Below, piece after piece: positions 1 through 60,928 of a stretch of DNA of 60,928 nt. The DNA comes from an uncultured Alphaproteobacteria bacterium (GTDB lineage: Bacteria > Pseudomonadota > Alphaproteobacteria > RF32 > CAG-239), in assembly GCA_944392205.1 (NCBI GenBank), contig CALXVV010000010.1:1-60928 (forward strand), given 5' to 3'. Position numbers and translations under genes: made by a program. The notes under the pieces were generated by a model. That model ran no database searches and was not told where the DNA came from. It worked only from the letters and a program-made list of their open reading frames with translations. Position 1 is the stretch's first letter, and every line of letters begins with the position of its first letter.

Positions 1-63
1 CTCACCAGTTTAGGGTATTTTGGTGTCGATGGCAAGTTTTTTTTGTCTAAAATTTAATTTTCA

Positions 64-100
64 TAAAAAAATCCCCTTAAATCTTTTGGATTTAAGGGGA
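64..100 (-). terminator. Rho-independent terminator
   Basis: A 12-bp perfect stem (72-83 with 89-100) with a 5-nt loop is followed on the minus strand by a run of seven T. It lies just past the stop of the unknown minus-strand gene ending at 114 and is well placed to terminate it. Confidence 0.85.
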
Positions 101-113
101 TAAGTGCTTCTTA

Positions 114-941
114 TTATTCCGCAGCGAGTTCTGCTTCTGCCGCGCAATATTTTTCAGCAGCGGCAATCAAGATGTTGAACGCATTGAGACGTTTTGTCTT
201 ACGGGCAACTTGTTCATCGTGGTCTGGATCGTCTCTCATCTGGGCTAGTTTGAGCCGAGTTATTTCTTTATCTCGTTGGGCCACAAAATAGGGCACCAAC
301 GTCTTGATAAAGCTTTTTTCAAAGCGCTCGTCCATGATAAATTCATCGGCCTTTTTCTGACCCATGAGGCGGATGGCGTCCAGTGGAACAAGGTCGCCAT
401 CTTCCCAGAGCAGTCCCCAGAAGTGCTTGTCAAAGAAGTAGTTCTTGCCATATGCCAAGGATTCACTTCTTATCCACTCCATACAGAATTTGTTGATCTG
501 TTTGGTGCTGTCGGGGTAGCGCAATCCAACGATAAGCAGTCTGGAAATTTTGTCAGGGTAAATGGTGCAGTACTTCCTGACATAATTTTTAAACTTTTCC
601 AGCTCGCTTGTTGTCAGGTTGGAGACTGTGGCATTTCTGTTGGTTATATAGGCTCTTACATTGCCGCGTAACTTTTCCAGAAATGCTTGAATTTCCCCCT
701 CCACAATTGCACGAGGGCCCATTCTCACAAAATTTTCCTTTGGAGTGCTCCTCAAGGCCAGAAGATCTTTTTCTTTTTTGCTTTGCTTGTTGATCCAAGC
801 ATTTGAGAAATACTCAAAGGCCTCTTTGGATATTTCTTTCCGTTTAAACCACTTATAAAGTTGTTCCAGTTTTTGCTGGAGGTTCAATCCTTGGAGAGCT
901 AGATTTTGCTCTTGCGTTAGTTTGGGTTTTTTGTCTTTCAT
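114..941 (-). CDS. Hypothetical protein, 275 aa, basic and helical
   Basis: I do not recognise this family. The protein is soluble, with no signal peptide or membrane segment, and is rich in Lys, Glu and Arg with a predominantly helical look throughout. The C-terminal 60 residues are highly charged (a DDPDHDEQ stretch near residue 240) and end in an Ala/Glu-rich tail. It is transcribed alone. A good sigma-70 promoter (960-988) lies just upstream and a strong terminator just downstream, so it is very probably a real gene. There is no obvious Shine-Dalgarno: the start ATG sits only about 12 nt from the predicted transcription start, so translation may begin on a very short leader. The window begins just beyond it, so its upstream partner is visible only as the divergent exporter operon. 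Confidence 0.8.
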   Translation of the reverse strand: MKDKKPKLTQEQNLALQGLNLQQKLEQLYKWFKRKEISKEAFEYFSNAWINKQSKKEKDLLALRSTPKENFVRMGPRAIVEGEIQAFLEKLRGNVRAYITNRNATVSNLTTSELEKFKNYVRKYCTIYPDKISRLLIVGLRYPDSTKQINKFCMEWIRSESLAYGKNYFFDKHFWGLLWEDGDLVPLDAIRLMGQKKADEFIMDERFEKSFIKTLVPYFVAQRDKEITRLKLAQMRDDPDHDEQVARKTKRLNAFNILIAAAEKYCAAEAELAAE

Positions 942-959
942 AAAAATAGGAATTTAATT

Positions 960-988
960 ATTTTATTAAACTTAAAAAAGCTGTCAAT
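960..988 (-). promoter_or_regulatory. Sigma-70 promoter of the 275-aa hypothetical gene
   Basis: On the minus strand a perfect TTGACA (988-983) is followed after 17 nt by TAAAAT (965-960), a 5/6 match to the -10 consensus. Transcription would start about 12 nt before the ATG at 941. Confidence 0.6.
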
Positions 989-1095
989 TACTATAACATA
1001 ACTTCGTACTTTTTCAACCTTTTTTATTTTTTTTAAACTTTCAGGTGCTATATTACGTTTTAAATTGTGTAAGTTGACTATAAAAGGGTTGGATA

Positions 1096-2253
1096 ATGAA
1101 AAAATTTATAAAAATTTTGCTTATTTGTGTCTTGCTTGGCGGAGCAGGTTGGTGGTTTTCGCAAAAAGACACTAAAGAAGATGCTTATAAAACCCAAAAA
1201 ATTATTAAGGGCGATATTACGCAGAAAATTACTGCCTCGGGCATTATTAACCCTATATCTACCGTTAATATCGGTACCCAGGTTTCCGGTACCATTGCCG
1301 AGATTTTTGTTGATTACAACACCTTGGTAAAACAAGGTCAGCTCTTGGCGCAGATTGATCCCTCCCTTTTCCAGGCTACCGTTGACCAGCGCCGCGCTGC
1401 TCTCAATATTGCCAAAGCAGAGGTCGACGTGGTGAAAAATGATATCGTCTATTATAAGAAAAATCTGGACCGTATCAAAAAACTTAATAAATCTCAGTAT
1501 ACTGCCGATAAAGATTTGGAATCTGCCCAGAGAGATTATGACAATGCCATTGTCCAAAAAGCGTTGAAAGAAGCTCAGGTCTTGCAGGCAGAGGCCTCGC
1601 TCGAACAAGCGGAAATTGACTTGCGCTATACCAAAATTATCTCTCCGGTGGATGGAATAGTCGTTTCCAAAGAGGTGGAAGTGGGCCAAACCGTGGCGGC
1701 CAGTTTCCAAACCCCAACGTTGTTTAATGTGGCGGAAGATCTGACCAAAATGCAAATTGAGGCCTCGGTTGTTGAAGCTGATATTGCCAAGGTTAAAGAA
1801 GGCCAAACCGTGGAGTTTAGTGTTGATAGTTTTCCTGATGAAATCTTTTACGGTATTGTGACACAAGTGCGCAATAATCCAATCACGACCTCAAACGTGG
1901 TTACCTATGAGGTGATTATTGAAATTGATAACCGCGACCTTAAGCTCAAGCCCGGTATGACCGCTAATGTTAATATCATTACGGCTGAAAAACAAGGCGT
2001 TTTGCTGGTGCCCAATAGGGCCCTCCGTTTCTATATTACCGATGAAAACGGCGAAACCAAACGCTATGCTGACAAAGGATTGTGGATTCTGAAAAATAAC
2101 AAGCCCGAAAGAGTGACTATCTGGACAGGTGTCTCCGATGATGACTTTACGGAAGTGGAGGGCAAGGGCTTGGATGAAAATACTCAGGTTATTCTTGAAA
2201 GTGCGGACTCTGCCGCTAAGGCCAGAGAAATGAGATTGAGGATGCCCAGATAA
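1096..2253 (+). CDS. macA: MacA-like periplasmic adaptor of a tripartite ABC efflux pump
   Basis: This is a membrane-fusion (HlyD/MacA family) adaptor that would link an inner-membrane MacB-type transporter to an outer-membrane channel. The N-terminus is a short basic start and one hydrophobic anchor (about residues 4-20). Next come a first lipoyl half (about 40-85), a long alpha-helical hairpin rich in Ala, Lys and Glu (about 90-180), a second lipoyl half carrying the typical SPVDGIV motif, and beta-barrel and membrane-proximal domains to residue 385. An AAGGG Shine-Dalgarno precedes the ATG. The stop codon overlaps the start of the ATPase gene, and a permease follows, so the three form one operon. 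The substrate cannot be read from sequence. No outer-membrane TolC partner is in the window. Confidence 0.9.
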   Translation: MKKFIKILLICVLLGGAGWWFSQKDTKEDAYKTQKIIKGDITQKITASGIINPISTVNIGTQVSGTIAEIFVDYNTLVKQGQLLAQIDPSLFQATVDQRRAALNIAKAEVDVVKNDIVYYKKNLDRIKKLNKSQYTADKDLESAQRDYDNAIVQKALKEAQVLQAEASLEQAEIDLRYTKIISPVDGIVVSKEVEVGQTVAASFQTPTLFNVAEDLTKMQIEASVVEADIAKVKEGQTVEFSVDSFPDEIFYGIVTQVRNNPITTSNVVTYEVIIEIDNRDLKLKPGMTANVNIITAEKQGVLLVPNRALRFYITDENGETKRYADKGLWILKNNKPERVTIWTGVSDDDFTEVEGKGLDENTQVILESADSAAKAREMRLRMPR

Positions 2254-2942
2254 TGCCGCTGATTGAACTCGAAAATATTACCAAATCTTATCCGCTTGAT
2301 GGATTTAATCTTAAAATTCTCAAAGGTATCAGCCTGACAATAGAAAATGGTGAGTTTGTCGCTATTATGGGACCTTCGGGTTCCGGTAAGTCTACGTTGA
2401 TGAATATCTTGGGCTGTCTTGATAAGCCGACTTCCGGCAGATATAAACTCGATGGCCAAAGAGTGGATAAACTCTCTGCCGATGAATTGGCCGAAATCAG
2501 AAATAAGAAAATCGGCTTTGTTTTTCAAGGCTTTAATCTGCTCTCTCGAACATCTGCGCTTGAAAATGTGGAGCTTCCCATGGTTTATGCCAATGTGCCG
2601 GAAGCCCAAAGAAAAGAACGTGCCGAGGCTGCCTTGGCTAAAGTGGGGCTAAAAGAGCGGATGTACCATCAGCCCAACCAGCTCTCAGGTGGGCAGCAGC
2701 AACGTGTGGCTATCGCCCGTGCCGTGGTTAATGAGGCGCCGATCATTTTTGCTGATGAACCAACCGGAAACCTTGATACCAAAATGAGTATCGAAATTAT
2801 GGACTTGTTCACCAAGCTCAACCAAGAACTCAAAAGAACAATCATTTTGGTTACTCACGAGGAGGATATTGCCCGCTACGCCGACAGAATTATTAAAATC
2901 GTCGATGGTGAGATTCATTCTGATGAGAGGGTGGTAAAATGA
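2253..2942 (+). CDS. MacB/LolD-type ABC transporter ATPase
   Basis: This 229-aa ABC ATPase belongs to the MacB/LolD/FtsE group and would power mechanotransmission by the permease encoded next. It has a Walker A (GPSGSGKST, about residue 39), a Q-loop (FVFQGFNLL), a full signature [14 protein letters not shown] (about 143), a Walker B ending in ADEPTGNLD, and a switch His in LVTHE. It overlaps the adaptor gene by one base and the permease gene by four (ATGA), indicating translational coupling. In E. coli MacB the ATPase and permease are fused; here they are separate proteins, as in many other bacteria. LolD is a less likely identity because of the MacA partner. Confidence 0.92.
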
Positions 2943-4168
2943 TTGATTTTAAAACCATATTCAGCATCGCTATCAGAGCTATCAGAGCTAATAAAATGCG
3001 CTCCATTTTAACCAGTCTCGGTATCATCATCGGAGTGGCCGCCGTGATTGTAATGCTCTCTATCGGCCACGGAGCGCAGGTTTCGATCCAAAACGAGATG
3101 AAAACCATGGGCTCAAACCTTATCATCATTCGCTCCGGTGTGGCAACTTCCAGCGGAGCTCGCGGCGGACATGGTTCTCAGCCGACAATGAAGGCCAGCG
3201 ACGGTGATGCCATCCAGGAAAAAATCAGCAAAATTCGTCTGGCGGCTCCGGTCTTGGAGGAGACAACCCAAATCGTCTATGGAAACGCTAACTGGTCTAC
3301 CGGTGTGACCGGAACAGACAGTCGAATGTTTGAAATTAAGGAGTGGGATTTGGCCTATGGGAGAATGTTTTCTCCGGCCGATGTTAAAAACTCCAATAAA
3401 GTCGCTATTTTGGGTCAGACTGTGGTGAATGAACTCTTCGGCGATGTCGATCCCTTGGGCAAAACTATCCGCATTAAGGGTATGCCGTTCCAGGTTATCG
3501 GGGTGTTGGTGGCCAGAGGGCAGAGCGGTATGGGTATGGACCAAGATGACGTGGTCTATATTCCTATTACTACCGCCCAGAAAAAAGTGATGGGTATCAG
3601 TTTTCCTGACCAAGTCAAATTTATTATGTTGCAAGCTGTTGATGCAGAGAGCACCTATACCGCGCAGGAGGAAATCACTCAGCTTTTGCGCCAGCGCCAC
3701 AATCTGGGTGCTAATAAAGAGGATGACTTTGTTATCCGCAACCTGACCCAGATGATGGAAATGATGGAAAATTCAACTAAAATCATGACAATTTTGCTTG
3801 GCGCCATTGCCTCTATCTCTCTTTTGGTCGGCGGTATCGGTATCATGAACATTATGCTGGTTTCAGTAACCGAGAGAACCAGAGAAATCGGAATCAGAAT
3901 GGCAATAGGGGCCAAGGCTTGGGATATTCGTTGGCAATTCTTGATGGAATCACTCGTGCTTTCTCTTATCGGTGGGCTGGTCGGAGTGATTATCGGTTTG
4001 GTCGGTTCTCAGATGGTGAGTATGTTTACCTCGCTTTCGGCAAAGGTCTCGCTTCTTTATGTCTTGCTGCCGTTTTCTTTTGCCGGTTTGGTTGGCCTAT
4101 TCTTTGGCTTTTATCCGGCTTATAAGGCCTCGCTTCTGAACCCGATTAATGCTTTGCGCTATGAATAA
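2939..4168 (+). CDS. MacB-type ABC transporter permease (FtsX superfamily)
   Basis: This 409-aa type VII ABC permease has one N-terminal transmembrane helix (about residues 22-45), a large periplasmic MacB_PCD domain (about 46-275) and three C-terminal helices forming the FtsX domain (about 285-400). The conserved GIMNIMLVSVTERTREIGIR segment marks the start of the FtsX core and its coupling helix. A Gly/Ser-rich linker lies near residues 70-85. It is the last gene of the exporter operon. The following gene (trxB) is convergent, with 7 bp between the stop codons and no obvious terminator. Confidence 0.92.
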   Translation: MIDFKTIFSIAIRAIRANKMRSILTSLGIIIGVAAVIVMLSIGHGAQVSIQNEMKTMGSNLIIIRSGVATSSGARGGHGSQPTMKASDGDAIQEKISKIRLAAPVLEETTQIVYGNANWSTGVTGTDSRMFEIKEWDLAYGRMFSPADVKNSNKVAILGQTVVNELFGDVDPLGKTIRIKGMPFQVIGVLVARGQSGMGMDQDDVVYIPITTAQKKVMGISFPDQVKFIMLQAVDAESTYTAQEEITQLLRQRHNLGANKEDDFVIRNLTQMMEMMENSTKIMTILLGAIASISLLVGGIGIMNIMLVSVTERTREIGIRMAIGAKAWDIRWQFLMESLVLSLIGGLVGVIIGLVGSQMVSMFTSLSAKVSLLYVLLPFSFAGLVGLFFGFYPAYKASLLNPINALRYE

Positions 4169-4175
4169 TCTATTC

Positions 4176-5117
4176 TTATTTATGCTCTTGCAAAAAGCGG
4201 TCTGCTTCCAAGGCGGCAACACAGCCTGAGCCGGCGGCGACAATGGCTTGTCTGAATTCCGGATTTTTGACATCGCCGGCGGCAAAAACACCGGCAATGT
4301 TGGTGCGGCTGCTACCCGGGCGGCAGGCAATATAGCCTTCTTTGGTGAGCTCTATTTGGCCTTCGAAAATTTCGGTATTGGGATGGTGGCCGATAGCCAC
4401 AAAGACACCGTCTACCTTAATTTCTTTTGTTTGGTCGGTCTTGACGTTTTTGAGTCTTAGTCCGGTGACGGAAAGCGGATTCTCGGTGCCTAAAACTTCT
4501 TCAACAACAGAATCCCATTCAACTTGTATCTTTTTGTTTTTGCTCAGCCTTTCTTGCATGGCTTTGTCTGCTCTTAGGGCATCGCGTCGATGAATGAGTG
4601 TTACGCTATGGGCAAAATTGGTTAAATACAGAGCTTCCTCTACCGCCGTGTTGCCGCCACCGATAACGGCAACGTTTTTGTTGCGGTAAAAGAAACCATC
4701 ACAGGTGGCACAGCCCGAGACGCCGAAACCTCTGAATTTTTTCTCGCTTTCCAATCCCAGCCAACGAGCAGAAGCTCCGGTACAGATGATTACCGTTTCC
4801 CCGCAAAATTGGTGGTGGTTTTCTGAACTGCAGATAAAGGGACGATGTTTGAAATCTACCTCAACAATCTTGTCATCAACAATCTCGACCCCCAAATTTT
4901 CTGCTTGTTTGCGCATTTGCATCATTAACTCGGGGCCGGAAATGGCTTCGGGAAAGCCCGGAAAATTTTCAACCTCTGTGGTGATTGTCAGCTGGCCGCC
5001 GATTTGCTCGCCGGAGACCAAAATTGGTTTTAGGCCGGCGCGAGCCGCATATATTCCGGCCGTGTAGCCTGCCGGACCGGAACCAATGATTAATACAGGG
5101 GTTTTATATTCAGCCAT
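4176..5117 (-). CDS. trxB: Thioredoxin reductase
   Basis: NADPH-dependent flavoprotein that reduces thioredoxin in the cytoplasm. It has an N-terminal FAD-binding GSGPAGYTAGIYAARAG, the redox-active CATC motif (in GCATCDGFF), an NADPH-binding GGGNTAVEEALYL followed by HRRD, and the C-terminal FAD motif GVFAAGDV. At 313 aa it has the usual length. I place the start at 5117 because a GGAG Shine-Dalgarno lies 8-9 nt upstream; an in-frame ATG 30 nt further up (5147) would add ten residues not seen in the family. It lies downstream of greA on the same strand, separated by the greA terminator, so it is probably transcribed on its own. Confidence 0.96.
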   Translation of the reverse strand: MAEYKTPVLIIGSGPAGYTAGIYAARAGLKPILVSGEQIGGQLTITTEVENFPGFPEAISGPELMMQMRKQAENLGVEIVDDKIVEVDFKHRPFICSSENHHQFCGETVIICTGASARWLGLESEKKFRGFGVSGCATCDGFFYRNKNVAVIGGGNTAVEEALYLTNFAHSVTLIHRRDALRADKAMQERLSKNKKIQVEWDSVVEEVLGTENPLSVTGLRLKNVKTDQTKEIKVDGVFVAIGHHPNTEIFEGQIELTKEGYIACRPGSSRTNIAGVFAAGDVKNPEFRQAIVAAGSGCVAALEADRFLQEHK

Positions 5118-5147
5118 GATGTTATACTCCAAGAATTTTTTGCTCAC

Positions 5148-5172
5148 AAAAAACCACCCCGAAAGGGTGGTT
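5148..5172 (-). terminator. Terminator of greA
   Basis: A 6-bp GC-rich stem (CCACCC/GGGTGG) with a TTTC loop is followed by six T on the minus strand. It lies 12 nt beyond the greA stop codon. Confidence 0.85.
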
Positions 5173-5183
5173 TCTTATATAAC

Positions 5184-5657
5184 TTAAATATATTTAATTT
5201 CAAGAATCTCAAAAGATTTGCGGCCGCCTGGAGCCATATAATTGGCCGAATCTCCGACTTCTTTGCCAATCAGGGCTTTGGCCAAAGGAGAGGAGAGCGA
5301 AATCTTGTTCTTTTCAATATCAGCCTCATAATCACCAACAATTTGGTATGTTTTTTCTTCATCGGTGTCTTCATCGGCAACGGTGACAGTGGCTCCAAAA
5401 CGGATGACATCATAGTTGGCTTTGGCAACATCTATAACCTGAGCGCGGCTCAACACAGCCTCTAAATCCTGAATGCGGCCTTCAATGAAACTCTGTTTTT
5501 CCTTGGCGGCAGAATACTCGGCATTTTCGGACAAGTCGCCATGTGAGCGTGCCTCATCAATGGCGGCAATGATGTTGGGGCGTTCTACACCTTTTAGATT
5601 TTTTAACTCTTGCTCAAGGGCCTCAAACCCTACTTTGGTTAAAGGGAATTTTTCCAT
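5184..5657 (-). CDS. greA: Transcription elongation factor GreA
   Basis: GreA rescues backtracked RNA polymerase by stimulating transcript cleavage through the secondary channel. The 157-aa protein has the N-terminal coiled coil (about residues 1-75, with the ARSHGDLSENAEYSAAKE tip carrying the conserved acidic residues) and a C-terminal FKBP-like domain (SPLAKALIGKEVGD). The ATG at 5657 is preferred over an upstream in-frame GTG because AGGTG sits at the right distance before it; the GTG itself is part of that Shine-Dalgarno. It is followed by its own terminator. Confidence 0.96.
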   Translation of the reverse strand: MEKFPLTKVGFEALEQELKNLKGVERPNIIAAIDEARSHGDLSENAEYSAAKEKQSFIEGRIQDLEAVLSRAQVIDVAKANYDVIRFGATVTVADEDTDEEKTYQIVGDYEADIEKNKISLSSPLAKALIGKEVGDSANYMAPGGRKSFEILEIKYI

Positions 5658-5790
5658 TTTTTTCACCTGTTGTTAAAAATTATTAGAGTTAGAAAAAACG
5701 AACTGCGAGGGAGGGTTACTCCATCACAGCTCGTGTTTGTTTTGATGTTTCTTACTCTACCACCAATAAAAAATAAATCAAGCAAATTCT

Positions 5791-5820
5791 TTGTTGGAAA
5801 ACTTTTGTTTGTTCTATACT
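5791..5820 (+). promoter_or_regulatory. Possible promoter of the DUF3015 gene
   Basis: TTGTTG (5791-5796), an 18-nt spacer and TATACT (5815-5820, 5/6) lie about 55 nt before the ATG at 5876. The -35 match is modest. Confidence 0.35.
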
Positions 5821-5875
5821 TTTGGCGAGAATATGTTAAAGTTGTTTCGTCTTTTATTAATTTCGGAGATTGAAA

Positions 5876-6334
5876 ATGAAGAAAATTTATCTTGCTTCTT
5901 TACTGATTGGCGGTGCTTTGCTGGCTGCTGCTCCTTCTTATGCCGTTGACAGCACCGGTTGCGGTCTGGGTTCAATGGCCTGGCGCGGACAAAGCGGAAT
6001 CGGTCCCCAAGCTTTGGCGGTGACAACTAACGGAATCTTTTCTACCCAAACTTTTGGTATTACCTTTGGTACATCCGGATGTGATCCTAACGGAAGAGTT
6101 TCAGGCGGAACAGGCAGAATGGTTTTGGCCTTTGTTGAAAACAACATGGAGCAGTTTGCTATGGATGCTGCCGCCGGACATGGTGAAACCATTGATACTC
6201 TGGCCGGTATCTTGAATGTTGACAGTGAGGAATTGGGAGCTAAGACCAGCGCTCAATTTGCCTATTTGTTTGACAATGAAAATGTTGACGCGGTTGATGT
6301 TACCTTAAAATTGTTAAACATTGCCCAAGCTTAA
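5876..6334 (+). CDS. DUF3015 family secreted protein
   Basis: Small exported protein of the DUF3015 family, function unknown. The 152-aa product starts with a Sec signal peptide (MKKIYLASLLIGGALLAAAP, cleavage probably after SYA at about residue 22). The mature part keeps the family features: Cys-Gly-Leu-Gly with Trp near the N-terminus, a second Cys in TSGCDPNG, and the C-terminal helical region with GHGETIDTLA. The two cysteines could form a disulfide in the periplasm. The ATG at 5876 has a CGGAG Shine-Dalgarno; a TTG two codons earlier is a weaker alternative. The gene has its own terminator and precedes a DUF4105 gene. From memory, those two families are often neighbours in proteobacteria. 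Confidence 0.88.
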   Translation: MKKIYLASLLIGGALLAAAPSYAVDSTGCGLGSMAWRGQSGIGPQALAVTTNGIFSTQTFGITFGTSGCDPNGRVSGGTGRMVLAFVENNMEQFAMDAAAGHGETIDTLAGILNVDSEELGAKTSAQFAYLFDNENVDAVDVTLKLLNIAQA

Positions 6335-6340
6335 TTTTTT

Positions 6341-6380
6341 AGCCACTCTTAAAGTTCTTTAAGAGTGGCTTTTTTCTTTT
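6341..6380 (+). terminator. Terminator after the DUF3015 gene
   Basis: A long near-perfect stem (AGCCACTCTTAAAG paired with CTTTAAGAGTGGCT) with a 2-nt tip is followed by a T-run. It separates the DUF3015 gene from the DUF4105 gene 12 nt further on, so read-through must be partial or the second gene has another promoter. Confidence 0.85.
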
Positions 6381-6392
6381 TTGTGATAATGG

Positions 6393-8225
6393 ATGAATTT
6401 GTGGCGGTATTTGTATAAGCGGGGGCTTTTCTCGCTTTTCTTTTTGTTAATCTCTGCTTATCCTTTGCGGGCTGAAGATGATTTTGCCTATTCGCCCGAA
6501 TGGCTTGCCGTTGGCCACTACCAGCCCAAAGGCAAGGGTTATGAAAGTACGATTGATACGCCGAATTTCTTTTTGAGCAAAAACGGAAAAGTTAATCCTA
6601 AAAGTGAACTTGAGGCAACTATCGCCTTGTTCCAATCCAATGATGACAAAACCAAATGTTTTTTCCCCTCCCGCTACAAACTTTTGACCAAAGCCGGAAT
6701 TATTGACTATGAATTTCCCTCCTGCAGTGAATATGAAAAATTTTATGATGATTTGCGGCCGGCCGGTGTAACATTTCTCTTTACCGATGCTTATATGAAC
6801 AACCCATCTTCTTTGTTCGGGCACACACTTCTTAGAATCGATACGGCCAGAAAAGGAACCCAACTTTTGGCGCACGGGGCTAACTACGGTGCTTTTACCG
6901 AGGGAAAAGAAAACAGTGTCCTTTTTGCCGTTTATGGCTTGATTGGCGGATATTATGGCGGCTTTACCGTAAAACCTTATTATGATATCATCAACACTTA
7001 TAACAATATCGAAAACCGTGATATTTGGGAATTTAATCTTGATTTTTCTCCTCAAGAGCTTGATTTCTTTGTGGCCCATTTGTGGGAAGTGGGGCAGGCG
7101 CAATCTCGCTACTACTTCTTCTCTCGCAATTGTTCTTATATGTTGATGGAGGTTTTGGATGCCGTGCGGCCATCTTTAGAGCTGGCCAAACAATTTCCTG
7201 TTCAGGCTATTCCCCTAGATACGGTTAAGGCCGTGTATCGGACTCCCGGTTTGGTTAAAAGCATTAACTACCGGCCATCTCGGCAAAATAAAATTAGGCA
7301 TCGTTATAAGTTGATGAATGAAACCGAGCGCCAGGCTTATTTGCGGGTTATTCTTGAACAAGATTATGATATTGCCGCCTTGGATGAAACAGCCAAAGCC
7401 AATGTGACGGAAACGGCCTACCAATTTGTGCAATATCAATATGTGGCCAAAAAATTAGAGCTTGCCGATTATCGTAAGCAAAGTTTTGCTCTGCTACGCA
7501 CCAGAAATTCACTTAAAAATCCAGGCAATATTGAAGAGCTCAAAGAAGGCAAAAAGCCTTTTGACGCTCATGAATCTATGCGTGCAACAGTTGGATTTGG
7601 ATTCAGAAACGGCGAGGCTTTTCAGGAAATTTCTTATCGGCCGGCTTATCATTCATTAACTGATGATACTTATGGATTTTTGCGGGGGGCAGAAATCAAT
7701 TTCCTTAATGCTGCTTTCAGGCACTATGACAGCTCTGATAAATATGTTTTGCAAAATTTTGACTTGGTCGGTATTCGTTCAATTTCGCCGATAGATGAAA
7801 TGTTTGCGCCGCTTTCTTTTCAAGTCTTGGCCGGGGTTTCAAGGGACTTTAACCCCAAAACGCAAGAGGAGGGATATGCAGCTCATTTGACCGTGGGCGG
7901 AGGTGGAACTTATGCCTTAACAGATAATATCTGGTTGTTTGCTTTGGGCAACACTCATGGCGCCTATGGCGGATTCCTACCCAACAATCAATGGCTCGGT
8001 TTGGGGGCAAATTTTGGTGCTTTTGCCGATTTTGGCAGATGGCGTTTGTTGGCCGAGGCTGAAAAAATCTATGCAACCGCTAAAATTGGCTCAAAAATGG
8101 TTTATAAGTTGGAAACTTCTTTCACTCTTGCAACTAACTGGGCCGTGGCTTTGCACTATAAATATGAGCAAAACTACGGCCATGATGTGGATGAGAGCCT
8201 TATCTCCTTGCGCAGCTATTTTTAG
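6393..8225 (+). CDS. DUF4105 (Lnb N-terminal periplasmic domain) protein with C-terminal beta-rich region
   Basis: 610-aa exported protein. A signal peptide (about residues 1-27, ending PLRA) precedes a DUF4105 domain (about 110-270). Two conserved blocks stand out: NNPSSLFGHTLLRID with His144, and FFSRNCSYML with Cys247. A His block followed by a Cys block recalls circularly permuted NlpC/P60 (papain-like) enzymes, so a cysteine hydrolase or acyltransferase role is possible; this is inference. The C-terminal 200 residues are rich in alternating aromatic and Gly residues and end in SLRSYF, which resembles an outer-membrane beta-barrel ending in an aromatic residue. No clear Shine-Dalgarno precedes the ATG. 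It follows the DUF3015 gene and may work with it. Confidence 0.87.
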   Translation: MNLWRYLYKRGLFSLFFLLISAYPLRAEDDFAYSPEWLAVGHYQPKGKGYESTIDTPNFFLSKNGKVNPKSELEATIALFQSNDDKTKCFFPSRYKLLTKAGIIDYEFPSCSEYEKFYDDLRPAGVTFLFTDAYMNNPSSLFGHTLLRIDTARKGTQLLAHGANYGAFTEGKENSVLFAVYGLIGGYYGGFTVKPYYDIINTYNNIENRDIWEFNLDFSPQELDFFVAHLWEVGQAQSRYYFFSRNCSYMLMEVLDAVRPSLELAKQFPVQAIPLDTVKAVYRTPGLVKSINYRPSRQNKIRHRYKLMNETERQAYLRVILEQDYDIAALDETAKANVTETAYQFVQYQYVAKKLELADYRKQSFALLRTRNSLKNPGNIEELKEGKKPFDAHESMRATVGFGFRNGEAFQEISYRPAYHSLTDDTYGFLRGAEINFLNAAFRHYDSSDKYVLQNFDLVGIRSISPIDEMFAPLSFQVLAGVSRDFNPKTQEEGYAAHLTVGGGGTYALTDNIWLFALGNTHGAYGGFLPNNQWLGLGANFGAFADFGRWRLLAEAEKIYATAKIGSKMVYKLETSFTLATNWAVALHYKYEQNYGHDVDESLISLRSYF

Positions 8226-8950
8226 AGCTCTATTTGGCGGCGGCTGTTTTTGATGAAGTTGCGCGCCCGCGCCAGAGCATCAGGGCCGGAGGTCTGCACT
8301 CTGATGATGATATTGTTTTCGGCAATGCCGGTGATGTAGCAATAGTTGTCTCCGTCATCATACACCAGGTAGTTTCTACCATCAATAAACTCTATTTTGA
8401 AATCTTTGCCTTTTAGGCGTTGTTGTTTGAAATCGGTAATGCTGAAATCTGCCGCTTGGTCGGGGGCGGTTTTGGCGTTGAAAGCCTTTTGCAGCTCTTG
8501 CAAGCGTTCCTCATTTTGGCTAAAAGAAAAGTCAAGCGTCTTGCCATTATCATTCTTGCTGCCGGCAACCATAAACTTATCCTGTTCATTACTTTTTTGT
8601 TGCTCTTGGTAGGCTCTGAAATCTTTGAAAGTGCGGTTGGCTTCTTGAATTTGAGTATTTATCTCTTTGTTCATTTGCTCTGCGGCTTTGCTTAGAACCT
8701 GATTTTCTTCAATCGATTTCATCAGCGGCGGGAGAGTTCTGAAAAAATCTTGCATCATCTGCGCCATGCTTTCTGAGAGGGCCGGCATCACTTTTTGCAT
8801 ATGTTGGTCTATCTTTTCAATTGATTGCTGCATGCTTTTTTGCGTTTGCTCAAAGCTTTTTTGAACATCGGCGTTGATGACCTCTGTTTCTTGTGCGGCG
8901 GCATTGGCGGCGATGCTCATGATGGCAAGAATGCTTAAAAATTTTTTCAT
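8222..8950 (-). CDS. Secreted coiled-coil protein of unknown function
   Basis: I do not recognise the family. The 242-aa product begins with a Sec signal peptide (MKKFLSILAIMSIAANA-AAQ). Residues 30-125 are Gln/Glu/Met-rich heptad-like helix (repeated QKS, MQQ, KAAEQM patterns), followed by a short linker and a small alpha/beta domain (about 160-242) containing GRNYLVYDDGDNYCYITGI. The start at 8950 has a full AAGGAGG Shine-Dalgarno; an upstream in-frame start at 9004 is rejected for that reason and because it would bury the signal peptide. The gene is convergent with the DUF4105 gene, overlapping its end by 4 bp, and divergent from yqeY. A periplasmic location is inferred. Confidence 0.82.
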   Translation of the reverse strand: MKKFLSILAIMSIAANAAAQETEVINADVQKSFEQTQKSMQQSIEKIDQHMQKVMPALSESMAQMMQDFFRTLPPLMKSIEENQVLSKAAEQMNKEINTQIQEANRTFKDFRAYQEQQKSNEQDKFMVAGSKNDNGKTLDFSFSQNEERLQELQKAFNAKTAPDQAADFSITDFKQQRLKGKDFKIEFIDGRNYLVYDDGDNYCYITGIAENNIIIRVQTSGPDALARARNFIKNSRRQIEL

Positions 8951-9004
8951 CTTTATATCCTCCTTGGCTGGTTTTAAAATAGTGCAGGATGTGCAGAAAG
9001 GCAA

Positions 9005-9033
9005 TTGATTTTTTTGAGATAGACGTGTAAAGT
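9005..9033 (+). promoter_or_regulatory. Possible promoter of the yqeY-dnaG unit
   Basis: TTGATT (9005-9010), a 17-nt spacer and TAAAGT (9028-9033) match the sigma-70 consensus 4/6 in each box. The predicted start is about 30 nt before yqeY. Confidence 0.4.
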
Positions 9034-9071
9034 AAATGCCAATCTATGTACAAAGCTAAAGGAGAATATAA

Positions 9072-9524
9072 ATGTTGCGTGAAGAATTACAAAAAGCTCT
9101 GAAAGAATCTATGTTGGCTCATGACGCGGCCACCACCAGTGCCGTGCGTTTGATTATTGCCGGCCAAAAGGAAAAAGATGTTGAAGCCAGAGGTAAGGGA
9201 GCTAAAGAAGCCACCGATGCCGAATTAATGGCGATGATGCAATCCATGATTAAACAACGCAATGACTCCATCAAAATGTATTTGGATGGAAAGCGTCCGG
9301 ATTTGGCTGATAAGGAAAAAGCCGAAATTGCCGTTATTGAGCGCTTTTTGCCAAAACAAATGAGCGAAGAAGAGGCAACTGCCGCCATTAAGGCCATTAT
9401 TGCCGAGACCGGGGCTTCCTCCATGAAAGATATGGGCAAAGTTATGGGAGCTTTGAAATCTAAGTATGCCGGCCAGTTGGATATGGGCAAAGCCAACGGC
9501 ATTATTAAGGGGTTGCTCTCTTAA
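9072..9524 (+). CDS. yqeY: GatB/YqeY domain protein
   Basis: 150-aa cytoplasmic protein of the YqeY family, which shares its helical domain with the tail of GatB and is thought to bind tRNA or a related RNA; its exact role is unsettled. Typical features are TSAVRLIIAGQKEKDVEARG near the N-terminus and the C-terminal MGKVMGALKSKYAGQLDMGKAN block. An AAAGGAG Shine-Dalgarno lies upstream. dnaG starts 19 nt after its stop, so it is the first gene of a yqeY-dnaG-rpoD cluster, the arrangement common in alphaproteobacteria where gammaproteobacteria have rpsU first. Confidence 0.93.
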   Translation: MLREELQKALKESMLAHDAATTSAVRLIIAGQKEKDVEARGKGAKEATDAELMAMMQSMIKQRNDSIKMYLDGKRPDLADKEKAEIAVIERFLPKQMSEEEATAAIKAIIAETGASSMKDMGKVMGALKSKYAGQLDMGKANGIIKGLLS

Positions 9525-9543
9525 GTTTTGAAGATGGTGGAAA

Positions 9544-11346
9544 ATGGCCACAACCGAACTGCAAAGATTTTGTGACGAGCTGCGGGCAAAGATTTCTATT
9601 GCCGACGTGGTTGGTCAAAAAGTTAAACTCACGCGTAAAGGGCGTGAGTACACCGGTTTGTGCCCGTTTCATAATGAAAAAACGCCTTCTTTTACCGTTA
9701 ATGAAGCTAAAGGTTTCTACCATTGTTTTGGCTGCGGCGCGCATGGTGATATCATCAAATTTGAGATGGATGCCAACGGTCTTACGTTTATGGATGCTAT
9801 TGAAAAACTCGGCCATAAGGTCGGGATGGCATTGCCGAAACTTTCGCATGAAAGCAAAGAGCAGGTCGAGAAGCGTAATTCTGCCTATGATATTATGGAA
9901 ATGGCGTGCAAATTTTTTGAGAAAAATTTGCGTCTGACCGGTGGGCAGGAGGCCTTAAATTATCTTTATGGCCGTGGGTTTGATGATGCGATTATTGCTA
10001 AATTTCGCCTTGGGTTTGCACCCAACAACAATGGGCTTAAGGCCCAGCTTTCTTCTAAGGGAATCAGCGAAAAAGAAATGGCAGAGCTCGGGCTTTTGAC
10101 TATTCCAGAGGGGCGCAGACCTCATGACTTTTTCCGCAACAGAGTCATGATCCCGATTATTGATAAACGCGGTAAAGTTATTGCCTTTGGCGGCCGCGTG
10201 ATGGACGGAAGCCAGCCTAAATATCTGAACTCGCCGGAAACACCGGTTTTTAATAAGCGCCGAGTGCTCTATAACCTCAATAACGCTCGGGATGCCGGCT
10301 ATGAGGCCAAGAACCTCATTATCTGCGAAGGGTATATGGATGTTATTGCCATGGATAAGTATGGCATATCTTACGCCGTGGCGCCGCTCGGAACAGCTCT
10401 GACCGAAGACCAAATTGCTGAGGCCTGGAAAGTGGTGCAAGAGCCTATTTGTTGCTTTGACGGTGACAGCGCCGGGGTGAGGGCAGCTATTCGCTCGGTG
10501 GATAGAGTTTTGCCGATTTTGAAACCTGGATATTCTCTGAAATATGCTTTTTTGCCTGACAAGCAAGATCCTGATGAATTTCTCAAAGCTCACGGGCAAG
10601 AGGAATTTCTTAAGGTGGTTAATGATACAATGCCGCTTAAGGACTTGTTGTGGAAGAAAAATGTTGACGGGCAGCCTCTTAATACGCCGGAGCAAAAAGC
10701 TTTGCTTGAGAAAAACATCAGAGAAGAAGTATCCAAAATTACCGATGAAACCGTGCGCGGCTACTATACGCAGGATATGAAAAACAAAATTTATCATGAA
10801 ATCGGTAGGGGGGCTTGGCGCCAACAAGATAAAAATACTCATTTCGGCAAAACGGAGAAAACTACAATCTCTCTGGCCTCAAGTGTCAGAACCAATCTGG
10901 ATGATTTGGTGGCGGAGTTTGTTGTTTCGGCCTTGATTGCTTATCCTCAGTTGATTGAGGAGTATGAGGAAAAATTGCTCAATTTTGAGATAAAGTCACC
11001 AAAACTTAAGGTGTTGTTTGAGACCTTATGCGAGATGGTGCATGACGGTGCGGAATTTGAAAATACCGATGACTTGTTGCAGTCTCTGAAAGATAAAGGA
11101 TTTGCCGATGTCTTACAAAAAAACATTGAGCTGAAAATGCTTAAAAAACAATGCCCTGATGTGATAAAAATGCGCCAAAATCTTGATGAAAGAATTTTAG
11201 AAGTGCAGCTAAAACAGATTGAAGGCGATATTAGAGAGTGTGCAAGGCAAATGGAAAACGACGAGTCGTTCTCGGAGGCTTATAGTCGCTATGAAACCTT
11301 GAAAAAAGAGCGCGATTCTTTGCTCTCATCGCAGGGGGCAGATTGA
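9544..11346 (+). CDS. dnaG: DNA primase
   Basis: Synthesises RNA primers at the replication fork. The 600-aa protein has the N-terminal zinc-binding domain (CPFH...CFGCG, about residues 40-65), the RNA polymerase domain with the Toprim core (LIICEGYMDVIAMDKYG near 260 and CFDGDSAG near 305), and a helical C-terminal region for DnaB binding. The length is normal for the family. It lies between yqeY and rpoD. A separate promoter in the 142-nt gap before rpoD allows the two genes to be uncoupled. Confidence 0.97.
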   Translation: MATTELQRFCDELRAKISIADVVGQKVKLTRKGREYTGLCPFHNEKTPSFTVNEAKGFYHCFGCGAHGDIIKFEMDANGLTFMDAIEKLGHKVGMALPKLSHESKEQVEKRNSAYDIMEMACKFFEKNLRLTGGQEALNYLYGRGFDDAIIAKFRLGFAPNNNGLKAQLSSKGISEKEMAELGLLTIPEGRRPHDFFRNRVMIPIIDKRGKVIAFGGRVMDGSQPKYLNSPETPVFNKRRVLYNLNNARDAGYEAKNLIICEGYMDVIAMDKYGISYAVAPLGTALTEDQIAEAWKVVQEPICCFDGDSAGVRAAIRSVDRVLPILKPGYSLKYAFLPDKQDPDEFLKAHGQEEFLKVVNDTMPLKDLLWKKNVDGQPLNTPEQKALLEKNIREEVSKITDETVRGYYTQDMKNKIYHEIGRGAWRQQDKNTHFGKTEKTTISLASSVRTNLDDLVAEFVVSALIAYPQLIEEYEEKLLNFEIKSPKLKVLFETLCEMVHDGAEFENTDDLLQSLKDKGFADVLQKNIELKMLKKQCPDVIKMRQNLDERILEVQLKQIEGDIRECARQMENDESFSEAYSRYETLKKERDSLLSSQGAD

Positions 11347-11404
11347 GATTTGCTTTAGGAAGAGCGAATCGGCAGAAATTTTGCGAAAAATTATCGGGAA
11401 ACTC

Positions 11405-11433
11405 TTGACAATTGATTCAAAAATTATTACAAA
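11405..11433 (+). promoter_or_regulatory. Sigma-70 promoter of rpoD
   Basis: A perfect TTGACA (11405-11410), a 17-nt spacer and TACAAA (11428-11433, 4/6) lie in the dnaG-rpoD gap. Transcription would start about 50 nt before the rpoD ATG. Confidence 0.55.
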
Positions 11434-11488
11434 ATGCTCTAGCTCGAAGTTTATGCAAAAACCGGTTTTGTAGTAATAAGGAACGTTA

Positions 11489-13570
11489 ATGTCAGATATC
11501 GAAAGTTCAGATCTGTATGAGGGGCAGGCTGCAGATGCTCCTTTGATCGATTCTTTGGGAAGCGCTGTTAAGCGTTTGATTGAAAAAGGAAAAGTCCGCG
11601 GATATATAACCGTGGAGGAGCTTAATAAGGCCCTGCCGCCGGAAAGAGAATCTTCCGAAAATATTGAGGATATTATGACCAATATCTCTGATATGGGGAT
11701 TAGTATCATTGCCGAGTCTGATGTCGACAGTTTTGAACCCGATGCGGTTGAGGATGATGATTTTGATGAGGACGAAGACGAAAGCGGTAATTTTGATGAA
11801 AAAGAACTCGGCCGCAGCGATGATCCGGTTAGAATGTATCTTAAAGAAATGGGATCCGTTGAGCTCTTGTCCAGAGAGGGCGAAATTGCCATAGCCAAGC
11901 GTATTGAGGCCGGCAAAACCGTTATGATTGACGGTTTGTGCGAGAGCCCGATGACAATTAAAGCTATTGCCGGTTGGCGCGATGAGCTGGTTAACGGTAC
12001 CATGCAGCTACGTGATATTGTTGATTTGGAAATGATGTATGGCGCCGATGTCGAGGGTATGGAGTTTGAAGAAGAGGATACTTCTGCCAATGAGGACTTG
12101 GAAAAAGTGGCGGAAGAACTCGCTGAAAAGGAAAGTATGGAAGATATTGATGATGATCTTCCCGAAGATGATATTGAACTCGACAGTGCTGTTGACGATG
12201 AGCCGGAAGATGATGCCGCAGATGATTTGGGTGAAGGTGAAGACGGCGAGGGCCACGGAGAGGACGATGAAGATGATCTTGATGGCAACGGAGGCCGCTC
12301 TTCTGCTTCTGTTTCTGCCATGGAAGAGGCTCTTAAAGAACCGGTTTTGGATATTTTGAATAAGATTTCGAGCTATTATGATGATTTGAAGAAAATCCAA
12401 AATCAGCGTGTGGCGGCGGTCTTGGCCGGCAAGAAAATTAGTGCGACGGTTGAAAAACACTATCTGCAGGTTAAAAAAGATTTGGTTGAGTTGATGAGCT
12501 CAATCCACCTTAATGCCACCCGTATTGAGCAGTTGGTTGAGCAGTTAAATGACCTAAACAAACGCTTGATGGGGTTTGAAGGAAAGTTGATGCGTTATGC
12601 GCTTTCTTGCAAAATCAAACGTGAGGACTTTTTGGAGGCTTATCAGAAATCAGAGCTTTCGCCTAACTGGTTAGAGGAGGTCTCTCACAAAAAAGACAAA
12701 CATTGGCAGGCTTTTGTTGAAAAATACGGTACCGAAGTTGTGGAATTAAGAGAGTCTGTTGCGCAAATGGCACAAGAGTGCGGTTTGCCCATCAGTGAAT
12801 ATCGTCGTATGGTCGATACCATCAAAAAAGGTGAGCGTGAGGCCGAAAAAGCCAAAAAAGAAATGATTGAGGCCAACTTGCGTTTGGTTATTTCCATTGC
12901 CAAAAAATATACTAACCGCGGATTGCAGTTCTTGGACCTTATTCAGGAAGGCAACATCGGCTTGATGAAGGCAGTTGATAAGTTTGAGTATCGCCGTGGT
13001 TATAAGTTTTCTACTTACGCTACTTGGTGGATCAGACAGGCAATTACCCGTTCTATTGCCGACCAGGCGCGCACCATTCGTATTCCGGTTCATATGATTG
13101 AGACAATTAATAAGTTGGTACGCACTTCTCGCCAGATGTTGGCAGAAATGGGGCGTGAGCCGGTGCCGGAAGAGTTGGCAAAACGTTTGTCAATGCCACT
13201 TGAAAAAGTCCGCAAGGTTATGAAGATTGCCAAAGAACCTGTTTCTTTGGAGGCTCCGGTCGGAGATGAAGAAGATTCTTCTCTGGGTGATTTTATTGCC
13301 GATGACAGCGCTTTGCAGCCTTTGGATTCTGCTATTCATTCCAACTTAAAAGAGACGTGCACCAGAATCCTTTCTTCTTTGACCCCGCGTGAGGAGCGTG
13401 TTTTGCGTATGCGCTTTGGTATCGGAATGAACACGGATCACACCTTGGAAGAGGTTGGTCAGCAGTTTAATGTTACGCGTGAGCGTATTCGTCAGATTGA
13501 GGCGAAGGCTTTGCGCAAACTCAAACATCCGTCGCGTTCGCGCAAGTTGCGGAGTTTCTTAGATCAATAA
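11489..13570 (+). CDS. rpoD: Primary sigma factor RpoD
   Basis: The housekeeping sigma factor. Region 1.1 is at the N-terminus (about residues 15-80), region 1.2 follows ([21 protein letters not shown], about 112), then a long non-conserved region, region 2 ([20 protein letters not shown] through [14 protein letters not shown], about 460-535), region 3, and region 4 with the helix-turn-helix and the ending [11 protein letters not shown]. Two strongly acidic stretches stand out: residues 88-107 and about 190-270, the latter almost continuous Asp/Glu within the non-conserved region. An AAGGA Shine-Dalgarno precedes the ATG. It has its own promoter upstream and a good terminator downstream. Confidence 0.98.
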
Positions 13571-13573
13571 GAA

Positions 13574-13602
13574 AAAGGCCGACAAAAAATGTCGGCTTTT
13601 TT
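13574..13602 (+). terminator. Terminator of rpoD
   Basis: A 7-bp stem (GCCGACA/TGTCGGC) with an A-rich loop is followed by six T, beginning 8 nt after the rpoD stop. Confidence 0.9.
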
Positions 13603-13961
13603 ATATGAGAATTTTATGCAAAAATTGCTTGACGGCGGCAAATAATTCGCTTAAGTTCTAGGTGCTGCGGATGACGGAGGGGCGTTTGCTTTGAAGTTTG
13701 AAGCAGGCAATGTTTTTTGGGGCAAAAGCTCAGTTGGTTAGCTGGAGGAAAAAATATCTGCCCGATGGCAGAGATTTTGACGGAAGGTGCCGCGCAGTTA
13801 GATTGCGACCAAGTGGCAACGCGGGGAGCAATCGTTACGAGCAAACGACAGGAGCGCAGTTAGCGAGGTGGTTTAACCGAGCTTTATGAAGCGACTCAGG
13901 TCTGCTCTTGGAAAGAAATTATTTTGCAGGGTTCTGATGCCTTATGTAGGCAATGTTTTTT
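13603..13961 (+). repeat. Non-coding region with decayed tRNA 5' half and structured element (copy L)
   Basis: No credible gene lies in these 359 bases. Positions 13705-13741 repeat, with 34 of 37 bases identical, the 37 bases that lead into and form the 5' part of the tRNA at 13948-13984 (flank, D-arm start). The copy breaks off after the D-loop. It is followed by a hairpin (CTGCCCGATGGCAG, 13758-13771), GTTAG at 13797, and CGTTAC 36 nt after the start of GTTAG. A reverse-oriented D-arm-like fragment (GGTTTAACCGAGCTTT, 13870-13885) closes the element. The same hairpin - GTTAG - CGTTAC order recurs at 14137-14220 and 58618-58700. Confidence 0.6.
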
Positions 13962-14038
13962 GGGCCCATAGCTCAGTTGGTTAGAGCAGGCCGCTCATAA
14001 CGGTCTGGTCGTTGGTTCGAGTCCATCTGGGCCCACCA
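13962..14038 (+). tRNA. tRNA with CAU anticodon (probably tRNA-Ile2, else elongator tRNA-Met)
   Basis: The 77-nt cloverleaf has a 7-bp acceptor stem (GGGCCCA/TGGGCCC), the D-arm GCTCAGTTGGTTAGAGC, an anticodon stem GGCCG/CGGTC around the loop CTCATAA (anticodon CAT), a T-arm with one T-T mismatch, and an encoded CCA. The CAU anticodon is shared by initiator and elongator Met and by Ile2 (lysidine-modified). It lacks initiator features, and its anticodon-to-T-arm segment resembles the E. coli Ile2 tRNA from memory, so Ile2 is my first choice. It is followed by a terminator and flanked by decayed partial copies of itself. Confidence 0.93.
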
Positions 14039-14040
14039 TA

Positions 14041-14072
14041 AAAAAACTCTCCCTTCAGGGGAGAGCTTTTTT
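14041..14072 (+). terminator. Terminator of the CAU tRNA
   Basis: A 7-bp stem (CTCTCCC/GGGAGAG-type) with a T-run begins directly after the CCA end. A 25-nt part of it (14041-14065) is repeated exactly at 14298-14322. Confidence 0.85.
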
Positions 14073-14297
14073 ATGGTGAATTCATAATAGATCACTCGAA
14101 CCAACGAGGTCGTTGGGCTCGCAGGAACAAAAAATGTCCGGTGGACATTTTTTGCCGAGAGCTATAGCAGTTGTTAGACGGCGACTTGCCGAAAGGCAAC
14201 AAAGACGGCGTTACGACTGGCTTGACCGAAGCGAAGTTATCGAGCGCCAAAGCGCGAAATCTACGTAGCAAGACGAGTCCATCTGGGCCTTTCAGCT
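14073..14297 (+). repeat. Non-coding structured element with decayed tRNA 3' half (copy R)
   Basis: This region has no gene. It starts with a fold-back made from the tRNA T-arm: a reverse copy (ACTCGAACCAACGA, 14094-14107) followed by a direct copy (TCGTTGG). Next come a strong palindrome (AAATGTCCGGTGGACATTT, centred near 14143), GTTAG at 14173, a TTGCC-GAAA-GGCAA mini-hairpin and CGTTAC 36 nt after the start of GTTAG. At 14274-14289 the direct T-arm and acceptor sequence CGAGTCCATCTGGGCC reappears, followed by a second copy of the tRNA terminator. The tRNA 3' half plus terminator is therefore duplicated about 256 bp downstream, with a structured insert between the copies. Confidence 0.6.
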
Positions 14298-14331
14298 AAA
14301 AAACTCTCCCTTCAGGGGAGAGTTTTTTTAT
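14298..14331. terminator. Second copy of the tRNA terminator, now facing the GtrA-like gene
   Basis: The stem-loop duplicates the one at 14041, with A- and T-runs on both sides, so it can act in both directions. It overlaps the stop of the minus-strand GtrA-like gene ending at 14328. Confidence 0.8.
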
Positions 14332-14822
14332 TTAATAACATCAAACATGCTTAATAGTTTTTCCCAACGGCGGAGGGGAGAGGGTTTGCGAAAAGCAAAG
14401 TGTTTGAACAACAAGTAATTGGTCACCAGCAAAAAGCCAATGGCTACAGCTTGTGCCAGATATAAATTCCAATCCAACTTCTCAACCAACAATATTAACA
14501 CGCCGGCATTGATAAAATAGCTCAGAATCCAAATAGAAATGCTTTTTAGGTATTCTTGCAAATGATTTCCCTCAGTGGCAAAAACAAGTTTTTTGTAAGA
14601 ATAAAAGGCAATAAAGGAAGAAATCAGCCACATCAGCAGCAAGGTCAGTTGGTAGTGCATGGTGCTAAGAATCAGGCTCAGCAATACAAATATGACATAC
14701 CTCAGCCCCATGTTGAGTGAGGCTAAAAGTGCAAAACGAAAGCGTTCATCGGTTTCAAACCAGTGGTCGGCAAAAGTTTTTTCTTTGGTGATAAATTTTT
14801 TTATTGATTCTGATATCTTCAT
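14328..14822 (-). CDS. GtrA-like membrane protein
   Basis: 164-aa inner-membrane protein with four hydrophobic helices (about residues 28-50, 54-72, 89-108 and 113-135), matching the GtrA family. Relatives are thought to help move lipid-linked sugars across the membrane for cell-surface glycosylation. Residues 1-25 and the last 25 are basic and cytoplasmic-looking. The start at 14822 has an AAGGAG Shine-Dalgarno; an in-frame start 21 nt upstream is unnecessary. It is a single gene ending in the duplicated terminator. No glycosyltransferase partner adjoins it, although glycosyltransferase genes lie about 5 kb away. Confidence 0.8.
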   Translation of the reverse strand: MKISESIKKFITKEKTFADHWFETDERFRFALLASLNMGLRYVIFVLLSLILSTMHYQLTLLLMWLISSFIAFYSYKKLVFATEGNHLQEYLKSISIWILSYFINAGVLILLVEKLDWNLYLAQAVAIGFLLVTNYLLFKHFAFRKPSPLRRWEKLLSMFDVIK

Positions 14823-14938
14823 CTTTTTCTCCTTACGTTGCATAAAAACTTAATTCTGCTTCTCCAAACTTCAAGAATATCTGTTGGAAAAATCCTTTCT
14901 TGCTCTTATCTATTGATAGAAAGCGGAGGAGATTATCC

Positions 14939-15433
14939 ATGGTGATTGTTTGTGATAAAATGCAGCAGGGCTATTCTTATGAATATGCCGCCAAAGAGGG
15001 GCAAGATTTTGCGCCTGAATTTATGCCGGAACTCACACCCCCAAAAATGCTCGAGCTTGGTGTGTTTGAGGGGCATTACATGACAGATTGTCAAAATGAA
15101 TTCCCTGCTTGTTGGTTTAAAAATGCTAAGCTTTCACCTCAAAAACCAGACGTTAACTGTAATTATTTCAAGATAAAATCAAGGCAGCCGCTTTCCATCT
15201 GGCAGCAGAAAGGGTGGATTTTTCAGCCTGATGTGCGTGGCTGGTTTCAGTGGTATTGCCGATATTATATGGGGCGAAGAATCCCTGATATTGATGCCTT
15301 GCAAATTAAAAGATGGCGTGCTTTTAGGCGCCACAAGGCGCAAATACTCAACAATTGTTTGGTTTTTGATATTGATTGCCGAAAACGCCAGCGCCAAGCT
15401 TTGCTCCAATGGGCCTATGATCCTTTTTTCTGA
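14939..15433 (+). CDS. Conserved hypothetical protein rich in aromatic and basic residues
   Basis: 164-aa soluble protein with an unusual density of Trp, Tyr, Arg and Cys. Recognisable blocks are GVFEGHYMTDCQNEFP, QPLSIWQQKGWIF, RGWFQWYCRYYMGRR, QIKRWRAFRRHKAQI and the C-terminal CRKRQRQALLQWAYD. I recall similar uncharacterised proteins in many bacteria but know no function. The many Arg residues in the second half would suit nucleic-acid binding, which is only a guess. The start at 14939 is chosen because GGAGGAG lies 8 nt upstream; in-frame codons before it lie upstream of this Shine-Dalgarno. It is followed after 113 nt by the CoA-disulfide reductase-like gene. Confidence 0.8.
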   Translation: MVIVCDKMQQGYSYEYAAKEGQDFAPEFMPELTPPKMLELGVFEGHYMTDCQNEFPACWFKNAKLSPQKPDVNCNYFKIKSRQPLSIWQQKGWIFQPDVRGWFQWYCRYYMGRRIPDIDALQIKRWRAFRRHKAQILNNCLVFDIDCRKRQRQALLQWAYDPFF

Positions 15434-15546
15434 TATCTTTAGAGCTTGTTCCAAAGTGTTGGGGATAAAGAGATATATCTGTTGGGGTTTGAGTTAAGTT
15501 GTGTGAATATCAATATAAATAGAGAGATTAACAAAGGAGAAATATC

Positions 15547-17154
15547 ATGAAAATCGTTGTTGTCGGCGGGGGTGCCGGAGGTGCCAGTTTTGCCGCCAGA
15601 ATGAGAAGACTTGATGAAAAGGCCGAAATCACTATTTTGGAAAAAACTGAGGAGACTTCTATTGCCAGTTGCGGTTTGCCATACTTTATCGGCGGTGTCA
15701 TTGATAATCGCGATGATATGCAAGTGGCTAAGCCAGCCTTTCTAAAACAGCTTTTTAATATTGATGTCAAACTCAACTCACCGGTGAGCGAGATTAATCC
15801 CGATAAAAAAATCGTTATCACCGATAACGGCGATGTTTATCCTTATGATAAGCTTGTTTTGGCAACCGGGGCAAAACCTTTTGTACCAGCCATTGATGGA
15901 ATAGAAAATTTGCCGCATTTTGTGGTGAAAAATCTTGCTGATGCCGATGCCATTAAGGCTTTTATTGCTCAAAACAAGCCTAAAAATGCCGTGGTTGTCG
16001 GCGGCGGGTTTATCGGTGTTGAGGTGGCTGAAAACTTATGCCATTTGGGGATTAAGACATCTTTGGTGGAGATGGCGCCGCAGGTGTTGATGCCGCTTGA
16101 TGAAGATATGGCAACCCTCATTCATAAAGAGATGAAACGCAATAACCTTTCTCTTTATCTTTCGGATGGTTTACAAAGCGTTGCTGGGGACGGTGTTATT
16201 CTTACCTCCGGCAAAAAGGTTGCCGCTGATATGCTGATTTTGGCAATCGGGGTTAGGCCGGAAACGGAATTGGCTAAAAAAGCCGGCATCACCCTGACCG
16301 AAAAAGGTGCTGTTGTTACCAATGAATATATGCAAACCAACTATCCCGATATCTATGCCTGCGGTGACAGTGTGGCCGTCAAAGATTTTGTTTCCGGCCA
16401 ACAGACCGTGATTGCCTTGGCGGGGCCTGCTAACCGCCAGGGAAGGTTGATTGCCGACCATATTGCCGGAAAACATCCTTATCCTTATACCGGCACGCAA
16501 GGCACTGGTATTGTTAAAGTTTTTGAGTTCACGGCGGCATTTACCGGACAAAATGAAAAAAGCCTCAAAAAAGCCTCTGTTCCTTATGAAAAAATGCTCA
16601 TCTTGGGCAATTCTCATGCCGGTTATTATCCGGGAGCGGAAACTCTGGTCTTGAAAGTTCTCTACGGCAAAGATGGAAAAATCTTTGGCGCGCAGGCTGT
16701 GGGCAAACAAGGCGTGGATAAGCGCATAGATGTTATTGCCACAATTATGCGTCTTGGCGGAACGACGGCTGATTTGCGAGATGCCGAGCTTTGCTATGCA
16801 CCGCCATATTCGGGAGCCAAAGATCCGGTTAACCTCATTGGTATGGCAATTGAAAATGTTCGCCAAGGTCTTGTAAAGCCGTATTTTGGGCTTGATTTTA
16901 GCAATATGTTGGTTTTGGATGTGCGTCCGCCGGCTGTTTATGAAAAAGAGCACATCGAAGGTGCCATCAACATTCCGGCCGGGCAAATCAGAGCCAGATT
17001 GGCCGAGCTTCCTCAAGACAAGCCGATTATGGTTCATTGTTTTAAGGGTTATACCAGCTATGTGGTGGCGAGAATTTTGATGCAAAACGGCTTTGATAAT
17101 GTTTTGAGCTATGCCGGCGGGTGGAATTTTTATAAAAGTTTGAAACAGGACTAA
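15547..17154 (+). CDS. CoA-disulfide reductase-like flavoprotein with C-terminal rhodanese domain
   Basis: 535-aa FAD/NAD(P)-dependent disulfide reductase. It has the N-terminal FAD motif GGGAGGASFAARMRRL, a single redox Cys in SIASCGLPYFIGG (about residue 43, the CoADR/NADH-oxidase position), the second dinucleotide motif GGGFIGVEVAENL (about 155), and YACGDSV (about 275). A rhodanese domain (about 450-535) carries the catalytic Cys in MVHCFKGYTS. This fusion is known as CoADR-RHD and reduces CoA disulfide or persulfides. The rhodanese half suggests sulfane-sulfur or persulfide substrates. An AAAGGAG Shine-Dalgarno is present. The ferritin-VIT1 gene follows 15 nt later, so the two are probably co-expressed in a redox/iron response. 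Confidence 0.93.
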   Translation: MKIVVVGGGAGGASFAARMRRLDEKAEITILEKTEETSIASCGLPYFIGGVIDNRDDMQVAKPAFLKQLFNIDVKLNSPVSEINPDKKIVITDNGDVYPYDKLVLATGAKPFVPAIDGIENLPHFVVKNLADADAIKAFIAQNKPKNAVVVGGGFIGVEVAENLCHLGIKTSLVEMAPQVLMPLDEDMATLIHKEMKRNNLSLYLSDGLQSVAGDGVILTSGKKVAADMLILAIGVRPETELAKKAGITLTEKGAVVTNEYMQTNYPDIYACGDSVAVKDFVSGQQTVIALAGPANRQGRLIADHIAGKHPYPYTGTQGTGIVKVFEFTAAFTGQNEKSLKKASVPYEKMLILGNSHAGYYPGAETLVLKVLYGKDGKIFGAQAVGKQGVDKRIDVIATIMRLGGTTADLRDAELCYAPPYSGAKDPVNLIGMAIENVRQGLVKPYFGLDFSNMLVLDVRPPAVYEKEHIEGAINIPAGQIRARLAELPQDKPIMVHCFKGYTSYVVARILMQNGFDNVLSYAGGWNFYKSLKQD

Positions 17155-17169
17155 AAGGAGATTTTTATT

Positions 17170-18048
17170 ATGTCTTATTCTCTTGATGCTCAAAAACTGA
17201 TGCTTGAATTTCAGCAAGATGAACTCAACAGCTCTCTGATTTATGGTTATTTTGCCAAAACGGTGAAAGACGAGAAAAACAAGAAGATTTTATTGCAAAT
17301 TGCTCAAGACGAGGCTCATCACGCCGCCATTTGGAAGCACTATACGCAAAAAGAAGTTCGCCCCAATATGCTCAAAGTTTGGTGGTTTAGGTTTTTGACT
17401 TATGTCTTGGGCTATACCTTTGTGATAAAACTTCTGGAACTGCATGAATATGCCGGTGTTAACGGTTTGCAACAGCTCAAAAAAGAAATTCCTGAAGTAT
17501 CTGGCATTATTAATGATGAAAAAAAGCATGAGGCAGAATTGATTGGAATGCTTGATGAAGATCGGCTAAATTATGTCGGGGCAATGGTATTGGGCTTAAA
17601 CGACGCTCTTGTTGAGCTAACCGGAACCATTGCCGGATTGACTTTTGTTTTGGCCAACACCACCATGATTGCTTTGGCCGGGATTATTACCGGTATCGCC
17701 GCAACTCTATCTATGGCGGCATCAAATTATTTGGCCGAGAGGGCAGACGGTAATCCGCATGCCGTAAAAGCCAGTGTCTATACCGGGTTGACTTATCTCT
17801 TTACGGTTATCTTTTTGGTTTTGCCGTATCTTATCTTTCCGGCTAATCTCTACTTGCCGGCACTTGTTTGCATGATTTTGACCGTCATTTTATTGATTGC
17901 AGTCTTTAATTACTATTTGGCAGTGGTTAAATCTGAACGTTTCTTGCCGAAATTTTTGGAGATGTCCGGTATCAGCCTTTCGGTGGCGCTTATCTCATTC
18001 CTTATCGGTTTGCTGGCAAAGCTTGCCTTTGGCATAGACGTAGGGTAG
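17170..18048 (+). CDS. Ferritin-like/VIT1 fusion, membrane-bound iron transporter (MbfA-like)
   Basis: 292-aa protein with an N-terminal ferritin-like helical domain (about residues 1-135) keeping the iron-binding carboxylate/His pattern FQQDELNS, QDEAHHAAIW and DEKKHEAELI. A C-terminal VIT1/CCC1 domain (about 138-292) has five hydrophobic helices. The first carries GLNDALVELTGTIAGLTFVL and is followed by the conserved AASNYLAERA. Alphaproteobacterial MbfA, with the same fusion, exports iron and protects against peroxide. It follows the CoADR gene by 15 nt with a good AAGGAG. In MbfA-type systems expression is controlled by Irr, but I see no clear Irr box here. Confidence 0.9.
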   Translation: MSYSLDAQKLMLEFQQDELNSSLIYGYFAKTVKDEKNKKILLQIAQDEAHHAAIWKHYTQKEVRPNMLKVWWFRFLTYVLGYTFVIKLLELHEYAGVNGLQQLKKEIPEVSGIINDEKKHEAELIGMLDEDRLNYVGAMVLGLNDALVELTGTIAGLTFVLANTTMIALAGIITGIAATLSMAASNYLAERADGNPHAVKASVYTGLTYLFTVIFLVLPYLIFPANLYLPALVCMILTVILLIAVFNYYLAVVKSERFLPKFLEMSGISLSVALISFLIGLLAKLAFGIDVG

Positions 18049-18061
18049 GAGATTGTGATAA

Positions 18062-18096
18062 GAAAAAAAGCTGCTCCAAAAGAGCAGCTTTTTTTT
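18062..18096. terminator. Bidirectional terminator between the ferritin-VIT1 gene and dxs
   Basis: An 8-bp stem (AGCTGCTC/GAGCAGCT) is flanked by A- and T-runs, so it can serve both convergent genes. Confidence 0.9.
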
Positions 18097-18100
18097 CTTT

Positions 18101-19852
18101 CTATTTGATTATCTTCAAAATATCTTCGACAATCATTTCCGGTTTTAAGCGATAGCGCTTGTAAAGTTCTTCCACCGGAACGCGGTCAACAAATTCTTTT
18201 TTGGCGCCATAACACAGCACTTTGACATCGCTGTTGCCATAAAAGCGGGCAATTTTTTCACCCCAGCCGCCGTCTAAGGTACAATCTTCCAGAGTGACAA
18301 CCAGTTGATGATTTTCTTTTAGAGATGCTAAAGTTTCTTCATCTAACTTGCTGTAAAATCTTGGATTAATCAAAGTGGCTGAAATTCCTTCTTTTGCCAA
18401 AAGCTTAACCGTTTCTTGGCCGAGCTTGAAGAAATTTCCAAGGCCCAAAACAGCAACTTTGCTGCCTTTGGTTGCAACCTCATAGCGGTTCAGAAATTCT
18501 TCCGCTTTGGGTTGGTGTTGATCGCCGGAAACAACATTGCGGGGAACTCTGATGACAACAGGGTGCTCTTTTTGCTCAATTCCCCAATCCAACATATTCA
18601 GATATTCTTCTTTGTTTGTCGGAGAGAGGCAAACAAGATTTGGAATGTTTGACATCATTGGTAAGTCAAAACAACCCAAGTGGGTGGCATCCATGCTGGA
18701 AATTCCGCCATTAAATACCAGAATAACCGCCGGATTGTTATTTATGGCCAAGTCTTGTGAAAGTTGGTCATAGGTTCTTTGGGAAAAAGAGCTCATCACC
18801 AAATAGACAGGTTTGCAGCCGCCTTTGGCAAGGGCAGAGGACATGGCAACCGCGTGTTCTTCGGCGATGCCGACGTCTATATAGCTTTTCCCGAGTTTGG
18901 CGCGGCGTTCCGGATATAATCCGACTGCCCCGGGGGTGCCGGCCATGAGGACAACAACATCTTTGTCTTTCTCTACTTTAGAGATAAGATATTCGGCAGT
19001 GATATCTCCATAGCTTTCGCCATCAAATTTGATGGTGTTTTGGCCGCTCTTGATATCAAAGGGAAGATTCCAGTGCCATTTCTCTTTGTTCTCTTCTGCA
19101 AATTCATAGCCTTTGCCCTTGAGGGTGTGAATGTGAACCACAATCGGGTGAGAGATGTCTTTTACCTCTTTGAAAGTTTTAATCAACTCTTCAATGTCGT
19201 TTCCTTTGGCAACATAGCGGTACTCAAAGCCAAGGGCCTTAAACATGTTGCATTCGGCCTCTCCGTTGGTTTCTCTTAGTAGGCGAAGATTGTTGTATAG
19301 ACCGCCGTGGTTTTCGGCAATGGACATCTCGTTGTCATTTACCACAATAATCATATTGCTCCCTAAAACCGCAGCATTGCTAAAGCCTTCAAAAGCCTCT
19401 CCGCCTGAGAGTGAGCCATCGCCGATAACGGCTATAACATTATGTTTCTCTTTCTTCAAATCTCTGGCTTTTGCCAACCCGCAAGCTAAACTTACAGATG
19501 TGGAGGTGTGGCCGACGACAAAAAAGTCGTGCTCACTTTCTGCCGGGTTGGTGTAGCCTGAATACTCAGAAAATTTTGACGGATCCAAAAAAGCTTCTTT
19601 GCGGCCGGTTAAAAGTTTGTGGGCATAGCACTGGTGCGAAACGTCAAAAACAATCTTATCTTTTGGGCTCTCAAACACGTAGTGCATGGCAATGATTGCT
19701 TCAACCATGCCTAGGTTGGGGCCAACGTGTCCGCCTAAGTGGCTGACTCTATTTAAAATAGCTTGTCTGATTTCCGAGCTCAAGCTTTCAAGTTCTTGTG
19801 TCGAAAGTGTTTTGATATCTTTGGGTGAGTTTATCTTATCAAGATATTGCAT
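18101..19852 (-). CDS. dxs: 1-deoxy-D-xylulose-5-phosphate synthase (short form)
   Basis: Thiamine-diphosphate enzyme that condenses pyruvate and glyceraldehyde 3-phosphate, the first step of the MEP isoprenoid pathway. It shows HLGGHVGPNLGMVE, HQCYAHKLLTGR, the ThDP-binding GDGSLSGGEAFEGFSNAA, and the transketolase pyrimidine domain with DVGIAEEHAVAMSSALAKGG, followed by the C-terminal transketolase domain. At 583 aa it is shorter than the usual 620-640 aa enzymes because loops in the first third are reduced; I recall such short Dxs-like proteins in several gut bacteria. An AAAGGA Shine-Dalgarno precedes the ATG. It is a single gene divergent from the GT8 gene. Confidence 0.9.
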   Translation of the reverse strand: MQYLDKINSPKDIKTLSTQELESLSSEIRQAILNRVSHLGGHVGPNLGMVEAIIAMHYVFESPKDKIVFDVSHQCYAHKLLTGRKEAFLDPSKFSEYSGYTNPAESEHDFFVVGHTSTSVSLACGLAKARDLKKEKHNVIAVIGDGSLSGGEAFEGFSNAAVLGSNMIIVVNDNEMSIAENHGGLYNNLRLLRETNGEAECNMFKALGFEYRYVAKGNDIEELIKTFKEVKDISHPIVVHIHTLKGKGYEFAEENKEKWHWNLPFDIKSGQNTIKFDGESYGDITAEYLISKVEKDKDVVVLMAGTPGAVGLYPERRAKLGKSYIDVGIAEEHAVAMSSALAKGGCKPVYLVMSSFSQRTYDQLSQDLAINNNPAVILVFNGGISSMDATHLGCFDLPMMSNIPNLVCLSPTNKEEYLNMLDWGIEQKEHPVVIRVPRNVVSGDQHQPKAEEFLNRYEVATKGSKVAVLGLGNFFKLGQETVKLLAKEGISATLINPRFYSKLDEETLASLKENHQLVVTLEDCTLDGGWGEKIARFYGNSDVKVLCYGAKKEFVDRVPVEELYKRYRLKPEMIVEDILKIIK

Positions 19853-19949
19853 CTATTTTCCTTTCTGTTTTTTCCGATTCTTGGCAAATCATAATATTTA
19901 GAGTCTACTCTAAGTCAATAGTTTTGTTTGTTAATAAACACCTAACAGC

Positions 19950-19977
19950 TTGATAACTGTCGGAATATTATTATGAT
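19950..19977 (+). promoter_or_regulatory. Sigma-70 promoter of the GT8/GT4 pair
   Basis: TTGATA (19950-19955, 5/6), a 16-nt spacer and TATGAT (19972-19977, 5/6) lie about 27 nt before the GT8 start. Confidence 0.55.
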
Positions 19978-20004
19978 GTATAACATGTTATGGAGGAATT
20001 TTTG

Positions 20005-20979
20005 ATGCGGACTGGAACTATACCTCTTGTTTTTATTACCGATCAGAATTATGTGCTGCCTACAGCTGTTGCGATAACATCGGTTGTTAAAAACAAGAAA
20101 ACAACAACTTCTTATGAGTTTATTATATTTGCAACAGCTTTAAGTGAAAATGATAAAAGAAAACTTGTGGCATCTGCATCCGGCTTGCCACTCAGGTTTA
20201 TTGATTTCGGTACTCAAAAATATCAAAACATCGTTTGTAAAACTCATGTCAGTGTAGCGGCTTTATGTAAGTTTGAAATTGCCAATATCTTAAGTAGTTA
20301 TGATAAGGTTTTGTATTTGGACGGTGATATCATCGTCCAAGATGATTTGTCTGATCTGTTTAATACAAATATTGAAGACTATTATGTCGGAGCGGTCAAA
20401 GATGCTTATGTCTTGGAAGAGAAAAAGCAAACTCTTGGAGTTGATGGATATTTTAACTCAGGCGTAATGCTTTTGAATTGTGCAAAAATCAGGCATGATA
20501 AAATGGCTGAGAAACTCTGGAATTTGAAGTGTCTCAAGAGAGATTTGCTGTTTATGGATCAGGATGTTTTTAATTTGGCTTTTGCCGGAAAAGTCAAGTA
20601 TCTTGATTTTCGTTATAACTTTATGGCGGCATATTTCAGAAAGAAATATCATGCCTTTCTAACCGATATTTATGCCGATGAAAGTTATGTTAATAAACAA
20701 TGTTTACACCCGGCAATTATCCATTATACGGGCAAAAATCCTTGGCAATATTATCATCGTATTGGTGCTGAAATTTGGCGAAGATATTTTGAAATGTCTG
20801 TGTGTGCAAATCAAAAATTGTACTATAGAGATACTTGGATGGCTAAAGTGAAAAAAGCCTTCTTGATATGTCTTTATGGCAAGAGGCAGTATAAGTTAAA
20901 ACAAAATCAGAAATTGGCTTTCAGACTTACTCTGTTCTGGATATCTGATTGTTTGCAGTTTTGTTTTGCATTTTCTTGA
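20005..20979 (+). CDS. Glycosyltransferase family 8 protein
   Basis: 324-aa GT8 enzyme of the LPS galactosyl/glucosyltransferase type, which transfers a hexose from a UDP-sugar with retention. It has the N-terminal nucleotide-binding strand (PLVFITDQNYVLPTAVAITS), the DXD metal motif in YLDGDIIVQDDL (about residue 105), a GYFNSGVMLLN block and the HYTGKNPWQYY block (about 245) that closes the active site. The C-terminal 60 residues are basic and aromatic, typical of membrane-associated GT8s. The start at 20005 has GGAGG at optimal spacing; an ATG at 19990 lies upstream of that site. A GT4 gene follows 41 nt later. A second GT8 gene lies at 58915. Confidence 0.9.
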   Translation: MRTGTIPLVFITDQNYVLPTAVAITSVVKNKKTTTSYEFIIFATALSENDKRKLVASASGLPLRFIDFGTQKYQNIVCKTHVSVAALCKFEIANILSSYDKVLYLDGDIIVQDDLSDLFNTNIEDYYVGAVKDAYVLEEKKQTLGVDGYFNSGVMLLNCAKIRHDKMAEKLWNLKCLKRDLLFMDQDVFNLAFAGKVKYLDFRYNFMAAYFRKKYHAFLTDIYADESYVNKQCLHPAIIHYTGKNPWQYYHRIGAEIWRRYFEMSVCANQKLYYRDTWMAKVKKAFLICLYGKRQYKLKQNQKLAFRLTLFWISDCLQFCFAFS

Positions 20980-21020
20980 GTTATAGTGTCTGTATTATTT
21001 AACTTATCAGGAGATTTTTG

Positions 21021-22136
21021 ATGAGACTTATGGTGGTCAAAGACCGCAATGTTAACAGCCGCTTTGTGTGGGACTTTTGCAATATGTTGGCCAAGCGCGG
21101 GCATGAGGTCAATTTTGTTTTTGACAGCTTTAAACAACAAGCCGGACCGGCAAACTTGTTGCCTCAAGTTAAGGTCAGAAATTTAAGCGCCAGACAGGGA
21201 AATCTGCTTAAAGACATCTGGACCGGGCTTAAAGCCGTATTCCAGCCGGCCAGTTTTCGCTTTGCCAAGGTCATCCGCGATATTAAGCCCGATGTTATTG
21301 TCTGCTATTTTCTTAAAGACGTTTACAATGTCTGCTTTTTGCATCAATATAATATCCCTATTGTCTTGATGGTGCATAATCATCCGCCGGTGTTTTTTGC
21401 ACCTCTGCGTAAAAAGCCTATCCGTTATCGCATTTATAAAAAACAACTGGAGAAAATTGCCGCCTATGATCTTTTGCTCGAAAGTTTCAGAGGTACCATT
21501 GGTGATGATTATCCTAAGCATGAGGAGCGTATTATCGGCAATATCATTGCTCAGATTCCTCCTGCTGAGCGTGCGGATTTAAGTGTTGAAAAGAAAAAAA
21601 TTATCTATGTTTGCCGAGTGGATGAAACCCAAAAGCGCCAACATCTCTTGTTTGAAGCCTTTGGCAAGATTGCTCATGATTTTCCGGATTGGAAAATTGA
21701 GCTCTATGGCAGTATCAAACATCCGGATTATCATAAACGGTTGCTTGAGCAACTCAAACAGCTTGGTATTGAGAATCAGGTAGAATTTATGGGCTATGCC
21801 AATGATGTGAAGGCTGTTTATCGGAGCGCGGATTTTATGGCTTGGCCTGCTGCTTATGAGGGCTTGAGCATTGCTTTGGCAGATGGACAAGCTCATGGGC
21901 TGCCGGTAATCGGTTTTGCCGATGCTCCTTCCGTTAACGAAGTGATTGTTGATGGTGTTAATGGTTTTCTGGCAAAAGATGTTGATGATTTTGCCGCCAA
22001 AATGGCCAAGCTAATGAGCGATAAAGATTTGCGTATCAAAATGGGCGCTGCGGCTGTTGAAGGGGTGGAACAGTATGCTGAAGAGCATATTGCCGATAAA
22101 TGGGAACAGCTTCTATCCGATTTAACACATAAATAA
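21021..22136 (+). CDS. Glycosyltransferase family 4 protein
   Basis: 371-aa GT-B fold enzyme. The N-terminal half has a Rossmann-like acceptor domain (MRLMVVKDRNVNSRFVWDF, then DVIVCYFLKDVYNVCFL). The C-terminal nucleotide-sugar domain contains IIYVCRVDETQKRQHLLFEA, IELYGSIKHP, VEFMGYANDVKAVYRSADFM, and AYEGLSIALADGQAHGLPVI, where the usual EX7E has Asp in place of the second Glu. An AGGAG lies 7-8 nt before the ATG at 21021. It forms a pair with the upstream GT8 gene, probably for LPS core or another surface glycan; the sugar specificity cannot be read. Confidence 0.92.
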   Translation: MRLMVVKDRNVNSRFVWDFCNMLAKRGHEVNFVFDSFKQQAGPANLLPQVKVRNLSARQGNLLKDIWTGLKAVFQPASFRFAKVIRDIKPDVIVCYFLKDVYNVCFLHQYNIPIVLMVHNHPPVFFAPLRKKPIRYRIYKKQLEKIAAYDLLLESFRGTIGDDYPKHEERIIGNIIAQIPPAERADLSVEKKKIIYVCRVDETQKRQHLLFEAFGKIAHDFPDWKIELYGSIKHPDYHKRLLEQLKQLGIENQVEFMGYANDVKAVYRSADFMAWPAAYEGLSIALADGQAHGLPVIGFADAPSVNEVIVDGVNGFLAKDVDDFAAKMAKLMSDKDLRIKMGAAAVEGVEQYAEEHIADKWEQLLSDLTHK

Positions 22137-22140
22137 AGAA

Positions 22141-22177
22141 AAACTCCCGCGGAACTTGGTTCGGCGGGAGTTTTTTA
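22141..22177. terminator. Terminator after the GT4 gene
   Basis: An 8-bp GC-rich stem (ACTCCCGC/GCGGGAGT) is followed by six T on the plus strand. A T-rich run on the other side also allows use by the convergent Nudix-like gene. Confidence 0.88.
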
Positions 22178-22188
22178 CATTTTGTTTC

Positions 22189-22581
22189 TTATTCACTTTC
22201 CATCAGTTGCCATACTTCATAGGGCAGGTCTGCATCCAGTAGGAGCCTGATCTCCTCCTTGGTGCACCAACGGATGTCTTTGATGGTGTCATGAAGCGGG
22301 CAGGGTCGTCCATAGATTTGTTCAGCCAACACAAAGTGTAACTCTGTTCCCAGAGAATCTTTGCAGATAACCTCTTTGGGGAGAGTGCGGCAGCGAATGT
22401 CCGTTTGTTTCAGAACAATATTGACTGCGGCATCTTTCGAGTTTTGGCCGGGAAGAAAAATGTCATTGGGAAAGTACCAAAAATCATTTCCTTCTACACC
22501 TTTCGACTCAATAAAAAGAAACTTTTCTTTGTTGTGGTTGTTGCGAACAATTACAACAGCGACATTAAAATGCTTTTTCAT
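22189..22581 (-). CDS. Degenerate Nudix-fold protein
   Basis: 130-aa small protein with the Nudix beta-sheet pattern: NVAVVIVRNN at the start, FWYFPNDIFLPGQNS at the position that normally reads W-P-G-G, a helix AAVNIVLKQTDI, and a C-terminal IKDIRWCTKEEIRLLL typical of Nudix hydrolases. The Nudix box (GX5EX7REUXEEXGU) should occupy GQNSKDAAVNIVLKQTDIR, but the REXXEE metal ligands are absent, so pyrophosphohydrolase activity is unlikely. It could be a binding or regulatory version, or a gene in decay. No clear Shine-Dalgarno is visible. It lies downstream of recA on the same strand but beyond the recA terminator. Confidence 0.75.
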   Translation of the reverse strand: MKKHFNVAVVIVRNNHNKEKFLFIESKGVEGNDFWYFPNDIFLPGQNSKDAAVNIVLKQTDIRCRTLPKEVICKDSLGTELHFVLAEQIYGRPCPLHDTIKDIRWCTKEEIRLLLDADLPYEVWQLMESE

Positions 22582-22641
22582 AATTTGTTAATTTTTAAGA
22601 GAAAGGACCAGTCTACTAAGATTCTATGACTATCGTCAAGC

Positions 22642-22680
22642 AAAAAAAACACCTTGGTTTCAATACCAAGGTGTTTTTTT
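22642..22680. terminator. Terminator of recA
   Basis: A perfect 10-bp stem (ACACCTTGGT/ACCAAGGTGT) with an 8-nt loop and A/T-runs on both sides lies 12 nt beyond the recA stop. Confidence 0.9.
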
Positions 22681-22691
22681 GAGTTTGTAGA

Positions 22692-23723
22692 TTATTCTTC
22701 GTCAGAAGCCGGGGCGTTATCGCCAATCAGCTCACTGGCCAGGTGTCCGGCATCCGCCTTGATTTTGTTTTCAATCTCAAGGGCAATGTCAGGATGGTCA
22801 CGCAAGAATAACTTGGCGTTTTCTCTGCCTTGGCCGAGTTTTTCGCCATTGTAGGCAAACCAAGCACCAGATTTCTCTATAATGTTGGCCTTGACACCAA
22901 GGTCAATAATTTCTCCGGTTTTGGAGATGCCTTCACCATACATGATATCAAAATCAATTACCTTAAACGGAGGCGCAACTTTGTTCTTTACGATCTTTAC
23001 ACGGGTTTGGCTGCCAATGACATCTTCTTTGTCTTTAATCTTGCCAATGCTTCTGATATCTATGCGTACGGAGGCGTAGAATTTTAGGGCATTACCACCG
23101 GTTGTGGTCTCGGGGTTGCCAAACATTACGCCGATTTTCATACGGATTTGGTTGATGAAGATTACCAATGTGTTGGAGCGCGAAATGGTTGAGGTTAGTT
23201 TCCTTAAAGCTTGGCTCATCAGACGTGCCTGGAGTCCCATGTGAGAATCGCCCATCTCACCTTCAAGCTCTGCCTTGGGAACTAGAGCAGCAACCGAGTC
23301 TACAACCAAGACATCAATGGCACCGGAGCGAACCAAGGTATCTGCAATCTCAAGAGCTTGCTCGCCGGCATCAGGTTGGGATATCAGCAAGTTTTCAATA
23401 TCAACACCAATCTTCTTAGCGTAAGAAGGGTCAAGGGCGTGCTCGGCGTCTATAAAGGCACAAGTGCCGCCTTTCTTTTGGGCCTGGGCAATGACGCTCA
23501 AGGCCAAAGTGGTTTTTCCTGAGCTTTCGGGACCGTAAATCTCAACAATACGCCCGCGTGGCAGTCCGCCGATACCCAGAGCCATATCGAGCCCCAAAGA
23601 GCCGGTGGAGATGGCTTCAATATCTACATGAGCGTTGTCTTGCCCGAGTCTCATGATTGAGCCTTTACCAAAGGCTTTTTCAATCTGGCTCAGGGCAGCA
23701 TCTAGTGCTTTATCTTTATCCAT
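22692..23723 (-). CDS. recA: Recombinase RecA
   Basis: Catalyses strand exchange in recombination and triggers LexA self-cleavage. The 343-aa protein contains the Walker [10 protein letters not shown], the MAW motif with [19 protein letters not shown], the DNA-binding loop [28 protein letters not shown], and an acidic C-terminus (NAPASDEE). The length is normal. An AAGGA Shine-Dalgarno precedes the ATG. A GTTC-N7-GTTC LexA-type box lies 41 bp upstream of the start, which points to SOS control. It has a strong terminator. Confidence 0.98.
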
Positions 23724-23763
23724 TGGTTGTTCCTTCTTGAGTTATTGATTTCAGACTCACTAT

Positions 23764-23778
23764 GTTCTATTTTTGTTC
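23764..23778. promoter_or_regulatory. Alphaproteobacterial LexA (SOS) box upstream of recA
   Basis: GTTC (23764-23767), seven bases (TATTTTT) and GTTC (23775-23778) match exactly the GTTCN7GTTC direct repeat bound by alphaproteobacterial LexA. It sits 41-55 bp upstream of the recA start and overlaps the last codons of the upstream YihY gene. Binding has not been shown; the position and exact match make it likely. Confidence 0.7.
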
Positions 23779-24726
23779 TTTTGGCAAGAACTTTTTTGCA
23801 TAATATTTATTTTTTCTGTTTTGTGGTCTTCGGCTATAGTCAAAAACCTTTAATTCCTTTGGCTTTCCTGCTTCTGAAGGCTGTTCTTTAAACTCGCCTA
23901 TGGCAGCAGTGATGACTGCGCCGAAGATGACAACCGCCCATACCAGATACAGCCAAATCAGCATAATCGGAATGATGGCTAGGGCGCCGTACAAGACGTT
24001 GTATGTGTTGGTTGAGGCAAGAAAGCTTCCGAAAGCCTTTCTTAATATATAGAATAAGAACATGGCCACCGTGGCGCCGATAAAGGCGTGCCAAATGTTT
24101 ACCTTTTTGTTGGGAACCAGAACATATAGCAAAACCAAGGAGAGAATCGTAAATAAGCTCGGGAAAACTGCACTGAAAAATACCTCAGAGCTCAAAAGCG
24201 CCTCCGGCATGAATTTTTGCAGCGCATAAACATAACCACGCATCGAAAATCCGGTGCCAAGCAATAACGGACCAAGGGTAATGACTGTCCAATAAAGTGT
24301 TATCTTGGTTTTGATGCTGCGGGCTTTGTATACCTTAAATATAAAGTTTAGGCTGTTTTCTATGGTGGAAAGAAGTAAAATTGCTGTGACCACAATACCA
24401 ATGACGCCAACTGTGGTCAGTTTGGCGGTGGCAGAGATAAAGTCAGTGAAGTATTGGCTGATTTCTGCTTTCATGTTGGGAACAACATTTTGCAAAAGAA
24501 GTGTTTGCAACTGCTCCCTGACTTCTGAAAATACGGGAAAAGCCGAGAAAATTGCCAGACCTATGGCCAGCAGGGGAACAAGGGCGATTAGCGAGGTATA
24601 GCTCAAGGATGAGGCCACCCGCAAAATGGTGTCGCTTTTGGCTCTGGCCGCAAGAAAAATAAGGAATTCTTTGAACTTTAGTGCTTGATTATAGAGCTTT
24701 TTACAAACAGGGTTATTCAGAAACAT
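23767..24726 (-). CDS. YihY/BrkB-family inner-membrane protein
   Basis: 319-aa polytopic protein of the YihY (formerly called RNase BN) family, function not firmly known; a transport role has been suggested for relatives. Six hydrophobic helices are visible. Family blocks include RVASSLSYTSLIALVPLLAIGLAIFSAFPVF at the N-terminus, FGSFLASTNTYNVLYGALAIIPIMLIWLYLVW and a basic cytoplasmic tail (YSRRPQNRKNKYYAKK). There is no strong Shine-Dalgarno. Its 3' end overlaps the LexA box serving recA, 43 bp before the recA start. Confidence 0.9.
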   Translation of the reverse strand: MFLNNPVCKKLYNQALKFKEFLIFLAARAKSDTILRVASSLSYTSLIALVPLLAIGLAIFSAFPVFSEVREQLQTLLLQNVVPNMKAEISQYFTDFISATAKLTTVGVIGIVVTAILLLSTIENSLNFIFKVYKARSIKTKITLYWTVITLGPLLLGTGFSMRGYVYALQKFMPEALLSSEVFFSAVFPSLFTILSLVLLYVLVPNKKVNIWHAFIGATVAMFLFYILRKAFGSFLASTNTYNVLYGALAIIPIMLIWLYLVWAVVIFGAVITAAIGEFKEQPSEAGKPKELKVFDYSRRPQNRKNKYYAKKFLPKEQK

Positions 24727-24841
24727 TGGCTACTCATAAAAAAATATGTTTACAAAACGAGTCAAATTTTATAGAAATCTAGCTAATAATTCAAGCCAAT
24801 TTAATTGAATTGTTAATTGTACACAAAACTAAAAGGACATA

Positions 24842-25675
24842 ATGATGACAGATACAACAGCTTTAATGGCTGGCAAAAAAGGCCTGATTATGGGTTTGGC
24901 CAATGATAAATCCATTGCTTGGGGTATTGCCCAGGCTTTGAATGCTCAGGGCGCCCAGCTTGCAATTTCTTACCAAAACGAAGCTCTGGAAAAAAGAGTT
25001 CAGCCTTTGGCCGCTCAGCTTGACAAAGAACCTTTGTTGATTAAGTGTGATGTTTCTGATTCCGCCAGTGTGGAAGCTTGCTTTAGAGAGCTTGGCGAAA
25101 AATGGGGAAAAATCGACTTTTTGGTTCATGCTATTGCGTTTTCTGATAAAAATCAGCTCAAAGGACGCACAATCGATACAACTCGTGATAACTTTGCTAT
25201 GACAATGGAAATTTCATGCTTCTCCTTCTTGGAGGCTTGCAAGTATGCTTCTTCGATTATGAATGAGGGTGGTGCCATTGTTACCTTAACCTATATGGGT
25301 AGTGAGCGCGTTTTGCCCAACTATAATATTATGGGTGTGGCTAAGGCCGCTTTGGAGGCTTCTGTTCGCTATGCGGCTGCCGATATGGGAGCACAGGGTG
25401 TACGCGTTAATGCTATTTCCGCCGGCCCGATTAAGACTTTGGCTGCTTCTGGAATTGGCGATTTTCGCAAAATCTTGCATTGGAATGAGTATAATGCTCC
25501 TCTGCAACGCAATGTTACTCAAGATGAGGTCGGTATGGCTGCGCTTGGTCTTCTTTCTGCTTGCGGCAGCGGTATTACCGGCGAGATTGTTCATGTCGAT
25601 TGCGGATATCATACCGTTGGCATGATGAATATTCACAAATCTAAAGAAATTGCCGAATTGTTCAGAGAGGAATAA
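24842..25675 (+). CDS. fabI: Enoyl-[acyl-carrier-protein] reductase (NADH)
   Basis: Reduces trans-2-enoyl-ACP in the last step of the fatty-acid elongation cycle. The 277-aa SDR-fold protein has the variant Rossmann motif GLANDKSIAWGIAQAL, the FabI-type active site Y-X6-K (YNIMGVAK, about residue 160) and GPIKTLAASGI. It is a FabI rather than a FabV or FabL. An AAAGGA Shine-Dalgarno precedes two consecutive ATG codons; either could start translation. A terminator follows, so it is probably monocistronic. Confidence 0.96.
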   Translation: MMTDTTALMAGKKGLIMGLANDKSIAWGIAQALNAQGAQLAISYQNEALEKRVQPLAAQLDKEPLLIKCDVSDSASVEACFRELGEKWGKIDFLVHAIAFSDKNQLKGRTIDTTRDNFAMTMEISCFSFLEACKYASSIMNEGGAIVTLTYMGSERVLPNYNIMGVAKAALEASVRYAAADMGAQGVRVNAISAGPIKTLAASGIGDFRKILHWNEYNAPLQRNVTQDEVGMAALGLLSACGSGITGEIVHVDCGYHTVGMMNIHKSKEIAELFREE

Positions 25676-25728
25676 AAACTTTTGCAAAGTGCAATTTTAG
25701 GGTTGTGAAAACAACTAAAAATTTGTAG

Positions 25729-25765
25729 GATGAAGGTTATTGTGAAGATAACCTTCATCTTTTTT
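25729..25765 (+). terminator. Terminator of fabI
   Basis: An 11-bp stem (ATGAAGGTTAT/ATAACCTTCAT, loop 7 nt) is followed by six T. It contains an in-frame ATG that extends the sppA reading frame; that extension is rejected because the palindrome accounts for the sequence. Confidence 0.85.
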
Positions 25766-25777
25766 GAGGTCCTTAGA

Positions 25778-27592
25778 ATGCCAGAAGTCAAATCTCCATT
25801 TCCGCGCTCCAATATTAGCTTGCGTAAAAAGACTGCCATTAGAATTCTGCTTAAATCAGTGGTTTATGCTTTTGCAATTTTTGGCATCTTATTTATACTT
25901 CTTTTGTTTGCAGTACTTGGAATGATGCGTACTTCGACTCCGGCGCCGATAATTCCTGAAAAAGCGATATTAACCGTCGATTTTGATACCTATTTTGGCG
26001 AAGTTGCTCAGGATTCTTTGTTGTTTACAATGACTCCAGGTAGTGCCGGGCAAATGTCTTTTTATCAACTTTTAACCGCGTTGTCTAAAGCCGCTAAAGA
26101 TGGCAGAATCAAAGCCCTTGCCGGAAGAATTAATATGACAAGTCTTGGATTGGCTCAAATTCAGGAGTTGCGAAAAGTTATTGAGATTTTTAAAAATAAC
26201 GGAAAGCAAGCTTATATTTATTCTCCGGGGCTGGGAAGCTTTGGGGAGGGGACCGATGAGTATTATCTGGCATCTGCTTTCTCGGAAATTACCATGCAGC
26301 CGAATTCTGATGTGGGAGTGACTGGTATCAGTGCTGAGGTGCCGTTTATTAGAGGTGCTTTAGATAAAATAGGGGTGACACCTGAGTTTTATACTCGTTA
26401 TGAGCATAAAACTGCAATGGCAACTTTTATGGATAAGCAGGTTTCTCCTGTTTTTAAGGCTGATATGAATTTTTTGATTGCACAACTTAATGTTATGGTT
26501 ATGCAAGATTTGTTAAAGTCAAGATTTAGTAAGCCAACCAAAGAAGATTTTTTGGGGGTGATGGATAAGGCTCCTTTTTCTGCCGAATATGCTAAAACTA
26601 TTGGCCTAATTGATGAAATCGCCTATGAGGGAGACTGGATAAAAAATATTATGGAAAAATATCAGGCAGAGCCAGTTTCGGTAGAGGAATATGCGGTTTC
26701 TTTGTACCCCAATACTAAGGGGAAAAAATTGGCCGTCATCTTTATGGAAGGAATGATTTCTGACGTGCCGGGAGTACGTCCTTTGGAAGGGACTGAAATC
26801 AATTCAAGGCTGGTTTTGGAACAGATTGATGAGATTAAGCAAGATAAAGACATAAAAGGTGTGTTGGTAAGGATTAATTCTCCGGGCGGCAGTTATGGTG
26901 CCTCAGCCGAGATTTGGAATGCTCTTAACCGTTTGAAGCAGGAAAACAAAATCCCATTAGTGATTTCAATGGGAGATTATGCCGCCTCGGGGGGATATAT
27001 GGTGGCGTTGGCCGGAGATAAGATTTTTGCCGATGCGGCAACGCTGACGGGGTCTATCGGCGTGTTGGGCGGCAAGTTTGTTTTAGAGGAATTGTGGAAG
27101 AAGCTGGATGTTAATTGGGAGGCTTTTGATCCTTCTGAGAATGCCGGCATCTTGAGCCCTAATTTCAAATTTAACAAAACGCAAAAATCAGCTTTTAACA
27201 ATGCGTTAGATCGTGTGTATAAAGATTTTACTTTAAAAGTTTCAGAGGCCAGGAATATTCCATTGGATCAGTTGGATAAGCTGGCCAGAGGCAGAGTTTT
27301 TCTGGGGCAAGATGCCGCAGAGCTTGGTTTGGTCGATGAAGTGGGTGGGCTGGATGCCGCTTTGGGCGAGCTTAAGGGCAGGGCAAAGATGGACGCTGCC
27401 GAGCCCGTGGTTTTGGTGATTTATCCCAAGCCCAAAACTCTGCAAGAAAAAATCAGCGAGTTGTTGGGTGCGGCTCCGATTGTCTCGGTGGAAGCAACCG
27501 CCCAAAAATTAGGGCTTGATATCAGCTCGTTAACTGTGCTAAAACACTTCAAATATGATGCGATTATGCTTCCAATGATATTTAATATGTAA
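25778..27592 (+). CDS. sppA: Signal peptide peptidase SppA, 67K type
   Basis: Membrane-anchored serine protease that degrades cleaved signal peptides. The 604-aa protein has one N-terminal transmembrane helix (about residues 26-49) and two tandem ClpP-like domains, as in E. coli SppA. The general-base Lys is in YTRYEHKTAM in the first domain, and the nucleophile Ser is in YAASGGYMVA in the second. A GAGG Shine-Dalgarno supports the ATG at 25778; the upstream ATG at 25730 lies inside the fabI terminator. gatC follows 11 nt later, so sppA may be co-transcribed with gatCAB. Confidence 0.93.
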   Translation: MPEVKSPFPRSNISLRKKTAIRILLKSVVYAFAIFGILFILLLFAVLGMMRTSTPAPIIPEKAILTVDFDTYFGEVAQDSLLFTMTPGSAGQMSFYQLLTALSKAAKDGRIKALAGRINMTSLGLAQIQELRKVIEIFKNNGKQAYIYSPGLGSFGEGTDEYYLASAFSEITMQPNSDVGVTGISAEVPFIRGALDKIGVTPEFYTRYEHKTAMATFMDKQVSPVFKADMNFLIAQLNVMVMQDLLKSRFSKPTKEDFLGVMDKAPFSAEYAKTIGLIDEIAYEGDWIKNIMEKYQAEPVSVEEYAVSLYPNTKGKKLAVIFMEGMISDVPGVRPLEGTEINSRLVLEQIDEIKQDKDIKGVLVRINSPGGSYGASAEIWNALNRLKQENKIPLVISMGDYAASGGYMVALAGDKIFADAATLTGSIGVLGGKFVLEELWKKLDVNWEAFDPSENAGILSPNFKFNKTQKSAFNNALDRVYKDFTLKVSEARNIPLDQLDKLARGRVFLGQDAAELGLVDEVGGLDAALGELKGRAKMDAAEPVVLVIYPKPKTLQEKISELLGAAPIVSVEATAQKLGLDISSLTVLKHFKYDAIMLPMIFNM

Positions 27593-27603
27593 GGAATAAG
27601 TAA

Positions 27604-27891
27604 ATGGCTATAGATACCGAAACTGTCAGAAAAATTGCCTTTTTATCTCGGCTCAGAGTGGACGATGATAAGGTTCAGGCGACGGAAGATGAATTTAACA
27701 AAATTCTTGGTTGGGTCGACCAGCTACAAGAGGTGGATACTCAAAATGTGGCGCCGCTTGTCTCCGTTAACGAGAATTATTTGCAAATGCGCGAGGACGA
27801 AGTGACGGACGGTAATATGCCTGAAGAGATCCTGGCTAATGCTCCCATGAAAGAATATGGCTATTTTGCCGTGCCGAAAGTGGTTGAATAA
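27604..27891 (+). CDS. gatC: Asp-tRNA(Asn)/Glu-tRNA(Gln) amidotransferase subunit C
   Basis: The 95-aa GatC subunit wraps around GatA and GatB to hold the transamidosome together. It shows the family pattern [33 protein letters not shown] and a C-terminal FAVPKVVE. First gene of gatC-gatA-gatB; gatA starts 19 nt after its stop. An AAGGAATA Shine-Dalgarno is present. Confidence 0.96.
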
Positions 27892-27910
27892 GGTTTGGGG
27901 GAGAAGATTT

Positions 27911-29368
27911 ATGACTGATTTAACAAAATTGACAATTGCCAAAGCCAGAGAAGGCTTAAAGAAAAAAGAATTCAGCGCTCCCGAATTGGTGGAAGCCTAT
28001 GCGGCAAAAATGGCAGAAAACCGCAAGCTTAACGCATATGTTTGCGAAACAACGGAACAGGCTCTTGAGCAGGCCAAAGCCAGCCAAGAAAAAATTAACC
28101 ACGGCGAAGGCGGAGATTTGGAAGGTATTCCGCTTGGAATTAAAGATCTTTTTTGCACCAAAGGAATTCCAACAACGGCTTGTTCTAATATTTTGAAAGG
28201 TTTTGTGCCGCCTTATGAATCCACCGTTACGACTCATTTGTTGGCGGCAGGGGCTAATTTTTTGGGCAAGCTCAATTTGGATGAATTTGCCATGGGCGGC
28301 AGCAACGAGACTTCTGCTTTTGGGCCGGTTGTAAATCCATGGAGCAAAGATGTTCCTTTGGTGCCGGGTGGGTCTTCCGGCGGGTCTGCCGCGGCAGTGG
28401 CCGCCAATATGTGTGCGGCGGCAACCGGAACAGACACCGGCGGATCTATTCGTCAGCCATCGGCTTTTTGCGGCGTTACGGGAATTAAGCCGACTTACGG
28501 GCGTTGCTCCAGATGGGGGATTATTGCTTTTGCGTCTTCTCTTGACCAGGCCGGACCGATTGCCAAAGATGTCAGAGATTGCGCCATTATGCTTAAAACC
28601 ATGGCCGGTTACGATGCCAAAGATTCTACCTCGGCGCAAAAAGAAGTGCCTGATTTTGAAAAAGTTTTGGGTCTTGATGTCAAGGGAATGCGTATCGGTA
28701 TTCCAAAAGAATATCGGGTAGATGGTTTGGATAAAGAAGTGGCCGCTTATTGGGATAAGGCAGCTCAGATGCTGAAAGAGCATGGGGCAGAAGTGGTGGA
28801 GGTTTCTTTGCCACACACTAAATATGCTTTGGCAACTTATTATATTATTGCACCGGCAGAAGCTTCTTCTAACTTGGCTCGCTATGATGGGTTGCGTTAT
28901 GGAAACCGTGTAGATGGTGTTCACCTGGATGATATGTATATCAACTCTCGTTCTGCCGGGTTTGGCAAAGAAGTTAAGCGTCGGATTATGATTGGAACAT
29001 ACGTCCTTTCAGCCGGATATTATGATGCTTATTATCTCAAGGCGCAGAAAGTTCGCCGCCTTATTCGCGATGATTTTATTAAGGCTTTTGAGAAGTGTGA
29101 TTTGATTTTGACACCGACAGCGCCGACAGCCGCATTTCCAATCGGGGATAAGTCCATGCAAGAGAACCCGATTACCATGTGGCTCAATGATATCTTCACG
29201 GTATCTGTTTCTTTGGCGGGGTTACCGGCTATGAGCTTGCCTATCGGGCTCAATCAGCAAGGGTTGCCTTTGGGAATGCAGTTGGTGGGCAGGGCTTTTG
29301 ATGAGGAGAGCATCTTCAAGGCTGCCTATTGTTTGGAAAAAGATGTGAATTTTGTGGGAGTGAAGTAA
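27911..29368 (+). CDS. gatA: Asp-tRNA(Asn)/Glu-tRNA(Gln) amidotransferase subunit A
   Basis: Glutaminase subunit that releases ammonia for the amidation of Glu-tRNA(Gln) or Asp-tRNA(Asn). The 485-aa amidase-family protein has the catalytic Ser-cisSer-Lys set: Lys in [10 protein letters not shown], Ser pair in [14 protein letters not shown] and [17 protein letters not shown]. The start at 27911 has GGGGGAG upstream; the reading frame stays open further up, inside gatC, but that is not used. gatB starts one base after its stop. Confidence 0.97.
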
Positions 29369-29369
29369 G

Positions 29370-30827
29370 ATGAGCGGAATGATTATCAACGGCAAAACCG
29401 GTGATTGGGAAGTTATTTGCGGACTCGAAATTCACTGCCAGATTATTTCTAAATCCAAGATATTTTCGGGAGCGTCTACACATTATGGTTCTGATGTGAA
29501 CGAAAATGTTTCTTTTATTGATGCCGGAATGCCGGGAATGTTGCCGGTGCTTAATAAGCAGTGTGTCAGACAGGCTATCAAGACCGGGTTGGGGCTTAAT
29601 GCCAAAATTAATAAATATTCCGAATTTTCTCGGAAGAACTACTTTTATGCCGATTTGCCTCAGGGGTATCAGATTACGCAATTTCAATATCCTCTGGTCG
29701 GTGAGGGTTTTGTAAAAATAGATTTAGAGGACGGAAGTTCTAAAAATATCGGAATCGAGAGAATCCATATTGAGCAAGATGCCGGAAAATCTATTCATGA
29801 TATTTCTCCGACTAAGAGCTTTATTGATCTTAATCGTGTCGGTGTGGGGTTGATGGAAATTGTGACTAAGCCTGATTTTCGCTCACCGGAGGAGGCCGGA
29901 GCGTTTTTGCGCAAGCTGCGCTCTATTGTTCGCTATCTGGGAACTTGCGACGGAAATATGGATGAAGGTTCTATGCGCTGTGATGTTAATGTATCCGTGC
30001 GCAGGGTCGGGGAGACCGAGTTTAGAACCAGAAACGAGATGAAAAACGTTAACTCCGTTAAGTTTGTGATGCAGGCAATTGAATATGAAGCTCGCCGCCA
30101 TGTCGAGACTTATGAAAACGGTGGTACCATTGTGCAGGAAACCAGGCAGTTTGATCCGCTTAAAGGGGTTACCAAGGTTATGCGCAAAAAAGAATTTGCT
30201 CATGATTATCGCTATTTTCCGGAGCCGGATTTGTTGCCATTGGTTTTGGATGATGCGTTTATTGATGACGTTAAGTCTGAGATGGTTGAGTTGCCGGATG
30301 CCAAAAAAGAGCGTTTTGTGCATGAGTTGGGTTTGACGCCTTATGACGCCTCTGTTCTTTGCGAAGCAAGGGAAACTGCCGAATGGTTTGAAAAAGCGGC
30401 CAAGGGGCATGATGCCAAGAAAGTGGCAAACTGGATGATGGGTGATTTCTTTGCGATGTTAAATGAGAAAAAAATCAGCCTTGAGGAAAGCCCGATTAGT
30501 CCTGAAAATCTTGGCAGATTGGTGGAGCTTGTAACTTCTAACGTAATTAACGGTAAGACGGCCAAAGATGTGTTTGTCTTGATGGCCGAGACCGGTAAGG
30601 CTCCAGATGTTATCGTTGAGGAAAAAGGTCTAAAACAGGTAACGGATACGGCCGCAATTGAGAAAATCATTGATGAAGTGATTGCTGCTAACCCCGGTAA
30701 CGTGGCTGCTTATAAGGGAGGCAAGGTGGCTCTTATGGGCTGGTTTGTCGGCCAGGTGATGAAGGCCTCACAGGGGAAAGCTAACCCGGGAGTGGTTAAT
30801 CAAATTCTCAAAAGCAAGCTTGCCTAA
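29370..30827 (+). CDS. gatB: Asp-tRNA(Asn)/Glu-tRNA(Gln) amidotransferase subunit B
   Basis: Kinase and tRNA-binding subunit that phosphorylates the mischarged aminoacyl end. The 485-aa protein has the GatB core ([69 protein letters not shown]) and the C-terminal YqeY-like tail. It completes gatCAB and ends in a terminator. The presence of GatCAB implies that Gln-tRNA or Asn-tRNA is made by the indirect route. Confidence 0.97.
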
Positions 30828-30840
30828 TCTTTTAAAACTA

Positions 30841-30871
30841 AAAAAGCGGCCAATTATTGGCCGCTTTTTTT
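30841..30871. terminator. Bidirectional terminator between gatB and the DUF192 gene
   Basis: A stem AAAAAGCGGCCAA/TTGGCCGCTTTTT with a 3-nt loop and A/T-runs on both sides can stop both convergent units. Confidence 0.92.
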
Positions 30872-30882
30872 AGAATATTTTA

Positions 30883-31575
30883 TTACAGAGCAGGAGCCGG
30901 AACCGGGAGCTTAGGTGCTGTGGCCGGAGCAGCAATGGGTGCCTTGGGGGCAACGGGGGCTTGCGGTGCCGGTGCGGCGGGCACCTCAGGCGTTGTTGGC
31001 GCAGGAGCCTGAGGCTCAACTTTTAGGGTTGGTACCGGGATTTCTGCTTTTGGAGCCGGTTGAGCGGCCGGAGCTTGAGCCTTGGGGGCTGCTTGAGCTT
31101 CAGGGCCTGGGGTTTTGACATCAACCATGCTATTTAGCAACATGTGAGTAACTTTATCCCCGACTTTAATTCCGTGGCGTTTGACTTGCCCGGCGTTGAT
31201 TTCAATCACGGCTCTGACCGGATCTCTGGAGATAATCAGTTCTTCAGACATCGGTTCTGCGTTTTCTTTAATCATGCTGACGGTGGCGTCCGGGGCCACA
31301 AAAATCATGTCCAATGGAATCTTGGTGTTTTTCATCCACATGGCAGTGGGGCGGACAGGGTAAATGTTGAATATCATACCGCTGTTGAACCCGAGGTTGG
31401 TGCGGTGCATGAGGCCGGTTTTGAGGTCTTCGGGCGTGTTGGCAACTTCTACCATGAATCTGACATCACCTTCGGCCGTTTTGATGACGAGCGGTGTGGT
31501 TGGTTTGGGCTCAGGCTCGTTTGAACAGGCACTAAATAGAAGGATAACTAAGAATAATTTGGCAAATTTAAGCAT
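30883..31575 (-). CDS. DUF192 lipoprotein with long Pro/Ala-rich tail
   Basis: 230-aa lipoprotein: a signal peptide with a lipobox ending FSAC (Cys16 or 17), then a DUF192 domain (about residues 30-145) with GLMHRTNLGFNSGMIFNIY and MWMKNTKIPLDMIFV. DUF192 proteins are small periplasmic or envelope proteins of unknown function. The last 85 residues are almost only Pro, Ala, Lys, Val and Thr, a low-complexity extension not typical of the family that could span the periplasm or contact peptidoglycan. AAGGAGA before the ATG lies inside the end of the upstream Panacea-like gene, which overlaps it by 8 bp, so the two are translationally coupled. Confidence 0.88.
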   Translation of the reverse strand: MLKFAKLFLVILLFSACSNEPEPKPTTPLVIKTAEGDVRFMVEVANTPEDLKTGLMHRTNLGFNSGMIFNIYPVRPTAMWMKNTKIPLDMIFVAPDATVSMIKENAEPMSEELIISRDPVRAVIEINAGQVKRHGIKVGDKVTHMLLNSMVDVKTPGPEAQAAPKAQAPAAQPAPKAEIPVPTLKVEPQAPAPTTPEVPAAPAPQAPVAPKAPIAAPATAPKLPVPAPAL

Positions 31576-32134
31576 GTTTGGTCTCCTTGTTATTTTTGGA
31601 CCCCAGTTTGCGCGGCTGCCAAGCCGAAACCATAACCGGTCCGTTTTGTGAAATCAGAATCTTGCGGCTGCCGGAGGCTCCCGCTTTTGAAAATGACCGA
31701 GGATTGAGGCTCGATTTGAATTTTTGTGCCATATCTTCCAGAGCTACAATGTTTTTCTTTCCGGTTTGATAGTTATCAAGGTAAGAATCAGAACTCTTTA
31801 TGAAATCAGCCAGCTCTCGGCAACTCATCGGGGAGTATTTTTGCCAGATGAGTTCTAAAAAAGAATTTATTTTTTCTGCAAATGCGGGGGCTTCCATCAA
31901 AGGCATGCCGTAATTTAGTATTTTGGCTAAATTGGGCTCAAAAAAGCCCCTTTCATCACATACAAACAATGACGGAATAAGATATTCCATGTTGTTGTTG
32001 AGGGCAAAATGAACCTGCGCCAAGAATAAAAGTTGGTGTAACTTATCGTTTTCCAAATAGTGATCGTCTTTATCGGCACGGCGGAAAAACCAGTTGGCGG
32101 CTTCTAATGATGAACTGATGGCGGGCAGGGACAT
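31568..32134 (-). CDS. Hypothetical protein, possibly Panacea/DUF4065-like
   Basis: 188-aa soluble protein. The first 80 residues (EAANWFFRRADKDD, NDKLHQLLFLAQVHFALNN, FVCDERGFFEPNLAKILNYG) follow the layout of Panacea (DUF4065/SocA-like) domains, which start with a helix, then LxKLLYFAQ, then a variable acidic segment; the similarity is weak. The remainder is basic and ends KLGSKNNKETKHA. Panacea proteins often act as antitoxins, but no toxin is visible here, and coupling to a DUF192 lipoprotein suggests a different job. A GAGGAG Shine-Dalgarno precedes the ATG. Confidence 0.78.
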   Translation of the reverse strand: MSLPAISSSLEAANWFFRRADKDDHYLENDKLHQLLFLAQVHFALNNNMEYLIPSLFVCDERGFFEPNLAKILNYGMPLMEAPAFAEKINSFLELIWQKYSPMSCRELADFIKSSDSYLDNYQTGKKNIVALEDMAQKFKSSLNPRSFSKAGASGSRKILISQNGPVMVSAWQPRKLGSKNNKETKHA

Positions 32135-32330
32135 TTAAAAGCTCCTCGAGTTTGTCGTTATTGAAACTTAATCTGCATTATAATATAACCATTTTGAATT
32201 ACAAATAAATATTCAAAAATAGTCACGGATAAATTAATCTGCTGAAAAATTTGTTTTTGCTCTTGTGTTATGAAGAGGAATAAGATATTTTGTTAGCAGT
32301 TTGCAAAGTTTTTTAATCAAGGACAGGTCA

Positions 32331-33074
32331 ATGTTAGAGTTAAGAAGATTGGTTTTGGGTGCAGGCCTACTTATGTTAACTGCTTGTGCCAGCGCCGTTT
32401 TTCCGGATTTTGATGATAATGAAGAAGATGTGGTGGTCTCTGAGGGCGGCCGTGTGGTACGCCAGATGCCCGAAGAGGGATCTTCTTTGAGGGCTGATAC
32501 ACAAAATGCCGCTTATGAAGGAGAGGAAGATGCCGAAGAAGCGGAAATGAGTGATGAACCTCAGGAAGAAAATGTTGAAGAGATTGTTGAGGAAGAAACG
32601 GTGACTGCGGCAGAGACCGTGCCGGTGAAAGAAGAGAATCTGGAAGAGCCTCAGGAAGAAGAGGTCGAGGCTGCCGAAGTGGTCGAGGAACTGACATCTG
32701 AGCCCGCCGGACCAAGTGTCAGCTACCGTGTGGATACTTTCTACTTTGACAATGGTAGCGCTTATCTGAGCCCTAAGTATAATCCGAATTTGCGTAAAAT
32801 TGCCAAGATGGTCAAGGAAAACAATGCCAATGTGGTCGTTTACGGGCATTCGTCTAGTCGCACCCGCGATACAGACCCCGTCAGCCACAAGTTGGCTAAC
32901 TTTAAGGCCTCTTTGGAAAGAGCTCAAAATGTGGCTGCGGCTTTGAGAAGAGCCGGTGTTCCTTCTGGTAAGATTTCTATTCAAGCTATGTCTGATTCTG
33001 CTCCGGCTTACCAAGAGGTTATGCCTGAAGGCGAACGTTTGAACCGCCGTGCGGAAGTTTATATTTCTTACTAA
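32331..33074 (+). CDS. OmpA-family peptidoglycan-binding lipoprotein
   Basis: 247-aa outer-membrane lipoprotein. The signal peptide ends in the lipobox LTAC (Cys about residue 19). A Glu-rich, low-complexity linker (about 30-120, nearly all Glu, Val, Ala) leads to an OmpA-like domain (about 130-247) with YFDNGSAYLSPKY, VVVYGHSSSRTRD and the C-terminal RLNRRAEVYISY. This domain binds diaminopimelate in peptidoglycan, so the protein tethers the outer membrane to the wall. The start at 32331 has AGGACAGGT upstream; the in-frame codons before it are not needed and would spoil the signal peptide. The acidic linker is unusually long. Confidence 0.9.
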   Translation: MLELRRLVLGAGLLMLTACASAVFPDFDDNEEDVVVSEGGRVVRQMPEEGSSLRADTQNAAYEGEEDAEEAEMSDEPQEENVEEIVEEETVTAAETVPVKEENLEEPQEEEVEAAEVVEELTSEPAGPSVSYRVDTFYFDNGSAYLSPKYNPNLRKIAKMVKENNANVVVYGHSSSRTRDTDPVSHKLANFKASLERAQNVAAALRRAGVPSGKISIQAMSDSAPAYQEVMPEGERLNRRAEVYISY

Positions 33075-33099
33075 CGCCCGGTTTTGTGATGTCTTGTGA

Positions 33100-33151
33100 A
33101 GTGAGATGCAACTTGGCTTTAGTGGCAAGCCTGTGGTTGGTCTCACTTTTT
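33100..33151 (+). terminator. Probable terminator of the OmpA lipoprotein gene
   Basis: GTGAGA...TCTCAC with an additional inner CAAC/GTTG pairing encloses a second hairpin (CTTG...CAAG) and is followed by five T. It ends just before the recJ Shine-Dalgarno. Confidence 0.5.
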
Positions 33152-33164
33152 GTTAGAGGAAAAA

Positions 33165-34937
33165 ATGTCGAGCCAAAATACTGAGAATAAGTCGCTGGGA
33201 GGAAATTTATGGCAGATTTCTTCTGTTGATGAACGTGCGGCAGAGTTGATGGTTCAAAAGTGTAATCTTCCTTATATTATTGCCAGAGTTTTGGCTTTGC
33301 GTGGTATTAGTGCAGATGAGGTGTCTGCTTATTTGGAGCCTAAAATACAAAATCTGATGCCGAATCCTTCCGTGCTTAGAGATGTTGACAAAGCGGCAAA
33401 GAGAATTGCCGATGCAATTGTTGGTGGGCAAAAAATTGCCATTATCGGAGATTATGATGTAGATGGGGCAACATCTTCAGCCGTGTTGCGCTTGTTTCTG
33501 GAGGCGGTGGGGGTTGTTCCGGATGTTCATATCCCTGAAAGAGAAGAGGGTTATGGTCCGAGTGTTGCCGCAATAGATGACTTTAAGGCAAAGGGGGCAG
33601 AGCTTTTGATTACCACCGATTGCGGAACAACGGCTTTTGAGCCGCTTGAATATGCAACGGCTCAGGGAATGGATGTGATTGTGATTGATCACCATGAGGC
33701 AGAAGTGCAATTGCCAAAGGTTTATGCCGTTGTGAATCCGAAGCGTTTGGATGAGGAAAACGATTATCCTTACCTCAAATATATGGCTGCTGTCGGTGTT
33801 GTTTTTATGGTGGTGGTTGCCATCAACAGAGAGCTGCGCAAACAAAACTTCTATTCTGCCGAGAGGAAAGAACCAAACCTTATGCAATGGTTGGATTTGG
33901 TGGCTTTGGGGACTGTGTGTGACGTGGTGCCGCTCAAAGGTCTCAACCGTGCCTATGTGCGTCAGGGATTGAAAATCATGGCCAACAGCCAAAATACGGG
34001 CTTGAAGGTTTTGCTTGAAAAGGCTGGTTTGAACGGCGCACCAACGGCTTTTCATCTCGGTTTTGTATTGGGCCCTAGGATTAATGCCGGCGGCAGAGTC
34101 GGCGCCTCTGATATTAGCCATCGGCTTCTTTGTTGTTCTAAGGAATATGAGGCTCAGCTTTTGGCAGATAAGCTCAACGAGTATAATGTTCAGCGCAAAG
34201 ATATTGAAAATTACGTACTTTTGCAGGCAATAGAGATACTCGAGGGGAGCCCTCAAGAATATCCGATTGCTTTTGTCGCCGGAGCCGATTGGCACCAAGG
34301 GGTGGTCGGAATCGTGGCCGGAAAGCTCAAAGAACGCTACAATCTTCCGGCTTTTGTGATGTCTATTGAGGCAGACGAGGTTAAGGGTTCGGCACGTTCT
34401 ATTCCGCAGGTGGATTTGGGGGCTTTGGTGATGGCAGCCAAAGAGAAAGGTCTTTTGACTAAAGGCGGCGGGCATACCATGGCGGCCGGGTTCTCTTTGG
34501 AAGAAAGCAAAATCGATGATTTTAGAAAATTTGTGGGAGAATATGTGGTTTCTAGGATTGGCAACGAGGCTATTACTCCCGTTTTGGAAATAGATGCCGC
34601 GTTGGATGCCGCCGGAGCTACAAAGGAATTGGCTAAAGCGTTAGAGGAACTTGAACCTTATGGCGCTGGTAATCCGGAGCCGAAGCTAATGCTGAAAAAT
34701 GTGCATATTATTAAGCCTTATCTGGTTGGAATTGGACATGTGCGTTGTATATTGTCTTCTGATACGGGGGCTAGTCTCAAGGGAATGGCTTTTCGGGTCG
34801 GAGATAATGATATCGGCCAGGCTATGCTTAATGCTAAGGGCGAGAGGTTTGATGTGGTTGGTGTTTTGCGCAGAGATTGCTGGCAGGGCCGGGACGATGT
34901 CCAGTTTATTATAGAAGATGTCAAAAAATGTGCTTAA
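33165..34937 (+). CDS. recJ: Single-stranded-DNA exonuclease RecJ
   Basis: 5'-to-3' single-strand exonuclease of mismatch repair and the RecF pathway. The 590-aa protein has the DHH phosphoesterase motifs (IIGDYDVDGATSS, TTDCGTT, VIDHHEA), the DHHA1 domain with GGGHTMAAGFSLE and an OB-fold C-terminus (CWQGRDDVQFIIEDV). The start at 33165 has AGAGGA upstream; a TTG fifteen bases earlier is an unlikely alternative. The DUF502 gene follows 13 nt later. Confidence 0.95.
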   Translation: MSSQNTENKSLGGNLWQISSVDERAAELMVQKCNLPYIIARVLALRGISADEVSAYLEPKIQNLMPNPSVLRDVDKAAKRIADAIVGGQKIAIIGDYDVDGATSSAVLRLFLEAVGVVPDVHIPEREEGYGPSVAAIDDFKAKGAELLITTDCGTTAFEPLEYATAQGMDVIVIDHHEAEVQLPKVYAVVNPKRLDEENDYPYLKYMAAVGVVFMVVVAINRELRKQNFYSAERKEPNLMQWLDLVALGTVCDVVPLKGLNRAYVRQGLKIMANSQNTGLKVLLEKAGLNGAPTAFHLGFVLGPRINAGGRVGASDISHRLLCCSKEYEAQLLADKLNEYNVQRKDIENYVLLQAIEILEGSPQEYPIAFVAGADWHQGVVGIVAGKLKERYNLPAFVMSIEADEVKGSARSIPQVDLGALVMAAKEKGLLTKGGGHTMAAGFSLEESKIDDFRKFVGEYVVSRIGNEAITPVLEIDAALDAAGATKELAKALEELEPYGAGNPEPKLMLKNVHIIKPYLVGIGHVRCILSSDTGASLKGMAFRVGDNDIGQAMLNAKGERFDVVGVLRRDCWQGRDDVQFIIEDVKKCA

Positions 34938-34950
34938 AAAAGGAGCTTGT

Positions 34951-35652
34951 ATGATGGGCAAACATGCTGAGGTAAAAAAAAGAGCTTTGAAAATTCATAA
35001 AATTCGGTTGGAGAGAGAAAGAGCCGTGTTTATGAAGCTGGGCGGAAAGTTGAGGGCCTATCTTTTTACTGGAATCTTGGTTACGGCTCCGGTGGCCATT
35101 ACGTTGTATTTGGCTGTAAAGTTTGTGTTGTGGATGGATGCCTTGGTCAACCAAATGCTGCCGCCGCAATACAAATTTGATAATATGCCATATACTATTC
35201 CGGGGTTAGGACTGGTGGTGGCAGTTGTGGTGCTGACACTGATTGGGATGTTCGCCGCTGGATTTTTGGGGCGTTTCTTTCTCAAATTAGGAGAGTGGAT
35301 TGTTTACAAAGTTCCACTTGTTTCCAGTGTATATTCTGTTCTAAAACAAGTATTTGAAACATTTTTTTCAAGTAAAACTCAAGCTTTTAGAAAAGTCGTT
35401 ATGTTAGAGTATCCGCGCAAGGGAATCTGGATTTTGGGTTTTGTCAGCTCTGATTTGCAGGGTGAGTTGAAAGAGAAATGTCCAACCAAAATGCTTAGTG
35501 TGTTTATTCCCACAACGCCGAACCCAACGTCCGGTTTCCTTATCTTTGTTCCTGAAGAAGACTGTATCGAGCTTGATATGAGCGTGGAACAAGGTCTGAA
35601 ATTTGTTATATCTGGGGGATTGGTTGAACCAAAAGAAAAAAATCGCGTTTGA
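34951..35652 (+). CDS. DUF502 family membrane protein
   Basis: 233-aa inner-membrane protein of the DUF502 family (function unknown; plant relatives are LAZ1/COV-like). The N-terminal 25 residues are highly basic. Two hydrophobic helices follow (about residues 35-60 and 84-108), then a soluble domain with the conserved VPLVSSVYSVLKQV, GIWILGFVSSDL and TTPNPTSGFLIFVPEED blocks. The start at 34951 is set by AAAGGAG five bases upstream; the ORF extends further up only through the end of recJ. Confidence 0.9.
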   Translation: MMGKHAEVKKRALKIHKIRLERERAVFMKLGGKLRAYLFTGILVTAPVAITLYLAVKFVLWMDALVNQMLPPQYKFDNMPYTIPGLGLVVAVVVLTLIGMFAAGFLGRFFLKLGEWIVYKVPLVSSVYSVLKQVFETFFSSKTQAFRKVVMLEYPRKGIWILGFVSSDLQGELKEKCPTKMLSVFIPTTPNPTSGFLIFVPEEDCIELDMSVEQGLKFVISGGLVEPKEKNRV

Positions 35653-35805
35653 CGTCTAACTAATATAGGTTTGCTAATCGTTTGTTTTTGTTTTGAATTG
35701 TGTCATCTTGGGGAAAAATGCCAAAATATTTTCCGTGAGGGCTAAAAAATACTTGATTTATTTTTATTTGTGATTTATTTCTAAGCACAGCTTTATTGGC
35801 AATAT

Positions 35806-35892
35806 GCGGCCATGGCGAAATTGGTAGACGCGCAACCTTGAGGTGGTTGTGGGAGTTCTCCCGTGAAGGTTCAAGTCCTTTTGGCCGCACCA
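35806..35892 (+). tRNA. tRNA-Leu (GAG)
   Basis: Class II tRNA of 87 nt: acceptor GCGGCCA/TGGCCGC, anticodon stem CAACC/GGTTG around TTGAGGT (anticodon GAG), a long variable arm (GGGAGTTCTCCC), a T-arm GGTTCAAGTCC, and an encoded CCA. No terminator of note follows, and the mgtE gene begins 84 nt later, so the two might share a transcript. Confidence 0.95.
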
Positions 35893-35976
35893 TTCCTCTG
35901 CTTAAATAAAGCTTTTTTTGTTTTTATAGGGTGTTCTTGTCCGCTAGGACAGTGTAAAGACAAGGGAGGAGAGGTT

Positions 35977-37401
35977 ATGAGCAAACGTTTTAAACGTGAT
36001 TTACTTCCCAAGTCTAAAATCATCAAGAAGAAAAAGAAAAATCTCGAAAAGCGTCAAACTCTCGGTTTGGGGCCGAAATTTATCGAATCTGTCAGCTCTG
36101 CCCTGCGTGATGGTGACACTATTCATGTGCGCAAATTGGTAGAGGGGCTTTCTGAGTATGGACTGGCTAACTTAATTGAGGCTTTGAACCACTCTGAACG
36201 TACAAAACTCGTTAAAATTTTGGGAGATAAAATTAATCCTGATGTCTTTCCGGAATTAAACGAGGTGGTTCAGGAGCAGGTACTCGACAGTTTGCAGGAA
36301 AAGCAAATTGTTAAAATCGCTAATGAACTCGATTCAGATGAAGTTGTCGAGATTTTGGAGCATATGGATGAGGATGAGCAGAAAAGCATCATCAAAAAAT
36401 TGGATCCGGAACTCCAATATCAGGTTCAATCTTCTCTGTCTTATCCTGAAGATTCGGCCGGGCGTATCATGTCAAGAGAGTTTGTGAGTATGCCTGATTG
36501 GTGGACTGTCAAGGAAGCAAAAGCTTTTTTGCTTAAAAATGAGGAATTACCAGAGGACTTTTATGAAATATTCTTAACCGATGAGAAATTCCATCCAACC
36601 GGGCAAATCGCTTTGGATAAACTCTTGCGCGCCAAACCCAGCGAGAAGCTTTTTGATATTATGGATGGTGAGATTGTGCCGATAGATGTTTTGACCGATC
36701 AAGAGGAAGTGGCTCATATGTTCCGCGAATATGGCTGGCGCTCCGCTATGGTGGTGGACAATAAAGAGCACCTCATCGGCGTGATTACCATTAATGATGT
36801 GGTTGATGTTATTCATGAAGAGGTTTCCGAAGATATCATGCATTTGTCGGGAACAGAAGAAGGTGATGTTTACAAGTCTGTCTTTTCTATCTTTCGTTCC
36901 AGAGTGGCTTGGTTGATTACGAATCTTTTTGCAACAATTCTTGCGGCTTCAGTTGTCAAGGGGTTTCAAGACGTAATTGCTCAGGTCTCGATTTTGGCCG
37001 TGTTGATGCCGATTGTGGCCTCTATGGGCGGAACTACCGGCAACCAAACGCTCGCAGTGGTGGTGAGAGCCCTGGCAACCAAAGAACTTACCTCTGCCAA
37101 TACACTGCGTATGATTTTGAAAGAATTTTTGGTTGGTCTCAACAATGGTATTTTGTTTGCTATATTGATTGCTCTTATTACCCATTTTTGGTTTCCGGAG
37201 TATAAGGTTATCAGTTTGATTATCGGGATTGCCATGCTGATAAACCTCACCATTGCCAGCTTGGCGGGAATACTTATTCCTCTGGCATTGAACCGTTTGA
37301 AGGTGGATCCGGCGGTTTCTTCAGGTGTGTTTTTAATCGCCATTACCGATTCCGGCGGATTTTTTACTTTCTTGGGGTTGGCAAAGCTCTTTTTGTTGTA
37401 A
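35977..37401 (+). CDS. mgtE: Magnesium transporter MgtE
   Basis: Mg2+ channel. The 474-aa protein has a basic N-terminus, the MgtE N-domain (about residues 40-160, with repeated LDSDEVVEILEHMDEDEQ-type acidic helices), two CBS domains (about 160-290, VDNKEHLIGVITINDVVDVI) and five transmembrane helices (about 310-474) with the pore motif PIVASMGGTTGNQTLAVVVRALA. A GGGAGGAGAGG Shine-Dalgarno supports the ATG at 35977. The 84-bp leader is too short for a known M-box riboswitch. No terminator is obvious after it. Confidence 0.95.
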   Translation: MSKRFKRDLLPKSKIIKKKKKNLEKRQTLGLGPKFIESVSSALRDGDTIHVRKLVEGLSEYGLANLIEALNHSERTKLVKILGDKINPDVFPELNEVVQEQVLDSLQEKQIVKIANELDSDEVVEILEHMDEDEQKSIIKKLDPELQYQVQSSLSYPEDSAGRIMSREFVSMPDWWTVKEAKAFLLKNEELPEDFYEIFLTDEKFHPTGQIALDKLLRAKPSEKLFDIMDGEIVPIDVLTDQEEVAHMFREYGWRSAMVVDNKEHLIGVITINDVVDVIHEEVSEDIMHLSGTEEGDVYKSVFSIFRSRVAWLITNLFATILAASVVKGFQDVIAQVSILAVLMPIVASMGGTTGNQTLAVVVRALATKELTSANTLRMILKEFLVGLNNGILFAILIALITHFWFPEYKVISLIIGIAMLINLTIASLAGILIPLALNRLKVDPAVSSGVFLIAITDSGGFFTFLGLAKLFLL

Positions 37402-37463
37402 CTTTGTTTATATCTCAAAGTTAGGACTTTTGATTTGTGCATTATCGGTTATAATCAGGCCCA

Positions 37464-37967
37464 GTGTTAAAAAATTTTTGGGAGTTGTTTGTGCTTTTGG
37501 GATTAAGTATTGCTCTTGCGGCGGTCTTGTTGGACCAACTCAGCAAATATTACATATTAAATGAAATTTTGGGGCAAGGCGCCGTTATTGTTATCTCTCC
37601 GGTGTTTAACTTGGTGAGGGCATGGAATACCGGCGTGAGTTTCTCCATGTTTAATAATTACGGCAGTTTGGGGGCCATTTTGCTCTCCGGCGTGGCTCTT
37701 GTGATTGTGGGATTCTTGTTTTATTGGCTCAAAAATGAGACCAGCCGGTTGGCTCAGGTTGCTCTGGGCATGATTATCGGCGGAGCTGTCGGTAATGTGA
37801 TTGATCGGGTTCGTCTGGGTGCGGTGTTTGATTTTTTGGATTTTCATATCGGGGAGAACCATTGGCCGGCTTTTAATCTTGCCGATAGTTTTATTTGTAT
37901 TGGTGCGGCAATCTTGATTCTGCAAAGTGTTTGCCATTATCTGAAAAAAGAAGAAGGGAAAAATTAG
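37464..37967 (+). CDS. lspA: Lipoprotein signal peptidase (signal peptidase II)
   Basis: Membrane aspartyl protease that cleaves prolipoproteins at the lipobox Cys. Four transmembrane helices are visible. The two catalytic Asp motifs are GNVIDRVRLG and FNLADSFICIG, and LLDQLSKYYIL is the family N-terminal motif. Translation may start at the GTG at 37464 (167 aa) or at a GTG at 37491 (158 aa); the second has a GGGAG at good spacing and is plausible. It heads a run lspA-bamF-M16-M16 with almost no gaps. Confidence 0.94.
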   Translation: MLKNFWELFVLLGLSIALAAVLLDQLSKYYILNEILGQGAVIVISPVFNLVRAWNTGVSFSMFNNYGSLGAILLSGVALVIVGFLFYWLKNETSRLAQVALGMIIGGAVGNVIDRVRLGAVFDFLDFHIGENHWPAFNLADSFICIGAAILILQSVCHYLKKEEGKN

Positions 37968-38213
37968 ATGAGAAAATTTATTATCGGACTTGTAGCTATG
38001 ACTGCAGCTTTGAGTGCCTGCAGCAACTTAACTAAAGAAAAACTCGGTTTGAGCAACAAAGCCCCCAATGAGTTTATGGTTACAACCAGACCGCCTTTGT
38101 CTTTGCCGCCGGAGTATGATTTGCGTCCAGTGGTGGAACCTGTTGAGGCAGAGCAGGAAAATCTGTCTCAAGCTGATGAGGCCTTTGTTTCTGAAATAGA
38201 GGAATCTAAATAA
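37968..38213 (+). CDS. BamF-like (DUF3035) lipoprotein
   Basis: 81-aa lipoprotein starting directly after the lspA stop. The signal peptide ends in a lipobox LSAC (Cys18). The mature part has the DUF3035 hallmark KAPNEFMVTTRPPLSLPPEY followed by LRP. DUF3035 proteins are a small subunit (BamF) of the beta-barrel assembly machine in alphaproteobacteria. Being shorter than the usual 100-200 aa, it keeps only the core motif and a short acidic tail. Its position after lspA is the same in other alphaproteobacteria, from memory. Confidence 0.85.
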   Translation: MRKFIIGLVAMTAALSACSNLTKEKLGLSNKAPNEFMVTTRPPLSLPPEYDLRPVVEPVEAEQENLSQADEAFVSEIEESK

Positions 38214-38219
38214 GCTTTT

Positions 38220-39557
38220 ATGGGCAGAAATTTTATCTACATATTGTTGTTTTTGGGCTTGTTACCGGTTTCGGCATCAAGAGCCGAGCTTTTTGGAGCA
38301 AAAGAGTTTTACCTCGATAATGGCTTGAGGGTGATTGTGGCGGAGAACCACAGAGCGCCGATTGTTAAGCATATGGTATGGTATAAGGCCGGTGCCGCTG
38401 ACGAGGTGCCAGGTAAGGGTGGCTCAGCTCATTTGCTGGAGCATTTGATGTTTCGCGGAACATCTAGGATTCCAAACCAAGAGCTTAATCGTTTGTTGGA
38501 GGCAAACGGGGCAGAAAGCAATGCCTTTACCGGGCAAGATATGACGGCGTATCATCAGCTTTTGGATATCAGCCGTTTGGAGTTGGCAATGTTTTTGGAA
38601 GCAGACAGAATGCAAAACTTAAACATTAGGCCAGATGATTTTGAAACGGAAAGAAGCATCGTTTTTCAGGAACGTAAAGAACGGGTGGATAATAATCCTT
38701 TAGGGAGTTTCAGAGAAGCAATAAACAGAGCTTTGTGGCAGGAACATCCTTATGCCAGGCCGGTTACCGGGGTTGATGCCGAGATAAAAAATCTCAAAAA
38801 AGAAGATTTAATTGAGTTTTATCAACATTATTATGCTCCCAACAATGCGGTTTTGGTGTTGGCCGGAGACATTGACGTGCCAACAGCTAAACAATTGGCT
38901 GAAAAATATTATGGCGATATTCCCACGGCAAAGGTTGTTGAAACAGAAATGCCAAAATTACAGCCTGAATTTAGAGCTACAATTACAATGAGCAAGCCGG
39001 ATATTAGGGGCGGCCGTGTTTTGGTGATGTTTGCGGCTCCTTCCTACAAAGTTGAGCCCGAACGTGTCTATAGTTTGCAAGTTTTGGCTACATATATGGG
39101 TGGCGGAGAAACCTCTAAACTGTATAAAAAGTTAGTGCTTGAGGATAAAAAAGCTTTAAGTGTCAGTGTTGATTATAATCCAATATCAAGAAGCTATGGG
39201 CAGTTTGTGATTGCCATGATTCCGGCAGACGGGGTGAGACCGCAAGAATTGGTGAAATCCTTTGAAAGTGCTTGGAATGAGGCAATGAGCGAATTTGATA
39301 TTGATGAGCTTGAGAAAATTCGCAAAAAAATGTTGGCGGGTCTTGTTTATCTGAAGGATAATCCTGAAGATGCCGCTTATATTATCGGGTCTATGGCGGT
39401 GGCCGGAGTGTCTTTGGATGAAATTGAATCTCAAGAGGAAAAACTTAAGGCCGTGCGTCTTTCGGAAGTGCGTGAGGCGGCAGAAAAGCTTATAAACTCT
39501 GCTCCTGAAGTTGTTGGTATTTTGCAGCCGCTTGAAAAGAATGGAGAAAAGCGATGA
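38220..39557 (+). CDS. M16-family zinc peptidase, active subunit
   Basis: 445-aa exported M16 (pitrilysin/processing-peptidase type) metallopeptidase. A signal peptide (about residues 1-22) is followed by the inverted zinc motif HxxEH in HLLEHLMFRG (about residue 76) and a downstream Glu about 76 residues later. The second half is an M16 inactive domain with RVLVMFAAPSYK. It overlaps the next M16 gene by 4 bp (ATGA). It probably forms a heterodimer with that gene product in the periplasm, as PqqF-type/processing-peptidase pairs do. Confidence 0.92.
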   Translation: MGRNFIYILLFLGLLPVSASRAELFGAKEFYLDNGLRVIVAENHRAPIVKHMVWYKAGAADEVPGKGGSAHLLEHLMFRGTSRIPNQELNRLLEANGAESNAFTGQDMTAYHQLLDISRLELAMFLEADRMQNLNIRPDDFETERSIVFQERKERVDNNPLGSFREAINRALWQEHPYARPVTGVDAEIKNLKKEDLIEFYQHYYAPNNAVLVLAGDIDVPTAKQLAEKYYGDIPTAKVVETEMPKLQPEFRATITMSKPDIRGGRVLVMFAAPSYKVEPERVYSLQVLATYMGGGETSKLYKKLVLEDKKALSVSVDYNPISRSYGQFVIAMIPADGVRPQELVKSFESAWNEAMSEFDIDELEKIRKKMLAGLVYLKDNPEDAAYIIGSMAVAGVSLDEIESQEEKLKAVRLSEVREAAEKLINSAPEVVGILQPLEKNGEKR

Positions 39558-40966
39558 GAGCGCCGAGATATCGTAAGAATCCAGCTCGCAAATGGTGCGT
39601 CGGTTTGGTGCTTTCGGCGGCCGTGGTTTGGGGAGTGTGGAACTGGGGGCCGCGAGTATCTGCCCTGTTTAGCTCTGATCCGCAAGCAATTGTTGAAAAT
39701 TCGGTTTTGAAAGCTAAGAATTTTTCAACGCCGGTGGTGGAAATCATTTCACCTAAGGCTAAGCTAAAGGCTTATCTGCTTGAAGATGATACAAACCCGA
39801 TTATCAGTTTGAATTTCAGCTTTAAAAATGCCGGTTATGCCAGTGATGATGAAAATGAGCAGGGAATTGCCCAAATGACAGCAGCTCTTTTGACTGAGGG
39901 AGCCGGTGATCTGGATGGACAAGCCTTGAAAGAGGCGTTGGAGAGTTTGGCTATTAAAATAAGTTTTGCTGCCGGTAAGGATGATTTTTCCGGTTCTATG
40001 CTTACTACCAAGGCCAATGCCAAAGAAGCGATGAAGTATCTGAATTTGATGCTCACTTCTTCCAGATTTGATGAGGTAGACATCAACAGAGTTAAAGCTC
40101 AAATGAAAGAGGCTCTCAAGCGCCAAGATGAATATCCGGCTAAAAAGTTGGAACTTGAGTTTATTAAAGAGCTTTATGGCGAACATCCTTATGGTAGGAA
40201 TCCTCTTGGCAAAATTCAGGATATTGACAAAATATCTGCGGTGGATTTGCGGCAATTTGTTAAAGATAATTTTAGCCAAAACAACCTTATTATCGGTGTT
40301 GCCGGAGATCTTAACGCTGAGGAGGCCGCTGAATTTATTGATGGGGTTTTTGCTAACCTGCCGTCTAACGGGCAAATTAATTTTGTGAAAGAGGCTGAGA
40401 TTGATTTTGACGGGCGTGTGCGCCAAATTGCAAGAGACAGTGGGCAAAATATGGTTTTGAAAGCTTTGCCGGGGGTTTCTCGCAATCATGAAGACTTTTA
40501 CCCGTTGTTTGTTGCCAACTATATTTGGGGTGGGGCAGGGCTAACGTCTAAACTTTCTCAACAACTGCGTGAGAAAGAGGGGCTAACCTATGGAGTATAC
40601 TCGTATTTGTCTATAGATGATAAATCGCCTTTGTTGGTGGTGGCGTTTTCTTCCACGGCAGATAAATTTAAGAAAGCTGATGCGTTGCTCAAGGAACAAA
40701 CAAGGATTTTTAGGCAGCAAGGTGTCTCAAAAGTTGAGCTTAAAAATGCAAAAAATTATCTAATTGCCTCTTATAACTTGAGATTTGCATCAATCGAAAA
40801 TATTGCCGAGATATTGACAGCTATGCAAAAATATAATTTAGGGCTGGATTTTTTGCAAAAAAGAAACGATTATATTGCTAATATCAGCTTAAAAAAGGTA
40901 AATGAGGCTGCTCAAAAATATTTTGATGACAGCAGGATGATTAGTGTCGAGATAGGCAAATTCTGA
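39554..40966 (+). CDS. M16-family peptidase, non-catalytic subunit
   Basis: 470-aa M16 homologue with an N-terminal membrane anchor (about residues 16-32, basic before it). At the place of the zinc motif it has GIAQMTAALLTEGAG, without the HxxEH ligands, so it cannot be a peptidase itself. It keeps the C-terminal substrate-binding block LTSKLSQQLREKEGLTYGVYSYL with Arg/Tyr typical of the partner subunit. It is translationally coupled to the active subunit. pgi follows after 24 nt with its own Shine-Dalgarno. Confidence 0.92.
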   Translation: MRAPRYRKNPARKWCVGLVLSAAVVWGVWNWGPRVSALFSSDPQAIVENSVLKAKNFSTPVVEIISPKAKLKAYLLEDDTNPIISLNFSFKNAGYASDDENEQGIAQMTAALLTEGAGDLDGQALKEALESLAIKISFAAGKDDFSGSMLTTKANAKEAMKYLNLMLTSSRFDEVDINRVKAQMKEALKRQDEYPAKKLELEFIKELYGEHPYGRNPLGKIQDIDKISAVDLRQFVKDNFSQNNLIIGVAGDLNAEEAAEFIDGVFANLPSNGQINFVKEAEIDFDGRVRQIARDSGQNMVLKALPGVSRNHEDFYPLFVANYIWGGAGLTSKLSQQLREKEGLTYGVYSYLSIDDKSPLLVVAFSSTADKFKKADALLKEQTRIFRQQGVSKVELKNAKNYLIASYNLRFASIENIAEILTAMQKYNLGLDFLQKRNDYIANISLKKVNEAAQKYFDDSRMISVEIGKF

Positions 40967-40990
40967 CCAATTAACAAGGAGATAATAAAA

Positions 40991-42643
40991 ATGTTTGGAA
41001 AAAAGCCGGAAGCAAATAAGTCAAGAGCTTGGAAAAAGCTGGAGAAACACTACAAAAAAATGCGCGATGTCGAGATGCGCGGCCTATTCCGCAAGGATCC
41101 TCAAAGGGCAGAGCGTTATACCATTAATCTTGATTCTATGATGTTGGATTACTCTAAAAACCGTATTACCGACAGAACCATGGCTTATTTGCTGTTGCTG
41201 GCTAAAGAATCTAAACTGGCTGAAAAAATTGAGGCTATGTTCAAGGGGGATAAAATCAATTCAACCGAGAATCGGGCTGTTTTGCACGTGGCTTTGCGTA
41301 ATCGTGAAAATTCTCCGATTTATGTGGACGGCAAAAACGTTATGCCGGAAATTAATGCCGTATTGGCCAAAATGCGCAAGTTTTCCGAAGATGTGCGTTT
41401 GGGAAAATTTGTCGGGCAGACGGGTAAAAAGTTAACCAATATCGTTAATATCGGTATCGGAGGCTCTGATTTGGGGCCAAAAATGGCGACCGAGGCTTTG
41501 CGCAAGTATTGGGCTAAAGATATCAAATGTTATTTTATCTCTAACATTGACGGAACAGCCTGTAGTGAGGTTTTGAATAAGATTAACCCCGAAGAGACAC
41601 TTTTTATTGTTTGTTCAAAGACTTTTACGACAATTGAGACACTCACCAATGCCAAAACCTGCCGCAAGTGGTTGGTTGATGCTTTGGGCGAGCATGCCGT
41701 GGCTAAGCATTTTGTGGCTGTTTCCACCAATGCCAAGGAAGTTGAGAAATTTGGCATTAACACTGAAAATATGTTTGAATTCTGGGATTTTGTCGGCGGG
41801 CGTTATTCTATGTGGTCGGCCATCGGGCTATCTATTGCCATTGCCGTTGGAATGGATAATTTTGAGAAAATGTTGGATGGTGCTCACGAAATGGATATGC
41901 ATTTCAAATATACCGAATTTTCTAAGAATATTCCGGTTATCCTTGGCTTGCTTGGAGTTTGGTATAATGATTTCTTCCACTTCAACAATACGGCGGTTGT
42001 TCCCTATGATCAGTATTTGCAGTATGTTCCTGCTTATTTGCAGCAGTTGGTGATGGAAAGCAACGGAAAATTTGTCTCTAATGATGACACTTTCATTAAA
42101 TATCAGACTTCTCCGGTTATATTCGGCGGGGCGGGGACAGATGTTCAGCACTCTTTCTTTCAGATGATTCACCAAGGAACATCTATTGTTCCGGTCGACT
42201 TTATTGTTCCGGCCATTTCGCACAATGAAATCGGGGAGCATCATGAGATTTTGCTCGCTAATGTTTTGGCGCAAGGTGAGGCTTTAATGAAAGGGAAAAC
42301 CGTCAAAGAAGCCTATGATGAAATGCGCAGAGCCGGCAAACCCAAAGAAGAGGCTAAGAGACTTAAGAAATATAAGAGTTTTCCGGGAAATCGTCCTTCC
42401 AATACCATCATCTTTAAGAAAGTTGACCCCTATACGCTCGGAATGTTAATTGCCATGTATGAGCATAAGACTTTTGTTGAGGGTGTGATTTGGAATATTG
42501 ATTCCTTTGACCAAATGGGCGTTGAACTTGGTAAGCAGATGGCTTTGAGTATTTTGCCGGAGTTGCAAAATAATGCCTCAGGTATCAGCCATGATGCATC
42601 TACTGCTAATTTGATTGCAACAATTCGTCGTTTGCGCAATTAA
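40991..42643 (+). CDS. pgi: Glucose-6-phosphate isomerase
   Basis: Interconverts glucose 6-phosphate and fructose 6-phosphate. The 550-aa protein matches the family length and contains NIGIGGSDLGPKMATEAL, CSKTFTTIETLTNA, GGRYSMWSAIGLSI (PGI signature 1), the catalytic Glu in NGKFVS-adjacent MESNGK, and the C-terminal signature GVIWNIDSFDQMGVELGKQ. AAGGAGAT precedes the ATG. mutL starts 16 nt after its stop. Confidence 0.96.
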   Translation: MFGKKPEANKSRAWKKLEKHYKKMRDVEMRGLFRKDPQRAERYTINLDSMMLDYSKNRITDRTMAYLLLLAKESKLAEKIEAMFKGDKINSTENRAVLHVALRNRENSPIYVDGKNVMPEINAVLAKMRKFSEDVRLGKFVGQTGKKLTNIVNIGIGGSDLGPKMATEALRKYWAKDIKCYFISNIDGTACSEVLNKINPEETLFIVCSKTFTTIETLTNAKTCRKWLVDALGEHAVAKHFVAVSTNAKEVEKFGINTENMFEFWDFVGGRYSMWSAIGLSIAIAVGMDNFEKMLDGAHEMDMHFKYTEFSKNIPVILGLLGVWYNDFFHFNNTAVVPYDQYLQYVPAYLQQLVMESNGKFVSNDDTFIKYQTSPVIFGGAGTDVQHSFFQMIHQGTSIVPVDFIVPAISHNEIGEHHEILLANVLAQGEALMKGKTVKEAYDEMRRAGKPKEEAKRLKKYKSFPGNRPSNTIIFKKVDPYTLGMLIAMYEHKTFVEGVIWNIDSFDQMGVELGKQMALSILPELQNNASGISHDASTANLIATIRRLRN

Positions 42644-42659
42644 TTATACCGAGAGACTA

Positions 42660-44480
42660 ATGCCGATTAGAATTCTGCCATCAAATCTTGTGAACCAGAT
42701 TGCCGCCGGAGAGGTGGTCGAGAGGCCGGCGTCCGTTGTCAAAGAGCTGGTGGAAAACGCCATAGATGCCGGCGCCACCAGTATTGAGGTGCGCTTGAAT
42801 GAGGGTGGTAAAACTTTAATTACCGTAACCGATAACGGCAAAGGGATGAGCAAAGAGGAGCTTGCTTTGGCTGTTGAACGCCATGCAACCTCCAAGTTGC
42901 CGGATGACAACCTTTTTAACATCAATTTTTTAGGTTTTCGAGGGGAGGCGTTGCCCTCTATTGCCTCAGTTGCCAGGCTTTCTATTATCAGCAGGATAAA
43001 AGATGCCGACAGTGCCTGGAAAATTGAGGTTAACGGCGGCCAAAAGTCTGAGGTTGTTCCCGCTGCGCAATCTCAAGGCACCAGAATCGAAGTGCGTGAT
43101 TTGTTTTTTGCCACGCCGGCTCGTTTGAAATTTTTGAAAACAGCTGCGCATGAGGCTGCTCAATGTTCGGATATTTTGCAAAGAATCGCTCTGGCTAATC
43201 CTTCTATTGCTTTCAGCCTCTATGAAAATGATCGTAAAAAATTTTCTTTGCCAGCTTGCAACGGCGATTTGTTTGATGCCAGATTGGCCAGAATATCAGC
43301 TATTATGGGGCGCGAGTTTGGCGAAAATTCTATTCTTATCAGCGCAGAACGAGAAGGTGTTAAGATTAGCGGTTATATCTCCTTGCCGACACTTAATAAG
43401 GCAAATTCTCTTTCACAGTTTTTGTTTGTTAATAATCGGCCGGTGCGGGATAAATTGTTGCTTGGTGCCATCCGTGGTGCATATCAGGATGTTTTGGCTT
43501 CGGGCAGGTATCCGCTTTGTGCATTGTTTTTTGATGTGGAGCCGCAACTTGTAGATGTAAACGTTCATCCGGCCAAAGCAGAGGTCCGTTTTTATGATAA
43601 TGCGTTGGTCAGAGGGCTATTGGTTTCATCTATTCGCAATGGGCTTAATCTTCATGCCAACAGGACTTCTAACGTTTTGAATCTGGAACAGCTTGTTAAC
43701 GATAAAATCCCCAATTTTCAAAGTCCTTTGTCGGAAGAGAATAGATTGGAAGAGAGTGTTTCTTTGGGAGAGTTTTTACCTCGCCAGGCTATGAATTTTG
43801 CTTATCGGCCTCAGCCTAAACGCCAAGCAGAATTGCCGGAATTGGAGCATAAGTTTTCCGTCAGGGTGGAGAATGTCGAGGATGAAATTTCGCGCAGCGA
43901 TGTCGGGCCTTTAGGCTTGGCAAAGGCGCAGTTTCATGATACATATATCATATCGCAAAGCGAAGACAGCATCATCATTACCGACCAGCATGCCGCCCAT
44001 GAGCGAATTGTGATGGAAAAACTCAAGGCAGGTTTAAAGTCTGGCCATGTGGCTACCCAAATGCTTCTTATTCCTGAGGTGGTTGATTTGCCTGCGGCGG
44101 AGAAAACGAGGATTTTGGACGCCGCTGAAGATTTGGCCAAGCTTGGACTCGTGTTAGAGGAATTTGGCACCACAGCGGTTATCGTGCGTGAAATTCCGGC
44201 ACTTTTGGGGAATACGGATGTTAAAAAGCTGGTTGAAGATGTTGCCGAGCAAATGGCAGAGTGGGGCAGTGGCTTTGAGTTGACAGAAAAACTTCATTTG
44301 GTTTGTGCGACAATTGCTTGCCATGGCTCGGTTAGAGCCGGAAGACGCCTAAATGTGGAGGAAATGAACCAACTTCTGCGCGATATGGAGAAAACACCAC
44401 ATTCGGGTCAATGCAATCATGGGCGTCCGACTTATGTGGAATTGAAAATTACAGATATTGCAAAATTGTTTGATAGGTAG
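42660..44480 (+). CDS. mutL: DNA mismatch repair protein MutL
   Basis: 606-aa MutL. The N-terminal GHKL ATPase shows ELVENAIDAGA, DNGKGM, GFRGEALPSIASV and GTRIEV. The C-terminal domain has the endonuclease metal motif DQHA-X2-E-X4-E (DQHAAHERIVME) and CNHGRP, so this MutL should nick DNA, as in bacteria lacking MutH. The start at 42660 has GAGAG upstream and gives the canonical MPIRILP. The ORF extends upstream only through the end of pgi. Confidence 0.96.
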   Translation: MPIRILPSNLVNQIAAGEVVERPASVVKELVENAIDAGATSIEVRLNEGGKTLITVTDNGKGMSKEELALAVERHATSKLPDDNLFNINFLGFRGEALPSIASVARLSIISRIKDADSAWKIEVNGGQKSEVVPAAQSQGTRIEVRDLFFATPARLKFLKTAAHEAAQCSDILQRIALANPSIAFSLYENDRKKFSLPACNGDLFDARLARISAIMGREFGENSILISAEREGVKISGYISLPTLNKANSLSQFLFVNNRPVRDKLLLGAIRGAYQDVLASGRYPLCALFFDVEPQLVDVNVHPAKAEVRFYDNALVRGLLVSSIRNGLNLHANRTSNVLNLEQLVNDKIPNFQSPLSEENRLEESVSLGEFLPRQAMNFAYRPQPKRQAELPELEHKFSVRVENVEDEISRSDVGPLGLAKAQFHDTYIISQSEDSIIITDQHAAHERIVMEKLKAGLKSGHVATQMLLIPEVVDLPAAEKTRILDAAEDLAKLGLVLEEFGTTAVIVREIPALLGNTDVKKLVEDVAEQMAEWGSGFELTEKLHLVCATIACHGSVRAGRRLNVEEMNQLLRDMEKTPHSGQCNHGRPTYVELKITDIAKLFDR

Positions 44481-44493
44481 GGCAGGTGGTTAA

Positions 44494-45333
44494 ATGTTTG
44501 GTGCTGTTATTGGTGATATTGTTGGTTCAGTTTATGAATGGAATAATGTTAAATCTAAGGATTTTGATTTTTGGCCGTCTAATGCCCAGTTTACAGATGA
44601 TACAATACAAACCATGGCTTGTGCAGATTGGCTAATCAATGGCGGAAATCCAAGAGATTATCTGAAAAAATGGGGAAAAAGATATTGTAAGGGAGATGTG
44701 TTCGGACATAGTTTTTTTTCTCCCGGATTTATGAAGTGGTTGGAGGAAGATAATAATTATACTTATCACGCTCATACAAATGGAGCTGTAATGAGAATAA
44801 GTCCTGTACCGTTTTTGAATAGAAATAATGATTATGCCTTAAAACAGGCAATGGAAATAACAAGTGTAACACATGATCATGAAGATAGTTATAAAGCAGT
44901 TAATGCTTATGTAAAGACAATGTTGTGTTTATTTGATGGTGTTAGCACTGATAAAATAAGAAACAGGATAGAAAATGATTTTGGATATGATATGAATAGA
45001 AATGTTGATCAAATTAGATTAAATAATAATAAATTTTATTATTCTTGTGAGAAAACTGTTCCAGAAGCAATTATATGTGCGTTGGAAGCAACTGATTTTG
45101 AAGATGCAATTCGTAATGCAGTTTCTTTGGGTGGTGATAGTGATACACTTGCTTGTATGAGCGGAGCTTTGGCTGAAGCCCGTTTCGGAATTCCAGAGCA
45201 AATAGCTGAAAAAGCCATTACATATTTAGATAATAATGTAAAATTGATGTTAAAAAAAATGTATGATGTTGCGCCAAAATCAAAAGATTTTTTGAAAATA
45301 AGATTAAACTTAAAGGATAATTGTAATGGTTAA
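44494..45333 (+). CDS. ADP-ribosylglycohydrolase family protein (DraG-like)
   Basis: 279-aa protein with the DraG-family metal ligands: GAVIGDIVGSVYEW at the N-terminus, FTDDT (about residue 33) and GGDSDTLACMSGALAEA near the C-terminus. The family removes ADP-ribose from Arg, Asp or nucleic acid targets. Its base composition is clearly more AT-rich than its neighbours, with many AAT/ATT/TTA codons, which suggests recent transfer. It begins 13 nt after mutL and its end overlaps the ZIP transporter start by 8 bp, so it seems inserted into an existing mutL-ZIP unit. No matching ADP-ribosyltransferase is seen in the window. Confidence 0.9.
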   Translation: MFGAVIGDIVGSVYEWNNVKSKDFDFWPSNAQFTDDTIQTMACADWLINGGNPRDYLKKWGKRYCKGDVFGHSFFSPGFMKWLEEDNNYTYHAHTNGAVMRISPVPFLNRNNDYALKQAMEITSVTHDHEDSYKAVNAYVKTMLCLFDGVSTDKIRNRIENDFGYDMNRNVDQIRLNNNKFYYSCEKTVPEAIICALEATDFEDAIRNAVSLGGDSDTLACMSGALAEARFGIPEQIAEKAITYLDNNVKLMLKKMYDVAPKSKDFLKIRLNLKDNCNG

Positions 45334-46105
45334 TCAGCAACTTATTGAAGGGTTTGAGGCAGCCTTAATTGCCGGGCTTATTACCGGGGTAGGTGGTTTT
45401 TGTATTTTCTTGAAAAAGAAATACCTGAAATCAGAAATTAATTTGTTGCTTAATGTGGCAGCAGGAATCATGCTGGCTGCGTCTTTTTTCTCCTTGCTGG
45501 TTCCGTCCATGCATGAGATTATAACTGAAGCCCAAAATATATATTTAAGTGCTTTTGAGTATGCCTTTGCTGTCTTTGTCGGCGTTTTGTTGGTGTGGAT
45601 TTTGAATATTGTTATTCCGCATGAGCATAATTCCATGGGGCACCATGGACCACATTTTGATATCCGGAAGGCTTGGCTATTTATTATCGCCATTACTTTG
45701 CATAAGTTACCGGAAGGTTTGGCTGTGGGTGTGGCTTTCGGGGCTGAGGAGTTTGTTAATCCGCTTTCCTTGGTAATTGGAATTGCCGCTCATAATATTT
45801 CGGAGGGTTTGACTATCGCTATATCTTTGGTGGCTGCCGGAAACTCAAGACTACGCGCCGCTCTGACGGCTTGTGCTATTGGTTTGGTGCAGCCGTTAGG
45901 GGCAATTGTCGGTTTGTTCTTTATGGGAATCAGCTTCAATATTGTTCCCTACGGAATGGCTTTGGCCGGAGGAACACTCTTGTTTGTGGTGGTAAACGAG
46001 ATTTTGCCGGAAACCTATGGTACCAAAGAAACAAGTCGCTCGGCAGCCGCCGTATTCTTGGGCTTTATCGCTATGACGTATCTTACCATTGTCTTTGGTG
46101 AGTAG
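45326..46105 (+). CDS. ZIP-family metal transporter
   Basis: 259-aa inner-membrane protein with eight hydrophobic helices. The metal-binding helices carry HKLPEGLAVGVAFG and HNISEGLTIAISLVAAG, the ZIP signature for Zn/Fe/Mn transport. A His-rich loop (HEHNSMGHHGPHFD) between helices 3 and 4 is typical. It overlaps the ADP-ribosylglycohydrolase end by 8 bp, and its own end overlaps the convergent M48-like peptidase by 23 bp. Substrate and direction cannot be decided from sequence. Confidence 0.92.
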   Translation: MVNQQLIEGFEAALIAGLITGVGGFCIFLKKKYLKSEINLLLNVAAGIMLAASFFSLLVPSMHEIITEAQNIYLSAFEYAFAVFVGVLLVWILNIVIPHEHNSMGHHGPHFDIRKAWLFIIAITLHKLPEGLAVGVAFGAEEFVNPLSLVIGIAAHNISEGLTIAISLVAAGNSRLRAALTACAIGLVQPLGAIVGLFFMGISFNIVPYGMALAGGTLLFVVVNEILPETYGTKETSRSAAAVFLGFIAMTYLTIVFGE

Positions 46106-46937
46106 TTTGGTTGGAAAAAACAGTCTTTGTCCAATTTTCTTTTTTCATATGTTGTTGTAGAATAGGGGGGACTGTGTTGGATCGATTATGAGAGCCTGCT
46201 GATATATTTTCCAAGGTTTTTAGTCTGTTCGTTGCTGACGGATGATCATCATTAGAATCATCTTGATTACGGGTAGAAGATGCCATTTTTAGTAAGCTAC
46301 TAAATTGAGAAGTGTCATACCCGGCGCCTTCGGCGACACTTTTTCCTACAATATCGCAAAAAAGTTCAACAGCTTTACAATTTATTCCTGGTATTTTTCC
46401 CTGGGGAGGACGGGCTTGTTGTTCAATGATATGTCCTAGTTCATGTCCTAGTACCAAGGCAATTGTACCAGCATCACATTGGGTAAACATTCCTGCTTGA
46501 AAAGCTATTTCTCTACTTCCATCATCTTTTGTTGTTGCGAAGGCGTCAGCTTTTTCATTTTGGATTATTCGAAATGAAATTTTCCGTTGTTGACGTAAGT
46601 TTCTTATTTCTTGATTGATGCTATTTGGTCCATCGCAAAAACGATTGAGAATTTCTTCAAGATATTTACATCCTTCTATGTGTTGAATGCTGTTTTGTGG
46701 AAAATAAATCTGTTCTCTGGATCTTGCAAAACCGTTGTCTTGATTAAGTCGATTCAAGATAAGTCCTTGATTTTTTTTGATATTTATGGATATGAGCTTT
46801 TTTTGGATCGGAGATATTGTAGGATAATCATATTTATTGAATATGGAAACAATATGCGCAGCAAGATTAAAGTCTTTTACTTCTGTAAGGTAATTTCTTG
46901 ATATACCTCGTAATTTATCTATATCTTTAGTTTCCAT
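46083..46937 (-). CDS. Cytoplasmic M48-like zinc metallopeptidase
   Basis: 284-aa protein without signal peptide or membrane segment. It has an HExxH zinc motif (VLGHELGHIIEQQ, about residue 165), a third-ligand block AVELFCDIVG, and the DDHPSATNRLKTLENI block seen in M48 peptidases after the third ligand. The N-terminal 90 residues are unassigned. The last 40 are rich in Gln, Asn, Ser and His. Most M48 proteases are membrane-bound or exported; a soluble, apparently cytosolic one is less usual. Composition is AT-rich and unlike core neighbours. The stop overlaps the ZIP transporter end. Confidence 0.8.
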   Translation of the reverse strand: METKDIDKLRGISRNYLTEVKDFNLAAHIVSIFNKYDYPTISPIQKKLISINIKKNQGLILNRLNQDNGFARSREQIYFPQNSIQHIEGCKYLEEILNRFCDGPNSINQEIRNLRQQRKISFRIIQNEKADAFATTKDDGSREIAFQAGMFTQCDAGTIALVLGHELGHIIEQQARPPQGKIPGINCKAVELFCDIVGKSVAEGAGYDTSQFSSLLKMASSTRNQDDSNDDHPSATNRLKTLENISAGSHNRSNTVPPILQQHMKKENWTKTVFSNQTTHQRQW

Positions 46938-47031
46938 GATGGTCCTCTTTTACCATACTTCTCTTTTATTGTAACATTTTTTTTAAAGTTTGTATAGGAT
47001 ATTCATTTATACTTTTTTTGAAAAAAAGTTA

Positions 47032-47060
47032 TTGACGATAACTTAAAGTTCGGATAAATA
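47032..47060 (+). promoter_or_regulatory. Promoter of tRNA-Ser
   Basis: TTGACG (47032-47037, 5/6), a 17-nt spacer and TAAATA (47055-47060) lie 19 nt before the tRNA 5' end. The -10 match is weaker than the -35. Confidence 0.45.
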
Positions 47061-47078
47061 TATCTGCGTTGCTTTGCT

Positions 47079-47166
47079 GGAGAGTTGGCAGAGTGGTAAT
47101 GCAGCGGATTGCTAATCCGTCATCGTGAATAACGATGCACAGGTTCGAGTCCTGTACTCTCCGCCA
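47079..47166 (+). tRNA. tRNA-Ser (GCT)
   Basis: Class II tRNA of 88 nt: acceptor GGAGAGT/ACTCTCC, anticodon stem with loop TTGCTAA (anticodon GCT), a long variable arm (CATCGTG...CGATG), a T-arm CAGGTTCGAGTCCTG, discriminator G and an encoded CCA. A strong terminator follows directly. It stands just before the SNF2-like/IbrA/IbrB operon. Confidence 0.96.
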
Positions 47167-47170
47167 CTTC

Positions 47171-47202
47171 AAACCGCCTTTGATTTTCAAAGGCGGTTTT
47201 TG
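47171..47202 (+). terminator. Terminator of tRNA-Ser
   Basis: A 13-bp stem (AAACCGCCTTTGA/TCAAAGGCGGTTT) with a T-run begins 5 nt after the CCA end. Confidence 0.9.
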
Positions 47203-47313
47203 TATTGACGTTTTTTTTCTTGGGTTACATAATATGTTATATATGGGGCCGGATTTGTGATGGAATTTGGTTCTTATTTGATTTTCTTTGTGAGTTTACC
47301 AGCAAGTGTCTTC

Positions 47314-47319
47314 TATAAT
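47314..47319 (+). promoter_or_regulatory. Possible -10 box of the SNF2-like/IbrA/IbrB operon
   Basis: A perfect TATAAT lies 51 nt before the first gene. No good -35 is at 16-18 nt; TTGTGA lies 20 nt upstream. The gap between the tRNA-Ser terminator and the gene holds nothing else recognisable. Confidence 0.35.
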
Positions 47320-47370
47320 TAGGACTTAGCTTTATATGCTGAGCTTTTTAATCATTGTTGGTGATGAACT

Positions 47371-48612
47371 ATGCAAAAACGGAAAAAATACAAAGTTTTT
47401 GACCAAACTAAGGGTGGAATTGTTTTTGTCAGAAACCATGCCAAAAGAGTGAAAATTGCTTTGGAGGTGGCTAAAAGATACCAAAAGCAATGGGATTATC
47501 TTTTGTGGTTGGCTTCAGCAACTTCTTTGGATGTTGAGATTTATAAAAATAAAATTATTTCAAAAATTGAAGATGGTGCCAAAAGATGTAAGTTTTTTTC
47601 TTTTGAAGAAATATCTTTGCAGAATCAACCTTATTTGCAGCTTTATGATCTGGCATCTGAAAATAGGGTCTTTTGTGTGGTCGATGATTGCCTAAATGTT
47701 AAAAACATGGCTTCAGGCAGAACGAAAAGATTGCTTTCCATGCAGGCTAAATTTGATTTTAGGCTTTTGCTTTCTGAAAATCCGGTGTGCAGAGGATTGA
47801 GAGATGTTTATGCCTTGATGCAGTTAATGGATACATCCATTTTGAATATGACGGAAACTCAGTTTTCTAATTTGTTTATGCCTTTTTATACTGATGATTT
47901 TGATGTTTCTAAGCGTTGGTCTAAGCCTAAATTTGAGCGCCAGGCCATGAAACTCTTAAGGCCATATGTTTTGTTTTGTGACTTGGGCGATAATCTTAAA
48001 ATTAATTATCATGAATATTGGTTTGATTTGACTGATAAAGAAAAAAAGGCTTATCAGGAGGATAAAGAACGTTTTTTGCAGGGAAAAATGAGGGTGTTGT
48101 TTCTGCAGGCAATTCAAGAGTTTCAATATCTTTACACAATTTGCAGTGCAAAGGTTAAAAAATTGGCTGAATTGCTTAATGATTTTCGGCAAAAAGGTGA
48201 AAAGGTTATTATTTATACCAAATATTTGGGCGAAATTAAATTTTTAAGAGAATCAGGCCTGTTGAGGGGTAAAAAATATGTGATTATGTCGGGGATGAGT
48301 GACAGAAAAAAAGCTGCCCAGCGGTTTGAGGCTGATTATGATATTATGATTTGCACATATAAGGTTGAAATTCCAAGACTGGTCTTGAAAGGTTGTGCAA
48401 ATTTGGTATACTTCTCTCAGACTTTTGACTATAAAGATAAAACTCGAGTGTTGTCTAGGTTTTATTGTGATGATGAATTGTCCTTGAATGTTTTTGATTT
48501 CTGGGTGAATACCAGGTTAGAAACTTTGATGAAGGATAATCTGTCTCGCAAAAAAGAATTGTTGAAAAGTGTTTGTAAATTAATGTCTGCTGGCGAGGTT
48601 GACTGTTTATGA
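47371..48612 (+). CDS. Degenerate SNF2-like helicase-related protein
   Basis: 413-aa protein whose layout matches a SNF2 ATPase with eroded motifs. CVVDDCLNVKNMASGRTKRL (about residue 102) is in the position of DExH-xxKN-S-R-K; RLLLSENPVCRGLRDVYALM (about 131) matches the LLTGTPxxN-ELYSLL segment. The second half (about 270-380) looks like a helicase C-terminal lobe (KVIIYTKYLGEIKFLRES, YVIMSGMSDRKKAAQRF, NLVYFSQTFDYKDKTRVLSRF). There is no Walker A GxGKT, and DExH is DDCL, so ATP hydrolysis is unlikely. It overlaps the IbrA-like gene by 4 bp, so it is the first partner of a three-gene unit. The call rests on motif order, not strong identity. Confidence 0.8.
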   Translation: MQKRKKYKVFDQTKGGIVFVRNHAKRVKIALEVAKRYQKQWDYLLWLASATSLDVEIYKNKIISKIEDGAKRCKFFSFEEISLQNQPYLQLYDLASENRVFCVVDDCLNVKNMASGRTKRLLSMQAKFDFRLLLSENPVCRGLRDVYALMQLMDTSILNMTETQFSNLFMPFYTDDFDVSKRWSKPKFERQAMKLLRPYVLFCDLGDNLKINYHEYWFDLTDKEKKAYQEDKERFLQGKMRVLFLQAIQEFQYLYTICSAKVKKLAELLNDFRQKGEKVIIYTKYLGEIKFLRESGLLRGKKYVIMSGMSDRKKAAQRFEADYDIMICTYKVEIPRLVLKGCANLVYFSQTFDYKDKTRVLSRFYCDDELSLNVFDFWVNTRLETLMKDNLSRKKELLKSVCKLMSAGEVDCL

Positions 48613-49910
48613 AAATATATCATGATCAAAATGTTTATGATGCAACACAAGAAAGGCTTAAATTTGCTTTTGAAAATTTTGATAATATCTATGTTTCTTT
48701 CTCCGGAGGAAAAGACAGCGGTCTTTTGTTGAGTTTGGTTTTGGATTATAAACGCCGTCATAACATAAAGAAAAAAATAGGTGTTTTTCATCAGGATTTT
48801 GAGGCGCAATACCAACTGACATCAGAATATGTTTCAAAAATGTTTGATGATAATATCGACGATATAGAGCCTTATTGGGTTTGCTTGCCGATGGGATCTC
48901 GTTGCGCGGTAAGTAATTATCAGATGTATTGGTATCCATGGGATGATGAGAAAGAAGCTCTTTGGGTTAGGCCTATGCCGGACAAGCCATATATCATTAA
49001 TTTAAAAAATAATCCGTTTGAGTTTTATCAATATAAAATGCCGCAGGAGGATTTGTATGCCGAGTTTGCAAAGTGGTATGCCAATCATCATGAAGGTACA
49101 ACCATTTGTATGGTCGGAATCAGGGCTGACGAATCTATTAATCGTTATCGTGCCTATGCCAATGTTCGTAAAACGTTGATGAAAAATTCTCAATGGACGA
49201 CCCAACTGGCACCAAATCTTTATAATGCTTACCCGATTTATGATTGGACCACTAAAGATGTTTGGATTGCCAATGCTAAGCAGGGTTTTGAGTATAACAA
49301 AATTTATGACCTTTTTTATCGGGCCGGTGTGCCTATTAGCCAAATGCGGGTTTCCAGTCCTTATCATGAAACGGCAAAGGAAAGCCTTAATCTTTATCGA
49401 GTGTTGGAGCCTGCCACCTGGGTTAAGGTTGTTTCTCGTGTTCATGGTGCTAATTTCGCCGCAATGTATGGCAATACCAAGCTTATGGGCGTGGGAAAGA
49501 TAACTTTGCCAAAAGGGCATACCTGGCGCAGCTATGTTAAATTTTTGTTGGCTACTTTGCCAGATAATATCAGGCAAAACTATATTAACAAGTTTAAAAC
49601 CTCTATCCGTTTTTGGTGGAAAAAAGGGGGTGTCGTCAGCCCAGAGGCTATTGAAGAGTTGGAACAGTGCAATTACCATATTCTGAATAATGGCAAGAGC
49701 AATTATCATTCGGTTAAAGATAGAATCAGATTTTTGGGAACGCCGGATGACACAGATGATATTAAATCCACGATTGACATTCCTTCTTGGAAGAGAATGG
49801 CTATTTGTATATTGAAAAACGATCATTTGTGCAAATATATGGGCTTTTCCCAGACTAAAAAACAAACTATGCGTGAGAAGGAATTGATTGAAAAGTATAA
49901 AAGTCTATAA
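48609..49910 (+). CDS. IbrA-like PP-loop (PAPS reductase-family, DUF3440) protein
   Basis: 433-aa cytoplasmic protein. The PP-loop ATP pyrophosphatase motif SFSGGKDSGLLLSLVLDY (about residue 31) is intact, followed by GVFHQDFEAQY, GIRADESINRYRAY and a C-terminal DUF3440 region (about 260-430). IbrA and its partner IbrB were first known from E. coli, where they influence expression of immunoglobulin-binding genes; the chemistry is unknown. PP-loop enzymes of this class include DndC, which puts sulfur into DNA. The IbrB-like gene follows after 9 nt and the SNF2-like gene overlaps upstream. Confidence 0.9.
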   Translation: MKIYHDQNVYDATQERLKFAFENFDNIYVSFSGGKDSGLLLSLVLDYKRRHNIKKKIGVFHQDFEAQYQLTSEYVSKMFDDNIDDIEPYWVCLPMGSRCAVSNYQMYWYPWDDEKEALWVRPMPDKPYIINLKNNPFEFYQYKMPQEDLYAEFAKWYANHHEGTTICMVGIRADESINRYRAYANVRKTLMKNSQWTTQLAPNLYNAYPIYDWTTKDVWIANAKQGFEYNKIYDLFYRAGVPISQMRVSSPYHETAKESLNLYRVLEPATWVKVVSRVHGANFAAMYGNTKLMGVGKITLPKGHTWRSYVKFLLATLPDNIRQNYINKFKTSIRFWWKKGGVVSPEAIEELEQCNYHILNNGKSNYHSVKDRIRFLGTPDDTDDIKSTIDIPSWKRMAICILKNDHLCKYMGFSQTKKQTMREKELIEKYKSL

Positions 49911-49919
49911 AAGGATATT

Positions 49920-50438
49920 ATGATGAAGAAATTTACCAGCCCTGTTTATAATGTTATAGCCGTTCCCGTAGAGAAGGTACGGGCTAACGACTACAATCCA
50001 AACCGAGTGGCCCCGCCGGAAATGCGCCTTTTGGAGCTTTCTATTTGGGAAGATGGTTTCACCCAGCCGGTTGTGTGTTATTATGATAAAAATGCCGATG
50101 AATATATTGTGGTGGATGGTTTCCATCGTTATACCATTATGAAAACGAGCGAGCGTATCTATGCCAGAGAGAGAGGAATGCTGCCGGTGGTGGTTATTGA
50201 TAAAGATTTGGGCGAAAGAATGGCTTCTACCATCAGGCATAACCGTGCCAGAGGGAGCCATAGTGTGGATCTGATGAGCAATATCGTGGCTGAGCTCTTG
50301 GAAATGGGCAAAAGCGATGGATGGATTTGTAAAAATATCGGAATGTCTGCCGATGAGCTCTTGCGTCTTAAACAAGTGACCGGGTTGGCCGCTCTGTTTA
50401 GGGATGAAGAATATTCTCACAGTTGGACCGTAAAATAA
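49920..50438 (+). CDS. IbrB-like ParB-domain protein
   Basis: 172-aa protein with a ParB/Srx-fold N-terminal domain: YNVIAVPVEKVRANDYNPNR, WEDGFTQPVVCYY, VDGFHRYTIMK (the ParB box II-like GxHR) and RHNRARGSHSVDLMSNIV. A short helical C-terminal region (about 115-165) may hold a helix-turn-helix. It is the standard partner of IbrA. ParB-fold enzymes bind and hydrolyse CTP or act as nucleases or kinases; which applies here is unknown. AAAAGGATAT precedes two ATG codons. Last gene of the three-gene operon. Confidence 0.9.
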   Translation: MMKKFTSPVYNVIAVPVEKVRANDYNPNRVAPPEMRLLELSIWEDGFTQPVVCYYDKNADEYIVVDGFHRYTIMKTSERIYARERGMLPVVVIDKDLGERMASTIRHNRARGSHSVDLMSNIVAELLEMGKSDGWICKNIGMSADELLRLKQVTGLAALFRDEEYSHSWTVK

Positions 50439-50513
50439 TTTTTTTCTCCTCTCTTTAAGAGTTGTTGTCTTACGTTTATATTTTGTATGCTGTAAACGTG
50501 AGAGGAGAATTTT

Positions 50514-51437
50514 ATGAAAAACGTAGTATTGAATAATGATGTAAATATTCCCATTTTGGGACTCGGCACTTGGCTTGCAAAGCCCGGTGAGGTTTATCAG
50601 GCCGTGCGTTGGGCCATTAAAATCGGTTATCGTCATATTGATTGTGCCGCAATTTACGGTAATCAGTCAGAAATCGGACAGGCTATCTTTGATGCCATTC
50701 ATGAGGACAATATAAAAAGAGAAGAACTTTTTATTACCTCAAAACTTTGGAATGATTCCCATGCACCGCAAGACGTGCGTCCGGCTTTCAAGAAAACTCT
50801 GGAAGAGCTGAAGCTTGATTATCTTGATTTGTATCTAATCCATTGGCCGGTGGCTCAAGCCAAAGGTACGCAAATGCCGCAAAACGACCAAGATTGGGTT
50901 CCTTTGTCTCAACAGCCTTTGGAACTTACTTGGGCAGAGATGGAACATCTTTATAATGAGGGACTTATTAGGGCTATCGGTGTTTCTAATTTTAACCAGG
51001 AACATATTGATAATCTGATTAAAAAGGCTGAAATTGTGCCCGCTGTTAACCAGGTTGAATGTCATCCATTCTTGCAACAAAATGCTCTGATTGAATATTG
51101 CCGCGCCAATAATATTGCGGTAACGGCTTATTCTCCGCTTGGAGCTCAGCCCAAAGACGGGAAAGAAAGTGTCTTGCAGAATCCTCTTATTGTTGAAATT
51201 GCAACTAAATTAAATGCGACGCCGGCTCAAGTCGTTTTGGCTTGGCAGATGCAACGAGGTATTATTGTTATTCCTAAGTCTGTTCATGAGGCTCGCTTGA
51301 GAGAAAATTTTGTTTCATCGGTTCTTGTTTTAGATGAGGACGATATGAGGCAAATTGCTTCACTCGACAAAGGGTATCGTTTTATTGACGGGAAAAGTTT
51401 TCTAAATTCCGCAGCCGGATATTCGCAAATTTGGTAG
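50514..51437 (+). CDS. Aldo/keto reductase
   Basis: 307-aa NADPH-dependent oxidoreductase of the AKR superfamily. It has GYRHIDCAAIYGNQSEIG (catalytic Asp and Tyr), LFITSKLWND (catalytic Lys), LYLIHWP (catalytic His), GVSNFNQEHI and the cofactor-binding VIPKSVHEARLREN. The closest general type is AKR5-like 2,5-diketogluconate/methylglyoxal reductases. GAGAGGAG precedes the ATG. It is monocistronic and convergent with lpxK, with 2 bp between the stop codons. Confidence 0.93.
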   Translation: MKNVVLNNDVNIPILGLGTWLAKPGEVYQAVRWAIKIGYRHIDCAAIYGNQSEIGQAIFDAIHEDNIKREELFITSKLWNDSHAPQDVRPAFKKTLEELKLDYLDLYLIHWPVAQAKGTQMPQNDQDWVPLSQQPLELTWAEMEHLYNEGLIRAIGVSNFNQEHIDNLIKKAEIVPAVNQVECHPFLQQNALIEYCRANNIAVTAYSPLGAQPKDGKESVLQNPLIVEIATKLNATPAQVVLAWQMQRGIIVIPKSVHEARLRENFVSSVLVLDEDDMRQIASLDKGYRFIDGKSFLNSAAGYSQIW

Positions 51438-51439
51438 TA

Positions 51440-52387
51440 TCAGCGCAATAAAAAGTTGGCTAACTCTGCCGGATTTTCCCATTCAATGGTAATTTCCAGC
51501 ACTTTGAATTTGCTTTGCAGGCGAGGCGGTATCTTTACAAAGTCTTTGGCGGTGGTATAAACGGGAGCCTTGTACTTCTTGCCCAAGTCCAACAGTTCTT
51601 GTAGTTCTGCCTCGCTGTAAAAGTGATGATCAGGAAAGTCTTTGGTGGCAACAATCTTAAAACCGCAGTCCCTTAAGGACTGGTAGAATTTCTCCGGGCG
51701 GCCGATGCCGGCAAAGGCAACAACATCATAAGTCAGCGGAGAGGGAGAAACTGCTACGGTCTTTCCTCTAAAAACAGGAAGTTTTCCAAAACTTCCGCTT
51801 AAATTATGCTTATCTTCTCCCAAAATAATAACCGCATTAGCTCTTTTTAGTCCCAAGCCCTTAAATTCGCGCAAGGGGCCGGCCGGGATGCAAAAGCCGT
51901 TTCCAAAACCAAAATTTCCATCAACGACGATGAAAGAAAAATCTTTGTACAAATATGGATTTTGGAAGCCGTCATCCATAATGATATAGTCTGCACCTTC
52001 TTGTTCGGCTAAGAGAGCCCCTTCATAACGCTGCGGATTGATCACAACTTGTGCCTGACGGGCCAAAAGCAGGGGTTCATCCCCAACATCTGCGGCTGTG
52101 TGGCGTTTGGGGTCAACCAAAACATCTTTAAGTTTTCCGCCATAGCCGCGGCTGACGAAGTATGGATTTTTGCCATTTTGCTGCAATAGAGCCGCTAAAG
52201 AAACGGCGACGGGGGTTTTGCCTGTGCCTCCGGCGGTTAGGTTGCCAACACAGATGACTTTGGCATCAACCTTTTGAGGAGTGTGTATCCACAGGCGCAA
52301 GGCGGTTGCAAGCCCATAAATCCAACCTAGCGGCAGGAGTATAATAGATAAAATATTCTTGTTTTTCCAATATGTTGGTGTCTTCAC
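51440..52387 (-). CDS. lpxK: Tetraacyldisaccharide 4'-kinase
   Basis: Phosphorylates the 4' position of the lipid A disaccharide. The 315-aa protein has one N-terminal membrane helix, a P-loop VGNLTAGGTGKTPVAVSLA (about residue 47), SRGYGGK and DDGFQNPYLYKD. It is the last gene of a four-gene minus-strand operon; its start directly follows the waaA stop. In many alphaproteobacteria waaA and lpxK are similarly adjacent. Confidence 0.95.
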   Translation of the reverse strand: MKTPTYWKNKNILSIILLPLGWIYGLATALRLWIHTPQKVDAKVICVGNLTAGGTGKTPVAVSLAALLQQNGKNPYFVSRGYGGKLKDVLVDPKRHTAADVGDEPLLLARQAQVVINPQRYEGALLAEQEGADYIIMDDGFQNPYLYKDFSFIVVDGNFGFGNGFCIPAGPLREFKGLGLKRANAVIILGEDKHNLSGSFGKLPVFRGKTVAVSPSPLTYDVVAFAGIGRPEKFYQSLRDCGFKIVATKDFPDHHFYSEAELQELLDLGKKYKAPVYTTAKDFVKIPPRLQSKFKVLEITIEWENPAELANFLLR

Positions 52388-53647
52388 TTAAATATATCCT
52401 TTAACTTTATCCATGATACCGTCCAAAACCTTTGCCTCGCTGTTGGCCCAATTATAGGCCAGAGAGGCTTTTGCTTCTAAAAGTTCTTTGTTGCTAAGCA
52501 ATTGATCCAAAAGTTCTTCCAGCTCTTGGGGGTCGGTTACCTGCATAACGGCGTCCGCTTTTTTGGCTCTGTTCATTGCATCGGTAAAGTTATGCATATG
52601 AGGACCGACAATGACGGCATCTCTCACTCTTGATGGTTCGATAAAGTTCTGCCCGCCGTGCGGAATGAGCGAGCCACCAATAAAGACAATTTTGGCAATG
52701 TTGTACCAAATTCCCATCTCTCCAATGGTGTCGGCAATGTAAATATCCGTTGATGGGGTTATTTTCTCGTTAGCTGAGCGCAAGGCCCCTTTAAGGCCTA
52801 GGTTCTCTATTTGTTCTTTTATCTCTTTGCCTCTTTGCGGATGGCGAGGGGCAATGATTGTCAGAAGGCCCGGAAATTTCTCTTTGAGCCTCTTGTGAAT
52901 TTTTGCTATGCGAACTTCTTCATCGTTATGGGTGGAGCTGGCAAGCCAAAACGGCCGCTTGCCAATCTGCTTCAAGATATTATCTCTTTTTTCCTCATCT
53001 ATCGGCAGGGGTAATCCCGCATATTTAAGGTTGCCCAAGCACATGCTGCTTTGAGCTCCCAAAACTTGTAGGCGGTAGGCATCCTCTTCTGACTGGCCGA
53101 GGCATAGGTTGAAACAGGCCAGTAACTCTTTGCTGATAAAGTCAAATTGCTGCCACCGTTTGAACGATTTGTTTGATATTCTGCCGTTGATGAGAATTAA
53201 CGGAATGTTTTTACGCCTGATGCTGGAGAGCATGGCCGGCCAAAATTCAGATTCAAACCATAAGGCAACGTCTGGATGCCAATGTTTGACAAAGCGGGTG
53301 GTGAAGATAGGGTTGTCTATAGGAATAAACTGATGAAAGGCCCTTTCCGGCAAGCGTTTGCTCATAACATCGGCGGAGGTGACGGTACCGGTTGTGACCA
53401 TAACGTGGGCATCAGGATATGTATCTAATATCTTTTGGATTAGCGGCAGCATGGAAACAGACTCGCCGACAGAGGCCCCGTGCAACCACACAAGTTTTCC
53501 TTCCGGGCGGGGGAGTTTGGGACGGCCTACACGCTCATTGAAACGTTGTTTATCTTCTTTGCCGTTGTTTAGGCGTTTTTTTATATATCTCTTGATGACC
53601 AAGGGGTAGAGAATCGTGATGAGCGTATTGTAGATCTTTATAAACAT
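52388..53647 (-). CDS. waaA: 3-deoxy-D-manno-octulosonic acid (Kdo) transferase
   Basis: Transfers Kdo from CMP-Kdo to lipid IVA. The 419-aa GT30 enzyme has an N-terminal hydrophobic stretch, WLHGASVGESVSMLPLIQKI, MVTTGTVTSADVMSKRLP, ALWFESEFWPAML, and the C-terminal half with FWLASSTHNDEE and FIGGSLIPHGGQNFIEP. Its stop is 3 bp from the DUF374 gene upstream and it abuts lpxK downstream. How many Kdo units it adds cannot be read from the sequence. Confidence 0.95.
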   Translation of the reverse strand: MFIKIYNTLITILYPLVIKRYIKKRLNNGKEDKQRFNERVGRPKLPRPEGKLVWLHGASVGESVSMLPLIQKILDTYPDAHVMVTTGTVTSADVMSKRLPERAFHQFIPIDNPIFTTRFVKHWHPDVALWFESEFWPAMLSSIRRKNIPLILINGRISNKSFKRWQQFDFISKELLACFNLCLGQSEEDAYRLQVLGAQSSMCLGNLKYAGLPLPIDEEKRDNILKQIGKRPFWLASSTHNDEEVRIAKIHKRLKEKFPGLLTIIAPRHPQRGKEIKEQIENLGLKGALRSANEKITPSTDIYIADTIGEMGIWYNIAKIVFIGGSLIPHGGQNFIEPSRVRDAVIVGPHMHNFTDAMNRAKKADAVMQVTDPQELEELLDQLLSNKELLEAKASLAYNWANSEAKVLDGIMDKVKGYI

Positions 53648-53650
53648 AGC

Positions 53651-54403
53651 CTATTTCCTGTGGTGTTTTATGTTAACGGCGTTTTTGTCCGGCAAAATAG
53701 GGGAAAGCCCCATCTCTTGGTCGCACTCAATGCTGATTTGGTTGAGGCGGTTTTCCATCTCTTGACGGTATTTTTCCAACTCTTCTTCAGAGGCATCTGC
53801 CGGGACATATAAGGGCTCTGAAATTTTGCAAACTCCTCTTGAAAAGGGAAAAGGAATCATCATTTTGTCCCAAGCTTTTTCTATTATTTTACTGCTTTTG
53901 ATGCTGTAAGCTCCGCCAACAATCGGTTTGCCTGTTTTTTGCGCGTAATAAATCGGAGAACGTCCCATTATCATTCTGGGACCTCTGGGACCGTCCGGGA
54001 TAATGCAAATAGATGTTTCTTTCTTTAGGGTTCTCATCAAATCCAGGGCACCACCTTTGGCGTTTTCATTGGAGGAGCCGCCAATAATGCCAATGCCAAA
54101 GCGTTTGAGAAGCCCGGCTATCATCCGGCCATCGCGGTGCAGAGATACAAGAGCATCTAGGGGCAAATTCCTCTGTTTGAAAAAAGGGAGCATTAATGCT
54201 CGGCCGTGCCAAATTACCAAGATGACACCGCCTTTTTCTCTGGCTAATTGGTGAAACTCTTCAACCCGTTCGGTTCTCCAACGAGTGGTGAGGCCGACAA
54301 ATTTGGCATAGAGATAAAAAACAAGAGATATCAGCCACATAACGGCAGAGGCCTCTCCGAGTTTCTTTAGTGGTTTTTTGACTAGTTTTTTATAAAGGCT
54401 CAT
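53651..54403 (-). CDS. DUF374 lysophospholipid acyltransferase-family protein
   Basis: 250-aa membrane-associated protein with an N-terminal hydrophobic helix (about residues 20-40). The DUF374 acyltransferase domain shows VIWHGRALMLPFF (with the family His), LVSLHRDGRMIA, GSSNENAKGGALDLM and IIPDGPRGPRMIMGRSPIYYA. In several alphaproteobacteria this gene lies with waaA and lpxK and is thought to act in lipid A or glycerolipid acylation. It starts 10 nt after the small SpoA-domain gene. Confidence 0.9.
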   Translation of the reverse strand: MSLYKKLVKKPLKKLGEASAVMWLISLVFYLYAKFVGLTTRWRTERVEEFHQLAREKGGVILVIWHGRALMLPFFKQRNLPLDALVSLHRDGRMIAGLLKRFGIGIIGGSSNENAKGGALDLMRTLKKETSICIIPDGPRGPRMIMGRSPIYYAQKTGKPIVGGAYSIKSSKIIEKAWDKMMIPFPFSRGVCKISEPLYVPADASEEELEKYRQEMENRLNQISIECDQEMGLSPILPDKNAVNIKHHRK

Positions 54404-54413
54404 TGTTTTTCAC

Positions 54414-54665
54414 TTAGCTACCGGAAACGAGTTTTGTGACGCTGATGCCGATTGTTTCGTTATCGGTGACAACAACTTCTCCGTGGCCAATTAAGACGTC
54501 GTTGGCGTAGATGTCTACATAATCATTAATACTGCGGTCAAGCTCAACAACCGCACCGCGCCCGAGTTTTAACAGCTGATGTACACGCAGGTCCGCCGTG
54601 CCAAGGGTGACGGAAATATCGACCGAAATGTCTTCGTTGGACAAGAAATTTTTATTAATCGGCAT
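54414..54665 (-). CDS. Lone FliN/SpoA-domain protein
   Basis: 83-aa protein consisting of a single SpoA (surface presentation of antigens) domain: DISVDISVTLGTADLRVHQLLKL, then GRGAVVELDRSINDYVDIYANDVLIGHGEVV and a C-terminal GISVTKLV. This is the fold of FliN (C-ring) and of short SctQ products. The FliN N-terminal extension is missing. It starts the LPS operon, which contains no flagellar gene. It could be a true FliN for flagella encoded elsewhere or a domain recruited to another envelope machine. The ATG is preceded by GGAG. Confidence 0.85.
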   Translation of the reverse strand: MPINKNFLSNEDISVDISVTLGTADLRVHQLLKLGRGAVVELDRSINDYVDIYANDVLIGHGEVVVTDNETIGISVTKLVSGS

Positions 54666-54825
54666 TTTTTACTCCATATGGTTATTTGTGCCTATTATAT
54701 ATATTTTTTTTAATCTGCAAAATCTTTATTATCACTTATCACAATGAAAAAAATCTTTTTTGTGGATTAAGCAGTTTATAATTGCTTATGGAAAAGCATT
54801 GTGGCAAAAAAATTAGATGTGAATC

Positions 54826-54854
54826 TTGCAGAAGCAAATAGCTTTTCTTATATA
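54826..54854 (+). promoter_or_regulatory. Possible promoter of lon
   Basis: CTTGCAG (TTGCAG at 54826-54831), a 17-nt spacer and TATATA (54849-54854) end 32 nt before the lon ATG. The CTTG start is reminiscent of RpoH promoters, but the match is too weak to call heat-shock control. Confidence 0.35.
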
Positions 54855-54886
54855 AGTTGTATAACTTTCTTTATTATAGGTGTGAA

Positions 54887-57223
54887 ATGGCTTTGAAAAA
54901 AGAAAAATATCCGGTGTTGCCTTTGCGCGATATCGTTGTTTATCCAAAAATGATTGTTCCGCTTTTTGTCGGAAGAGAAAAATCTATTCGCGCGCTGCAG
55001 GAAGTGGTCGATAACGACCAAAATATTGTTCTTGTTACCCAAAAAGATGCCGCAGTGGAAACGCCAAATGGTGATGATGTCTTCCATGTGGGAACTTTGG
55101 GGACGGTTTTGCAGCTTTTGAGATTGCCGGACGGGACTGTCAAAGTTCTGGTCGAGGGGCTGGAAAGAGTTAAACTCAATAAAATCTACGATGAACCGGA
55201 ATATTTATCGGCCAATATCACTTTGATGCCGGAAGTGGAAGAAAAAAATCCGGAATTGGAGGGAATCGTTCGTGCGGTTTTGTCCCAGTTTGAGGAATAT
55301 GTGAAGTTGTCTAAGAAAACAGCGCCGGAAGTGTTGGTAGCTGTTAACCAAATTGACGACTACAGTAAGCTTGCAGATACAATTGCCTCTCATTTGGCTC
55401 TTAAAATCAGCGATAAACAGGCTTTGTTGGAAGGAGCTACTCTCTCTGAGAGATTTGAAAAAATCTTGGGCTTCATGGATTCAGAAATTACTTTGCTTGA
55501 GGTGGAAAACAGAATCCGTAACCGTGTCAAAAAGCAAATGGAAAAAAGCCAGAAGGAATATTACCTCAATGAGCAGATGAAGGCTATTCAGAAAGAACTC
55601 GGCGACGGTGAAGAAGACGCTGAGATATCTGAATATATGAAGAAAATTGAAAAGACTAAACTTTCTAAAGAAGCAAAAGAAAAGGCTTTGGCAGAGGTTA
55701 AAAAGCTCAAAAATATGAGCGTGATGTCGGCTGAAGCTACCGTGGTTCGTAATTATCTTGATTGGCTTTTGGATATTCCTTGGAAGAAGCGTTCTAAAGT
55801 TAATAAAGACCTTTCAAAAGCTATGGAGATTTTGGAAGCAGACCACTATGGTTTGGACAAGGTCAAGGAACGCATTGTTGAATATTTGGCCGTGCAAGCC
55901 AGGGCGGACAAGGTTAAAGGGCCGATTTTGTGCTTAGTCGGGCCTCCGGGAGTTGGTAAGACCTCTTTGGGAAAATCTATTGCCAAGGCAACCGGGCGTG
56001 CTTTTGTGCGAGCCTCTTTGGGCGGCATGCGCGATGAGGCCGAGATAAGGGGGCACAGACGTACCTATATCGGTTCCATGCCGGGCAAGATCATAAAGGG
56101 TATGAAAAAAGCCGGCACGTCTAATCCGTTGTTCTTGCTCGATGAAATCGACAAAATGGGGAATGACTACCGTGGTGATCCGGCTTCTGCCTTGTTGGAA
56201 GTTCTTGATCCTGAGCAGAACTCCGCTTTTAACGATCATTATCTGGAAGTGGATTATGACTTGTCGGATGTGATGTTTGTGACAACCGCAAACTCTTTGG
56301 ATATGCCGCGGCCTTTGATGGATCGTATGGAAATTATCAGACTTTCGGGGTATACGGAAGATGAAAAAATTGAGATTGCCAAGCGCCACCTGATTCCTAA
56401 GATTTTTGTGGAAAATGCGGTCACGCCGAGCGAACTCGAGATTTCTGAGGATGCCGTGCGCTCCATTATCAGGTATTATACCAGAGAGGCAGGGGTGCGC
56501 AATCTGGAAAGAGAGTTGGCCACCATTGCCAGAAAGGCGGTTAAAGAGACGCTTTTGGCCAAGAAAAAACAAAAAATCACCGTCACGGCCAAGAATATAG
56601 ATAAGTATCTGGGCGTTATCAAATATCGCTATGGCGAGGCTGAGGAAGAAGACCATGTCGGGGTTACCACCGGTTTGGCTTGGACTGAGGTCGGCGGAGA
56701 TATTTTGTTTATTGAGGCGGTTGATATGCCGGGCAAGGGTGTCGTTAAACAAACTGGTAAGCTGGGTGAGGTGATGAAGGAATCCATTGAAACAGCTTAT
56801 TCGGTTGTGCGTTCTCATTCTAAAGACTTGGGTATTGACCCGAAAGTTTTTGAAAAAACGGACATCCATGTTCATGTGCCAGAAGGTGCAACGCCAAAGG
56901 ATGGCCCATCTGCCGGTATTGCCATGTATACAACTTTGGTTTCGGTTTTGACTAAAATTCCGGTGCGCAAAGATGTGGCCATGACCGGTGAAATTACCTT
57001 GCAGGGCAGGGTTCTTCCCATCGGCGGGCTCAAAGAAAAACTCCTTTCAGCCTTGCGTGGCGGTATCAAGACCGTTATTATTCCTAAAGATAATGAAAAA
57101 GACTTGGCTGAGATTCCGGATAATGTCAAAAAAGGAATGAAGATTATTCCGGTTTCTGAGGCCAAAGAGGTCTTGAAGATCGCTCTTAAGGGCAAGGTAA
57201 AACCGCTTAAAGCCAAAAAGTAA
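54887..57223 (+). CDS. lon: ATP-dependent protease Lon
   Basis: Degrades misfolded and regulatory proteins in the cytoplasm. The 778-aa protein has the N-terminal substrate domain (YPVLPLRDIVVYPKMIVPLFVGR), the AAA+ module with Walker A GPPGVGKTSLGKSIA and Walker B LFLLDEIDKMG, and the protease domain with Ser in PKDGPSAGIAM and Lys in GLKEKLLSALRGG. AGGTG before the ATG at 54887 fixes the start; ten upstream in-frame codons are not used. A terminator follows. Confidence 0.97.
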   Translation: MALKKEKYPVLPLRDIVVYPKMIVPLFVGREKSIRALQEVVDNDQNIVLVTQKDAAVETPNGDDVFHVGTLGTVLQLLRLPDGTVKVLVEGLERVKLNKIYDEPEYLSANITLMPEVEEKNPELEGIVRAVLSQFEEYVKLSKKTAPEVLVAVNQIDDYSKLADTIASHLALKISDKQALLEGATLSERFEKILGFMDSEITLLEVENRIRNRVKKQMEKSQKEYYLNEQMKAIQKELGDGEEDAEISEYMKKIEKTKLSKEAKEKALAEVKKLKNMSVMSAEATVVRNYLDWLLDIPWKKRSKVNKDLSKAMEILEADHYGLDKVKERIVEYLAVQARADKVKGPILCLVGPPGVGKTSLGKSIAKATGRAFVRASLGGMRDEAEIRGHRRTYIGSMPGKIIKGMKKAGTSNPLFLLDEIDKMGNDYRGDPASALLEVLDPEQNSAFNDHYLEVDYDLSDVMFVTTANSLDMPRPLMDRMEIIRLSGYTEDEKIEIAKRHLIPKIFVENAVTPSELEISEDAVRSIIRYYTREAGVRNLERELATIARKAVKETLLAKKKQKITVTAKNIDKYLGVIKYRYGEAEEEDHVGVTTGLAWTEVGGDILFIEAVDMPGKGVVKQTGKLGEVMKESIETAYSVVRSHSKDLGIDPKVFEKTDIHVHVPEGATPKDGPSAGIAMYTTLVSVLTKIPVRKDVAMTGEITLQGRVLPIGGLKEKLLSALRGGIKTVIIPKDNEKDLAEIPDNVKKGMKIIPVSEAKEVLKIALKGKVKPLKAKK

Positions 57224-57247
57224 CTTCTTTATTACATATATGAAGTG

Positions 57248-57278
57248 CAAAAAACGGGATTTTTCCCGTTTTTTTGTT
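57248..57278 (+). terminator. Terminator of lon
   Basis: A 7-bp stem (AACGGGA/TCCCGTT) with a T-rich loop and seven T begins 24 nt past the lon stop. Confidence 0.9.
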
Positions 57279-57344
57279 TGCAAAACAGAATGATTGGCGT
57301 ATATTAAGCCTCCATTTATTTATAACTTAAAAACTATTTTGACT

Positions 57345-57605
57345 ATGCTACAATTATTCTTTAGAAAACCAACTCTATTGCGAGATTGGATTGCTTTGGG
57401 GCATCAGGTGGCTAATTTTAATGCTGTTGCCTGCAAAAAACACCAATGGGTGTTGTATGATCCGTATCAGGTATGGAATATCCAGGTTCTGCAAAATTCC
57501 AAGACCGGAAAAACTGAATATTGGATATCGCAAAAGTGTCGGTGTCAGCGCTGCGGAACGGTTAGAAATTTTCCTTTGGTTCAGCTTTTTTTTGATCATT
57601 TGTAG
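57345..57605 (+). CDS. Small hypothetical protein with Cys cluster
   Basis: 86-aa protein, unrecognised. It is aromatic and basic, with WVLYDPYQVWNIQVLQN in the centre and CRCQRCG near the C-terminus, which could bind a metal ion together with an upstream Cys/His pair (ACKKHQ). The start at 57345 lacks a clear Shine-Dalgarno; a TTG at 57294 would lengthen it by 17 residues. It lies between lon and HU, both with their own terminators, and is followed by a terminator, which supports an independent gene. No promoter is obvious. Confidence 0.6.
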   Translation: MLQLFFRKPTLLRDWIALGHQVANFNAVACKKHQWVLYDPYQVWNIQVLQNSKTGKTEYWISQKCRCQRCGTVRNFPLVQLFFDHL

Positions 57606-57616
57606 AATGTAGCTCT

Positions 57617-57653
57617 TGAAAACCGGGTGTTAAAGCATCCGGTTTTTCTTTTT
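57617..57653 (+). terminator. Terminator after the small Cys-cluster gene
   Basis: AAAACCGG pairs with CCGGTTTT around a 12-nt loop and is followed by T-rich sequence ending in six T. Confidence 0.8.
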
Positions 57654-57713
57654 TAAGAATCGTCCGAATCTATCAGGCAAATTAAGACTTGCCGGCCTTA
57701 ATAGTCCTATCTT

Positions 57714-57745
57714 TGTGGAAAAGTTGGCATCAAAGCTGTGGAAAA
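57714..57745 (-). promoter_or_regulatory. Two DnaA-box-like sites upstream of HU
   Basis: TTTTCCACA, a match to TTWTNCACA, occurs twice on the minus strand (57722-57714 and 57745-57737), 23 bp apart. A GGGCT/AGCCC hairpin and AT-rich DNA follow. The gap 57654-57906 contains no gene. Two boxes alone do not make an origin. Confidence 0.3.
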
Positions 57746-57906
57746 CCGCTATTTTTGGGCTTTTTGAGCCCTAAAATGATGAAAAATGTTGATAGATATG
57801 ACTTTTTTGTTTGACTCATACTTTTTTTAGTGTTCCAATTTCCTTGTAAGCAGGGAAAATCCTTGTTTACATTGGTTTATAACTTATATTAGAGGGAGTC
57901 CTCACC

Positions 57907-58179
57907 GTGAATAAAAATGAATTGATTTCTAGCATTGCTAGTTCTACAGGCCTTACCAAAACTGATTCTGCTAAGGCTTTGGATGCATTTGTATCTTCAA
58001 TCACCAACGCTTTGAAGAAAGGCGACGAAGTTCGCTTGGTTGGTTTTGGTACTTTTGCTGTTTCTAAAAGAGCTGCTACAACTGGTCGCAACCCCCGCAC
58101 GGGCGCTGCTATCAAGATTCCGGCTCGCAAGCAGGCCAAATTCAAAGCTGGTAAAGCTTTGCAAGACTCTGTAAACTAA
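57907..58179 (+). CDS. DNA-binding protein HU
   Basis: 90-aa nucleoid protein with the HU signature GFGTFAVSKRAATTGRNPRTG and typical length. It bends and compacts DNA as a dimer. It begins with GTG, preceded by GAGGGAG. The candidate promoter TTGTTT-16 nt-TATATT (57863-57890) would give a very short leader. A strong terminator follows, so it is monocistronic. Whether it is HupA- or HupB-like cannot be told. Confidence 0.96.
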   Translation: MNKNELISSIASSTGLTKTDSAKALDAFVSSITNALKKGDEVRLVGFGTFAVSKRAATTGRNPRTGAAIKIPARKQAKFKAGKALQDSVN

Positions 58180-58225
58180 TATAATATAAAACGGCACGCT
58201 GCTGTTTTATATGAAAAGTTTATAA

Positions 58226-58264
58226 GCGAAACGGGGTGCTATGAATGGCACCTCGTTTTTTTAT
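58226..58264 (+). terminator. Terminator of the HU gene
   Basis: AACGGGGTGC pairs with GCACCTCGTT around an 8-nt loop, followed by T-rich sequence. Confidence 0.85.
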
Positions 58265-58343
58265 AAAAAAGATAATATTTTTTATAAAAAGTGCTTGATT
58301 ATTTTTTTTTATGAGTGTATAAGACTTTTCAGTAACGAACGAG

Positions 58344-58419
58344 GGGCGCTTAGCTCAGCTGGAAGAGCATCTCGTTTACACCGAGAGGGTCGGGAGTTCG
58401 AACCTCTCAGCGCCCACCA
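58344..58419 (+). tRNA. tRNA-Val (TAC)
   Basis: 76-nt cloverleaf: acceptor GGGCGCT/AGCGCCC, D-arm GCTCAGCTGGAAGAGC, anticodon stem TCTCG/CGAGA around TTTACAC (anticodon TAC), T-arm GGGAGTTCGAACCTCTC, and an encoded CCA. A terminator follows 10 nt later. The region downstream carries a structured element with fragments of this tRNA. Confidence 0.96.
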
Positions 58420-58428
58420 ATTGCTAAG

Positions 58429-58460
58429 AAAAAACAACCGTTGCTCCGGTTGTTTTTTTT
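58429..58460 (+). terminator. Terminator of tRNA-Val
   Basis: ACAACCG pairs with CGGTTGT, followed by eight T. Confidence 0.9.
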
Positions 58461-58800
58461 CTGCAAAATCTTTGTAACATCTTATTTGAGCAAGGAAGTG
58501 TAAACGAACCGCAGCGAAATTAGATGCCAAAGCCAAAATCCACCCAATAAGGGTGGTTTTTTTATTGGTATGGGAGTTAGGTTTGAACTCCCGAGGAAGG
58601 GCACTAAAGTGAGGAGCAGGCACCGACGTGCCTGCGAGGCCTTTGTGGTGTAGAATTGTTAGCGCGCTTTCGAGCGACAGCGAACAAAAGCAAGCGTTAC
58701 AAGTCAAACATGAACGACTACCAGGGCTAGGCGAGACGGGAGTATCGCCGGTTTGCCCTTTGAGGCAAAAGCCCGCCTGTGCAACTCAAGCCTGAAAACT
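58461..58800 (+). repeat. Non-coding structured element downstream of tRNA-Val (copy V)
   Basis: There is no credible gene in this stretch. GTGTAAACGA (58499-58508) is the reverse of the tRNA-Val anticodon arm. GGGAGTTAGGTTTGAACTCC (58572-58591) is a fold-back of the T-arm, a direct GGGAGTT followed by its reverse. A strong hairpin (GGCACCGACGTGCC, 58619-58632), TTGTTAG (58657), a CGCT-TTCG-AGCG mini-hairpin, AACAAA and GCGTTAC (37 nt after the start of GTTAG) follow, in the same order and spacing as at 13758-13840 and 14137-14215. A separate terminator-like hairpin (58540-58564) lies inside it. Confidence 0.6.
58536..58564 (+). terminator. Terminator-like hairpin in the tRNA-Val downstream region
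   Basis: CCACCC pairs with GGGTGG around AATAA, followed by seven T. No gene immediately precedes it, so it may terminate read-through from tRNA-Val or mark the end of a small RNA. Confidence 0.75.
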
Positions 58801-58914
58801 CTTATAAAATGATCAATATTTTTAGTTGTATTTAGTGATAAAAAGATTGCTGTTTATAAAATAGTATGTAATATATAACAAGGCTATAAATTATGTGTGG
58901 AGGACAGTATCAAA

Positions 58915-59973
58915 ATGCCAACAAGTATCAAACCGGCCTTTACCAAAAATAATCTTGCTATTGTTTTTTCAACCGATTCCAACTATGTTCCGTATATGGC
59001 GGTATCAATACAGTCAATAATTGATAATAGCGATAAAAATTACAATTATGATATTTTGGTTTTTGATGATGGTATAACTACTTACCAGAAAGAGCAGTTG
59101 TCGCAAATGTTAAAAAGCAATGTTTCTTTAAGATACATTGATGTAAAGCCACTGCTTGCTACTTTAGATTATTCACTATTTAAAAGCAGAGGAATTTGGA
59201 GCTCTGCCACTTTCTATCGTCTATTCATCCCACAAATAATGTCAAACTATGACAAGGTTTTGTACTTAGATTGTGATGTTTTGGTAAAAGATTCATTGGT
59301 CGATTTATTTAAAATCGATTTGGGCAAGGCTGAGGCCGGATGTTGTTATGACGAATTGCATTATAGTGCTCATTCCGATCGTATCAAAGATATTGCCGAG
59401 TATGTAAAAATCAAAGACTGGAAGAAATATTTTAATGCTGGAGTGGTGTTATTTAATATTAAAAATATTAACAGCCAGAAATTTATTGATGGTTTTATCA
59501 AAACACTCAAGAGACCATATTTACCATTTCTTGATCAAGATGTTTTGAACATACTTTGGGAGGGCAAATATGTCCCGTTGGATTGGAGCTGGAACTTCCA
59601 ATATTATATGGTTATTGAGCATCCTGAGCTGCTTGACAATTCTGAAATATCAAAAGCATCTTCAAAACGCAGGATTATCCATTATATCAGCGGGCACAAA
59701 CCATGGAATTCTCCTGATTTACCCTATGCTGCCGAGTGGTGGCTTGCGGCAAGAAAGACCGCATTTTATGAAGAAATAATTTATAAAAATACACGTATCA
59801 GCAATTTGTTGTTGCGCAATTTTAAGCATTATAATCGCTTGCTTAGTAAATATGTGTTTTACAAAGTCTTAAAAAATATAAGTTTTGGCAAAATAAAAAA
59901 TCATTTTGCGCAACAAAGCTCCAAACTAAAGCAACAAGTAAAACAAATTCGGGCAATATATAAGGATAAATAA
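58915..59973 (+). CDS. Glycosyltransferase family 8 protein
   Basis: 352-aa GT8 enzyme. It has the N-terminal LAIVFSTDSNYVPYMAVSIQ, the DXD motif in YLDCDVLVKDSLVDLF (about residue 110), FNAGVVLFN, LDQDVLN and the HYISGHKPWNS active-site block (about 255). The basic C-terminal 70 residues probably bind the membrane. It is more AT-rich than the core genes. The start at 58915 is chosen for GGAGG 11 nt upstream, slightly long; a GTG at 58897 is possible. The next gene overlaps by 1 bp (TAATG), starting a glycan cluster that continues beyond the window. A related GT8 is at 20005. Confidence 0.9.
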   Translation: MPTSIKPAFTKNNLAIVFSTDSNYVPYMAVSIQSIIDNSDKNYNYDILVFDDGITTYQKEQLSQMLKSNVSLRYIDVKPLLATLDYSLFKSRGIWSSATFYRLFIPQIMSNYDKVLYLDCDVLVKDSLVDLFKIDLGKAEAGCCYDELHYSAHSDRIKDIAEYVKIKDWKKYFNAGVVLFNIKNINSQKFIDGFIKTLKRPYLPFLDQDVLNILWEGKYVPLDWSWNFQYYMVIEHPELLDNSEISKASSKRRIIHYISGHKPWNSPDLPYAAEWWLAARKTAFYEEIIYKNTRISNLLLRNFKHYNRLLSKYVFYKVLKNISFGKIKNHFAQQSSKLKQQVKQIRAIYKDK

Positions 59974-60928
59974 TGACCAAAGTATCAATAGTGCTTCCTG
60001 TATACAATGTAGCAAACTATTTGCCCAAGTGTCTTGACAGTTTGCTTGCTCAGACATTAGAAGATATTGAAATAATTTGTGTCAATGATGGTTCCAAAGA
60101 TAATTCTCTAACCATTCTGCAAAACTATGCTGCAAAAGATTCGCGCATAATAGTTATTGACCAAGCAAATTCAGGTCCTGGAGCCGCTCGCAACAAAGGT
60201 ATTATTTCGGCCCAAGGAGAATATATAGGATTTGTAGACCCTGATGACTGGGTTGATGATGATATGTACGAAAAAATGTATTCGGCGGCCCAAACTCATG
60301 ATGCCGATTTGGTAGAATGTGGTGTAATTACACATAATGAAAAAAGTGGCAAAACCAGAAGTAAACTTGAGAATTTTCCGCTTGTTCCCTTCAGTTGGAA
60401 AGATAATCCGCAATATTTGTTTGGCGGTATTACGGCCGGGTGGAATAAACTTTGTCGTTTGGATTTGTTAAAAAGAGAGCATATATATTATAGCGAAGGC
60501 TATTGCGCTGAGGACCATATTTTTACGATTGGCATAAGACTTGCAGCCCGTAAAATTGTATATATTAATGAATGCATGTATCATTATTTGGTGCGCTCTC
60601 AAAGCGTAAGCCGCAAAACTTCAATGGTTAACTTAAAGGTTCCGCAATTCATGGGTGATGTTGTGCAGCTATTGACCAATAAGGGAGCCTATGCAAGAGT
60701 TGAAGAATCTTTATTGGCCGATATAAGCGGCATGGTTGCCATCCACTATACCAAAATCCCTAAGAAAAATCAAAGTGAATATAGAGAACTTTGCCGGCAT
60801 TATCTTCCACCAAAAGCATTCTCTATGTTTGATGCTTATATTTGCCCCAAGAGATTAAAGGACTATATATATTCGGTACGGTACTACACCAAAGGAGGAC
60901 ACAGGTATCGCTGCGTTACCATCCTTGG
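59973..60928 (+). CDS. Glycosyltransferase family 2 protein (partial, runs off the window)
   Basis: The reading frame is open from an ATG at 59973 to the window end (at least 318 aa, no stop). It begins VSIVLPVYNVANYLPKCLDS, has the nucleotide-binding EIICVNDGSKDNS, GPGAARNKGI, the DXD-type FVDPDDWVDDDMY and a later AEDHIFTIG block (the catalytic E/D-D region). This is a GT2 inverting transferase of surface polysaccharide synthesis. It is coupled to the GT8 gene by a TAATG overlap, so both act on the same glycan. Confidence 0.93.
   Translation, partial: MTKVSIVLPVYNVANYLPKCLDSLLAQTLEDIEIICVNDGSKDNSLTILQNYAAKDSRIIVIDQANSGPGAARNKGIISAQGEYIGFVDPDDWVDDDMYEKMYSAAQTHDADLVECGVITHNEKSGKTRSKLENFPLVPFSWKDNPQYLFGGITAGWNKLCRLDLLKREHIYYSEGYCAEDHIFTIGIRLAARKIVYINECMYHYLVRSQSVSRKTSMVNLKVPQFMGDVVQLLTNKGAYARVEESLLADISGMVAIHYTKIPKKNQSEYRELCRHYLPPKAFSMFDAYICPKRLKDYIYSVRYYTKGGHRYRCVTIL

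What the first reader, a model, noticed from the sequence alone, without database searches (positions are those of the whole stretch)
58572..58705. A three-copy family of structured, tRNA-adjacent elements sharing hairpin - GTTAG - 36/37 nt - CGTTAC
Copies L (13758-13840), R (14137-14215) and V (58618-58700) share no overall identity, but all show a GC-rich palindrome, about 24 nt, GTTAG, then CGTTAC starting 36, 36 and 37 nt after GTTAG. R and V also share TTGTTAG, AACAAA before GCGTTAC, and a tetraloop mini-hairpin between the boxes (GAAA in R, TTCG in V). L and V share CAAAC...ACGAC after CGTTAC. Each copy adjoins a tRNA gene and carries fold-back or partial pieces of that very tRNA (D-arm in L, T-arm in R and V). 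Conserved spacing with variable stems is what a structured RNA or a hairpin-recognised mobile DNA would show. I know of no described element with this pattern.
Basis: partly seen in the sequence, partly recalled or inferred. Interest (0 to 1): 0.75.

Follow-up and report, generated by a model that had tools for sequence, protein, structure and literature searches.

The report
tRNA-tail repeat cassettes with folded cores
In a genus of uncultured gut bacteria, small structured DNA cassettes sit just after many tRNA genes, each carrying an antisense and a sense piece of that very tRNA; they look like a large, still-turning-over relative of a puzzling E. coli repeat (RtT), and nothing found here explains what moves them.

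Summary
A covariance model built from 11 sequences, none from the window, ranks R, L and V first, second and third in the 61-kb window (E 1.8e-21, 2.7e-4, 0.056; next 1.4). GTTAG/CGTTAC is an internal loop inside a covarying helix. The genome has at least seven more copies of this class, plus a second class (S) with its own covarying core. Class-S copies occur in 31 of 34 same-genus genomes, beside 20 tRNA isoacceptors. They were found in no other genus among about 420 sampled genomes.
Class-S anatomy: tRNA, terminator, antisense T-arm, short loop, sense T-arm, core, then a second copy of that tRNA's 3' end from the T-loop through CCA and its terminator. The antisense arm tracks the neighbouring tRNA in 100 of 106 copies. 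One orthologous tRNA-Arg locus is empty in some species and elsewhere carries class-S units, other-class units, tandems or mixed arrays.
E. coli tyrT/RttR and argVYZQ repeats show the same anatomy and junction, so this is a new variant of the RtT kind. Best reading: cassette-like mobile DNA landing in tRNA T-loops. An RNA product is the main rival. No dedicated integrase or IS200-type enzyme tracks the elements.

The parts
13692..13741 (+). Partial copy of promoter and 5' part (to D-arm GTTAG) of tRNA-Met, upstream flank of copy L
   Evidence: the repeat finder D1, 82% to 13935-13984
13785..13894 (+). Copy L, class-Q core (GTTAG 13797, CGTTAC 13833)
   Evidence: R3 hit 27.1 bits, E 2.7e-4; model has no window sequence
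13962..14038 (+). tRNA-Met(CAT)
   Evidence: ARAGORN, RF00005 65.1 bits
14041..14074 (+). Intrinsic terminator of the tRNA, first copy
14094..14107 (+). Antisense T-arm of tRNA-Met
   Evidence: 14/14 reverse complement of 14009-14022 (I3)
14110..14116 (+). Sense T-stem copy TCGTTGG, pairs with the antisense arm
   Evidence: read from sequence, fold
14128..14154 (+). Strong A/T-flanked palindrome preceding the R core
   Evidence: I6
14161..14273 (+). Copy R, class-Q core (GTTAG 14173, CGTTAC 14209)
   Evidence: R3 hit 102.6 bits, E 1.8e-21; orthologues in G033, G031, G015
14274..14289 (+). Second copy of the tRNA-Met 3' end from the T-loop (tail)
   Evidence: direct repeat D3
14298..14331 (+). 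Second copy of the tRNA terminator
   Evidence: direct repeat D2, 97%
58344..58419 (+). tRNA-Val(TAC)
   Evidence: ARAGORN
58426..58535 (+). Related insert: terminator-like palindrome with loop TTGCTC, then TCTGCAAAATCTTTGTAACATCTT..TTAGATGCCAAAG
   Evidence: same motifs, reverse orientation, after tRNA-Arg(ccg), Phe and Met in relatives and own genome
58540..58563 (+). Second terminator before copy V
58579..58594 (+). Antisense T-arm of tRNA-Val
   Evidence: 94% reverse complement of 58390-58405
58616..58635 (+). Palindrome GCAGGCAC-CGAC-GTGCCTGC of copy V
   Evidence: read from sequence, fold
58646..58714 (+). Copy V, class-Q 5' module (GTTAG 58658, CGTTAC 58695)
   Evidence: R3 hit 58646-58736, 16.8 bits, E 0.056, third best of the window
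58716..58792 (+). Class-S core fused behind the V module; right end decayed, no tail copy
   Evidence: R2 hit 58691-58804, 43.4 bits, E 4.1e-9

Best explanation
R and V, and probably L, belong to a family of small protein-less cassettes that accumulate in the 3' part of tRNA genes. The usual class-S unit is: antisense T-arm, 3-7 nt loop, sense T-arm up to TT(C/T)GA, folded core, tRNA 3' end from (A/G)TCC through CCA, usually its terminator. The upstream tRNA stays intact. SHOWN: the anatomy, the structural constraint on the cores, cognate matching of antisense arm and tail, tandem and mixed arrays, presence/absence differences between species, and near-identical cores beside two different tRNAs with different cognate arms. 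INFERRED: the units are mobile DNA whose core is joined to the T-loop of a duplicated tRNA 3' end; the antisense/sense T-arm hairpin serves recognition or is made from the target; the tRNA survives because its 3' end and following bases are duplicated; and arrays expand by recombination between tail copies. The folded strand is probably the tRNA-sense strand, as single-stranded DNA or RNA. The enzyme is unknown.
For: Class-S copies: 31 of 34 same-genus genomes, 0 of 24 others of the class, and only the own genome in a sample of 398 of the phylum. 82 of 121 copies start 11-78 nt (median 50) after a tRNA; 25 more lie within 800 nt; 20 isoacceptors. Antisense arm matches the cognate tRNA at least as well as any other isoacceptor in 100 of 106. 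Core covariation: class S 0.377 versus 0.166 shuffled, at most 0.087 slid, 0/500; class Q 0.447 versus 0.169, at most 0.097 slid. Orthologous tRNA-Arg(ccg): empty, S, second class in the opposite orientation, tandem or mixed arrays. G008: near-identical cores after tRNA-Pro(tgg) and the next tRNA-Arg(tct), each with its own cognate arm and tail; the Pro unit lies in a tRNA operon and only 29 bases are duplicated. Nearest cores share the isoacceptor across genomes (50) far more often than the genome (3). Terminators precede the cores and no promoter excess was seen.
Against: No mobilising enzyme was identified. Own genome and other element-rich genomes have two PF00589 proteins of about 310 aa, the size of XerC/XerD, and no Y1 transposase in own genome. 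E. coli RttR, the closest relative in anatomy, is an RNA. No circular or excised form was seen. GA mismatches and G-U pairs on one strand fit RNA as well as single-stranded DNA. How antisense and sense arms are rewritten for a new tRNA is unexplained. Twelve of 121 copies have no tRNA call upstream; most of these have only a short tRNA tail there.
Confidence: 0.55

Rival explanations
1. RNA reading: the units are small-RNA genes like E. coli RttR, made by read-through of the tRNA terminator and cut out during tRNA maturation; the cores are kept for an RNA function and the antisense T-arm folds on or pairs with tRNA.
For: Strand-specific covariation with tandem G-A mismatches and G-U pairs on the tRNA-sense strand. 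rttR is annotated as a small RNA in E. coli and RtT-type RNAs are reported on Northern blots in Actinobacillus (PMC4986893). RF00391 gives one hit in the own genome, sub-threshold, at the Ser(gga) unit.
Against: An intrinsic terminator usually lies before each unit and no promoter excess was seen. Class-Q-type cores occur in both orientations. Many orthologous sites are empty, odd for a needed RNA.
Confidence: 0.3
2. Decayed ends of classical integrative elements: larger islands with tyrosine integrases land in tRNA T-loops, restore the tRNA, and leave short ends and tail copies behind.
For: T-loop junctions and duplicated tRNA 3' ends are typical of tRNA-targeting integrases (general knowledge). 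Gene-bearing stretches of 1-2 kb lie between units or between tRNA and unit in G008 and G013. Other species of the genus carry up to 8 PF00589 proteins.
Against: Own genome has only two such proteins, of Xer size. The antisense/sense arm hairpin and the covarying cores are not expected of random remnants.
Confidence: 0.1
3. Non-mobile local repeats: tandem duplication and quasi-palindrome template switching around tRNA ends, homogenised by gene conversion with the adjoining tRNA.
For: Palindromes and tails near the tRNA favour template switching and unequal crossing-over (general knowledge); close relationships follow the tRNA type across species; tandem arrays are common.
Against: The same core occurs beside 20 isoacceptors, and near-identical cores beside different tRNAs in one genome.
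Confidence: 0.05

Closest known systems
RtT / RttR repeats (Rfam RF00391; E. coli tyrT and argVYZQ tRNA operons)
   Same: Tandem or repeated units after a tRNA; each ends in that tRNA's 3' end from the T-loop (AATCC..CCA); core right end GAGTA or similar at the junction; antisense stretch complementary to the T-arm or tail; same core beside two different tRNAs, each with its cognate tail.
   Different: The cores differ (R2 gives E 0.0017-0.011 for the tyrT repeats in a 17.7-kb search and finds no argVYZQ repeat). Here there are several core classes, 20 isoacceptors, terminators before the units and mixed arrays. RF00391 stays below its cut-off (24.8 versus 45 bits).
Integron gene cassettes (attC/attI)
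   Same: Works like: cassette arrays at a fixed site, folded-strand recognition possible, possible insertion of new units next to the anchor.
   Different: Site is a tRNA T-loop; cores are small and usually protein-less; no integron integrase was identified.
tRNA-targeting integrative elements
   Same: Junction in the T-loop and duplicated tRNA 3' end.
   Different: 100-400 nt, usually no genes, paired antisense/sense T-arm hairpin, no dedicated integrase in the own genome.
REP/BIME and IS200/IS605-type non-autonomous elements
   Same: Short non-coding elements with hairpins, many copies; a paper relates rtT-like sequences to BIMEs (PMC2965389).
   Different: Bound to tRNA 3' ends; Y1 transposase absent from own genome and 27 of 35 genomes.

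Membership tests
RtT (RF00391) | Score above the Rfam gathering threshold | tested here: not met
   Best own-genome match 24.8 bits versus 45
RtT (RF00391) | Repeat unit after a tRNA that contains the tRNA's 3' end starting in the T-loop | tested here: met
   Own units and E. coli tyrT and argVYZQ read side by side
RtT (RF00391) | Homologous core | tested here: inconclusive
   R2 built from the genus ranks the four tyrT repeats first in 17.7 kb, E 0.0017-0.011; argVYZQ repeats not found
RtT (RF00391) | Stable processed RNA product | not testable with these tools
   No transcriptome available
Integron cassette | Integron integrase and attC site | tested here: not met
   Only two PF00589 proteins, about 310 aa, in own genome; the attC box pattern was compared by eye only
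tRNA-targeting integrative element | Element encodes or is tracked by its own integrase | tested here: not met
   Own, G015, G020, G031 and G033 are element-bearing with only two PF00589 proteins each
IS200/IS605 or REP with Y1 transposase | Y1 transposase in the host lineage | tested here: not met
   PF01797 absent in own genome, present in 8 of 35 of the genus
IS110/IS1111 with bridge RNA | DEDD recombinase and bridge RNA with split target guides | not tested

The most novel reading that the evidence does not exclude
A tRNA-anchored cassette system, in this genus and in gamma-proteobacteria (RtT), in which a folded core carries an antisense T-arm guide that is re-templated from each new target tRNA, so that protein-less units insert at T-loops of any tRNA without destroying it, using host or unknown recombination enzymes.
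Probability: 0.25. Interest if true: 0.9.

Novelty: new variant of a known kind. Interest (0 to 1): 0.7.

Why it matters
As far as could be found here, the E. coli tyrT (RtT) repeats have no settled origin. Here is a genus with over a hundred comparable copies, several core classes, empty and filled orthologous sites, and a cognate antisense T-arm rule. That makes their origin testable by comparison and by population sequencing. If the units are mobile, they would be a new way of colonising tRNA genes that spares the tRNA and needs no obvious dedicated integrase.

Tried and rejected
Rfam at gathering and relaxed thresholds: only tRNAs, plus a sub-threshold RtT match. Narrow model R1 on E. coli: no hit; the broader R2 was needed. 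Exact element pattern in named genomes: the Myxococcales and Planctomycetota hits have no tRNA nearby and no significant R2 score, taken as chance. R2 in 398 phylum genomes: own genome only. R3 on E. coli tyrT: no hit. Tyrosine recombinase and Y1 transposase as drivers: do not track the elements. E. coli glyVXY and leuQPV: no extra tail copies. Literature searches gave little beyond secondary mentions of RtT; Bosl and Kersten 1991 is not held. Considered from memory and not supported by order or parts: group I/II introns (antisense arm precedes the sense arm), archaeal-type tRNA introns, CRISPR-like arrays.

Full report
WHAT WAS CLAIMED AND WHETHER IT IS THERE. The three copies L, R and V are at the stated coordinates with the stated boxes and spacing. 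Repeat analysis confirms the tRNA pieces: L follows a 50-nt, 82% copy of the promoter and 5' part of tRNA-Met; R carries the exact antisense T-arm and a direct copy of the tRNA 3' end and terminator; V carries a 94% antisense T-arm of tRNA-Val. In the whole 1.38-Mb genome GTTAG-N28..36-CGTTAC occurs four times: L, R, V and a copy beside tRNA-Ala on C2. The count is not enriched (reversed-pattern control 20), but all four are tRNA-adjacent; only the fourth is independent evidence, since the other three defined the pattern.

A STRICT TEST OF THE FAMILY. Class-Q sequences from relatives and from other contigs of this genome (11, none from the window) were aligned by sequence alone. The structure drawn on that alignment covaries: score 0.447 against 0.169 shuffled (0 of 500) and at most 0.097 when slid. 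GTTA(G/A) and (C/T)GTTAC form the two sides of an internal loop in a helix that changes by compensation (AGTTG/CAACT, AGATG/CATCT, ACTTG/CAAGT, GTTTG/CAAAC, GTTTTC/GAAAAC). A second module follows, TTGACCGAAGCGNAGTT..CTTACGNAGCNAGA. One of the 11, from G031, is an orthologue of R, so R's score is no surprise; L and V are the real test. Scoring every position of the window, this model gives R 102.6 bits, L 27.1 bits (E 2.7e-4), V 16.8 bits (E 0.056); the fourth is E 1.4. Calibration is rough, so V rests also on its place, its antisense arm and its class-S core. Other own-genome members lie at tRNA-Pro(cgg), Ala, Lys(ttt) and Arg(ccg), and at three contig ends; several of these were in the model.

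A SECOND, LARGER CLASS. Searching the own genome with V gave a different core beside tRNA-Arg, Ser, Lys and Val. Anatomy, read directly: tRNA, terminator, antisense T-arm, short loop, sense T-arm ending TT(C/T)GA, core starting CTAC, core ending GAGTA or GAAGTA, then the tRNA 3' end from (A/G)TCC through CCA and a second terminator copy. A model of five copies (R1) hit 31 of 34 genomes of the genus, 1 to 22 copies each, often tandem, and none of 24 genomes of other genera. With fetched neighbourhoods, 121 copies were found: 82 start 11-78 nt (median 50) after a tRNA, 25 more within 800 nt; 20 isoacceptors in all. The antisense arm fits the cognate tRNA at least as well as any other isoacceptor in 100 of 106 cases.

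STRUCTURE OF THE CLASS-S CORE. On a sequence-only alignment of 59 diverse copies, three core helices covary at most positions: whole-structure score 0.377 against 0.166 shuffled (0 of 500) and at most 0.087 slid. The T-arm helix is also compensated, but that partly restates the tRNA match; the right-terminal helix as drawn was poorly supported. Mismatches are strand-specific: in the core helices G-A outnumbers U-C by 177 to 5 and G-U outnumbers A-C by 18 to 2, with tandem GA/AG pairs replaced by full pairs in some copies. The folded strand is therefore the tRNA-sense strand, as RNA or as single-stranded DNA.

TURNOVER. At the orthologous tRNA-Arg(ccg) gene across the genus some species have only tRNA and terminator, some a class-S unit or a tandem of it, some a unit of a third, Q-like core in opposite orientation, some mixed arrays of both, each unit followed by the tRNA tail and a terminator. 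In G008 the adjacent tRNA-Pro(tgg) and tRNA-Arg(tct) carry cores that are identical over most of their length, yet each has the antisense arm, sense arm and tail of its own tRNA; the Pro unit lies inside a tRNA operon, and what is duplicated there is ATCCAATAGTCCCGACCATATTTGAAAAT. Close relatives of a core are usually beside the same isoacceptor in another genome (50) and rarely beside another tRNA of the same genome (3); the other 56 nearest neighbours differ in both. Units thus persist by site and only sometimes change tRNA.

WHAT COULD MOVE THEM. Own genome and several element-bearing relatives have two PF00589 proteins of about 310 aa, a size that suggests XerC and XerD; that identity was inferred, not tested. 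PF01797 is absent from own genome and from 27 of 35. In two relatives 1-2 kb stretches with ORFs lie between units or between tRNA and unit; two of the three proteins have weak or small Pfam matches (HTH, MORN) and none is a recombinase. No enzyme is proposed.

WHERE IT STANDS AMONG KNOWN THINGS. The window's genome groups with gut alphaproteobacterial MAGs; pattern hits include Azospirillum sp. CAG:239 (records near the window's own genome may be left out there). The nearest known thing is E. coli RtT. The tyrT repeats read GAAGGATGAGAAGCTTCG-ACC-AAGGTTCGA, core, GCTGAGTA, ATCC..CCA; argVYZQ has three non-gene copies of the tRNA-Arg tail, preceded by GGGAGGAT or similar and a tyrT-like core ending GGCGAGTA or GTGAGTC. 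So E. coli too has one core beside two tRNAs with cognate tails. The genus-built model R2 ranks the four tyrT repeats first in 17.7 kb (E 0.0017-0.011), but that would not be significant genome-wide and argVYZQ is not found. RF00391 does not reach its threshold here (24.8 of 45 bits). The statement made is therefore: same kind by anatomy and junction, membership in the Rfam family not met, common origin of the cores open. A paper describes RtT RNAs near Asn and Lys tRNAs in Actinobacillus, seen on Northern blots (PMC4986893); another lists 175-bp copy-number variation of rtT in Salmonella (PMC2658671).

JUDGEMENT. Shown: the family, its anatomy, its structures, its cognate rule, its presence/absence differences. 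Inferred: mobility as DNA, and T-loop joining as the entry step. Open: enzyme, how the arms are rewritten, RNA or DNA.

Noticed in passing
C39, C19 and C16 contig ends (L002, L003, L055): Near-identical class-Q core followed by a further shared stretch (GGAGCTCTGACACTCCGCAGG..), also multi-copy in G033, G015 and G020: a dispersed repeat, not placed beside a tRNA here, at which assembly breaks.
   Followed up: partly
own genome C13 downstream of tRNA-Pro(ggg) (L042): A truncated class-S unit is followed by an ORF starting MKKVVFGFDLGIASIGWAAVK, which looks like the N-terminus of Cas9.
   Followed up: no
E. coli MG1655 argVYZQ (L285): Three non-gene copies of the tRNA-Arg 3' end, each behind a tyrT-like RtT core with GAGT(A/C) at the junction.
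   Followed up: yes
L068 754-1386 and L105 1712-3125: Gene-bearing stretches of 1-2 kb between a tRNA and its unit (G013) and between two near-identical units (G008); proteins without recombinase domains.
   Followed up: partly
L251 (G013) downstream of tRNA-Leu(cag): Five tandem class-Q copies with period about 153 nt.
   Followed up: no
window 58426-58535: A further Q-like insert in forward orientation right after tRNA-Val, before the V unit; its palindrome with loop TTGCTC recurs in many inserts of the genus.
   Followed up: partly
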